Positions 1 to 33,270 of a stretch of 33,270 nucleotides of DNA are shown here, in pieces (the first letter of the stretch is position 1; the number at the start of each line of letters is the position of its first letter). This DNA comes from a virus. The notes beneath the pieces were generated by a model that did not search any database, was not told the DNA's origin, and saw nothing but the letters and a program-made list of their open reading frames with translations. The position numbers and the translations under genes are program-made. The stretch spans positions 1 through 33,270 of the IMG/VR virus record IMGVR_UViG_3300038469_000019; one strand, written 5' to 3'.

Positions 1-47
1 TGTACTACGAGCAGTATATCCGGCTGATGCGCGAAGCCCGGAGTTGA
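1..47 (+). CDS. 3' end of an unidentified rightward gene (partial)
   Basis: The frame running through positions 3-47 is open from the window edge and ends in TGA at 45-47. The visible C-terminus is YYEQYIRLMREARS. It lies 13 bp before the next rightward gene, which fits the tight gene packing here. Only about 15 codons are visible, so no function can be given, and it could be chance. Confidence 0.35.
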   Translation, partial: YYEQYIRLMREARS

Positions 48-60
48 GCATAGACCGAAC

Positions 61-312
61 ATGGCAGAAATGCGCTACATCCAGCCGGACAGTTTTGACA
101 TCAGCCTCATCGTGCAGGGAAAACTGAGACGATGCCCTTTCTGCGGCGACGGTCTAGCAGCGATCGTCAACCGCACGAACGAAGACACGAAGGTGTTCCG
201 CAGCGTGATCTCCTGCTCGAAATGCGACGCCCAAGCCGGCTACAATGCACGGGATCTGGACGAGGCGCGCCAAGGAGTGATCAAGCGTTGGAATACCAGG
301 GCTGCCGATTGA
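61..312 (+). CDS. Lar-like zinc-ribbon protein
   Basis: 83 aa. It has the layout of Lar-type small zinc-ribbon proteins: a CPFCGDG knuckle near residue 25, a second CSKC pair near residue 52, and a terminal WNTRAAD that matches the usual WN-R ending. Lar of the Rac prophage eases EcoKI restriction. Most phage homologues are untested, so the family shape is clear but an antirestriction role is inference. ATG at 61 or 70 could start the gene, and neither has a strong ribosome site. It is the first complete rightward gene in a short arm facing the late genes. Confidence 0.7.
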   Translation: MAEMRYIQPDSFDISLIVQGKLRRCPFCGDGLAAIVNRTNEDTKVFRSVISCSKCDAQAGYNARDLDEARQGVIKRWNTRAAD

Positions 313-368
313 AGTCCAGAAATGGCCAATGACCGCCAGATGAACGAGAGCAAGCAGGAGAAGATGAG

Positions 369-572
369 ATGACGCAGGTGACCACCTTTAGACGTCACGA
401 CATGATCCCAGGAGACCGAATCCATATCAGCGGTGATACTAACCGAATGCGCCGTGTCGTGGCCGGCATCGGCAAAACTGAGAGCGCAACAACATTTCGA
501 ACACTACTCTTTGTCAGGCCATCGAAGGGATGGGCCAGACATGTCAGACGAGTCAAATCCCTCTCTCGCTGA
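369..572 (+). CDS. hypothetical small basic protein
   Basis: 67 aa, rich in Arg and His. ATG 369 is preceded by an AGGAG about 8 nt upstream, which supports the start. A 16-codon ORF (322-372) ends in an ATGA overlap with this start and could act as a translational leader. I recognise no domain. The N-terminal half, with PGDRIHISGD, could be a small beta-fold, but that is a guess. It lies in the rightward arm downstream of the Lar-like gene. Confidence 0.5.
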   Translation: MTQVTTFRRHDMIPGDRIHISGDTNRMRRVVAGIGKTESATTFRTLLFVRPSKGWARHVRRVKSLSR

Positions 573-574
573 CT

Positions 575-630
575 CCCCCTATATTCCCCGCTGTCAAGGG
601 GTGGATTGGTGGGGGAAGGTGGGGTAGCGT
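575..630 (+). repeat. nested C-run/G-run inverted repeat, G-rich tract
   Basis: CCCCC at 575-579 and CCCC at 586-589 can pair with GGGG at 598-601 and GGGGG at 611-615 to form a nested stem. The right half continues as a G-rich stretch to 624, with two further GG pairs and a GGGG run. There is no following T-tract, so it is not a standard intrinsic terminator. It lies between two small rightward genes. A 28-codon ORF (541-627) also crosses it. Confidence 0.4.
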
Positions 631-649
631 GGGCCTTTGGAGTTCTGCA

Positions 650-787
650 ATGTGGCATGTACTTACTATCACCATGATCATCTTAGCCGGGGTCGCCATG
701 GTCCCTATATTGCTTCGCTCAAAAACAGCTCAGGATATGGAAGAACATTACAAATGTGTCTCAGGATCAGAGACGTCTACCCGGTGA
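650..787 (+). CDS. small single-pass membrane protein
   Basis: 45 aa. ATG 650 has GGAG about 8 nt upstream. A longer in-frame start at 530 would cross the G-rich hairpin and has no good ribosome site. Residues 2-22 are hydrophobic (WHVLTITMIILAGVAMVPIL) and then become polar and charged, so a single membrane anchor with a short C-terminal tail is expected. The stop lies 11 bp inside the 3' end of the convergent tailspike gene. Family unknown. Confidence 0.5.
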   Translation: MWHVLTITMIILAGVAMVPILLRSKTAQDMEEHYKCVSGSETSTR

Positions 788-3296
788 AGTCTTGAATGGC
801 AGTTAATGCTGGCGTTGGCGTGGCATAAATGTCCGGATCGTACAGTGCAAATATAGCAGAGTTCGTGGTCACAAAGCCCCCATTGAAAAAAGTAGTCCCG
901 GCAAGAATCAAATTCGCCGGGAAAACGCCACCAGCAGCCGCAAAGTTACTGAGATTTGTTGCTGTCAGCGTTTCAATGCTTGGGTGCATCTTTGACCAAT
1001 AACGGAACGTATTCAATGCAGATGTCATGGTAACAGTTGATGTCAAATAGTATTCCGCAGAGCCTCCCGATGTATAAGCTCCAAAGCCTGTCGTGTCCGG
1101 AACTACGATTGTAATAGAATTTCCAGCAACTCCAGAAATTTGATACGTGTTGTTGTTCAATTGCGTCATGCCGCCAACACTCGTAATTCGCAGATACGCG
1201 CCAACAATAGCCCCATTTCCAGCTATGGCTGTTTGGCCCTGAATGCTCGTAGTAGCTAGTGTAAGGGTGACGTGCGTACCATCGTCCACCGATGCTCCTG
1301 TGATTGGCGATGTGGTGGCTGAAAAGAGGTAGTCAGGAGAATACCCGCCCTCATAACCCATCATACCCATTGTCGGGCCGAACCCGTTCGCCCATGAATA
1401 AAAGGCTGTATACTTGGTATCCAACTCGGGCAGCGCCCCATCGCCGAGATAGGCTACCAAGGTGGCCGCTTGCTGCGCCGAATCTCCAGCATAGGTTATA
1501 AAATAATCGTAAGTCGATTGAATTTCGCTAAACGTCAGATATGTGGCATCCGGATTGGTGCCCATAGCCGTTGAATTAGACCAGTAATTCGCAACGCAAA
1601 TATTGGTGATCCAGTCGTAGGCGCGCTCGCCAGTTTCAAGGAAGTATGACGTTGATTTCATTCGCTCATCATGCGACGCCGTTGTCCCGGCGGTTTGAAC
1701 GCCACAAACAATTTCATACCGAGTGCGGTCATCGCTGTAGATGGCGCTTACCTCTTGACCGAGACGGGCCATCGCCCGTCCATACCATCCGTGATTATCT
1801 GAATTCAACCCCTGAACAGTGCCGCCGGATGACCACGTTGCCGGCGAACTGGTAGATGATCGAGTAACCACGACAGTTGTTGAGTTCGGAACAGAGGAGA
1901 CATAAGACGTAGCGTTGTTGAAGCCGGTCACATTGGTTCCTGTAAACCCAGTGACAAAGACCGCATCCCCAACAGACCACGGGTGGTCTGATGCAAATTC
2001 TATTGTCGTGCTTCCAGATGCTCCGACCCCACTGAAAGTAACGCTGGTGGCCGCCTTGGTACCAGCAGAAACATTGTTGCGCACGTTATTTCGTGCCGAG
2101 GCGTACTGTGTACCGGGAAAACCAGTAGTATTGCTGAAGTGCCAAAGTTCATTCGGCCCCTCGAACCTAGGAATCATCCAGTTTGGCTGAGTGTCGCGGA
2201 TATAAGTAGCCAGCTCAGTCACCCAATCCGTCAATGGATCTGCAGCAAGAAATGGTAGACAGAACCACGGGTGAGCGCCAATCTCGCGACAAAGAGCAAC
2301 GCAAATTTCTGGTGGAACGCTGTTGTGTAACTTGTAGTATCCGTCATTTACGTCGCCGCCGTTCTTGATCCAAACATCCAGGGCGGCGTCATAAATGAGA
2401 AGCGCTGGCCTGCCAGAAACCGGGCGACTATTTGTCGATAGCACATCCGTAGTATGACGGACCATTGGCTTCACCGGACCTGAGCCAAGCTTGAAGGTGC
2501 AGGTCGTAGACGAGGCGCTGCGGTCGAACCAAACTAACGCATACTGCTTATCAACATACGTTCCAGTATCCGTGTATTGGTAGGCCGCCGGGATACTGGC
2601 TGAAGCCACTTCAAAGTCATCGCCGGAGCCAGTAGTAGTGCCAACATAAATGCTTTCTCGTGTTTCTTGGGCGACGTAAGAATAATATGTAACTGGCTTT
2701 CTCGATGCCCAATCGGTCATTAGTCCGCGGTTGCCATCCAACCAATCCAAAAACCGAACTACACCAAAATTGCTGTTAGTTATCTTGTCTAAGAAATCTG
2801 GATGAAAGATAGATCCGTTGTCGAAAGCGGTTACATCATCTTCATGTACGCACGTAAGATCAGTAACTGATCCAGAAGCAATGCCTAGAGTAAATGGAAC
2901 ACCATTCGGAGAAAAAACATATTCTCCAGATCCCGCCGAACCTGTTTTGTTGCCGCTAACAAGTGTTCCCGGAGCAATGATGGTGCCGTTACCTGTCCAT
3001 CTACATACATAATTTCCTGATCTCTGAACTTGTGTAGGCATGTAGCATATGCCCTGTACGCCGCCTTGAGACTCCCACGAACCTACGCCGCTAATCGGCC
3101 ATCCATTGCTATCAAGCTCGTCAGGACGAGGATGGATTGAACCAGCATTGGCATAAGTCCAGCCTTGATTCATTTTCATGGCATCGATGAATGGGAAATC
3201 CCCTGACCCACTTTGACCGAGGAAGCTGACGCCGGTTTGCGTCAGCCCGCCGTTGTGCCTTCTGCCATCACGAAGGGCTACACGGAAAAATCCCAT
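777..3296 (-). CDS. tailspike with glycoside-hydrolase-like (GH-A type) core
   Basis: 839 aa, the last gene of the late block. Residues 375-386 read WMIPRFEGPNELW, with an Asn-Glu pair (E383) like the acid/base of clan GH-A barrels. GYEGGYSPDY near residue 647 offers a second glutamate (E649) at the usual nucleophile spacing. Two stretches, about 411-497 and 664-748, look like inserted beta-sandwich modules. The second contains GGMTQLNNNTYQ and GFGAYTSGG, the pattern often labelled FCCH-like in phage tail proteins. I infer a host polysaccharide-cleaving tailspike; the substrate is unknown. It overlaps the upstream gene by one base, and the DNA is visibly more A+T-rich than the head genes. Confidence 0.75.
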   Translation of the reverse strand: MGFFRVALRDGRRHNGGLTQTGVSFLGQSGSGDFPFIDAMKMNQGWTYANAGSIHPRPDELDSNGWPISGVGSWESQGGVQGICYMPTQVQRSGNYVCRWTGNGTIIAPGTLVSGNKTGSAGSGEYVFSPNGVPFTLGIASGSVTDLTCVHEDDVTAFDNGSIFHPDFLDKITNSNFGVVRFLDWLDGNRGLMTDWASRKPVTYYSYVAQETRESIYVGTTTGSGDDFEVASASIPAAYQYTDTGTYVDKQYALVWFDRSASSTTCTFKLGSGPVKPMVRHTTDVLSTNSRPVSGRPALLIYDAALDVWIKNGGDVNDGYYKLHNSVPPEICVALCREIGAHPWFCLPFLAADPLTDWVTELATYIRDTQPNWMIPRFEGPNELWHFSNTTGFPGTQYASARNNVRNNVSAGTKAATSVTFSGVGASGSTTIEFASDHPWSVGDAVFVTGFTGTNVTGFNNATSYVSSVPNSTTVVVTRSSTSSPATWSSGGTVQGLNSDNHGWYGRAMARLGQEVSAIYSDDRTRYEIVCGVQTAGTTASHDERMKSTSYFLETGERAYDWITNICVANYWSNSTAMGTNPDATYLTFSEIQSTYDYFITYAGDSAQQAATLVAYLGDGALPELDTKYTAFYSWANGFGPTMGMMGYEGGYSPDYLFSATTSPITGASVDDGTHVTLTLATTSIQGQTAIAGNGAIVGAYLRITSVGGMTQLNNNTYQISGVAGNSITIVVPDTTGFGAYTSGGSAEYYLTSTVTMTSALNTFRYWSKMHPSIETLTATNLSNFAAAGGVFPANLILAGTTFFNGGFVTTNSAIFALYDPDIYATPTPALTAIQDFTG

Positions 3297-4606
3297 TACG
3301 TCAGCACCACCTTTGGATCAATGTAGAAAGTTGAAGACGCCTTGGCGCAGCGAATGTAAACTGTTAGTGGCCCCTTCATGCCTGGGGTAAAGGTTGCAAC
3401 CATCTTGAAGGCTGTGGTTGATCCGCCCCACGACGAAGCATCAGTGTCACAAGCGCCCGTTGCAAGGATGTCGGCATTTCCGCTTGTTGCAATCGAACCT
3501 TGTGGATTGGAGCCAGATCCTAAGTATTCAACATCGATCCATATGTCTTCCTTGTTTGGAACTGCGCCACCGCCCCAGATGCCATAGACCGTGGCCGTAA
3601 CGGAACTTGTAGAGTCGTTCCATATCGATATCGGAATGCAAGTGAACGGGTCTGCCCAGCGACTATTTGCTGTCGTGATGACCTTAAATGCAACCTGCTG
3701 CGTTCCGTCAGTGGCGCCGCCTGTGCGTACAATCGTTGTTTCGGTGGTCTGATCGCCCGCGTAATTATGCTTTTCTGTTCGATAGTTTACGGAACCGCTA
3801 TCGCATCGAATAAGTGTAACTTCTCCCTGCCCAAGACCGCCGGTCTGCGCCGCATTGATAGTGACGCTTGCAGGCAGCCTGCAGTCTTTAATGATGGCAT
3901 TCATTGGAGCACCAAGATTAGGGAAAATCGTCTTGGCTGATAATGCACTAAGATCCACGCCCTCCAACTGTAGAACAACTGGAGTACCGCCAGCGTTGTT
4001 AAATAACGTCGTTGGTAGCGAGCCTGCGGCATCAATCGCTGATGGTGAATTCGTCCATATAAACCTTCCGCGTCCTAAATTAATGGTGTTGCCAACGGCA
4101 CCGAATTTCACGGAGCAATTGTTCCAATAGAGAACTGTCCCTGACGTTCCCATTGCAATAGTGGCGGTAGCCGTACTCAATGTCCGGAACACACAACTAT
4201 CGTACCGTTGCTGATTTCCTGTCGTATTAACGACATTGATGCCACCACCGCCGCCTGCGGCGGCAGAGTTACTTTGAAAAATAATGCCGTAACAATAAAA
4301 GAACCCTTGGAGCGTTATAGCATTAGCGCCGGTCGTGCTGATGGTTGCCGTGGTCCTCAGATCGGCAGATACAGGTGGCACGCTACCCGTATGGATTGCG
4401 CATAGGATTTGATTGGGAGCCGTGACTGTACCTGGCGCCGTTATCGTCATAGCCGAAGCTTGCGTTTCGGCGTGGTCAGCAGCCACCCAGAATACGTCAC
4501 CAGCAGCTTTGGCCGAGCAGGCTGCCGCTAGTGTGGTGTAGGCGTTTGCCCAATCAGCGCCCGTCCCAGCGCCACCAGCGCCCGATCTAACGTATACGTT
4601 TGCCAT
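3296..4606 (-). CDS. putative parallel beta-helix tail protein
   Basis: 436 aa. The N-terminus MANVYVRSGAGGAGTG followed by ADWANAYTTLAAA is a common opening of phage and secreted right-handed beta-helix proteins. The middle is rich in short beta-prone stretches with regular Asn, Thr and Gly (for example near residues 85-180). The C-terminal ~150 residues look like a separate beta domain, possibly carbohydrate-binding. It sits directly before the glycosidase-like tailspike, so receptor binding or spike assembly is likely. No catalytic residues are identified. Confidence 0.6.
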   Translation of the reverse strand: MANVYVRSGAGGAGTGADWANAYTTLAAACSAKAAGDVFWVAADHAETQASAMTITAPGTVTAPNQILCAIHTGSVPPVSADLRTTATISTTGANAITLQGFFYCYGIIFQSNSAAAGGGGGINVVNTTGNQQRYDSCVFRTLSTATATIAMGTSGTVLYWNNCSVKFGAVGNTINLGRGRFIWTNSPSAIDAAGSLPTTLFNNAGGTPVVLQLEGVDLSALSAKTIFPNLGAPMNAIIKDCRLPASVTINAAQTGGLGQGEVTLIRCDSGSVNYRTEKHNYAGDQTTETTIVRTGGATDGTQQVAFKVITTANSRWADPFTCIPISIWNDSTSSVTATVYGIWGGGAVPNKEDIWIDVEYLGSGSNPQGSIATSGNADILATGACDTDASSWGGSTTAFKMVATFTPGMKGPLTVYIRCAKASSTFYIDPKVVLT

Positions 4607-4617
4607 GCGCTATCCTC

Positions 4618-5025
4618 TCAGGCGATCGTCAGAACGCCGGAACTTCCGTCAAAATCGATCGTAAAGGTTTCGCCGTTGGCGAGCGTCACGGCTGAACCAT
4701 AATCCCACCATCCGATCAGATCGTCATTAGTTGCCGTGTCGTTGTAGAGGATAACATATCGGAAGGTAGCGACCGCGCCGGATGCTGTCAGCACCAGATC
4801 AGTCAGCGTCAGCTTGTATGTTCCGGACGTCTGCGCAGAGGCGGACGTGGTTACGTTGCGCGATGACAGATTGGTGTAGCTGATCTGCGTGATGTCTGTC
4901 AGAATAGCATTTGCCGCCGAGGGCGCGCTGTTTGAGAGAGCGACCACAAGCTGATCAGACCCTAGATTATGCTTCTTCTCGGCGACCGCCTCAACGAAAG
5001 GCTGGAATTTATTGAATGTAGCCAT
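4618..5025 (-). CDS. virion-associated / tail protein, hypothetical
   Basis: 135 aa. The opening MATFNKFQPFVEAVAEKKHN followed by LGSDQLVVALSNSAP is a familiar pattern in small structural proteins of tailed phages. The rest is Thr/Ser-rich and beta-prone with few charges. Short gaps separate it from its neighbours in the host-range module. I expect a minor tail or fibre-associated protein; the exact role is unknown. Confidence 0.6.
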   Translation of the reverse strand: MATFNKFQPFVEAVAEKKHNLGSDQLVVALSNSAPSAANAILTDITQISYTNLSSRNVTTSASAQTSGTYKLTLTDLVLTASGAVATFRYVILYNDTATNDDLIGWWDYGSAVTLANGETFTIDFDGSSGVLTIA

Positions 5026-5037
5026 TTAACGTCCTTT

Positions 5038-5364
5038 CTAAGCCACAACGTATTGATCAACGCTCGCAAAGCTTCGCGTCGTCGTTTCGGTGTTGAGGTA
5101 ATGGTCTATGATGGCGAATTGCCGTGCTGTCCCGCCTGATGCCGTTGTATCCAGCGTGACGTTTTGACCTGTGAGGGTGAATGCGCCAACACCGCTAGGG
5201 ATCAGATAGTCCACCAGCGGGGTCATGGTCTCGCCAGACAAGATGAACGAGCCGCTACCTGCAATCAAAGTGTTTGGCGGCGCGCTGCCGCCTCCTCCCG
5301 TTCCAGCAGATCCGCCAAGCCTGCCGAATCCGCGCCCAATTGAGCCAAGGCGGCCAAACGACAT
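5038..5364 (-). CDS. hypothetical Gly-rich N-terminal tail-region protein
   Basis: 108 aa. It starts MSFGRLGSIGRGFGRLGG, a repeated GRLG/GRGFG opening seen in small proteins of alphaproteobacterial phages, followed by a Gly/Ser linker and a beta-prone C-terminal domain. ATG 5364 has AAAGGA about 8 nt upstream. It is the first gene after the hairpin cluster at 5394-5519, so it begins the host-range transcription segment unless read-through occurs. Function unknown. Confidence 0.6.
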   Translation of the reverse strand: MSFGRLGSIGRGFGRLGGSAGTGGGGSAPPNTLIAGSGSFILSGETMTPLVDYLIPSGVGAFTLTGQNVTLDTTASGGTARQFAIIDHYLNTETTTRSFASVDQYVVA

Positions 5365-5393
5365 ACTGTAATCCTTTTCAATGAGCGCTCGTG

Positions 5394-5423
5394 AAAAAGC
5401 CCGACGCTGATTAGGCGCCGGGC
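5394..5423 (-). terminator. Rho-independent terminator
   Basis: On the minus strand GCCCGGCGC pairs with GCGTCGGGC (one G-U pair, 9 bp, 7-nt loop) and is followed directly by TTTTT. The arms are at 5415-5423 and 5399-5407. It lies between the lysis genes and the host-range module and fits a standard intrinsic terminator for leftward transcription. Confidence 0.75.
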
Positions 5424-5438
5424 CAAGTCTTGGGGAGG

Positions 5439-5472
5439 AAACAACAGAAACAGGGTGAAGCGAGAACCCTGT
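5439..5472 (-). terminator. second terminator-like hairpin
   Basis: ACAGGGT (5450-5456) and ACCCTGT (5466-5472) form a perfect 7-bp stem with a 9-nt loop. Read leftward it is followed by a T-rich run (TTCTGTTGTTT). It is upstream of the stronger terminator at 5394-5423, making a tandem arrangement. Confidence 0.5.
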
Positions 5473-5515
5473 CTCCTTGGCATCAGCCGGCCACTGAAGT
5501 AACCGGCGGATTCGG

Positions 5516-5845
5516 TTACGCCGCGTCTGGCACCTTGTCGTCGAGGGCCTTCAAACGGTCGCGGATCGCAGTCGCAGATTCCACCGCAGCATCAACGGCG
5601 GCCTGCTGCTCCGGCGTCATGCCAGGTGTCGGGATGTTCGCCAGATCGGCAAGGAGCTTTTCGGTGTCGGCGGAAACCTTGTTCACGGCCTCGCCGATTT
5701 CAGCAATCACGCCTGAGAGTTCTTCAACAGTAGCCATCATGCTCTCCAGTTTGTCCAACGCGAGGCCCAGTTTGTCGGCTAGTTGTTCAACCCACGGGGG
5801 AGCCTCTTTGCCCCGTGAAAAGTGATGGTGCACATCGATACGCAT
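5516..5845 (-). CDS. hypothetical coiled-coil protein
   Basis: 109 aa. ATG 5845 has AGGAA about 8 nt upstream and sits 11 bp after the preceding gene; the longer in-frame ORF upstream overlaps that gene and is not credible. After MRIDVHHHFSRG comes a long heptad-like helix (about residues 15-60) and a second helix (75-105), with few aromatics. It is the last gene of the lysis-side cluster, ahead of the terminators. A small structural or chaperone-like helical protein is possible; the family is not recognised with confidence. Confidence 0.6.
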   Translation of the reverse strand: MRIDVHHHFSRGKEAPPWVEQLADKLGLALDKLESMMATVEELSGVIAEIGEAVNKVSADTEKLLADLANIPTPGMTPEQQAAVDAAVESATAIRDRLKALDDKVPDAA

Positions 5846-5856
5846 CTTTGGATTCC

Positions 5857-6024
5857 TCAGTAGCCAGCCACGCGGGCCAATCCACCTATTGCGACGATGA
5901 TCAGAGAAATCAGAACAAGCGCGCCGCCAAGGGTTTCTTGAGATCCATCCTTGGAGTACACCACAAGCACGGCGCCACAGCATGACAGAAGCAAGCCAAT
6001 TCCGATAATCAACAGGCTTATCAT
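5857..6024 (-). CDS. small two-helix membrane protein
   Basis: 55 aa, found by direct reading. ATG 6024 overlaps the stop of the upstream gene (ATGA). Two hydrophobic stretches, about residues 2-22 (MISLLIIGIGLLLSCCGAVL) and 33-52, flank a short polar turn (YSKDGSQE). LLLSCC could also be read as a lipobox. Its place after endolysin and spanins makes it a holin or antiholin candidate, but the 60-aa protein at 6879 is an equal or better one. Confidence 0.65.
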   Translation of the reverse strand: MISLLIIGIGLLLSCCGAVLVVYSKDGSQETLGGALVLISLIIVAIGGLARVAGY

Positions 6025-6296
6025 TTAGGCCCTGTGATAAAGCCGCGCCCGTGCTGCATGTCGCGGATGTCGCCTTCAATCGCTAACACGCGGGTATCCA
6101 GAACCCTCATTTCGCCGCGCATATCGGCCTGAGCGATCAGGATTTCGCCAAGCTTCTTTAGCTCAGTCTGCATGGCATCGACTTCGCGCTTGATGCTGGC
6201 GACCGTGTTTCTCATGGTCACAAATACGCTGATGCCACCAGCGCCGATGACAACAATCTCGATGATGTTGCCGATTGTGATTGTCTGTTCAATCAT
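6021..6296 (-). CDS. membrane-anchored coiled-coil protein
   Basis: 91 aa from ATG 6296, which overlaps the stop of the 37-aa upstream gene (ATGA); a longer start at 6329 is possible but lies inside that gene. Residues about 7-25 are a membrane segment (NIIEIVVIGAGGISVFV) followed by a long charged helix with heptads (SIKREVDAMQTELKKLGEIL). This Nin-Cout layout resembles inner-membrane spanin or holin-accessory proteins. It is in the lysis cassette, but the specific role is not established. Confidence 0.6.
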   Translation of the reverse strand: MIEQTITIGNIIEIVVIGAGGISVFVTMRNTVASIKREVDAMQTELKKLGEILIAQADMRGEMRVLDTRVLAIEGDIRDMQHGRGFITGPK

Positions 6297-6406
6297 GACG
6301 GCGAATTCCAATCCAAGATGTGGTGCCATCGTTTTACCTGCGGGAGGCTATATTTACGCCCCGTGCTAGTGATCTGGATAACAGGTCGTTTAGATATTTG
6401 TTTCAT
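6293..6406 (-). CDS. very small basic protein
   Basis: 37 aa, found by direct reading. ATG 6406 has a strong GGAAGG about 5 nt upstream, and the stop overlaps the next start (ATGA at 6293-6296). The protein begins MKQISKRPVIQITSTGRKYS and has a Trp/His-containing tail. I recognise no family. The ribosome site and the coupled junction are the main evidence that it is translated; it could be a leader for the next gene. Confidence 0.5.
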   Translation of the reverse strand: MKQISKRPVIQITSTGRKYSLPQVKRWHHILDWNSPS

Positions 6407-6488
6407 AATGCCTTCCAGCCGCCGCGGAGGTTCGTTCTTCGTGGTGGTTAGAGTCGTCGCGACGTTCACAGCGCCGCGGCGGCTCGCT

Positions 6489-6737
6489 TCAAGCGGGCTT
6501 TGCTCTTGCCCTGCACACCCTCACTTGTTCACGCAACTGTTGGTAATCACCGATAAACAACCGAAGCGCTGATCCGGATGGAAGCGCCTTGTATTCTTCT
6601 AACGCCCGCTCCTGCGTTTTGGCGTCATACTCGTTGATGCGCGGACATACGATCTGTACAACGACTTCAGAAGCGCCCGGTTCGCAGGCGCTCAGAAACA
6701 TCATCATCGGTAGGGCGGGCAACGCCATCCATCGCAT
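6489..6737 (-). CDS. outer-membrane spanin lipoprotein (Rz1-like)
   Basis: 82 aa. Short N-terminus, hydrophobic stretch and lipobox FLSAC with Cys 18, so it should be a lipoprotein. It begins inside the inner-membrane spanin gene in another frame (71-bp overlap), the classic Rz/Rz1 arrangement. The mature part carries several cysteines and a helical C-terminus. It would join the inner-membrane spanin across the periplasm and disrupt the outer membrane at lysis. Confidence 0.7.
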   Translation of the reverse strand: MRWMALPALPMMMFLSACEPGASEVVVQIVCPRINEYDAKTQERALEEYKALPSGSALRLFIGDYQQLREQVRVCRARAKPA

Positions 6738-6879
6738 TTTTCGTCTCCAATGTTTCGGCGTTGACTGCAGCCTTGACCTCGTTCCGGCCAGCCTCGCGAT
6801 CTTCCGCGCGCTGTTTCCAGCCGAGAAGATCGCGCAAAAAGCCGACGACGACCGAGATCGTCTTGATGATCGAGAGCAT
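6667..6879 (-). CDS. inner-membrane spanin (Rz-like)
   Basis: 70 aa. A hydrophobic N-terminal segment (residues about 3-20) is followed by a charged helix ending PTDDDVSERLRTGRF, an ending I associate with small Rz-type proteins of alphaproteobacterial phages. The start overlaps the upstream holin-like stop (TGATG). The o-spanin gene starts within it. It is short for an Rz protein, so the pair may be at the lower size limit. Confidence 0.6.
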   Translation of the reverse strand: MLSIIKTISVVVGFLRDLLGWKQRAEDREAGRNEVKAAVNAETLETKNAMDGVARPTDDDVSERLRTGRF

Positions 6880-7061
6880 CAGGACTTCTGTTCGGGGATC
6901 ACGACAGCAAGCAGCCCGCCGATACCCATTCCTACAGCAGAAATGGCCTGCCAGAGTTCCGGCTTCACGGCAAAACCAATGCCCGTGACGAGAGAGCCAA
7001 GACCAATCCAGGTTGACGGCTCTTTGAGGCGAGCAATAAGCATAGAAATAATGCTTCCCAT
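6879..7061 (-). CDS. holin-like small membrane protein
   Basis: 60 aa from ATG 7061, which has GGAG about 7 nt upstream; the much longer upstream ORF is antisense to nothing real and overlaps the endolysin in another frame. Hydrophobic segments lie at about residues 18-32 and 38-55, with a short polar N-terminus and a charged end (PEQKS). It is placed between endolysin and spanins, where a holin is expected. Confidence 0.65.
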   Translation of the reverse strand: MGSIISMLIARLKEPSTWIGLGSLVTGIGFAVKPELWQAISAVGMGIGGLLAVVIPEQKS

Positions 7062-7104
7062 TGTATTCTCCAGTTTGATTGCGCGATGTCGTCGCGCGGC
7101 GTAC

Positions 7105-7635
7105 TTACGCTTCGTTGGTCGAGAGTTTACCGCCAGCAGAAAGCATGATCCTGCGGACATTGGCCGGTTGAACGTTGTAGGCCGGCCGCCTGATGCGATA
7201 GAGCCGATGCTTCGCAATGCGGGTGATGCAAACCTTGTCGCTCTGGTTGCCACCGAGGCAGTGATAGGCCCCCGTATCCTCGCCGACGTACAGCGCAACA
7301 TGCCCGCCGCCGTCGCGCTTGAACGTGAGCACGTCACCGAGCATTGCGCCGCCTTCCGCGGCCTTGCCGAATTCACCCCACGACAGCGCCCATAGCGGGC
7401 TTTTGACGACTTCCTTGCCTGCGCGTTTGGCAACAACGGCCAGAAATAAACCGCACCATGGAATGGAGTCGTGGCTGTAAGTGTCAGACAGCCCGACCTC
7501 CTTGGCCCATGCGAGGATCGTCGGGTTGTCTTTTGCGCCAGCGCCCTCGACAGTTCCGAACAGTTTCAGGGCCTCGACAATCATCTTCGGGCCAGGTTCA
7601 TTGGCCAGCCAAGCGTATTGCGCAGGAAGCGTCAT
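7105..7635 (-). CDS. endolysin, TIGR02594/CHAP-like amidase
   Basis: 176 aa. The sequence matches the TIGR02594 (NlpC/P60-CHAP) pattern: IPWCGLF with catalytic Cys 61, GGGHVALYVG with His 112, and LGGNQSD with Asn 130 as the likely polar residue. The ~30-residue C-terminal tail beyond the core is basic. No signal peptide is visible, so export probably depends on the holin gene that follows. It should cleave host peptidoglycan at lysis. Confidence 0.85.
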   Translation of the reverse strand: MTLPAQYAWLANEPGPKMIVEALKLFGTVEGAGAKDNPTILAWAKEVGLSDTYSHDSIPWCGLFLAVVAKRAGKEVVKSPLWALSWGEFGKAAEGGAMLGDVLTFKRDGGGHVALYVGEDTGAYHCLGGNQSDKVCITRIAKHRLYRIRRPAYNVQPANVRRIMLSAGGKLSTNEA

Positions 7636-7670
7636 TGCTGTTCCCGGATTGGTTGTGTTAGGGTTTTCAG

Positions 7671-7784
7671 ATGAAGTGGATAGCCAGCGCTATCGCGATA
7701 CTCTTGATGCTACTTGCTATCTCGCTCTCGAGAGGGCCTGCCGTATTGCCGAACGGAAATGACCCGTACTACGCTGTCAGATGA
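7671..7784 (+). CDS. candidate small signal-peptide protein on opposite strand
   Basis: 37 aa, read directly in the 140-bp gap between the endolysin and collar-fibre genes. It begins MKWIASAIAILLMLLAISLS, a textbook basic-hydrophobic signal or anchor, followed by a short tail ending NDPYYAVR. A weak TAGGG lies before ATG 7671. The minus strand has no coding frame here. No family is recognised. Orientation against the late operon makes it either an independently transcribed gene or chance. Confidence 0.4.
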   Translation: MKWIASAIAILLMLLAISLSRGPAVLPNGNDPYYAVR

Positions 7785-8751
7785 TGCGGATGATGTAGTT
7801 ACAAACGATCGTCGGCTGCACGATGTTGTGTGCCGATGCAGAGCCGGCATTGTTGATCGTGATGCCGGTTGTCCCATTGGGGTCCGTCGATACCGACGTC
7901 GTTCCGGAGTTGACGGAGCCAAAATACCAGACGTTTCCGAGCGTCGTACTGCTTGCCTGCGGAATGTTGCTGATGTTGTGGCCGTGGCCAGGGTCTGTAA
8001 TTCCGTGATTATGCGTAAGGATGACGTTGTTGCTCTCAAGCCCGCCGGTCGCGCCCATGCTGGTTGAGTTGCCGCCAAAGTATGTCGAGGTCAGCCGCGT
8101 TGCGCTGGCTTCCTTCATGGCAGAAACGCGCCCGGTCTTGTCCGGCAGGTTGAACGTCGTCGATCCGTCGCCAGATCCGTGCGTCGTTCCCATGATCGCA
8201 AACAGAGCAGAATAGGTGGTGCGGCTGATCGCCTGCCCGGCCGGAAATGCAAATGCTGAATTCGGCGTTGTGGTTCCCCAGTAGTCGAGACCACCAGCAA
8301 GCGGAATTTGATACGGGTTCACCTGCGAGTTCTGCAAATACCAAGACGAGTCGGAATTGTTGTACAGCGCCACATAGGGCGTGCCCTGCACCAGAACGCC
8401 GGCCGGCATGTCAACCGATGGAAACTGACGCAGCGCCTTGGCGCCCAGCCCGTCCACATTGAGCGTAGGAGATGCGCCGCTGGTGGTGTGCGGCGTGAAA
8501 GCAATTACATGCCCTGACATGTGCGCTAGGGTGTCAAACACCTGATAGCTCGTTACCGTCAATGCGGTAGATGTCCCGCCTGTGACGATGGCTCCCGCAA
8601 TGTCATCCCGATAGCCGGCAAGCGATGCCATCATGGCTCGCCCCGAGTCGTTCACGGCGCTGGGCGCCATTCCTTCAGCCCAGTTTATATTCGAATCTGC
8701 GCCCGAATTCGAAGCCGCCGAACGGCTCCAAAGATAGTGAAACAGCCCCAT
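7777..8751 (-). CDS. tail fibre with phage collar domain
   Basis: 324 aa. From about residue 140 the sequence has the Phage_Collar (tail collar) pattern: PLAGGLDYWGTTTPNSAFAF, then GQAISRTTYSALFAIMGTT, then GSTTFNLPDKTGRV, and a Gly/Asn/His-rich C-terminus including LTHNHGITDPGHGHN that may bind metal in a fibre tip. The N-terminal part likely attaches to the tail. A role in host binding follows from the family. It ends the tail block before lysis. Confidence 0.8.
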   Translation of the reverse strand: MGLFHYLWSRSAASNSGADSNINWAEGMAPSAVNDSGRAMMASLAGYRDDIAGAIVTGGTSTALTVTSYQVFDTLAHMSGHVIAFTPHTTSGASPTLNVDGLGAKALRQFPSVDMPAGVLVQGTPYVALYNNSDSSWYLQNSQVNPYQIPLAGGLDYWGTTTPNSAFAFPAGQAISRTTYSALFAIMGTTHGSGDGSTTFNLPDKTGRVSAMKEASATRLTSTYFGGNSTSMGATGGLESNNVILTHNHGITDPGHGHNISNIPQASSTTLGNVWYFGSVNSGTTSVSTDPNGTTGITINNAGSASAHNIVQPTIVCNYIIRII

Positions 8752-8754
8752 TGG

Positions 8755-9465
8755 CTATCCTCTTCCAAAGAATGCAGGCGGCTTGAAAGCCGATTTCAAT
8801 TGCGTCAGGTCGATCGGCTTCCGCGGCGCGTAGAAGATCGGCGGGGCCTGCATCGACTCCGCTGGCATCTGGTTGAGCAAGCCGCCAGAAGGCATCCCAG
8901 CCGGAGACGCCTGCGCCGCCGGGAAAGACGGCGCGGCCATAAGCCCGGCGGCCGGCATCTGCGGCAGAAGGCCCGCCGCCGGGGCTGCGGTAGCCGCTGG
9001 TGCTGGTTGCGGTTGCCCGCCCCCGTATGAGGCAAAGACCTTGGCAGCGTACTGCCCGCGCTCTGGATGCGCCCCTGGCTTATTCCAGTCCTTGGGGCGC
9101 TCGAATGCCAGCATCGCTGTACCGGCTTCCTCAGGCGTCTTGGCTGCCAACAGGCGCTCATAAGCAGCCTTTTCAGGCCCTTTCAATTCGTTGTGCAGGA
9201 ACTCTAATTGCGTGCTAAGATCATTCCACGGCACACCTTTGGACTCGGCATAGGCTTTGAGGGCTGCCGCGCGGGTACTATTCCACTGCCCGATACCGAT
9301 ACTGTCGCTGCCGTCCCGCCCATCCCCTGGATTTACCGCATTCGGATTGAGACCTTGACCGGATTCGCCCTGCAGATTGCCAACAATGCCCGCCGCCTGA
9401 ACCGGAGACAGCCCTTGGCTGACGTAATATTCAAAGGCAATTCGGGCGTTATCGGATAGAGCCAT
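8755..9465 (-). CDS. virion lysozyme with Phage_tail_lysozyme domain
   Basis: 236 aa. Residues 1-150 match the phage tail lysozyme fold: AAGIVGNLQGESGQGLNP with likely catalytic Glu 34, then SIGIGQWNSTRAAALKAYA and an ending with KVFASYGGG. The C-terminal ~85 residues are a Pro/Ala/Met-rich low-complexity tail. It is grouped with the ejection proteins, so it probably helps the genome cross the host wall. It is distinct from the lysis endolysin. Confidence 0.8.
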   Translation of the reverse strand: MALSDNARIAFEYYVSQGLSPVQAAGIVGNLQGESGQGLNPNAVNPGDGRDGSDSIGIGQWNSTRAAALKAYAESKGVPWNDLSTQLEFLHNELKGPEKAAYERLLAAKTPEEAGTAMLAFERPKDWNKPGAHPERGQYAAKVFASYGGGQPQPAPAATAAPAAGLLPQMPAAGLMAAPSFPAAQASPAGMPSGGLLNQMPAESMQAPPIFYAPRKPIDLTQLKSAFKPPAFFGRG

Positions 9466-9635
9466 TGTATTACCTGCTGCAATCCTTGATCGTCCTCGCC
9501 GTCATGGCGTCCAACATCTATTGGCAGTGGACCCCGAACGGGTATCTAGCTGCCGTGCTCGGCTTTATCGCCGCGCTGCTGGCGACTGTTGGGCTGACCA
9601 ACCTACTCTCTTGGGCGAGCCAGAAGCGCCGCTAA
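9465..9635 (+). CDS. small two-helix membrane protein on opposite strand
   Basis: 56 aa, read directly. It fills the 137-bp gap between two late genes but runs the other way. The TTG start at 9465 is tentative; an ATG is available at 9504. Sequence shows two hydrophobic helices (LLQSLIVLAVMASNIYW and YLAAVLGFIAALLATVGL) around QWTPNG, with a basic KRR end, so it looks like a real inner-membrane protein. The minus strand has no useful frame here. It overlaps the 3' end of the 496-aa gene by 33 bp. Function unknown. Confidence 0.55.
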   Translation: MYYLLQSLIVLAVMASNIYWQWTPNGYLAAVLGFIAALLATVGLTNLLSWASQKRR

Positions 9636-11093
9636 CGACCCGGACAGAAGCGGATTGGTGCCCTGCGGAATAACCGGAGGGCTAAGCAATCCCAGCGGTG
9701 ATCGCCTGCGAATTGCTTCTGCGGCGCGCTCGGCCTGATTCGTTACAGATCGATTGTTGGCAATCTTGAACCCGCGGCCGGCGGCGGCCCCCGCCAAAGC
9801 CGCCGGCCATCCCCCAGCCTGATAACCAGCAGCGCCGCCAGCCAGCATGCCCAATCCACCGCCGCCGCCGAGAAGATTCGCCGCCGACCGAAGCATGTTC
9901 TGGGAAGCCGTACCACGGACGATCTTTTCCAGGTCTACCTTTGTTTCAGGCGAGAGATACCGCGCCTCATTGCTGGTCAGATAGGTGGTGATGTTCTGCC
10001 GGATCTTGTTGCCGACATTGGCGCCGGAATTCTCGCCAGCGGCCCGCAGCTCTGCCTTTGCTACCCGCTTATCAAGAGCTTCAGCAGCCTTAAACGCAGC
10101 ATAATTCTTGTCCGCCTCACGGATCTTGTTCATCGTTCCGGGCGAACTCTGCTCGATGGCTTTTTCGAGCTTGTTCAAGGCTACGAAGGCACCGGCCTTG
10201 TTGGTATCGTGCTTGCCGAGCAATTCCTTGATGCTCTGACGTGCGGCCACAAGATCGGCCACGTCTGCCGCACCAGCGGTTGCCGGCACCTTGATTTCAT
10301 CGATAGCCGCATGAATGCTCGCGGCATTGGACGGCCTGATGCCTCGATTATTCAGCGTCGAAGTAATGTCATTGGCAACGTTGTCTAACGTGGCCTGTGG
10401 AAGCGGAGTAGCCACGTTGCGCGCCGTCAAGGCATCATAGGCGTTCGTGGCCCCAGCCTTTACGTCGTCAAGTGAAGGCGTCGCCGCCTTGATAGCCCGC
10501 CTCTCTGCCGCGGCATTTGTCAGCCGGCCAGCACTGGCAGAACCTGCCAGAGCGCCGACGACGCGCGCATAGGGTTCGGCCACGGTATCCTTCGTCACCA
10601 GCCCAGCCGTTTCACTGGCGATCGCAGGCGCAGCAACGTCCTTTAACAGCCTTGCCGAAAGCCCGCCGCGGCCCATGAGAAGCCCCGGAGTAAATTCCGC
10701 GGCTGTCTTCAGAAACCCGCCCGGAACGGTTTCCGGCTTGTAGTCCGGCGAGACGATTGGATCGGCGCTATCGATAATCTGCCGCGACGTCGGCGCATTG
10801 TTCAGCACTCGCCCGGGTCCGGCTATGCTTGCAGCCTTGGCCACCATATCCTTGAACATCTGCACCTTGTCAGGCGCAGCCCCAAGCTTCTGCCCAGCCA
10901 CGTCGGTTAGTGCGGAAAGCCCCGTTCTGAGGTCGCCGGCCAGGCCAAGCGTGCCGGCGGTGGCGCTGGCGAGGCCAGAACCAATGCTCTTGGCAACATC
11001 CTCACCCAGCGACGGGCTGTCCAACACAAAGCCCGGAGGAAGCCCCGTGTCTGGCTGGTCGAGAACGAAGCCCTCAGGCAGGTTCATTGCCAT
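9603..11093 (-). CDS. putative internal virion / DNA-ejection protein
   Basis: 496 aa. The N-terminus repeats PEGFVLDQPDTGLP and PPGFVLDSPSLG, a doubled short motif often seen at the start of podovirus internal proteins. The body is long, Ala-rich and helical, with a Gly-rich possibly membrane-active segment near residues 410-450 (LGGGGGLGMLAGGAAGYQAG). Its place next to the virion lysozyme supports an ejection role, by analogy with P22 and T7 internal proteins. No enzymatic motif is seen. Confidence 0.55.
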   Translation of the reverse strand: MAMNLPEGFVLDQPDTGLPPGFVLDSPSLGEDVAKSIGSGLASATAGTLGLAGDLRTGLSALTDVAGQKLGAAPDKVQMFKDMVAKAASIAGPGRVLNNAPTSRQIIDSADPIVSPDYKPETVPGGFLKTAAEFTPGLLMGRGGLSARLLKDVAAPAIASETAGLVTKDTVAEPYARVVGALAGSASAGRLTNAAAERRAIKAATPSLDDVKAGATNAYDALTARNVATPLPQATLDNVANDITSTLNNRGIRPSNAASIHAAIDEIKVPATAGAADVADLVAARQSIKELLGKHDTNKAGAFVALNKLEKAIEQSSPGTMNKIREADKNYAAFKAAEALDKRVAKAELRAAGENSGANVGNKIRQNITTYLTSNEARYLSPETKVDLEKIVRGTASQNMLRSAANLLGGGGGLGMLAGGAAGYQAGGWPAALAGAAAGRGFKIANNRSVTNQAERAAEAIRRRSPLGLLSPPVIPQGTNPLLSGSLAALLARPRE

Positions 11094-12334
11094 TTCCCAT
11101 TGCGGAAAGTCAGTTTCTGGCCGGTCTGGGGATTGGTGGCCGTTGCGCCCTCCTTGAACTGCTGGGCTTGTGTCGGGGCCTGTTCTGGCGTGGCCGCCTG
11201 TTGCGGCTGGCCGCCTCCCTGCTTGTAGTAGGTGCCGCCGCGGAGATCGTTGATGCGAGAATCGTTGATCTGCTTCTGACGCTCAGCAAGTTGCAACATG
11301 CGTTCAATGGTGCGACCACGGATTTCAGGCGGCGTTGATGGATTGGCCAGGATCTCGATAAACCGTTCCATTTCACGATCGGTTGTCGCTCCCTTGAGGG
11401 TCTTCGACATGGCCGCGACGGCTTCGCCCGTCATGAGCTGGCTGAACTCGCGAGTATTCTTGGCCGTCTTTTCGTCAATCAAGTAGCCGGCGCCGGGGAC
11501 TGACGTTCCGATCGTTCCAAGAGTGCTTGCGGTAATTCCAGTGAACGTCTTGTCGTTAAGCTCCTTGGCGCGCTTGAGCACATCAACCGTGCCGGACAAT
11601 GCCACATTTTCATCTTCCGCCGACATGATCGCCTTTTTGTCGGTAGCAGTTAGCGGCTGGGCATCCTCACGAGGCCACTTACCGCTCAAAACAAATTGGG
11701 AATACTTCGTATCCTTTGGATCAAGACCCCGCTCGCGTAGCGCCTGCTCTCGGCCGGCGATTTCTTGCGCGCTCTTCTCCGCATCGGTCGGCGGCTTGTA
11801 GACCTGTTCGACCTTGCGTGTTGCGGGATTCCAGACAAACCCATTGCCGAGAGGAGTTGGTGCCTTCTGTTCTCCGAACCCAAGTACCTGGGGCAGGATG
11901 CTGCGGAGCGTCGCCGGGTCCGCAACGATCGATTTCGCGAGCGCCGGGTCAATGCCCTTCGAAACCAGAAACTGCGCCGTCTGGTTGGTCGGGGATTGGC
12001 CGGTAAGCGCTCCGATCAGCGAGCCGCCGTTGCCCATGTTCTGAAAGTTTTCGTTGAGCGACTGCAGGAAGCCGCCAAAGCCCTGCTGTGGCGGGGCCTG
12101 AGGCATCTGTCCCTGTGCTGGCTGAGCGGCCGGCGGCGTCATAACCTGTTCAGGCTGAAACTGGTCAGGATTGCCGATGCGCGGCATTTGGTAGCCGCCA
12201 ACCGCAATAGGGTTGTTCTGTGGCTCGAAACCCTGCGACTGCGGAAACTGGCCAATCATCGGCGACAGACGGGATAGCAGTCCGCCAGTTCCACCATAGA
12301 GTTGCGGGTCAAAAAGGGAGTCAAGCAAGCCCAT
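11084..12334 (-). CDS. putative internal virion protein
   Basis: 416 aa. It starts MGLLDSLFDPQLYGGTGGLL, followed by a Pro/Gln-rich region (residues 40-90) and a helical middle (about 200-370). The C-terminus is short and polar with NPQTGQKLTFRNGKWQ, like a small repeat that caps many phage structural proteins. Start and stop overlap both neighbours (TGATG upstream). Position among ejection-type genes suggests a particle-internal protein; no family is certain. Confidence 0.5.
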   Translation of the reverse strand: MGLLDSLFDPQLYGGTGGLLSRLSPMIGQFPQSQGFEPQNNPIAVGGYQMPRIGNPDQFQPEQVMTPPAAQPAQGQMPQAPPQQGFGGFLQSLNENFQNMGNGGSLIGALTGQSPTNQTAQFLVSKGIDPALAKSIVADPATLRSILPQVLGFGEQKAPTPLGNGFVWNPATRKVEQVYKPPTDAEKSAQEIAGREQALRERGLDPKDTKYSQFVLSGKWPREDAQPLTATDKKAIMSAEDENVALSGTVDVLKRAKELNDKTFTGITASTLGTIGTSVPGAGYLIDEKTAKNTREFSQLMTGEAVAAMSKTLKGATTDREMERFIEILANPSTPPEIRGRTIERMLQLAERQKQINDSRINDLRGGTYYKQGGGQPQQAATPEQAPTQAQQFKEGATATNPQTGQKLTFRNGKWQ

Positions 12335-13422
12335 CAGCGCAGCGCCTTCGCGTAATCGACGACGTAATGGCCGTTTTCTTCCGAGACAGCATCCGGGTTA
12401 ACTCCTAGCACATCCTGCGCCATCACGCCGACGTGCTGCGTTGACGGATCGCTGATGTACCGGAATACGTAGATCGGCAGACCGTTTGATGCCGTACCGA
12501 TTTCATGAATATCGGTCTTCAGTCTGCGATCGGAAATGAACTTGAAGATATTGCCTGCCGTCGTACCGCCGCCACCGCCAAACAGCGAGCCAAGCCCGCC
12601 AGCTAGCTGCGCAAACTGCTGTACGCCGCTCATCTGGTTGGTCGTGGTGCTGGTTCCGCTGGACTGGTTGCCGAGCCCGGCGATCGGGATGCCGATCTGC
12701 GCCAGTAGCCCAAGCGATTGCACCGGGATGCCGCGCCGCTGCGCCTCTGCCATGAGCGTTGCGTTGGCTCCTGCGTTGGCGGTATCCACAGCCTGACCGG
12801 CCGCAGTGACGCCCTGCCCCTGGTTGGCAAGCTTCTGCTGTTGCAGACCGGAAAGAATGCCTGCATTGGTGTTGCCGGCATTATAAAGGTTGCCGGCCGC
12901 GCCCTGCTGGTTCTGGACGTTCTGATTGTATTGAGCTGCGATCGTCGGCGCTACGCCCTGCAGAATGCCGCGGCTGAGCGCTTGCGAGTTGGCGCCCGAG
13001 AAATCCCGGCCCGCAGCCGCAAACTGCCCGTTGACGCCCTGTGTGATGTCGCTGGTGAGCGTGGAAATCGCGTCCCGGAAGCCCGGCGTATCATAAGGGT
13101 TATAGTTCGTGTTCGACGCGAGCGGATTGGTCTGGTCCACATACCGCTGATAGTTTGAATTGACGTTGCCAGCCTGATCCAGCGCGCCACCGCCTGACAA
13201 CAAATCCTTGGCGTAGCTCGAAACCAGCGGGCTATAGGTCGCACTTCCCGCGTTGCTGTTGTTGACAATGGTATCCAGCGCGCCGCTTTCGGCTCCGGTC
13301 ACGCCCGTATTGCCGAGATTGCCCTGCAACTGGCTCAGGATGCCTTGGAGCGCAGGCTGTGCAGCCGTCCACGGTGCCGTGGTGCTGTTCTGGGTCGTCG
13401 TTTGTTTACTGGTGCCGCCCAA
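12334..13422 (-). CDS. tail-fibre-domain (S74-like) structural protein
   Basis: 362 aa from TTG 13422, which has GGAG 7 nt upstream. Upstream codons lie inside the acetyltransferase-like gene and are not protein-like. It opens GGTSKQTTTQNSTTAPW, continues as a Gly/Gln/Asn-rich repeat-like body, and ends with FISDRRLKTDIHEIG and QHVGVMAQDV, the signature of the intramolecular-chaperone (Peptidase_S74) domain. Only about 70 residues of that domain are present, shorter than the self-cleaving form. It may anchor or trimerise part of the tail or ejection apparatus. Confidence 0.7.
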   Translation of the reverse strand: MGGTSKQTTTQNSTTAPWTAAQPALQGILSQLQGNLGNTGVTGAESGALDTIVNNSNAGSATYSPLVSSYAKDLLSGGGALDQAGNVNSNYQRYVDQTNPLASNTNYNPYDTPGFRDAISTLTSDITQGVNGQFAAAGRDFSGANSQALSRGILQGVAPTIAAQYNQNVQNQQGAAGNLYNAGNTNAGILSGLQQQKLANQGQGVTAAGQAVDTANAGANATLMAEAQRRGIPVQSLGLLAQIGIPIAGLGNQSSGTSTTTNQMSGVQQFAQLAGGLGSLFGGGGGTTAGNIFKFISDRRLKTDIHEIGTASNGLPIYVFRYISDPSTQHVGVMAQDVLGVNPDAVSEENGHYVVDYAKALR

Positions 13423-13807
13423 TGTCTTTCTCCAAGACAACGTGTTCAATGTGATAGCCGTCCAACACCCGCTCCCAGCCCTTTCGGCCAAAGATGCGGA
13501 TGCACCTGCACCCTTCGTCCTTTGCGTACTTCTCAATCTGAGAAAACAACGGAAGCCATCGCTCCCGGTTATGCCCGGAACATGCTACTATCGTGCAAAC
13601 GTCGTTTGACTTGTGCGTCGTCGCAGCCGCCTCGATATGGTCGCTTACCGCAATCCAGAGCAGTTGGTTGCCAGCGAAAACTTCCCTTTCGACTTCATCG
13701 AACTCATTCAATCCGGTTCGCTCGATCGCCGCCCGGATCATGCCGCCGGCATAGGGCCACATCTTGCCTACTTCGTCAGGAGCAACGCAGATCAGATCGA
13801 CCGACAT
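13406..13807 (-). CDS. GNAT-like phage protein, hypothetical
   Basis: 133 aa. The layout fits a small acetyltransferase-like fold: NQLLWIAVSD, then NDVCTIVACSGHNRERWLPL, then EGCRCIRIFGRKGWERVL near the C-terminus. Such proteins are common in the tail region of alphaproteobacterial phages, but catalysis is unproven. A start at ATG 13807 or GTG 13810 overlaps the upstream stop. The 3' end overlaps the next gene by 17 bp and supplies its ribosome site. Confidence 0.55.
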   Translation of the reverse strand: MSVDLICVAPDEVGKMWPYAGGMIRAAIERTGLNEFDEVEREVFAGNQLLWIAVSDHIEAAATTHKSNDVCTIVACSGHNRERWLPLFSQIEKYAKDEGCRCIRIFGRKGWERVLDGYHIEHVVLEKDIGRHQ

Positions 13808-14616
13808 CACATGCCCAACATCGGCATATTGAACCCAATGATCTTGATGGGCGTATAGACTATGACGATCAAACCTTGACGCCCTGCCCCCGACGTAGAG
13901 GTAGCTCCGCCAATGTTGCCGGTAACGGCGCCGCCGCCGCCTGCCCCGTAAAGGCCTCCGATGTCACCGCCAACGCTACCAGACGCATTTCGTCCGCCGT
14001 TGCCGCCCGCACCAGAACCGGCAGAGCCGTATTCCGTGCCTGATCCGCCAGACGGAGCGCCGCCGAACCCGGCATCTCCCGAGCCGCCGCTGGTGATAGC
14101 TCCCGAGCCGCTTGACCCTCCGGCATTTCCCGCCCCGTTCAATCCAGCGGCGCCGCCGCCTCCCGTAGCCGTTCCAGCGCCACCTGTGGTAGCCGTGCCC
14201 CCGGCGCCGCCGCTGTTCTTGGAAGACCCGACGCCAGAAGCCGAAGCGCCTCCCGCTCCACCTGATGTCGCCGAGTTTGACGCCGGACCGCCCGCGCCGC
14301 CTTTAGCCAGGCAAGTCCCCGACGAACTCCACCACGTATCCGTACCGGCGTTTCCGGACGTTACCCCGGCCGTGGTTCTTGCAACGGCGGTTCCGCCCGC
14401 TCCGATCTGGATGGAGATGGAAGCACCCGGAGTTACCGAGACGTCCGTAACCCGGCTCCACCCGCCGCCGCCGCCGCCCGTGGCGTTGTTGGCCGTACCG
14501 AAACCGGAGCCGCCGGACCCGCCACCGCCTATGCAATCGACATAATCAACCTTGTTGCAATCGGCTGGAACGGTCCACGTCGTTCCTGACGTAAGAATAA
14601 TGGTCGTTTGAGCCAC
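13807..14616 (-). CDS. glycine-rich tail fibre tip / adhesin
   Basis: 269 aa, GTG start sharing a base with the upstream TAG. Residues 1-20 (TTIILTSGTTWTVPADCNKV) form a short beta domain, then about 200 residues are Gly/Ser/Ala/Thr repeats, with runs such as GGGGG, and a hydrophobic C-terminus (LIVIVYTPIKIIGF). This is the composition of polyglycine-sandwich fibre tips that bind host receptors. The opposite strand gives a long proline-rich ORF that is an artefact. Confidence 0.75.
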   Translation of the reverse strand: MAQTTIILTSGTTWTVPADCNKVDYVDCIGGGGSGGSGFGTANNATGGGGGGWSRVTDVSVTPGASISIQIGAGGTAVARTTAGVTSGNAGTDTWWSSSGTCLAKGGAGGPASNSATSGGAGGASASGVGSSKNSGGAGGTATTGGAGTATGGGGAAGLNGAGNAGGSSGSGAITSGGSGDAGFGGAPSGGSGTEYGSAGSGAGGNGGRNASGSVGGDIGGLYGAGGGGAVTGNIGGATSTSGAGRQGLIVIVYTPIKIIGFNMPMLGM

Positions 14617-15167
14617 TATTGCAGGGCCTTGATGGTGTATGTAGCCGTTCCGTTAATGCGACGGATCGACAAGATGAATTTATGGCCGTTCGTCGTGGTG
14701 AGCGGTTCGCCTATGTTCGAGTTCACCGTGAACCCGGAAAATGTAATTGAGCCGGCAGACGAATTGTTCGTGATCAGGAGATCAATAGCGCAATCGCTAG
14801 AGGGAGCGGCGACCGTATGCGCCCCTCCGTTGGTGTAGTATTGATAATTCCCGTTTGTCGCATTTGGCGTAAACGTCCCGCTCGACTTTGTACCAGCATC
14901 GAACGGCGCCAGCGTATAGCCACCCGTGATGGTCTGGTTGCCGGCGAGTTTAACCAGCGCCGTGTCGGTCGGATGGACGTGATCTTCATGCGCCCATTTA
15001 TCGCTTGTCCCAACCGCGGCAACACCGTCCATCTCCGGGGTTTCCGTGCCGGCCGCTGCGCTTACCGCCTCTGCCGGCGCGGTACTAAGACCGATCGCAA
15101 GCTGTTGCAGCGCCATATTCTGTTTTTTTTGGTCTGTCTCTTCCGTGCCTGGAACGTAAATGACCAT
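14616..15167 (-). CDS. putative tail fibre protein
   Basis: 183 aa. The segment VGTSDKWAHEDHVHPTD near residue 53 matches the GTS-A-EDHVHP motif found in many phage fibres. The C-terminal half is beta-prone with Asn/Thr/Gly. ATG overlaps the upstream stop (TGATG), and GGTGA precedes it. The protein sits between the nozzle-like gene and the glycine-rich tip, which fits a fibre built from several subunits. Confidence 0.7.
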   Translation of the reverse strand: MVIYVPGTEETDQKKQNMALQQLAIGLSTAPAEAVSAAAGTETPEMDGVAAVGTSDKWAHEDHVHPTDTALVKLAGNQTITGGYTLAPFDAGTKSSGTFTPNATNGNYQYYTNGGAHTVAAPSSDCAIDLLITNNSSAGSITFSGFTVNSNIGEPLTTTNGHKFILSIRRINGTATYTIKALQ

Positions 15168-16861
15168 CAGGTTTCACCGTCAGGCTGGATAAACGGCTCA
15201 ACGCCTGCGCTATAGGTCCATGTCTGGGCTGCTGGAACGCGGATTTTCATCCTCGTGTAGCGCGTGGATCTTCGAAGATCGCAGCTCCCGGTTCGGGTAT
15301 TCTTTGCAATCTCTGGAAGGGACGTTGGCGTGTCCGATAGCGTCTCACGATAGGAAGCCGAGCCATAAACGCTCGGCGCATCTACAACCGGCCGAAAACC
15401 ACCAAGATAAACCCGCTCGTTGCTCGAGCCCTGCTCCGCGGTTTCAAGCGTTGCCTCAAGGCTCGCCCCTGAGAAAAACCCCATCTTGTGCTCGCTGGAA
15501 AATCCGGCAATCAATGGCTGGGTCGATACCGCGAACGAATCCAGCGAGGCCGCGAGATCGTCGATCGACGCTGAAAGATCATCAAGGCTTTCCAGCGTCA
15601 GCCCGGGCTGCGACATGCCCAACAGGTACTCTCCTGACGTCGTGACCGGAAAGAACCTGTCCAGCACGAAATCATAGCCCATGATCTTGTCGAACAAGCC
15701 AGTCGTTCCCGACGTGGATTTGTACGCCCAAAAGCCTCGTGTCGCGCGAGGATCGGCCGCCCCGATCAGCATATGCAATTCGGTCTTGTCCAGATCGTCA
15801 AAGAATGTGCGATCCACACGTTCCCGCCCGATCTGCTCCGGAAGTCCCCCCGGCGCGATCTTGTAAAACCCCTTGGCCGAGTGAAACAGCACCAAGGCGC
15901 CGGCGCGGATGATGCTATAAGGTCCAAACAGGCCGAGCTGTTCCGCGATGCGCTCGATCTGAAAGATCAGCGCAGAACCTGGGATATAGGACATGCGCCG
16001 AATGGCTTGATCCTGAAATACAATCCCGAACTCGCCACCGGCCACGCCGCGGACAATGCCTCCGTCAGGGAAATCCTGAAAGTCCGAAGAATTAACGCCT
16101 GACGTCCATTGCGTCGTGTCGTTCAACCCGGACCAGTGAACACGGAACGGGTTGGATAGCAGTCCGGAAAGCACCAGAAACCGACCGACGACGCTGATAT
16201 ACGAAGCCTGCGGGGGAGACCCTGCGTTATCGGCAAAGGCCGACGATGTTCCCAGCGTATAGGTTTGCAGGACCGCGTTTTTCTGCGTGGCCTTGACGAG
16301 ATTGCCGAACTGCACGAACTGCCAATGCGCGTCGCTCGACAGTTCGGCATATTTCCCCGTAACCGAGTGAGTTCCTGTTCCGGTCGAGGCTGTATTGATC
16401 GCCGCCCCGCCTGGGGTCGCTGAAATCGTATAGGTATCGGCATCCAGAACCGTCTTTACGTAATAGACCGTTCCCGCCGTGATCGCCGCCGGCAACGCAC
16501 CACCGGAGTTCGAAAACACCTTCGGCTCGTTGACCGCGGAATCATGCCCTGTTTCAGTAATAACACCGGGACTGGCCGATGAGATCGTTACCGTGACAGC
16601 CTTGGAAACCGGAATCCACGAATAGTCCGTGTTGTCGGCGCGATAGAGCCGCTTTGACGTGCCGGCAAAGACCGTAACCGAACCGTCCGAGTTCAGGGCG
16701 TAGAACCCGCCACGACAAACCGCTGGTAGCGATTGCGTCAGTGCCGCGAAATCCGGGAACGGCCCGTAGCCGTCGCCGCGAGGCAGCACGTTGTTGATGT
16801 TGCGCGTGGCTGAGCCGAGATAATCGGCTACATCGGGACGAAACTCTCCCCATTGGATCAT
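15167..16861 (-). CDS. tail nozzle / stabilisation protein
   Basis: 564 aa. It has the style of podovirus gp10/nozzle proteins: many short beta strands with repeats such as WQFVQFGNLVKAT, NPFRVHWSGLND, GVAGGEFGIVFQDQAIRRMSY and FGPYSIIRAGALVLFHSAKG, suggesting a beta-propeller. Residues ~88-168 form an inserted beta domain (TISSASPGVITETGHD to GTGTHSVTG) like those scattered through phage tail genes. It follows the adaptor after an HNH gene and precedes the fibres, which supports the call. Confidence 0.7.
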   Translation of the reverse strand: MIQWGEFRPDVADYLGSATRNINNVLPRGDGYGPFPDFAALTQSLPAVCRGGFYALNSDGSVTVFAGTSKRLYRADNTDYSWIPVSKAVTVTISSASPGVITETGHDSAVNEPKVFSNSGGALPAAITAGTVYYVKTVLDADTYTISATPGGAAINTASTGTGTHSVTGKYAELSSDAHWQFVQFGNLVKATQKNAVLQTYTLGTSSAFADNAGSPPQASYISVVGRFLVLSGLLSNPFRVHWSGLNDTTQWTSGVNSSDFQDFPDGGIVRGVAGGEFGIVFQDQAIRRMSYIPGSALIFQIERIAEQLGLFGPYSIIRAGALVLFHSAKGFYKIAPGGLPEQIGRERVDRTFFDDLDKTELHMLIGAADPRATRGFWAYKSTSGTTGLFDKIMGYDFVLDRFFPVTTSGEYLLGMSQPGLTLESLDDLSASIDDLAASLDSFAVSTQPLIAGFSSEHKMGFFSGASLEATLETAEQGSSNERVYLGGFRPVVDAPSVYGSASYRETLSDTPTSLPEIAKNTRTGSCDLRRSTRYTRMKIRVPAAQTWTYSAGVEPFIQPDGET

Positions 16862-17286
16862 ATGATGTCAGCCAAGGCTCTCTCGGCACTCCAGCCGAAT
16901 TTTGTAATCCGTTTCCATGCGCGTTTGTATTCGGTAGACGTCCCATTTCCGCTATTGATAAAAGAACCAAGCGGGGCTGTTCTGCCAAATGCAGTAACAA
17001 TAAAATTTCTACGAGTATTTAGCGCCTGCTCTCTTCGCGTTGCCCAACGGCAATTCCCTGGTTCGTAATTGCCATCATTGTCTTTGCGATCAATGCTATG
17101 CCTATTGCTAGGCCGCGGCCCCATATCTGCGTAAAAATTCTCAAATTTTTGCCACCGTTCGCAAACTGAGATACCTCGCCCGCCGTGTGTTGGATAAGAT
17201 ATCCTTGACGGATCTTCACACCTACGGCGCATCTCTAGCCATGTATTATGCTCCGGAGTGCGGCTCATTCGGTGAGATATCGTCAT
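16858..17286 (-). CDS. HNH-family homing endonuclease
   Basis: 142 aa. The pattern MSRTPEHNTWLEMRRRCEDP, then HGGRGISVCERWQKFENF, then SIDRKDNDGNYEPGNCRWAT is the usual free-standing phage HNH family that recognises and nicks or cuts DNA. H34 and the DRKDNDGN/CRWAT block mark the core. It lies between adaptor and nozzle genes, with a 22-bp gap upstream and ATGA overlap downstream, and is more A+T-rich than its neighbours, so it looks like an insertion. The ORF may lack part of the N-terminus. Confidence 0.8.
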   Translation of the reverse strand: MTISHRMSRTPEHNTWLEMRRRCEDPSRISYPTHGGRGISVCERWQKFENFYADMGPRPSNRHSIDRKDNDGNYEPGNCRWATRREQALNTRRNFIVTAFGRTAPLGSFINSGNGTSTEYKRAWKRITKFGWSAERALADII

Positions 17287-17308
17287 CTATATTCGCCCCA
17301 CGGCAGCA

Positions 17309-17950
17309 TCAGGGGACGACTCCAGGCAGAGAGACTTCAGACGGGCCGGAATCGAAGCTTTGTTGGAAGCCGAGCAGGTTGATCTGGTCAATGACCGTAG
17401 CCAATGCGCTGCCCCAAACCGTAATTCGAACATCGTTCTTGATATACGGGGATGCCTCCAACAAGGAACCGTACAGGTAAATATCCGGCGCCAGCGTCAG
17501 AAGCCAGTTGGTCGAGTTGGAAGCGAGAGCGGGGATGTTGGCCCGGTAGACAATTTCAACGTCGTAATCTTCGTTTGGTGTCGGCGCGAGTTCGATCTGC
17601 GTCCCGACGATCGAGAAATAAACCGGCTGGTCGGTCACATTGTCGTAGCTATACCGGAAGTCGTCCATCTGCGTTTGCGTCCTGAACTGCAACCGGGGCT
17701 TTCCGGTTACGCCGCTAAGGCGCGCGCTGCGCATGGTCTGGAAGTCGGACGGCAGGTCGAGGAATTCAGGGCTTGCATCGCCGGTATCTACCGTCAACGT
17801 GGCCCGAGTTTCCATGCGGGGGTGCATCAGGATACGATTGAACTTAGCTTCTGCCAGCCGCACGAAATCGGGAATGACGTTTGTCAGATCATCGCGCGCC
17901 AGATAGGAAGCAATTGACGCCTGCAATTCTGTGTAGTTGCTCAGCGCCAT
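17309..17950 (-). CDS. head-to-tail adaptor protein
   Basis: 213 aa. It opens MALSNYTELQASIASYLARD and contains PDFVRLAEAKFNRIL, DLPSDFQTMRSARLSG and PTPNEDYDVEIVYRANI, a pattern I recognise as the phage adaptor family that includes the SU10 adaptor. These form the ring beneath the portal. Location after the capsid genes and before the nozzle is as expected. The 3' boundary touches the inserted HNH gene. Confidence 0.75.
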   Translation of the reverse strand: MALSNYTELQASIASYLARDDLTNVIPDFVRLAEAKFNRILMHPRMETRATLTVDTGDASPEFLDLPSDFQTMRSARLSGVTGKPRLQFRTQTQMDDFRYSYDNVTDQPVYFSIVGTQIELAPTPNEDYDVEIVYRANIPALASNSTNWLLTLAPDIYLYGSLLEASPYIKNDVRITVWGSALATVIDQINLLGFQQSFDSGPSEVSLPGVVP

Positions 17951-18312
17951 CAGACTTTGCCCCGAAACGTACGGTACGGCCGGTTATTTTCGTGGTTGAG
18001 AAACCATTTCATATAGTCGGCGTCGCCGTCTTTCAGCCTTGGCGCGATGTCCCGATAGAAGATGTTGAGCGGAATGCTCGCGACCTTTGTTCCGACCGGA
18101 TCATCCCGAAACCGCTTGCCTTGGGATTCGTTCAGGCTTTCGCGGTTCTGTTCCAGAAGGGTTGCCTCGATCAGGTTTTCAGTCTTCCGGAAGCCGATGC
18201 CGTTTTCCCGGTCCACCCAGTAGACGTAGTGGCGCCGGAAACCATCGTTCGAATACCCGTCAAATTCCCAAGCTTCGTCGGGAATTCTGGACGGGTCAGG
18301 CAGCGATGTCAT
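17950..18312 (-). CDS. hypothetical virion-region protein
   Basis: 120 aa. Contains WEFDGYSNDGFRRHYVYWVD and a C-terminal run of charged residues with KWFLNHENNRPYRTFRG. The 3' end abuts the adaptor start, and the 5' end overlaps the upstream gene by 17 bp. I do not know the family. Position between capsid and adaptor suggests a small head-completion protein. Confidence 0.55.
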   Translation of the reverse strand: MTSLPDPSRIPDEAWEFDGYSNDGFRRHYVYWVDRENGIGFRKTENLIEATLLEQNRESLNESQGKRFRDDPVGTKVASIPLNIFYRDIAPRLKDGDADYMKWFLNHENNRPYRTFRGKV

Positions 18313-18682
18313 CGGCGCGTTCGGCGATCTGCTTCGCGATCAGCCGCTTTGCCTCGTCAAGCGGAAGTCTAACCTTCGTTCCGGCCCAGATCTTGTCGGG
18401 GAAACCAACACCTGGCATCTCGTGCGGCTTCATTTCGCCGGGGATGAACTCTTCCGGTTCAACGATGCGTTCAACGCCATAGGCGTCCTTTCGTTTGACA
18501 GCCTCTTTGAGGTAGCCGACGATTTCGTAAGCGCCCGCCGGGCAATAGTTCTTGTTGAGCGTGACGGGGAACATCTTGCGCGGGGCTTCCGGCGCTTTGG
18601 CCATCGGCTCCGAAGGCTGCGAAACAGCGGTTTCGGTCATGTTGTTTTCCTTTGGTTTGCGCTCGTAAACGCCCTTTGGCAT
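18296..18682 (-). CDS. hypothetical head-region protein
   Basis: 128 aa from ATG 18682 (GGAG about 8 nt before); an alternative ATG at 18640 also has AAAGGA, giving 114 aa. The longer form opens MPKGVYERKPK, a stretch otherwise typical of NUMOD-type endonuclease N-termini, then a Pro/Glu-rich linker and a C-terminal helix (DEAKRLIAKQIAERADDIAA). No domain is certain. Its place downstream of the capsid suggests a virion or assembly role. Confidence 0.55.
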   Translation of the reverse strand: MPKGVYERKPKENNMTETAVSQPSEPMAKAPEAPRKMFPVTLNKNYCPAGAYEIVGYLKEAVKRKDAYGVERIVEPEEFIPGEMKPHEMPGVGFPDKIWAGTKVRLPLDEAKRLIAKQIAERADDIAA

Positions 18683-18702
18683 GAATTGCTCCGGTGACGA
18701 AC

Positions 18703-18975
18703 TTAGAAGCTTGACACAGAAGCCTGTTTCACAAGAGTCACTTCAGGCGAAGAGTAAATCGAGTTGACGACCATATAGATGGCCTTGCCATCCGATGCCG
18801 TCGCCTTTACCCAATCGCCTTTGCGAAGCGCCTTCGCTGCGTCGGTTGTGTTCCAGTATGTTTCGCCGTCAACGGTAACCATGCTGTCGGACGTAGAATA
18901 ACTCCAGACGCGCCCGTAATCGAAATCATAAGCCACAGCATCAGAGACGACGAGATTGCTGATGTTAAATGCCAA
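18703..18975 (-). CDS. hypothetical small beta-rich protein
   Basis: 90 aa. The sequence has strands such as DFDYGRVWSYSTSDSM and KGDWVKATASDGKAIYMVVN. It follows a perfect 13-bp hairpin separating it from the capsid gene block, so its expression level may differ from that of the capsid. Function unknown; a minor virion component is likely from position. Confidence 0.55.
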   Translation of the reverse strand: MAFNISNLVVSDAVAYDFDYGRVWSYSTSDSMVTVDGETYWNTTDAAKALRKGDWVKATASDGKAIYMVVNSIYSSPEVTLVKQASVSSF

Positions 18976-18989
18976 TTATGCCTCCATGG

Positions 18990-19019
18990 TATGAGAGGCG
19001 ACCTGAGTCGCCTCTCATA
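18990..19019 (-). terminator. perfect 13-bp intergenic hairpin
   Basis: TATGAGAGGCGAC (18990-19002) and GTCGCCTCTCATA (19007-19019) form a perfect stem closing a 4-nt loop CTGA. It lies immediately after the stop of the 145-aa gene. Leftward there is no T-tract after it, so it may be a leaky terminator, an RNA-stabilising 3' end or a processing site rather than a standard terminator. Confidence 0.55.
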
Positions 19020-19025
19020 TTTAAG

Positions 19026-19463
19026 TTAGCTGACAGCCGCCGAGAACGGCGTCGCCTCGGTGCCGGTAGCAGCCGTGTTTCCACGGACCCGCCAAAAGCC
19101 GGAAATCGCGTCCTCGATCTCGATATAGTCCCCGCGAAGACCGCCTGTCGTGGTGCCGTTGAGCGTGATGGTATCCGAAGTCGAAGCGGCTTCCCAAGCG
19201 ACAACGGTGTCGGCCGCGTCCTGACAGGTCAGGATCATACCCGTCATGACATCGGTCGCGTTGGCCACCTGAATCTTGTCGCTGTTCGACGTCACGGTCG
19301 TATGGACGTAGAAGCGATACAGGTCGCCGTTGCCGGCCGATGCAGGAAGCGTCACGGTGGCACCAGCGGCCACATTGAAGATCAGCAACGGTCCGTTGGC
19401 GTGAGTGTCACGGTCAAGCGTGACGGCCGCCGTGATCTGGATGGGTGCGAAAGCGTAAGCCAT
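19026..19463 (-). CDS. capsid-associated protein, possibly decoration
   Basis: 145 aa. Beta-prone and Thr/Ala-rich throughout, with few charges (IFNVAAGATVTLPASAGNGD, DTITLNGTTTGG). It begins 13 bp after the major capsid protein gene ends, and the hairpin follows it. Decoration or head-stabilising proteins often occupy this position, but no family motif is evident, so this is inference. Confidence 0.55.
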   Translation of the reverse strand: MAYAFAPIQITAAVTLDRDTHANGPLLIFNVAAGATVTLPASAGNGDLYRFYVHTTVTSNSDKIQVANATDVMTGMILTCQDAADTVVAWEAASTSDTITLNGTTTGGLRGDYIEIEDAISGFWRVRGNTAATGTEATPFSAAVS

Positions 19464-19476
19464 AGGTGCATTCTCC

Positions 19477-20496
19477 TTAGGACGAAGAGGTCATGCCGAA
19501 GATGTCCGCGGCAACGCCGTGAGCAGCTTCGTTGTTGACCACAAGCGTATACTCGACGTTCAGCACGCGCTTTTCCGCGTCGCCAGTCTTGCCCGGCTTG
19601 TGAAGCTGGATGTCGTCGAAGATGCCGAGCTTGACCATCTTGGGATCGATCAGGAAGGCATTTCGAGCAACCGTGGCGCCGGCCCGCGCCATCTGGCGGT
19701 TCGGGACAACGTTGATCGTGCCGAAGTCCGACAGGTAGGTGTCGGCAGCCGCAACGATCGTGGTCTGGCCCGACTTGCTGGCCGCCATACGCTGCTGCGC
19801 AACGTTGGTGTCCGACATGAAGGTCGAAAACACCGTCTTCGCGTACGGAGACAGCATCAGCGCCCGCGGCGAACCGCCTGCGTTGTAGCTGGACAGGATC
19901 ACAGCATCCAAGATGGCCTTGGTGAAGGCGCGCTGGGTGCCGTTGGTCGCCGCGTCCACAATGCCGGTGCCGGTGTTGAAGCCACCGGAGGCGCCGCCCG
20001 AACCTAGGCTGTCGCTGGTCGCCAGCCACGCACGGAAGCCACCCAGCTTGCGGTTGGTCGCGCCGTTGCCAGACCCCGCGAGAGACGCCTGGTTGGACAT
20101 GCAGATCACTTCCATGTCGATCCGCAGTTCCACGCCCTTCTTGGCAACCTCGCGCGCCAGTTCCGACTTGCGGCCGGCCTTCAGGGTCTTGTCCTGGGTG
20201 CGCGAGACGATGACCTTCTTGTCCGAAATCTGGGTGTAGTTACCCACACGGGACGGAGGGGTCAGCGCGTCGTACGTCCAGTCATTGCCTTCCGGCTGGT
20301 TGTTCGACGTGTCCGGCGAGGCCAGGGTATCGATCAGCCATTCCGGATGGGTGGACATGACGGGCTTGCGGCCGATCATGGAGATGAAGGGCGTTTCTTC
20401 CGGGGTGATCTGGTAGATCTTGTCGGCCAGTTCTTCCCGGTTGCCGCCGGCAGAGCCGACGTCATAGGTCTCATACGTGTTGGCTACCTGAGCCAT
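19477..20496 (-). CDS. major capsid protein, DUF5309 (SU10-like)
   Basis: 339 aa. The N-terminus MAQVANTYETYDVGSAGGNR followed by EELADKIYQITPEETPFISM is diagnostic of the DUF5309/SU10 major capsid family. Further family features are KKVIVSRTQDKTLKAGRKSE, and a C-terminal part with VVPNRQMARAGATVARNAF. It assembles the icosahedral head with the scaffold gene that precedes it. The full length looks normal for the family. High expression is expected. Confidence 0.9.
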   Translation of the reverse strand: MAQVANTYETYDVGSAGGNREELADKIYQITPEETPFISMIGRKPVMSTHPEWLIDTLASPDTSNNQPEGNDWTYDALTPPSRVGNYTQISDKKVIVSRTQDKTLKAGRKSELAREVAKKGVELRIDMEVICMSNQASLAGSGNGATNRKLGGFRAWLATSDSLGSGGASGGFNTGTGIVDAATNGTQRAFTKAILDAVILSSYNAGGSPRALMLSPYAKTVFSTFMSDTNVAQQRMAASKSGQTTIVAAADTYLSDFGTINVVPNRQMARAGATVARNAFLIDPKMVKLGIFDDIQLHKPGKTGDAEKRVLNVEYTLVVNNEAAHGVAADIFGMTSSS

Positions 20497-20508
20497 GATG
20501 GTTCTCCG

Positions 20509-21519
20509 TTAAAGGTCAAGGTCCATGAGGGCGCGCACGCCGGCATCGAAATCGCCGGTCTTGCGCAGTTGCTCGCCTCTCGCCTGACTTTCGCGGGATA
20601 GTTTTGCCTTCGGGTCCATGCGCTTCTTGCCCGTGAGAACGGGCTTCGATTGCACGGATTGCTTGACGGCCGGCAGGTTCTTGCGTGCCCTGCGATACGC
20701 CGCCAAATCGCGGAATATCGGGTAGAGCCGATGATCGATCGATTCGTTCATCTCCTCTGCGGAGAAGCCGTATTCGCTCATCGTATCGACGGCCTCTGAC
20801 CAGAACTTGCTGTAAACTTCCGGCTTTTTCAGCTCCGGCATGATTTCAACAAGCCGCTTGGCTTCGGCGTCCTGCAATTCCTTTCGCGCTCTCTGCTGTT
20901 CCGTTGTCAGCCGCTCCTGATCGGCCTTACTGGCGTTCTGCAGTTCCCTAAGCGCTCCGATCCGCTGCTCATAGTCCTCCTTGAGCGCCATGTACCGGAG
21001 CGGGTCAAAGCTGGGTGAGCTTTGATCCATCAACGCCCGGTCAGGCGGTTGGGGAATGAACTTTTGAGCTATCTGAAGGACAAAATCCCGCTGCTCCTGC
21101 AAGGTGCGAGCGTGTTGTTCAACTTCGGCCTTTTGGGAGGCCAAGGCTTCCCGTTCCTTGGCGTTTTCCTGAGTGCCGCGTGTGAACGAAGCCTGAGAGA
21201 GATAGCCACGCTTGAGGTCTTGTACGGAGATCACGGTTCCGTCTTTGAGGCGTACATTCGCGGTATCGGCCGCGAACTTGCCTGCAGCGACTTCTTCCTG
21301 TGGTCCGTCCTTTTCCTCTTCGGACTCTTCCTCTGTTGCTTCCTCGGATTCCTCCGGCTCTTCGCCTTCGGTTTCTTCGGTCGCCTCTTCTTGGGCCTGA
21401 CCTTCTTCCTGGAGATCCGTTTCCGGGTCCGGCATCAGATCGGTTAGTGATTCCACGCCATCGTCAAACGACAACGCGGCGTCGTTACCAGCCTCTTGCG
21501 AGGGGTTGGTTCCAGACAT
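20509..21519 (-). CDS. capsid scaffolding protein
   Basis: 336 aa. It starts with an acidic, Glu-rich region (residues 30-75), followed by long charged helices with heptads (REALASQKAEVEQHARTLQE and similar) and a basic, helical end. This acidic-then-coiled-coil build and the position directly upstream of the major capsid gene are typical of scaffolds. No protease domain is seen, so it is probably released or recycled rather than cleaved. Confidence 0.8.
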   Translation of the reverse strand: MSGTNPSQEAGNDAALSFDDGVESLTDLMPDPETDLQEEGQAQEEATEETEGEEPEESEEATEEESEEEKDGPQEEVAAGKFAADTANVRLKDGTVISVQDLKRGYLSQASFTRGTQENAKEREALASQKAEVEQHARTLQEQRDFVLQIAQKFIPQPPDRALMDQSSPSFDPLRYMALKEDYEQRIGALRELQNASKADQERLTTEQQRARKELQDAEAKRLVEIMPELKKPEVYSKFWSEAVDTMSEYGFSAEEMNESIDHRLYPIFRDLAAYRRARKNLPAVKQSVQSKPVLTGKKRMDPKAKLSRESQARGEQLRKTGDFDAGVRALMDLDL

Positions 21520-21548
21520 GATGCTTCCTTGTGTTGTGCCGGGAGTCG

Positions 21549-21788
21549 TTACGCGAACGAGCCGGCGTCTTCCTGCGTCTCTGCCGCCAGGATGTAGCGG
21601 CTCAGAGTAGCGCGGATATCGTCAACCACCGCCACGCGGCTTTGCCAGCGCAGGATGGCCGTAGGATTTTCGACATTGGCCACCGCGAGCGCTTCAAGCG
21701 CTTCGATGCGGATATCGTCCAATGCCTTGTTGAAAATGTCGTCGTTGGAGAGGCGATCGGCCTCTTTGGCGAGGTGGTCGGAGTTCAC
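21549..21788 (-). CDS. hypothetical helical protein
   Basis: 79 aa, mostly helical, with DIFNKALDDIRIEALEALAV and AILRWQSRVAVVDDIRATLSRYI. Such small proteins are common between portal and scaffold genes in alphaproteobacterial phages. The start overlaps the upstream gene by 4 bp. Role in head assembly is suggested only by location. Confidence 0.6.
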   Translation of the reverse strand: MNSDHLAKEADRLSNDDIFNKALDDIRIEALEALAVANVENPTAILRWQSRVAVVDDIRATLSRYILAAETQEDAGSFA

Positions 21789-22099
21789 GCAATCGTCTTC
21801 ACGTTGATGGTGTCACCCGTGGCCAGCGGCCCCAGCAACGGGCTTTCCAGCCCCGCCGGGATGCCCAAGCCTGCCGTGGTGGCCGACGTCGCCGTTACGG
21901 CCTGCGCGTCAGGCGTGCTTCCATAGGCCACCAGAATGCCCGTGGTTTCCGTGTTGAGCACGATCGCATACTCGCCGGCCTGAGCGGTAATCGTTGACGT
22001 GCTGGCCACGCTCAGAACTTCCTTTTTACGAACGCCGCCCGCCGCGGAACTGCCACCGCCCGCGCTAACCACCTTCACAAAGCTGACCACTGCGCTCAT
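21785..22099 (-). CDS. hypothetical small structural protein
   Basis: 104 aa. Gly/Ser-rich near residues 12-24 (SAGGGSSAAGGV) and otherwise beta-prone (GEYAIVLNTETTGILVAYG). Both ends overlap neighbours by 4 bp. I do not recognise the family. Its place between portal and scaffold suggests a minor virion protein or internal decoration. Confidence 0.55.
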   Translation of the reverse strand: MSAVVSFVKVVSAGGGSSAAGGVRKKEVLSVASTSTITAQAGEYAIVLNTETTGILVAYGSTPDAQAVTATSATTAGLGIPAGLESPLLGPLATGDTINVKTIA

Positions 22100-24348
22100 T
22101 TCGAATCTCCGTTGGCCTTGGCCGCTTCCATCTTCTGTTCATGGGCCTGCTGGCCCTGCATCGTCTTGAACACGCCGGCTTCCATCTGTTGACGGTGCTG
22201 TTCGGCCTGCTGCGCCATTTGCTGCTGTGCAATCTCGCGCTTCATCTCAAGCTCGGCCATCTTCAGTTCCTTCTGAAGCTGGAACTCAAGCAGCGCCATT
22301 TCCTTCTCAAATTCGAATTTCTGCTGAGCCTGGATCATCTCGGCGTTGGTTTTCTGGTTCTGCGCCTCGATGTCGGCCTGCATCTGCACGGCCTCAATCT
22401 GAGCCTTGCGTTCGTCCGCCTGCTGGTCGAGTTGTGCCTGCTGCTGGCCTAGCTGCAACTGCGTTTGCGCCTTGACCTTTTCCTTTTCCATCTCAGGATC
22501 AGGCCTATTGGCCGCTTCCTGCTTCATCTGCTCAAGCATCTCAGGCTTGATGTCGAGATAGAACTGGTCCGGGTTCTTGATCCCTGCCGATTCCGCAAGC
22601 TTCATCGCCGTGGTGTTGATCTTCGGCAGCATCTCCAGCGCTTGGGACGAAAACCCGGCTGCCCCGAGCCGATCGGTCATCGCAATCTGTACGTTGAGGA
22701 TCGTGTTTAGCATCGCCATGTCGCGGTCGCGAGAACCCGTGCCAAGTCCAATGTTGATCGACACGTCCATATTCGCATTCCACGAACGCGGGTCCATCTC
22801 TACCCACGTATCGCGGAGCCGGATTGTCCGCGGCCGGTCCTGATGCTTCACGATCAGTTTCAGGAGCTGCTTGAACACCCGGCGCCAGCCCAACTCAGCC
22901 TGCGTGCGCGCGATCAGCTCGATCTGCGAATAGGCCGAGTCCTTCTGGTTCTGGCTCGCCGTCGCGGTCTGGTTCTGCAGCGCCTCGGGGTCCAGCGCCA
23001 TGGTTGACCGGGAAACGCCCGTGCGCATTTCCCGAACCTGATCGAAATGCTGCAGCGCCAACAGCGCCTTGTCGCCGATATACGGAACGGGCAGCGGTGT
23101 CGGCGGGATTGTCGCGTCTTTCGTAACCCAAACCGTCCCGCCAAAGCGAGGGCTGCGCAACATCTCAGGATTGGAAACCGTTTTCTCCTGAGCAACGGTC
23201 ATTGGGTTGTTCACCCAATAGGTATTGTCCAGAAACTGCCGCGTCAGAACCGTCTTGATGCGCTGGATGTCCTGCGTATCGTCAAAGATAGACCGCGCAT
23301 CCCACTGGTGCGGAACAGGCTCGCACGGGATATCCGAGAACGGCACGTCATCTTCCCAGACTTCCCAGTCCAGAAGCTCCCCCGTGCCATGGGCGCCGGC
23401 ATAGAACGCCCGCACCGTCTCGGCGATTCCGTCACCGTCAACATCGGCCTTGATATAGCACTCGAACAACTCGGTCTTCATCATCGAGTTGTCGCCAACG
23501 TTGTTGTAGAATACGCTGGCGCTTTCGTCCCGTGAGATCGCCTCCTGCCGCAATGACGAGAAACGGTCCATCGGCAGATTTTCGACAATCTCCCGATCGA
23601 AACCCATCTCGATCAGGTCTGAGCGCGTCGTGTCCGTCCGGTGCGCCGTGAACCTGGCATCCTCGATCGACTTGGCCTCGCGATCGATCAGGAAGTCTTC
23701 TGGGTTGATGCACTCGACCTTGAGCCGGCCAGAGCTTGTCACCCGCTTGACCTTGATGTCGTAGGTCGGAAGCTGGATTTGCTGCATCTGCCCCATCTGG
23801 TTCGGCATGACAAGCGTTTGCGGCTCGCCTTCCTTCTGGGCTACGATCTCGACGCCCTGCTCCATCCCAAGGATGGCAAGCTGGTCCTCAGTGAGCCCCG
23901 AGTGCTCGGTATATTCGCACTCTTCCTTATCTTCCCAATAGTGCTTGATGATCCCGTTCGCCAGCAACAGCGAGTCATGCGTGCCATCCCAGAGGATGCG
24001 ATACCCTGGGTTATCCTTCATGAACACGTAATTGACGTAATCCGTTGCCTGCTTGGCGAAGTCCTCATCGCCCGGCTTTGTCGGCTCATAGATCGCCATC
24101 TGATCAGACGCCGTGAACACCCGGATAATGCCGGGAAGCATCCAGCCAATCGTATCAGCGACGTCCTTTGACACGACAGAGGACCGACCCGCCATCGACG
24201 GTGTATCGCTCATCACGCCGCGATAGTATTCCAGCGCCTGCGAGCGCTTCTGGGACAGTTCGGTGTCGTCGTAGCTCAGAGCAGAATGGATCTCTTGGGA
24301 CAAAAGGGTTTTCAGCCTTTCGTCGTCCATCTTCTCAGTGTCGCTCAC
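22096..24348 (-). CDS. portal protein
   Basis: 750 aa. Early segments SQKRSQALEYYRGVMSD, SSVVSKDVADTIGWMLPGI and DYVNYVFMKDNPGYRI match the long podovirus-type portal family. The middle includes FDDTQDIQRIKTVLTRQFLD, and the last ~150 residues form a Gln/Lys/Met-rich coiled coil (from about residue 590). It forms the dodecameric gate through which terminase packages DNA. ATGA overlaps both neighbours. Confidence 0.88.
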   Translation of the reverse strand: MSDTEKMDDERLKTLLSQEIHSALSYDDTELSQKRSQALEYYRGVMSDTPSMAGRSSVVSKDVADTIGWMLPGIIRVFTASDQMAIYEPTKPGDEDFAKQATDYVNYVFMKDNPGYRILWDGTHDSLLLANGIIKHYWEDKEECEYTEHSGLTEDQLAILGMEQGVEIVAQKEGEPQTLVMPNQMGQMQQIQLPTYDIKVKRVTSSGRLKVECINPEDFLIDREAKSIEDARFTAHRTDTTRSDLIEMGFDREIVENLPMDRFSSLRQEAISRDESASVFYNNVGDNSMMKTELFECYIKADVDGDGIAETVRAFYAGAHGTGELLDWEVWEDDVPFSDIPCEPVPHQWDARSIFDDTQDIQRIKTVLTRQFLDNTYWVNNPMTVAQEKTVSNPEMLRSPRFGGTVWVTKDATIPPTPLPVPYIGDKALLALQHFDQVREMRTGVSRSTMALDPEALQNQTATASQNQKDSAYSQIELIARTQAELGWRRVFKQLLKLIVKHQDRPRTIRLRDTWVEMDPRSWNANMDVSINIGLGTGSRDRDMAMLNTILNVQIAMTDRLGAAGFSSQALEMLPKINTTAMKLAESAGIKNPDQFYLDIKPEMLEQMKQEAANRPDPEMEKEKVKAQTQLQLGQQQAQLDQQADERKAQIEAVQMQADIEAQNQKTNAEMIQAQQKFEFEKEMALLEFQLQKELKMAELEMKREIAQQQMAQQAEQHRQQMEAGVFKTMQGQQAHEQKMEAAKANGDSK

Positions 24349-24542
24349 CAGCCCATAACCCTGTATCGGTCATAATCACCGTTGCGAGGCAGTCTTACCG
24401 TTCGGAAGCGTCGGCAGCCGTCGTCGAATAGCTTGGCCATGGCGCGATCGATCATCAGGTTTCGTTCGTCATCAATTCCTCTGGCGGCCATGCGGGCCAT
24501 CGCGCCGCCAATCCTGACGATGATCTGCTTGGTTTCAGACAC
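24345..24542 (-). CDS. hypothetical small protein
   Basis: 65 aa with a GTG start overlapping the upstream stop by 8 bp. It is a charged helical protein, with RIGGAMARMAARGIDDERN and AKLFDDGCRRFRTVRLPRNG. No family recognised. It lies between terminase and portal genes and is coupled to both. Confidence 0.5.
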   Translation of the reverse strand: MSETKQIIVRIGGAMARMAARGIDDERNLMIDRAMAKLFDDGCRRFRTVRLPRNGDYDRYRVMGW

Positions 24543-24717
24543 TTGGCTTCAGCTTTTTTGCTTCTTCGTGGGCAAGGCATCCAAACCTGTAGGCCATTTC
24601 GTCGCGACGGTCCCTAATCGGGACAGGCGGCAATGCAAAGCACTTATCCTCAATGCGACGAGCATCTCCCTCCGAAACCCACGGGTACAATTCGATAATC
24701 TTGTCGGCTAGCGTCAT
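24535..24717 (-). CDS. hypothetical small protein
   Basis: 60 aa from ATG 24717, which overlaps the terminase stop (ATGA); an ATG at 24726 would also be in frame. It contains LYPWVSEGDARRIEDKCFAL and a Lys-rich helical end. Unknown function; coupled between terminase large subunit and portal. Confidence 0.5.
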   Translation of the reverse strand: MTLADKIIELYPWVSEGDARRIEDKCFALPPVPIRDRRDEMAYRFGCLAHEEAKKLKPSV

Positions 24718-26012
24718 ACAACCCAATCCTCCTCAGGTTCAGGCACAAACACCGTTCGGCCGGGCGCCTCGTAGCAAATCGCCATTAGCCCCAGCGCGTC
24801 CGCAGCATGGCTAGACCAATCGTGTTCCGGCCCGAGACCGACATTGCGCTGTTCATCCTTGCGTTCGTGGTAGAAGCCGATCGCATCGCGTCCTGCTTCC
24901 GTTGTACTTTCGTTCCAGTACATCTGAGGGCCAAGGCGCCGAACTGCCTCAATCCTCATCGCCGCCGCACCACGCCCCTGGTTCTTGACCGGCGGCTCGA
25001 CGTTGAAGCCTGCTTCCCTCAGATGATCTTCGTACTTCTTGCCGGTGACGTTGTTTTCGTTAACGCCGTCATGCGGCAGGTAGAGAATGGCGTTTTCGTA
25101 CCCTTTGGATCGCAGCCAGTTGACGTGGTAGGCTAGGACTTGTCCGACGCTCTCGTAATAGTCGAGGATTCGGATTTCCAGCCCGACCCATTGGACAATC
25201 CAGATGGTGAAAGCATCTGCTGTTGCACCGCTTCCGCCAATGTCAATGAATGCTCGGATCGGAAGCAGGGGATCTGCTGTAACCTTGCCGATTCTTCCAG
25301 AACGTCGAGCCGCTGATAGCAGGCTTGCGAAATACGCCCCCTCAAAGGCGGTCGCATATCCACCTTCCCAGATATGGTCGCAGCGCTCAGGGTACTTTTC
25401 GAGGTCGATTGCTCGCTCATCCGCCAGCACCTTTGGAAACCAAGGGTTATGCTTCCAGTTAGCCTGTACAACGATGGCATTGTCGGGCTTCTTTGCCCTT
25501 AGAAAGTCGTCGATCGCGTCTGACTTGCGCCGCGGGTTCCAGCTCGCCCATATCTCAGAGCCATCCGCTCGAATGGTTGGCCGCAGCATCGTCAGGCTTC
25601 GCGTCGTCAGAGTCTGCGCTTCCTCGACCCAAGCCCGCTTGAAGTTCTCCAGCGACTTGATCGATTCCGCAGTATAGTCCTGCATGCCCTTGAAGATGAT
25701 CACGCCATCTTTCGGGGTTTGGATGGCCTCGCGGAACACCTTGAAGCCGTCCGCTTCGCCCAATCTGTGCTGCTGAAGCTTATCCTCAATCAGGAGCTTA
25801 GCGGATTCCTTGAGATCCTTCTGGACTTCACGAATGCAGACGCTGCGAAGTCCCTCGCCACATTCTCCAGGTGCTCGTTTGCTGTCTTCAACGAGCAATT
25901 CGGCGAAGAAATGAGACTTTCCAGAACCGCGTCCGCCATACGCCCCCTTATAGCGGGCCGGCTGGAGTAGCGGCTCAAATACCTCAGCCGTCTGTATTTG
26001 AAGGACGGACAA
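24714..26012 (-). CDS. terminase large subunit
   Basis: 432 aa. ATPase: Walker A GGRGSGKS at residues 26-33 and Walker B AWVEEA near 127-132. Nuclease: FIDIGGSG with Asp 257, PHDG with Asp 315, and SHAADAL with Asp 405. The overall layout fits the PBSX/Terminase_3 group. TTG 26012 must be the start: the codon before it but one is in-frame TAA context (GTG TAA TTG) and no other start lies before Walker A. It overlaps the small gene upstream by 29 bp. Confidence 0.93.
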   Translation of the reverse strand: MSVLQIQTAEVFEPLLQPARYKGAYGGRGSGKSHFFAELLVEDSKRAPGECGEGLRSVCIREVQKDLKESAKLLIEDKLQQHRLGEADGFKVFREAIQTPKDGVIIFKGMQDYTAESIKSLENFKRAWVEEAQTLTTRSLTMLRPTIRADGSEIWASWNPRRKSDAIDDFLRAKKPDNAIVVQANWKHNPWFPKVLADERAIDLEKYPERCDHIWEGGYATAFEGAYFASLLSAARRSGRIGKVTADPLLPIRAFIDIGGSGATADAFTIWIVQWVGLEIRILDYYESVGQVLAYHVNWLRSKGYENAILYLPHDGVNENNVTGKKYEDHLREAGFNVEPPVKNQGRGAAAMRIEAVRRLGPQMYWNESTTEAGRDAIGFYHERKDEQRNVGLGPEHDWSSHAADALGLMAICYEAPGRTVFVPEPEEDWVV

Positions 26013-26235
26013 TTACACGCTCGATGCGGTGCAGGATTGAGATTTCCGGCCCATCCTCGTCACCCGATACTGGCTGCGTTGGCTTGCCCCAGCCCCTATC
26101 CAAGATAGCCGTGGCAGCGCTTACCCGAGCGGCATGTGGCGCATCGGACGCATTCATGATGCCGGCCAGCGTATTAATGGCGGCTTCCGTGTGGCCGCGC
26201 GCCAAAGATCTGATTTCAGTAGGAGTTTTAGCCAT
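25984..26235 (-). CDS. probable terminase small subunit
   Basis: 83 aa. The segment AINTLAGIMNASDAPHAARV followed by SAATAILDRGWGKP is a common form of small-terminase-like proteins in alphaproteobacterial phages and prophages, with a helical DNA-binding part and a tail that overlaps the large subunit. It is short for a full small subunit, so DNA recognition may need another factor. No strong ribosome site is visible. Confidence 0.65.
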   Translation of the reverse strand: MAKTPTEIRSLARGHTEAAINTLAGIMNASDAPHAARVSAATAILDRGWGKPTQPVSGDEDGPEISILHRIERVIVRPSNTDG

Positions 26236-26252
26236 TTGTCAGACTTTGGGTC

Positions 26253-26324
26253 TCAACACCCCTTCTTGCCGCCGTTTGGCTTGGGCATGGGCTTCTGGGG
26301 CTTTGGTTTGGGCTTTGAGGCCAT
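26253..26324 (-). CDS. 23-aa Lys/Pro-rich peptide
   Basis: Found by direct reading: MASKPKPKPQKPMPKPNGGK ending in KGC. ATG 26324 has GGAG about 8 nt upstream, and the stop is 17 bp before the small-terminase start. Similar tiny KPKP proteins occur near phage terminases in my experience of such genomes, but no role is known. The composition is strikingly basic and suits nucleic-acid contact. It follows directly on the terminator-like hairpin. Confidence 0.55.
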   Translation of the reverse strand: MASKPKPKPQKPMPKPNGGKKGC

Positions 26325-26340
26325 GGGGGTTCTCCAATGA

Positions 26341-26370
26341 AAAGCCCGTCACGGATTTCTCCGGACGGGC
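26341..26370 (-). terminator. intrinsic-terminator-like hairpin before packaging genes
   Basis: Read leftward, GCCCGTC (26370-26364) pairs with GACGGGC (26350-26344), and TTTTC follows. A short inner GGA/TCC pair may extend the stem. It ends the structured leader at 26371-26718 and precedes the 23-aa peptide and terminase, so late transcription would have to read through it. Confidence 0.6.
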
Positions 26371-26718
26371 GAGGTTGATCTGACTGGCCGGGCTTGATAC
26401 CGGCTGCACTAGCCCTTCTAATGCAGCGTGACAGCTTCTCCCTTTTACGGGAACCGGGCGGGCCTTCCTTGCGGAATGAGTGGTGTGCTACCCCGGCTCG
26501 TACACTGTCACTAGCGCCTTTTACGGCTACCGACTATCGTGTCCTTCCACGCCGCAGTCAGAAAGGCTTGATCCAGACTAGACCGCTCGCTTCCCACCCC
26601 GGCTTGCCTTGGAGTTCGTGGTCATCAGCTACGCCCGAAGCGCTGCCTACCACGTTCTGTTCTGGCTTACGGGCCTAAGCCTCGTCCGTCTGCTGGATCA
26701 ATCTCGCGCAAATCACTG
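26371..26718 (-). ncRNA. candidate structured RNA, ~350-380 nt
   Basis: No convincing protein frame on either strand. Minus-strand reading gives many exact helices: CTGGATCAA/TTGATCCAG pairs (26693-26701 with 26568-26576), ACCACG/CGTGGT (26649-26654 with 26617-26622), GGCTTA hairpin at 26664-26681, CGTG/CACG hairpin at 26538-26551 inside CTGACT/AGTCGG, a 7-bp helix 26505-26511 with 26428-26434, a GNRA tetraloop hairpin (TTCC-GCAA-GGAA, 26465-26476), and 5-bp hairpins at 26404-26426 and 26387-26404. Two hairpins share the loop GTAAAA. The U-G pair and GNRA/UUCG loops favour the minus strand. Upstream TATAAT and downstream terminator bound it. Role unknown. Confidence 0.55.
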
Positions 26719-26750
26719 CGTTGCAATTATAGCCAATGCACATGATTTGC
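26708..26750 (-). promoter_or_regulatory. promoter with inverted-repeat operator
   Basis: A perfect TATAAT (minus strand, 26731-26726) lies at the centre of an inverted repeat: GCAAATCA at 26708-26715 and TGATTTGC at 26743-26750. No good -35 box stands at 17 bp, so an activator or an extended element may be needed. Predicted start near 26718 feeds the structured leader and terminase. Confidence 0.45.
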
Positions 26751-26815
26751 ACGGGCGCAACAGGGAAATTGGAACTATCCACGGGATAGACAGGATTGCC
26801 GGCCACTCCGGGCCT

Positions 26816-27052
26816 TTAACAGTGAAACGGTATCGGCGACGGCGGCACTTCTCTCTCGCGGCTTGCCCTCGCATCGATGGCATCAACCGCATCATTCATG
26901 CCCTGCAAGTAAGCCGACGCCAGCACTATCTTCATCGGCTTTTCCCCGTAGGTCATGACGTGAAACAGAAACTCCGTCCGACGCCGCGCCAGATCAATAA
27001 AGGGCGCAGGGATGTCAACGGATTCGTATCTCGGTCTACTACGAGGCGCCAT
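26816..27052 (-). CDS. hypothetical small protein
   Basis: 78 aa from ATG 27052; a start at 27106 would give 96 aa but overlaps the DUF6456 gene by 68 bp. Neither has a good ribosome site. It reads RYESVDIPAPFIDLARRRTE with a helical ending. An 8-A run lies 9 nt upstream of ATG 27052, so translation could also come from frameshifting from the upstream gene. Function unknown. It is the last protein gene before the non-coding leader. Confidence 0.5.
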   Translation of the reverse strand: MAPRSRPRYESVDIPAPFIDLARRRTEFLFHVMTYGEKPMKIVLASAYLQGMNDAVDAIDARASREREVPPSPIPFHC

Positions 27053-27818
27053 TGGCGTTATTTTTTTTGGCAAGACATCGGAAATAGGTTTTGCTCCGGT
27101 ATTCATTTAGCGCAGACTCATATTCCTCGCTCAACCTTTCCCATAGTAAACCCTCTGCTTCGCAAAGTCTTTTGGCTTCCTGATCCAAATCATTCACAGT
27201 CATACCCTCTCTCCTGTTCATCTGACGAGCACCATTCGAGTCCGCACGCGCCGTCCTCTTCCCGTTAGAAAACCCGTAAATCACCGCCATGCAGTCAAGG
27301 CATTCGCGGAACCTGGAACCAAGATACTCTTCCCATTTCTTGCCCTCCAGCCCGCGGATTTCCGCCATTTGCTTCCGGGTTCGCTTCAGGATCAGGACTT
27401 CATGCACGACGGCCGACCCGTTCTTGCCCAGCTCCCGATAGACGATCGTCAATTGCCTTGCAGCGCGCCTCTGGGGCTCGCTGATAGGCTCCGGGATGCG
27501 CCCGCCGTCTACCCACTCCTTGCTCGGATCAATCGCCTGTGGCCCGCGCTCGGCTGTTTCAAAGTCCCTCTGAAAGGCTCGTCCGGCATGGTATTGTGCT
27601 TCGTCTATCATCTTGCGGGAGTGCAGATCACCTAGCGGATCCTCTCGCCTTGAGCGGATCACGGTAATCTTGGCGCCGGGCTCGTACGGGTCGTCAACCT
27701 CCATGGTGGTGAGGTGGTCGCGAAGCCCGATGCTTGTTTCGGTGGCGCGGCGGTCGTGAAGCTTGCCGGGATCGTACGGCTTCCCCTTCCTGCGTCGTGT
27801 GGTGGTCTGTGGGGTCAT
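27039..27818 (-). CDS. DUF6456-type protein, candidate late regulator
   Basis: 259 aa. The centre has the DUF6456 look: DPLGDLHSRKMIDEAQYHAG, then RAIDPSKEWVDGGRIPEP-like text, a helical segment RQLTIVYRELGKNGSAVVHE, and GSRFRECLDCMAVIYGF at the end, which resembles a sigma-like or antiterminator-like DNA-binding region. It is placed just before the terminase region, as lambda Q or RinA/ArpU-type regulators are. The N-terminus is basic. Regulation of late genes is inference from position and shape. Confidence 0.65.
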   Translation of the reverse strand: MTPQTTTRRRKGKPYDPGKLHDRRATETSIGLRDHLTTMEVDDPYEPGAKITVIRSRREDPLGDLHSRKMIDEAQYHAGRAFQRDFETAERGPQAIDPSKEWVDGGRIPEPISEPQRRAARQLTIVYRELGKNGSAVVHEVLILKRTRKQMAEIRGLEGKKWEEYLGSRFRECLDCMAVIYGFSNGKRTARADSNGARQMNRREGMTVNDLDQEAKRLCEAEGLLWERLSEEYESALNEYRSKTYFRCLAKKNNANGAS

Positions 27819-27994
27819 TTCAGCCGTTCCTTCAAATAAAGTAATAGCAAGTGTTGCTGGTTTCGATCCAACGTCACTGATAGGCTGTTCATTCCAGCCT
27901 CAATGTGGATTACGATGCCACCGGCTGGGTCGTGCAGATCGTTCACGCGGGCCGATGTCAGCGAGCCGCGAAGCTTCAGCTCCTTAGCTCCCAT
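27815..27994 (-). CDS. 59-aa hypothetical protein
   Basis: Found by direct reading. ATG 27994 has an ideal ribosome site (AAGGAGGTGA, 3 nt before ATG), and its stop overlaps the DUF6456 start (ATGA). It begins MGAKELKLRGSLTSARVNDL, contains GGIVIHIEAGMNSLSVTLD, and ends in a Leu-rich helix. No family known. The very strong translation signal suggests it also sets translation of the next gene. Confidence 0.7.
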   Translation of the reverse strand: MGAKELKLRGSLTSARVNDLHDPAGGIVIHIEAGMNSLSVTLDRNQQHLLLLYLKERLK

Positions 27995-28029
27995 GTTTCA
28001 CCTCCTTGCCACCAATTCTACCATCTTGC

Positions 28030-28305
28030 TCATTTCAGGGCCTCGTCGATCATGGAGCTGTAGATGCGGCGTACTTCCTTGTCTGCAAACTGCCCTGTGT
28101 TGTAGCATCGCGCTAAAGGGTTATTTATCATTGCTTCGGTAGGTTCGCGCATAGCATCGATTACGGTACGAGAATCTTCAGAGAATATATGCCAATTAGC
28201 ATCTACGTTCCCAACGACAATTGCATCATCCTCAGGGCGACCAAACCGGTTGACATAATGCTTAGTTGCCAGCGCCCTTGCTCCACGCTCAATCATCTCG
28301 CTCAT
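28030..28305 (-). CDS. hypothetical protein common in alphaproteobacterial phages
   Basis: 91 aa. The opening MSEMIERGARALATKHYVNR and the REPTEAMINNP segment are of a small protein type seen often in such phages. Function is unknown. It lies in the middle block of tiny genes between the RHH switch and the DUF6456 gene. Confidence 0.6.
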   Translation of the reverse strand: MSEMIERGARALATKHYVNRFGRPEDDAIVVGNVDANWHIFSEDSRTVIDAMREPTEAMINNPLARCYNTGQFADKEVRRIYSSMIDEALK

Positions 28306-28320
28306 GTTCGTTCCTTATCG

Positions 28321-28506
28321 TTAGTCTATGGGATCGTTAATCGTTAATCCGCCGAACCCCATTGGACATCGCTGTCGCGAGCAGACATACCCATAGGCAT
28401 GACCATACTCGAATTTCTGCCCGCACTCGCCGCACTGCGAGCCTCGTTTCAGCTCTGGCAGTGGCTTTACAAAATCGTAATTTGGATCAGGCTTAATCTC
28501 GCTCAT
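28321..28506 (-). CDS. small zinc-ribbon-like protein
   Basis: 61 aa from ATG 28506, with AGGAG close upstream and an ATGA overlap with the upstream stop. Two cysteine pairs, CGECG and CSRQRC, suggest a zinc knuckle. The rest is Pro/Asp-rich. A nucleic-acid or protein contact role is plausible but unproven. Confidence 0.55.
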   Translation of the reverse strand: MSEIKPDPNYDFVKPLPELKRGSQCGECGQKFEYGHAYGYVCSRQRCPMGFGGLTINDPID

Positions 28507-28685
28507 GTCGTCTCCTTCAAATGCCAGCATGAATCGCTGATGTCATAAACATACAAAGCTTCATCAGGGATTACGCCTCGGTTATAGTCGTCTTCGGTGA
28601 TGACCTTCGGATAACGGCGAGCTGATAGGTCTACTCGCCTGTACGGGTTGCGGTTGTCGATCGGTTCGGCTGAGGGGTCGATCAT
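28503..28685 (-). CDS. hypothetical small acidic protein
   Basis: 60 aa with PSAEPIDNRNPYRRVDLSAR and VITEDDYNRGVIPDEALYVY. ATG 28685 lies 13 bp after the previous gene. No family. Coupled by ATGA to the zinc-ribbon gene. It may be a moron or a host-takeover protein, but this is only a guess. Confidence 0.5.
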   Translation of the reverse strand: MIDPSAEPIDNRNPYRRVDLSARRYPKVITEDDYNRGVIPDEALYVYDISDSCWHLKETT

Positions 28686-28698
28686 TGGTGATCCTTCG

Positions 28699-28971
28699 TC
28701 ATGTCCGGGCCTTGCGGCACTGGTCCAGCATTTCCTGCAAGCGCTCGCGGGTCCGGTATTCAGGCGCTATTGTTAGCCAGTCTTCAATCGCTTCGCCTTC
28801 CGTTTCGTACTTGTAGACGGCATTACAAATGGCGGCCTCAAATCGCCTAATCATCTCTGCCTTAGCGGCGGCGCCCCGCTCGGTGCAAGGCTCCCAATAG
28901 ATAAGCCCTTTGTCGATGGCCTCCCTCAGTAGGGAGGCCATGGATGCCCCTTTAGACATTTTGCGTTCCAT
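28699..28971 (-). CDS. hypothetical protein with internal hairpin
   Basis: 90 aa; starts at ATG 28971, 28959 or 28941 are possible. The helical body includes AEMIRRFEAAICNAVYKYET. A perfect 11-bp hairpin (28916-28941) covers codons 11-19 and the third possible start, so translation may be RNA-controlled. It overlaps the upstream gene by 20 bp. Function unknown. Confidence 0.55.
   Translation of the reverse strand: MERKMSKGASMASLLREAIDKGLIYWEPCTERGAAAKAEMIRRFEAAICNAVYKYETEGEAIEDWLTIAPEYRTRERLQEMLDQCRKART
28916..28941 (-). promoter_or_regulatory. perfect 11-bp hairpin near a start codon
   Basis: ATGGCCTCCCT and AGGGAGGCCAT pair perfectly around a 4-nt loop. In the minus-strand RNA the 5' arm contains an AUG that could be an alternative start of the 90-aa gene; the 3' arm contains AGGGAGG, a ribosome-site-like sequence. 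It is inside the coding region. Confidence 0.45.
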
Positions 28972-29137
28972 ACTTCGCTTGCTTGGCGGCGGCCTCTACA
29001 GCGGCCTCCCAAGTCTTGAACCCACCGCGCTTGCCAAGGTGAACGGCGCGTTCCATCGTTCGCGTCACGAAAACAACGTAGCTGAATGCGCTGGTGGTTT
29101 CGGTGTGGTGATAAACGGTGAAGGGGCCAATCTGCAT
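28952..29137 (-). CDS. hypothetical protein, first gene of the middle block
   Basis: 61 aa. ATG 29137 has GGAG about 8 nt upstream and lies about 24 nt after the predicted start of the divergent promoter. It contains FVTRTMERAVHLGKRGGFKT and an Ala-rich helix. Family unknown. It is the first leftward gene controlled by the operator region and would be a marker for the switch. Confidence 0.6.
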   Translation of the reverse strand: MQIGPFTVYHHTETTSAFSYVVFVTRTMERAVHLGKRGGFKTWEAAVEAAAKQAKYGTQNV

Positions 29138-29153
29138 TTGCTTGCTCCGTTGC

Positions 29154-29182
29154 TTGACTGTGAGAGCAATATGTCATATGAC
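29154..29182 (+). promoter_or_regulatory. rightward promoter for the RHH gene
   Basis: TTGACT at 29154-29159 and TATGAC at 29177-29182 are 17 bp apart, a good sigma-70 type promoter. The -10 box lies inside the first TCATATGA palindrome, which would place repressor binding over the promoter. Confidence 0.6.
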
Positions 29183-29196
29183 TTATCCATCGTCAA
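29168..29196 (-). promoter_or_regulatory. leftward promoter for the middle block
   Basis: Read leftward, TTGACG (29196-29191), 17 bp, then CATATT (29173-29168). It overlaps the rightward promoter and the first palindrome, so the two promoters should compete or be repressed together. Confidence 0.55.
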
Positions 29197-29209
29197 TACC
29201 TCATATGAG
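29173..29209. promoter_or_regulatory. paired TCATATGA operator palindromes
   Basis: GTCATATGAC (29173-29182) and CTCATATGAG (29200-29209) are perfect 10-bp palindromes with centres 27 bp apart. They flank the start of the ribbon-helix-helix gene transcript and overlap both promoters. I infer binding by the adjacent RHH protein. Confidence 0.6.
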
Positions 29210-29219
29210 AAAAAGTGCG

Positions 29220-29378
29220 ATGGGACGTAAAAAACTTTGGGTCGAGGATATGCAGGCCCGCTTCCCCGAGGGGACATTCGAGCGGATAGACGCCGTGCGC
29301 GAGGACGGCGAAGACCGGACGGATTTTGTCCGGGATGCTGTCGAGAAGGAGCTAAGGCGTCGCGAGCGGCGGTCATGA
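29220..29378 (+). CDS. ribbon-helix-helix (CopG-like) regulator
   Basis: 52 aa from ATG 29220; an ATG at 29205 is in frame but inside the second palindrome. MQARFPEGTFERIDAVRED forms the beta strand and first helix and DRTDFVRDAVEKELRRRE the second helix, the standard RHH DNA-binding fold. Its gene is the only clear rightward regulator in the window and is divergent from the middle block. It likely represses itself and the leftward promoter. The stop overlaps the convergent 97-aa gene by 6 bp. Confidence 0.75.
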   Translation: MGRKKLWVEDMQARFPEGTFERIDAVREDGEDRTDFVRDAVEKELRRRERRS

Positions 29379-29666
29379 TGAACCCTTGTTCATCTGGCGG
29401 ACACCAGAAGAGTCCGTTTCCTTCATCTTTCCGCCCAGCGTGTGGGTGGCGTAGTATTCCGCTAGTTCTTCTTTCGTCGGTGCAGGCTTTGGCTTTCTCT
29501 CGGGACGGTCGAGGGAGGTTAGGCCCCAGTTGTTGGCACTGCATGGGGTATCAGCCCCGCCAACTGCCGGCTCACGCTTGGGCAGACGCTCAGCTTGCTG
29601 AGACGCACCTGCGGGCGGGGCTGATTTCTGCGGCTTCACGCTGCCGTCTGATGGATCGCGGATCAT
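29373..29666 (-). CDS. hypothetical protein with M-RDP-DGSVK opening
   Basis: 97 aa, Pro/Lys-rich and low complexity, possibly disordered. It opens MIRDPSDGSVK, shared with the next upstream gene, and ends DSSGVRQMNKGSS, shared with part of the DUF6456 protein. ATGA overlaps the upstream stop. No function known. Confidence 0.55.
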   Translation of the reverse strand: MIRDPSDGSVKPQKSAPPAGASQQAERLPKREPAVGGADTPCSANNWGLTSLDRPERKPKPAPTKEELAEYYATHTLGGKMKETDSSGVRQMNKGSS

Positions 29667-29926
29667 TTAGCATACCCAAGTCGTGTCATGACCTCGCGCG
29701 CTTTCTTTTCCCAAGCATCAAGATCCATGTCATACTGTTGCTGCACCCAAAGAGCCGGCGTACCGCAGCGCGTACCTTCTGGAAAAATTCGCCCCATGCC
29801 AGCTTGCAAGGCGCGCTCAATTTGAGCGTCTAGCAACTTTGCACGGGCGCATAAATCAAGCCCCTCAGAAAGGACCTCCGCAAGTTCATCAGCTTTCACG
29901 CTGCCGTCGCCGGGGTCGCGCGTCAT
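29663..29926 (-). CDS. hypothetical protein with M-RDP-DGSVK opening
   Basis: 87 aa. It opens MTRDPGDGSVKADELAEVLS and has helical text LLDAQIERALQAGMG and a Trp/Tyr-containing part. It shares its first 11 residues with the next gene. It lies 3 bp after the 64-aa gene. Function unknown. Confidence 0.6.
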   Translation of the reverse strand: MTRDPGDGSVKADELAEVLSEGLDLCARAKLLDAQIERALQAGMGRIFPEGTRCGTPALWVQQQYDMDLDAWEKKAREVMTRLGYAK

Positions 29927-29929
29927 GGT

Positions 29930-30124
29930 TCAATACCAACGCTCATCGCTAGCCGATCGGTCAAACATCTCTACGAGAGCCAGTCTCTGTTCAATGGTGA
30001 AAGTCGGCCACAGCCGGCGGATTTCTTCGGTGGCGTAATTTCTCCAATCATGTACTTTGGTGGCGCTTCTCCACTCGGGATTTAGCGCCTGTTCTCGCAG
30101 ATAATCATGCAGATCGATGCTCAT
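29930..30124 (-). CDS. hypothetical helical protein
   Basis: 64 aa with MSIDLHDYLREQALNPEW and a helix RLALVEMFDRSASDERWY. ATGA overlaps the upstream stop. Function unknown; part of the replication-side operon. Confidence 0.55.
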   Translation of the reverse strand: MSIDLHDYLREQALNPEWRSATKVHDWRNYATEEIRRLWPTFTIEQRLALVEMFDRSASDERWY

Positions 30125-30339
30125 TCACTCCTCCCATGTGTGACGCCAGCGAGGGCATCCGGACCATCTCGAAGCGTCAGTTCCCTCTTGAGCTTCAGGA
30201 CAGCAAAGATAAAATCATCGGCGTCCCAATCGCCTTGGACCAGCCAATCTGTAGTGCCAAGCTGATCAAGATTTAGACCATCCTCGAAAAAGGCGATCAG
30301 ATCCCTGATCACGTCATCCTTGCCTGGTTTTTCGCTCAC
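30121..30339 (-). CDS. hypothetical acidic protein
   Basis: 72 aa, acidic and aromatic: DLIAFFEDGLNLDQLGTTDW and GDWDADDFIFAVLKLKREL. ATGA overlaps both neighbours. The acidic surface could mimic DNA, but this is only a thought. Function unknown. Confidence 0.55.
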   Translation of the reverse strand: MSEKPGKDDVIRDLIAFFEDGLNLDQLGTTDWLVQGDWDADDFIFAVLKLKRELTLRDGPDALAGVTHGRSE

Positions 30340-30734
30340 ATCGTCCTCCCTGCTCGGGTAGCGAGAGCCTCGCGCTCGCGCTTCTTTCGCACTTGTTCTA
30401 TTTTCGAGAGGTGATCCATCCGCTCGTCACAAGCTTTCCGAACTTCGTACACGCTCGGCAGCCACTGTGATGAACTCGGAAGCCCGGTTCGCGGGTCGGT
30501 GATGAAATCAATCACGTCCTGCGGATATTCGCTCAGGACCGCCGCCGTTGCCGCTGCGTAAATCTCCGGGTCGCTCGCTTCCGCTTTGCGGTAACAGCCG
30601 AACATCAGCCCCGCTCGCGATGTCGCATACGCTTGGCGTTGTTGGGCGCTCTCCAAACGCAACCCCAGATTCCGCAAGTCGTCGGGCGACTGCAGGGAGA
30701 GATTTAGCTTCTTGAATTCGTGCTGTTCGTCCAT
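30336..30734 (-). CDS. hypothetical replication-region protein
   Basis: 132 aa. Helical; [20 protein letters not shown] and QWLPSVYEVRKACDERM are well formed and typical of a small protein next to phage replication genes. Its start is 227 bp inside the 3' part of the upstream replication-type gene in another frame, unusually long. No strong ribosome site precedes ATG 30734. The end overlaps the next gene by ATGA. Confidence 0.65.
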   Translation of the reverse strand: MDEQHEFKKLNLSLQSPDDLRNLGLRLESAQQRQAYATSRAGLMFGCYRKAEASDPEIYAAATAAVLSEYPQDVIDFITDPRTGLPSSSQWLPSVYEVRKACDERMDHLSKIEQVRKKREREALATRAGRTM

Positions 30735-31446
30735 TGGTCACCGTCAGGGTTTCAGCTTGTTGAACTTCAACAATCGGCAACGGCGCCTGCCGCTTGGCAA
30801 ACGCAGTCGCAAAGCATTTTTCGTAGTACGAAAGAGGCTTTCCAGGGCCTACGCGGCGGGCTTCCGCATCAATCAGGTCAACCGTCCACCCGGCATGTTC
30901 CCATGTGACCGCTCGCCAATCGGTCCCCGCAAGCTCCGGAGGCACTTCAAGCGGCGACGAAATTCCGAGAGCCGACCAGAGCGCCGAGCTAAGAGCTTTT
31001 GAGCCATCCGTGAACGCGCTCCCGCGCGCGTCTCCTATCCTATCTTCTTTCTGTTCTCTGTTCTCTGTATCTGGCCGTTTTGCAGTAACGGAATTTTCGG
31101 CGTTACTATTGGCGTTACTGTGACGCTGCCTGTAACGCTTCTGCCGATCAGCGTTTGTGTTGTCGGTCTTATCCAACTTATATTGGCGGCCATCCCAGTT
31201 GTGTGGCTTAAAACTCTTCTCCGTTTTATCTAGCAAGTTGAGCGAGTGAAGCTTGGCAAGAATGCCGGCCGCTTTAGCCTCGCTCATGTGAAGCGTGAAT
31301 GCAGTTACAGCAATTGCAGGCAACTCGCCGTCATACTTTCCTGCAATGCAAAGCACGTTCACCCAATGCTTGAACATCTCGGGTGAGAGCATCTGCACTT
31401 TCGGATCGTCAACGACGCCCGTATGAAAGCGAAACCAAGGCTTCAC
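30508..31446 (-). CDS. phage replication-type protein
   Basis: 312 aa from GTG 31446, which overlaps the GapR stop (GTGA); codons upstream are GapR in another frame and not real. The N-terminus [20 protein letters not shown] is a typical opening of replication/helix-turn-helix proteins of the phage O-protein class. Residues 1-100 form the DNA-binding domain, then an Asn/Arg/Lys-rich linker and a C-terminal helical region. The last ~75 codons overlap the next gene and are low-complexity. It probably initiates replication or loads helicase. Confidence 0.7.
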
Positions 31447-31700
31447 GCCATCCCCATCGCATGCAGGTACATGTCCAGGATTGCCTCCTGCTCGGCACGC
31501 TCGCTTGCATCCTGCTTGCGCATCCGTACAATGGTGCGCAGTGCTTTCACGTCGAGGCCATTTCCGGATGCCTCTTTGTAGACGTCGCGAATGTCGTCGC
31601 TGATGGTTTTCTTTTCTTCTTCCATCCGCTCGACGCGCTCGATGATCGCCTTGATTTGATCCTTGGCTACTACGTTGTGGCCTATGTTCGGTTCGCTCAT
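31443..31700 (-). CDS. gapR: GapR family (DUF2312) DNA-binding protein
   Basis: 85 aa. [20 protein letters not shown], then [20 protein letters not shown] and [20 protein letters not shown] with [10 protein letters not shown] are the GapR pattern nearly end to end. GapR of Caulobacter binds A+T-rich, overtwisted DNA as a tetramer and supports gyrase and replication. A phage copy next to the replication gene probably aids phage replication or alters host chromosome structure. ATGA/GTGA overlaps tie it to both neighbours. Confidence 0.9.
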
Positions 31701-31864
31701 GCTGCGATATCTCCAAGTATCTTGAGGAATTCGTCCCGCGGGTCGGCAATAAACACAGGCAGATCTACTTCCTGCAGGATGCTCTCTAGAGCGGCGAGTA
31801 GTTCGTTTGGATCAAAGGTGCTGCGGCTTCCCTCTTCAAGGAACGGGTTTGGGAGGGCTTCCAT
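31697..31864 (-). CDS. small hypothetical protein
   Basis: 55 aa from ATG 31864, with GGAAAG about 8 nt upstream; a GTG at 31897 would give 66 aa but has no ribosome site. It reads [20 protein letters not shown] and has an acidic helix. Coupled to gapR by ATGA. No family recognised. Confidence 0.55.
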
Positions 31865-31935
31865 TGTTCTGTCTTTCCGATGGGATTCCTGGAACACGTC
31901 GGTACACTGACTTTCTTCCGAAACCGCCTGGCACT

Positions 31936-32451
31936 CTAGCCACGGCTGAATTCTCCGAAATATTTGACTGATGCAACCATTCTTGCCTCAGCCGCCTCTT
32001 CTAACGTTGGGAAACACCCTAGTTCGATCTTTCCACCGCCAGGACCAAATGGATAAATACGAGCGCGATAGCTACCGCTAGGCAAAAGGCCGACGCCCTT
32101 AATCCCAGTGCTGGAACGTGGCTTACTATTCATTTGATTTTGCGAGGGCGTCGCTAGCCGCAGGTTGCTGAGAGCGTTGTTGCAACGATTTCCATCTATG
32201 TGGTCAATTGAAAACTTTTGGTCATCGTACCAACCATTGCAGTAAATCCATGCGAGCCTATGCGCTCCGAACGCTCCAAATGGAGCTAGTTTGATGCGGA
32301 CATAACCAGTCCCGCTATCAAGGTGTCCTGCTGGCATTCCAACGAATGAAGAATTGCCTGGACTAACCCAAGTAAACAGGCCTGCGTCTGCTTCGTACTT
32401 GAGCTTGCTTCGTATGAATTCTTGCGACGGCTGTTGTGTTTTTACCTTCAT
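31936..32451 (-). CDS. HNH endonuclease with AP2-like C-terminal domain
   Basis: 171 aa. HNH core: AHRLAWIYCNGW (His 64), SIDHIDGNRCNN (Asp 83, His 84) and ALSNLRLATPSQNQMNSK. The C-terminal TGIKGVGLLPSGSYRARIYP to LEEAAEARMVASVKYFGEFS is an AP2-like DNA-binding segment. ATG 32451 has AAGGA upstream. It overlaps the 89-aa gene by 89 bp, and the region is A+T-richer than its surroundings, consistent with a homing-type insertion. Confidence 0.85.
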   Translation of the reverse strand: MKVKTQQPSQEFIRSKLKYEADAGLFTWVSPGNSSFVGMPAGHLDSGTGYVRIKLAPFGAFGAHRLAWIYCNGWYDDQKFSIDHIDGNRCNNALSNLRLATPSQNQMNSKPRSSTGIKGVGLLPSGSYRARIYPFGPGGGKIELGCFPTLEEAAEARMVASVKYFGEFSRG

Positions 32452-32632
32452 ATTTTCTTCCTTTTATGGGTCCGAATCCGCCGGGAATTTGGCACTCACA
32501 GAGCCACGCCAGTTCGATTCCATAGTGGTGGTGGTGCATGGGAGCGTTCGGGATTAAAGCTACCCAGCCCTGTTTAAAGTGGGCCTCGATGGCTTCGAAA
32601 CGAACGAATTTTAGAGCGCGCGGGAGGGTCAT
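32363..32632 (-). CDS. hypothetical protein, probably 3'-truncated or altered
   Basis: 89 aa. Residues 1-57 look normal: LKFVRFEAIEAHFKQGWVAL and HHHHYGIELAWLCECQIPGG. After that it runs through the 5' part of the HNH gene in another frame (KYEGKNTTAVARIHTK...), which looks like run-on sequence. ATG overlaps the methyltransferase stop (ATGA). Function unknown. Confidence 0.55.
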   Translation of the reverse strand: MTLPRALKFVRFEAIEAHFKQGWVALIPNAPMHHHHYGIELAWLCECQIPGGFGPIKGRKYEGKNTTAVARIHTKQAQVRSRRRPVYLG

Positions 32633-33270
32633 AGGAACGCCTCCTGTGGTATTGCTGCAGCGACCGGCTCTGCAAATAGCTTAGGTGCCCTCAAGGCTTC
32701 GTTTAGGCGAGCACAGGCCGCGTCAAAGTAGGTCTGCTCTCTCTCAATGCCGATAAACGGAACGCCTTTCTGAATGGCTGCCACGCCCGTCGTTCCGCTA
32801 CCCATGAATGGATCACAGACCAGAGAGACATCGGCCGGGAGTTGATCTAGCGCCCACGCCATGACCCCAAGAGGCTTTTGTGTTGGATGTTCGCGGATGT
32901 CCGAGCCCTTGCGGATCATTCCATTCCACAACCATTCGATGCGGCGAACGGCTTTAGGCAGGTTTGTCCAAGCCAGCTCGCAATCGGCAAAATCGTTCGA
33001 GCCGTTCTTTTTGTCCCAAACCAGCCAGCACGAGGACGGAGGCAGGGTAAAATAGTTTCCGCCAAAGATGATCTGCCAGCGGCTCATATCCTGCAGCATT
33101 GCGATCAGCCAAGCTGGCGGCGGCTCCTCGTCCCAATCGAAATCCCCATAATCCTTCGGCGTGGCCAGCTTCCCGCGCGAAGCAACTTTCTTGCTGCTTT
33201 CTCCGATACCGTATGGCGGATCAGTCACGACAGCATCGACCTTGCCTAGCGTCGGAAGGATCAGGCGATT
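32629..33270 (-). CDS. N6-adenine/N4-cytosine DNA methyltransferase (partial)
   Basis: At least 213 codons; the frame is open to the window edge (NRLILPTLGKVDAV before DPPY), so the GTG at 33228 is not the true start. Motifs: DPPYGIG (catalytic) first and DPFMGSGTTGVAAI (AdoMet binding) near the C-terminus, i.e. the beta-class order of the N6_N4_Mtase family. No restriction enzyme gene is visible, so it is probably an orphan methylase protecting phage DNA or affecting gene control. Confidence 0.85.
   Translation of the reverse strand, partial: NRLILPTLGKVDAVVTDPPYGIGESSKKVASRGKLATPKDYGDFDWDEEPPPAWLIAMLQDMSRWQIIFGGNYFTLPPSSCWLVWDKKNGSNDFADCELAWTNLPKAVRRIEWLWNGMIRKGSDIREHPTQKPLGVMAWALDQLPADVSLVCDPFMGSGTTGVAAIQKGVPFIGIEREQTYFDAACARLNEALRAPKLFAEPVAAAIPQEAFL

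Follow-up and report, generated by a model that had tools for sequence, protein, structure and literature searches.

The window analyzed here, a complete IMG/VR virus record of 33,270 bases (IMGVR_UViG_3300038469_000019), probably encodes a late gene switch of the GafZ type. In such a switch a DUF6456 protein would let RNA polymerase through a terminator into the late genes, and a tRNA-like RNA in the leader would be a separate cassette; we put the probability of this reading at about three in four. Blastn found no DNA match to the window among phage records.

Layout of the late region

The elements lie on the minus strand in the order DUF6456 gene, promoter-like site, leader of about 380 nt, intrinsic terminator, 23 amino acid peptide, terS and terL, and a SU10-type portal gene comes next after terL. 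An earlier note on this DNA had named the elements from the DUF6456 gene to the terminase, and each of them was found. The leader length it gave agrees with an inferred start at about 26719 and the end of the T-run at 26340. It did not include the strongly conserved structured RNA within the leader (26379-26562, minus strand). The features are as follows, with the basis for each in brackets.

27039-27818, minus strand: DUF6456 (GafZ-like) gene, 259 amino acids, proposed late antiterminator (PF20057; hhalign; relatives)
26743-26750, minus strand: GCAAATCA element, positioned like QBE/ZBE elements (relatives' promoters; inverted-repeat partner)
26726-26731, minus strand: TATAAT, candidate -10 hexamer of the late promoter; transcription would start at about 26719 (sequence)
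26708-26715, minus strand: TGATTTGC, which repeats GCAAATCA in inverted orientation within the initially transcribed region (sequence; relatives)
26379-26562, minus strand: tRNA-like structured RNA, about 184 nt (covariance model R1, 65.3 bits)
26562-26555/26386-26379, minus strand: P1 stem (part of the tRNA-like RNA)
26552-26537, minus strand: D-like hairpin (part of the tRNA-like RNA)
26404-26387, minus strand: T-like hairpin, with the variable domain between the D-like and T-like hairpins (part of the tRNA-like RNA)
26340-26370, minus strand: intrinsic terminator, GCCCGTCCGGAGAAATCCGTGACGGGC-TTTT (folding, shuffles, relatives)
26253-26324, minus strand: Lys/Pro-rich peptide of 23 amino acids with a Cys at its end (similar peptides in L002 and L022)
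25984-26235, minus strand: terS, 83 amino acids (precedes terL in most of 80 relatives)
24714-26012, minus strand: terL (Terminase_3, E 4e-23)

We propose that the preceding operon makes the DUF6456 protein, which would load onto RNA polymerase at the promoter (about 26750-26726), probably through GCAAATCA. The loaded polymerase would read past the terminator (26370-26340) into the genes for the peptide, terS, terL and the structural proteins; without DUF6456 the transcript would end after about 380 nt. The tRNA-like RNA would be a separate cassette that the switch does not need, probably freed as a stable RNA either through processing or because transcription stops at the terminator. From homology and architecture, we infer that the DUF6456 protein of this phage binds DNA, loads onto the polymerase and acts as an antiterminator.

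The GCAAATCA element lies 11 nt upstream of TATAAT, and TGATTTGC lies 27 nt past GCAAATCA. The pair also occurs in L006, and TGATTTGC is further present in L028, L049, L055 and L009. The promoters of relatives have the GCAAATCA element between -35 and -10, with a spacing to the -10 of 3-4 nt compared with 11 nt in the window. Exact GCAAATCA is absent from about half of the DUF6456 relatives. The window promoter has the element and a degenerate -35; TTGACA is absent, and for this reason a generic sigma-70 scan reports no promoter there. We thus propose the promoter on the basis of TATAAT, GCAAATCA with its inverted partner, and comparison with relatives. A 96 amino acid open reading frame (26816-27106) overlaps the end of the DUF6456 gene; it has neither a family match nor a homologue in relatives and is perhaps not a real gene.

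The terminator hairpin (26370-26344) has a folding energy of -20.2 kcal/mol, equalled by none of 20 shuffles of the region, and was not reported by a simple terminator scanner. Near-identical hairpins occur in L009, L015, L017, L019 and L082. The Lys/Pro-rich counterparts of the 23 amino acid peptide in L002 and L022 are encoded directly upstream of terS.

The DUF6456 protein and known regulators

GafA and its homologues are annotated under the family name DUF6456 (PMC9638019, PMC9765227), and Caulobacter GafZ is the counterpart of the C-terminal half of GafA. Work published in 2024 showed that GafZ is a processive antiterminator that acts like Q; the binding element of GafZ sits between the -10 and -35 of the gene-cluster promoter, and the authors report no similarity to Q (PMC11150451).

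The window protein matches PF20057 with 24.8 bits (E 2.5e-5), just under the cut-off of 26.3, and the same model matches 10 of 11 aligned homologues, the window protein among them. When 10 phage homologues were compared by profile with 5 host DUF6456 proteins (hhalign), the match scored 97.4% with E 1.3e-11 across 155 columns. Among 14 control genomes, the PF20057 match is confined to Caulobacter. A protein-pattern scan from the DUF6456 protein alone gave no relatives, and those used here were collected via TerL. The earlier note suggested that DUF6456 proteins, if its reading were right, would be a new class of late antiterminators or activators. They are not a new class, because GafA and GafZ have been published, but antitermination is probably right given the homology to GafZ, and the central idea of that note has therefore already been demonstrated for a homologue. 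We found no paper in the literature that describes a phage version of a GafZ-type switch.

The arrangement shares several features with the GafZ/GafA systems of alphaproteobacterial GTAs: DUF6456 homology, a promoter before packaging and structural genes (PMC11150451, PMC9638019, PMC9632790), an element between -35 and -10, and a terminator to bypass. It differs in that the regulator is phage-encoded beside its target, whereas GafZ/GafA are encoded elsewhere on the host chromosome. The element is GCAAATCA here and GCGCCCG-CTGGCGC there, the terminator is before terS here and after the first gene there, and no counterpart of GafY was noted here. With lambda Q, pR', 6S RNA and tR', and with Q21, the window shares the order of regulator, promoter, terminator and late genes. 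The differences are a variable leader length, a tRNA-like RNA in the leader, and the lack of a Q-family sequence match for the window protein, for which Pfam and PHROGs give DUF6456 and phrog_21451 only.

AlphaFold models were made for the window protein and the L017 homologue. For both, Q21 of phage 21 is the best VIA-align match (Z 9.1 over 115 residues and Z 8.9 over 111 residues), although Z values below about 8-13 can reflect a common helical arrangement. Foldseek alone on the model gave no E below 0.3, so we take the weak resemblance to Q21 as a lead only.

Sigma region 4 domains rank behind Q21 for both models and are nearly as well matched, which would also suit an ordinary activator of the late promoter, with the hairpin simply ending transcription of the upstream operon or the RNA gene. 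GafA binds a terS-proximal promoter and contacts the omega subunit of RNA polymerase, and activation was first proposed in that way (PMC9638019). Caulobacter GafZ also raised expression of a reporter lacking a terminator about fourfold (PMC11150451). We consider a pure activator unlikely, since a terminator follows the promoter in most relatives, and follows it directly in most copies of the module described below; a terminator at every copy would be of no use to a promoter that is only activated. Antitermination by DUF6456 would extend the GafZ-type mechanism from domesticated GTAs to phages. The phage systems are small, with regulator, target promoter and terminator testable together, and may hint at the origin of GTA control.

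Conservation among relatives and a repeated module

In 13 TerL relatives (among those with enough sequence), and also in L082 and the window, a DUF6456 homologue precedes terS and terL in the same orientation. The distance from the 3' end of the DUF6456 gene to terL is 0.6-2.3 kb in the 13 relatives. For the set of 15 (the 13 TerL relatives, L082 and the window), promoter cores were placed between DUF6456 and terS, several of them chosen by eye, and a hairpin followed by T occurs within about 400 nt of the core in 13, compared with 4.25 expected from shuffles. The terminator is absent by this hairpin-then-T test in 2 of the 15. There are 29 matches to the core motif TTG-N6-12-NCAAATCA in 175 kb of upstream-sense DNA, compared with 15 in 1.08 Mb of control sequence.

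The distance from core to terminator is mostly 62-152 nt; it is 407 nt in the window and 337 nt in L080, and in these two long cases the tRNA-like RNA occupies the interval. The leader of the window is long because an RNA of about 184 nt sits inside it. The earlier note compared the region to the outline of lambda Q and its late genes, and counted relatives without the leader and terminator as evidence against that comparison. The order of DUF6456, promoter, terminator and terS is kept in relatives, as is the terminator, but the long leader is not. The comparison of the leader with lambda 6S RNA does not hold up, because most relatives have only 62-152 nt and the extra length is a separate RNA that mostly occurs without DUF6456.

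The 26719-26340 transcript could instead be mainly the gene for the tRNA-like RNA, with late genes transcribed from another promoter and the lambda outline coincidental. Only 8 nt separate the RNA from the terminator, and the RNA is found in many phages without nearby DUF6456 and in tRNA arrays. Relatives that lack the RNA nevertheless keep the promoter-terminator pair, and in L004 the RNA is downstream of the terminator, which makes this improbable.

A module that consists of TTGAC, GCAAA(A/T)CA, a -10 and an immediate terminator is present in 1-5 copies. One group of relatives has a near-constant version, TTGACACGTCGGGCAAATCA-CCGGCATAT-CATCATCGCAAGAATT-terminator. The exact 20-mer TTGACACGTCGGGCAAATCA is found in 70 IMG/VR stretches, with at most 5 copies in each and a terminator directly after most. 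In L389-L455 (e.g., L404 and L439), the module from TTGACACGTCGGGCAAATCA to the terminator is near-invariant, about 95 nt long, and present up to five times per stretch.

No DUF6456 was found in 17 IMG/VR records with the canonical 20-mer, or by sensitive profiles in six related records, and in both cases the records may be fragments. Among 119 genomes of one family, the promoter is present in 4 (at most 1 mismatch allowed), DUF6456 is over the cut-off in 87, and 9 have weaker matches only. All 4 genomes with the promoter belong to these 9. Whole genomes with the promoter and a weak DUF6456 match explain part of the records without DUF6456. Three of the four have the DUF6456 gene 13-28 kb upstream of the promoter, with both on one contig and in one orientation. 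Two of these three encode a DUF6456 protein 46-48% identical to that of the window over 182-190 amino acids, and in those two terS begins about 200-225 nt past a promoter-terminator copy. The four genomes may be close relatives, and thus are not four independent events. What is new is that DUF6456 in phages is accompanied by a recurring promoter-terminator module, either next to it or elsewhere in the prophage. The repeated module is a readable signature for locating the regulon.

One 8-Mb genome (G379; L468, L472, L476) has nine copies of a variant promoter, TTGACACGTCGGGCAAAACA. Six copies are scattered and three are together near a prophage-type terS, and at least one scattered copy keeps its terminator. 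These copies are possibly a regulon like the GafY targets.

A tRNA-like RNA in the leader

The leader element is a folded RNA that has been conserved. A blastn comparison of the leader with relatives matched short conserved blocks, and a pattern scan of IMG/VR with each of these blocks found more than 100 stretches. Selection on the two hairpins alone gave 76 pairs among the matches listed, nearly all of which have a complementary outer stem that was not selected for. The layout is P1 (8 bp), 2 nt, a 5-bp hairpin with loop GAWGGA, a variable domain, an A, a 5-bp hairpin with loop UNUCRAGY, and P1'. In 40 aligned cores, preselected for at least 5 P1 pairs, 96.5% of cells pair, compared with 28-38% when slid. 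Covariation is strong: there are 168 double-changed cells, compared with 46 in shuffles, and seven of the eight P1 pairs are double-changed. G-U pairs, which are A-C mismatches on the opposite strand, indicate that the minus strand of the window is the RNA strand.

The RNA resembles tRNA and tmRNA in having an acceptor-like stem that runs directly into a T-arm-like hairpin (loop UCRA), a D-arm-like hairpin (GG in the loop) reached through a 2-nt linker, and in some cases tRNAs adjoining it at 3-13 nt. The GG of the D-like loop may contact the UC of the T-like loop. It differs from tRNA and tmRNA in its 8-bp P1, its 8-nt T loop, a variable domain in place of the anticodon arm, and the lack of a visible CCA. 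It also differs in going undetected by ARAGORN, which predicts no tRNA or tmRNA genes in the window, and by Rfam 15, in which no family matches, tRNA and tmRNA models included. The variable middle domain is no better folded than shuffles (mean z -0.23), and only the words CCGAAAG and CGAAAGG exceed shuffles (11 and 9 loci, compared with at most 8). A twister ribozyme, suggested by the GGUnnCAAGnCC loop, was rejected (17.3 bits, gathering threshold 67.2, partial match around the T-like hairpin). We found no description of the RNA in the literature, where most subscription papers and bioRxiv were outside the reach of the search.

There are at least 124 distinct copies, mainly in proteobacterial phages and prophages. 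The leader thus led to a large RNA family, absent from Rfam, whose members occur in at least one cyanophage and, among Proteobacteria, in phages and prophages of several classes. Covariance-model matches include Caulobacter phage DMCA, Komagataeibacter phiKX1/2, Pseudanabaena phage Pan3 and Acidovorax phage AP1, in which the RNA is always between annotated genes. In the set of 82 sequences formed by the window, L082 and the TerL relatives, the model finds it in 4. When bacterial genomes were scanned for the exact motif, 55 stretches matched, most of them from Alpha- and Betaproteobacteria. E. coli genomes have no match, and two plasmids have partial matches. A core host gene was ruled out by its presence in only 4 of 385 alphaproteobacterial genomes.

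Several families of terminase large subunit are encoded downstream of RNA copies on the same strand, and none is among the families listed upstream. This position in many phages would be expected if the RNA were a cis-acting antiterminator of the late operon, like the HK022 put RNA. We think this very unlikely, because other copies are at operon ends, beside integrases and inside tRNA arrays, and the L004 copy follows the terminator.

A tRNA gene is predicted within 1 kb of the RNA in 21 cases, and 35 of 36 such tRNAs are on the same strand. Seven copies are 3-13 nt from a tRNA, and tRNA density is about 6.5 times that in the rest of the same loci. Such short gaps suggest that P1 marks both ends of a unit that is processed as tRNAs are. 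The data are compatible with roles as a tRNA-processing substrate, a tRNA-nuclease decoy or an adaptor. We lean, by a small margin, towards a widespread, undescribed phage RNA family with a conserved tRNA-shaped scaffold (acceptor-like stem, GAWGGA 'D' and UNUCRAGY 'T' loops), in which a hypervariable domain of about 40-175 nt replaces the anticodon domain. It would be produced as a unit of phage tRNA operons and late leaders, for example as a decoy or adaptor exploiting the machinery that processes tRNAs or shielding the phage against defenses that target them.

Individual loci have further features. In L080 a DUF3800-IX RNA (RF02968, 56 bits; 5237-5307) directly follows the tRNA-like RNA and precedes the terminator. 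L151 has a tandem pair of the RNAs with differing middle domains (5225-5552), and in L269 ARAGORN predicts a tRNA within the variable middle domain (3788-3858). In alignment A5, two same-strand proteins encoded upstream of the RNAs match NusG (PF02357), some members of which are antiterminators. The L289 copy (1432-1609) is within a large tRNA array, with tRNA-Cys and tRNA-His on either side.

Follow-up and report, generated by a model that had tools for sequence, protein, structure and literature searches.

The window analysed here, a 33,270-bp virus record that encodes an SU10-type portal and a Terminase_3 protein, carries a small rightward gene (29220..29378, + strand) among leftward ones, with a convergent gene downstream of it. 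Its 52-residue product, MGRKKLWVEDMQARFPEGTFERIDAVREDGEDRTDFVRDAVEKELRRRERRS, matches the NCBIfam profile NF041551 (YlcI/YnfO) with 35.2 bits, above the curated cut-off of 30, as do 39 of 41 relatives. Substitutions in the gene relative to 12 relatives number 49/58/258 by codon position, a pattern indicating that it is a real gene under purifying selection. We place its start codon at the ATG at 29220 rather than at an in-frame ATG at 29205, inside the second of two upstream palindromes, because the latter is out of frame in two relatives (L085 and L086). Assignment of the protein to the RHH type is supported, with the predicted fold resting on profile matches and an AlphaFold2 model (pLDDT 89.5) in which an extended segment is followed by helices 19-26 and 33-51. 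This is the order of N-terminal strand and two helices expected of an RHH protein; the model is of a monomer, so the strand is unpaired in it. Pfam RHH_1 matched one family member (E 0.0023), PDB sequence hits were not significant (AmrZ, E 0.28; CopG-family, E 0.83), and Foldseek and VIA-align comparisons with the PDB returned nothing useful, the domain being too small to be informative.

Two predicted operators precede the gene: O1 (GTCATATGAC, 29173..29182) and O2 (CTCATATGAG, 29200..29209), both perfect over 10 bp, with starts 27 bp apart. A sequence-only reading of this DNA had described two such palindromes with the gene of a 52-residue RHH protein adjoining, and both elements stand as described. 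Nowhere else in the window do two identical exact 8-bp palindromes lie within 40 bp of each other; order-1 Markov sequences of equal length contain 0.2 such pairs on average. No operators besides O1 and O2 were found in the window. Because a spacing of 27 bp does not correspond to whole turns of the helix, dimers bound at the two sites would not share one face of the DNA. A third TCATATGA, at 16858-16865, lies at an ATGA stop/start overlap of two leftward ORFs and is coding sequence, not an operator.

The palindromes overlap a pair of predicted divergent sigma70-like promoters, each with a 17-bp spacer, as the same reading had proposed. The leftward promoter (29168..29196, − strand), which came from a scan, has −35 TTGACG (29196-29191) and −10 CATATT (29173-29168); the rightward promoter of the RHH gene (29154..29182, + strand), which came from a targeted search, has −35 TTGACT (29154-29159) and −10 TATGAC (29177-29182). 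O1 is located in the leftward spacer and covers the rightward −10; O2 lies within the RHH gene's 5′ leader, 3 bp upstream of the leftward −35. The operators thus overlap the promoter of the gene itself, as is expected of an autorepressor. Promoter-like matches occur at chance level (3 found in 9.3 kb, 5.2 expected from shuffles), so the weight of these two comes from conservation; the rightward-promoter arrangement is the same in L122-L124, L129-L132 and L139.

Conserved operator layout across the family

In protein and alignment scans, viral contigs yielded 79 distinct loci and bacterial genomes (Sphingobium, Sphingomonas, Azospirillum, Methylobacterium and Hyphomicrobiales) another 6; further members are present in Caulobacter phage DMCA and Sinorhizobium phage StopSmel. 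These roughly 85 relatives belong mainly to Alphaproteobacteria phages and prophages; of 296 genomes from the order to which Sphingobium belongs, 9 have a member. At 70% of 86 loci, the region ahead of the gene contains an exact 8-bp palindrome that recurs there with no more than one mismatch, compared with 5% of 4300 control windows drawn from the same loci, which answers favourably the earlier suggestion to look for palindromes at the same place in related phages. Three or more copies are present in 38% of the 86 upstream regions and in 0.7% of control windows. At 49 of 73 loci the TTGAC of the divergent promoter lies within 10 bp of an operator; the frequency of GTCAA in random 10-bp windows is 0.5%. 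The arrangement of RHH-type protein, divergent promoters and operators, which we call the cassette, recurs in dozens of related phages and prophages, in keeping with the view that it forms one compact regulatory unit.

Across the family the sites fall into two layouts. In class A, to which the window belongs, sites lie near −46 and −19 from the start codon, with an additional site at about −60 in some loci. In class B, four sites lie near −101, −83, −58 and −23 (for example, in L117, L177, L180 and L182). An operator beside the divergent-promoter TTGAC is seen in both. Many class B loci have TTGAC or TTGGC at −36 together with the operator at −23. With this geometry transcription would begin at the start codon or immediately beside it, which suggests that the message of these loci is leaderless, its promoter covered by the last operator. 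Some RHH homologues, for example those of L146, L175, L176 and L188, lie within other gene arrangements and have no such upstream palindromes. L186 and L211 have repeated TGGTATCA, asymmetric operators within an otherwise palindromic family. One record, G005, carries two cassettes about 4.8 kb apart (L086 168-326 and 5001-5168, equivalent to G005 25983 and 30816) with the same operator and the same three-operator layout, and an integrase gene (L086 2486-3829, − strand) lies between them.

Operator class tracks the N-terminal arm

The operator class tracks residues 1-15 of the protein, which comprise the N-terminal arm and the predicted DNA-contacting strand. Proteins with the strand EDM[QV]ARF and W7 accompany CTCATATGAG, and those with IN.EQ[TM]PARF accompany TGATATCA. 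MARPKxY is paired with AGATATCT, [EKR][FY]P[ED]K with GCATATGC, ILLPL or YLAKF with GTATATAC, K.T[VL][VI]R[LF] with CGATATCG, KSTN[VI]R with CGGYRCCG and ENINL[TP]L with ATGTACAT. By mutual information, the residues most informative about operator class are 10, 7 and 12, followed by 34; these peaks would agree with an antiparallel strand pair of a dimer contacting the major groove.

Shared ancestry contributes to all co-variation and prediction figures given here and cannot be fully removed; with that qualification, the partial Mantel correlation was 0.49 for residues 1-15 given residues 16-48 and 0.16 in the reverse direction. Leave-one-out assignment by nearest neighbour, restricted to relatives below 80% identity, recovered the operator class for 67 of 72 proteins from residues 1-15 and for 47 of 72 from residues 16-48. 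Once relatives above 60% identity were excluded, 21 assignments were right from residues 1-15 and 1 from the rest. A portion of the operators was called by eye, but the result does not depend on these: automatic calls alone gave 61/64 and 50/64 at the 80% exclusion, and 16 and 1 at the 60% exclusion.

The pairing also extends to 11 prophage loci that were found later and left out of class definition: 8 of the 11 contain two or more copies of the predicted operator, compared with 0-4% of control windows. L212 and L213, two of the three misses, resemble L195: in all three proteins the strand is preceded by an insertion of two residues (INDPxEKVTARF), and all three loci have upstream of the gene repeated non-palindromic TGGTGGCA instead, a class of its own that was noticed afterwards. 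The remaining miss, L217, has CGCCACCG-like repeats. That the palindromes arose by chance beside an unrelated small gene, a reading for which the chance-level promoter matches might speak, is strongly disfavoured by this held-out prediction together with the enrichment and positional conservation of the palindromes, and we consider it extremely improbable.

Variable neighbours and separate lysogeny genes

In nine phage records that contain the RHH gene at 58-86% identity, no relatives could be detected of the proteins encoded around the cassette (27815-30339), which places the cassette in an accessory region. The surrounding ORFs include a 61-residue leftward ORF (28952..29137, − strand), presumed to be the first gene of the divergent promoter, and further small leftward ORFs (27815..28971, − strand), each lacking homologues in those nine records. 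A near-identity search with 13 kb of the window gave no match in the phage collection, and an Rfam search returned nothing. The cassette was found in 0 of 80 terminase relatives within the fetched flanks, and hence its position is not conserved. The window also holds two HNH-type ORFs, named from sequence only (16858-17286 and 31936-32451), which may be homing endonucleases and have relatives in other phages that carry the RHH gene.

The genes to the left of the cassette are for the most part unrelated between phages, leaving no target operon that is conserved; of the first leftward ORFs at 61 loci, 42 are singletons, an approximate figure because ORFs were picked mechanically. Families that recur within 5 kb leftward are integrases, DNA methyltransferases and HNH endonucleases, and those on the other side are the recombination genes YqaJ, Rad52, ERF and RecT. 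In Caulobacter phage DMCA (L091), a 6-carboxytetrahydropterin synthase gene lies leftward of the cassette, possibly serving 7-deazaguanine DNA modification, and a transposase gene lies directly 3′ of the RHH gene (L091 coordinates 3973-4269 and 6181-7500). Reviews describe small RHH autorepressors as common antitoxins, and the protein could in principle be the antitoxin of a toxin-antitoxin pair that autoregulates through the operators. A type II pair would have a conserved, co-operonic toxin partner, whereas here no neighbour is conserved, the leftward ORF is usually a singleton and the downstream gene is convergent. The protein, moreover, ends directly after the RHH helices, without a toxin-binding tail. 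We regard an antitoxin role as very unlikely.

The sequence-only reading had also raised a minimal lysis/lysogeny unit, which is not supported. No integrase, S24 or HTH_3 repressor gene was found in the window, an absence to be read with the fact that the record is linear and may be a fragment. Relatives do carry integrase (PF00589) in 32 of 43 records, sometimes less than 1 kb from the RHH gene (G010, G015 and G042), and operator specificity diversifies as do the operators of immunity repressors, so that the RHH protein might silence the prophage and the fast-changing operators mark immunity groups. However, 32 of 43 records also have HTH_3 genes and 11 of 43 have S24 peptidase domains, often as a divergent CI/Cro-like pair away from the cassette (in G005, 38041-38199(−) and 38359-38523(+)). 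The cassette is accordingly not the sole candidate master regulator of these temperate phages, as a CI/Cro-type switch would be, nor the obvious lysogeny switch. The two operators at the cassette are the only ones in the window, and G005 has two cassettes with the same operator. Taken together, a lysogeny repressor seems improbable to us.

A proposed autorepressor cassette

The gene, its candidate operators, the geometry and conservation of the promoters and the co-variation of operator and protein can all be read in the DNA. They are best explained, in our judgement, by a self-contained autorepressor cassette that probably shuts both its own promoter and the divergent promoter of variable accessory genes. 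We infer from this pattern DNA binding, repression, the timing of a transcription pulse and the function of the leftward genes. An RHH dimer of the 52-residue protein would read the 10-bp palindrome with its N-terminal arm and β-strand. Bound to O1, the dimer would cover the leftward spacer together with the −10 of the RHH gene's promoter; on O2, it would sit beside the leftward −35, within the leader of the RHH gene. As the protein accumulated, both promoters would close. The leftward promoter would thereby give an early, post-entry pulse of transcription of adjacent phage-specific small genes and then be held low, and the RHH protein would keep its own level steady.

O2 could instead have an activating role. 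Its centre is about 43 bp ahead of the predicted leftward start, at a distance that activators use, and AvtR, an RHH protein of an archaeal virus, acts both as an activator and as a repressor (PMC5569661). O1 would then repress the RHH gene's own promoter while O2 activated the leftward one, a true early-to-middle switch. Against this, O1 sits in the spacer of that same leftward promoter, and in class B loci a third site falls at the predicted leftward start, where it fits repression; we therefore consider dual regulation unlikely.

The autorepressor cassette looks like a promoter unit placed ahead of variable accessory genes, in the way that Aca proteins control anti-CRISPR operons. Aca proteins are small autorepressors that bind inverted repeats over −35/−10 elements and limit an early, variable accessory operon (PMC8434428, PMC11065993), and the cassette would by analogy work likewise on its variable neighbours. 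Aca2 is an HTH protein encoded within the anti-CRISPR operon that it represses, whereas here an RHH protein is transcribed away from the target operon, and no anti-CRISPR gene was identified. We tentatively suggest a broader reading, which we hold to be possible rather than probable: the cassette would be mobile and widespread in Alphaproteobacteria and would govern phage accessory (anti-defence) genes much as Aca proteins do, and the family would be a natural RHH recognition code in which residues 2, 7, 10, 12 and 14 set an 8-10 bp operator. If so, W7/Q12 would specify CTCATATGAG, N7/P12 TGATATCA and MARPKxY AGATATCT; N12 in place of V12 would change CGATATCG to CGGYRCCG; and orthogonal repressor/operator pairs would be readable from sequence.

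Relation to known systems

Other small viral RHH proteins, among them Arc and Mnt of the P22 immunity region, likewise act as repressors of neighbouring promoters and of their own. Among archaeal viruses, this has been described for SvtR, AvtR and F55 (PMC5569661). In contrast to all of these, the present boxes are isolated 10-bp elements with a spacing of 18-35 bp, different phages have different target genes, and specificity has diversified across the family. Our search of the literature on YlcI, YnfO, DUF3950, phage DMCA and RHH phage regulators found no description of the system or its operators, nor a large natural RHH series whose proteins and operators vary in concert and can be matched from their sequences. 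RHH autorepressors as such are known; this family, the divergent cassette layout and the diversified operator series we did not find described.

With about 8-10 operator classes, each matched by proteins only about 52 residues long, the family makes an RHH recognition code directly testable and provides candidate orthogonal repressor/operator pairs for alphaproteobacterial hosts. Genes leftward of the cassettes, mostly small ORFs with DNA methyltransferases nearby, are candidate early counter-defence genes. The proposal would also give the YlcI/YnfO family a first hypothesis. By the NCBI cut-off, ylcI of the Escherichia coli prophage DLP12 and ynfO of Qin (NF041551, DUF3950) belong to the same sequence family and are likewise phage or prophage genes; the K-12 members (ynfO, L200 6757-6990; ylcI, L201 8252-8446) are also divergent from a neighbouring phage gene, nohA and nohD, respectively. 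Their proteins differ in having another N-terminal arm and strand, MSTKNRTRRTTTRNIRF, and longer tails. Reading the upstream regions of ylcI and ynfO by eye, we noticed no repeated short palindrome; a GATAATNATTATC element upstream resembles a Fur box.
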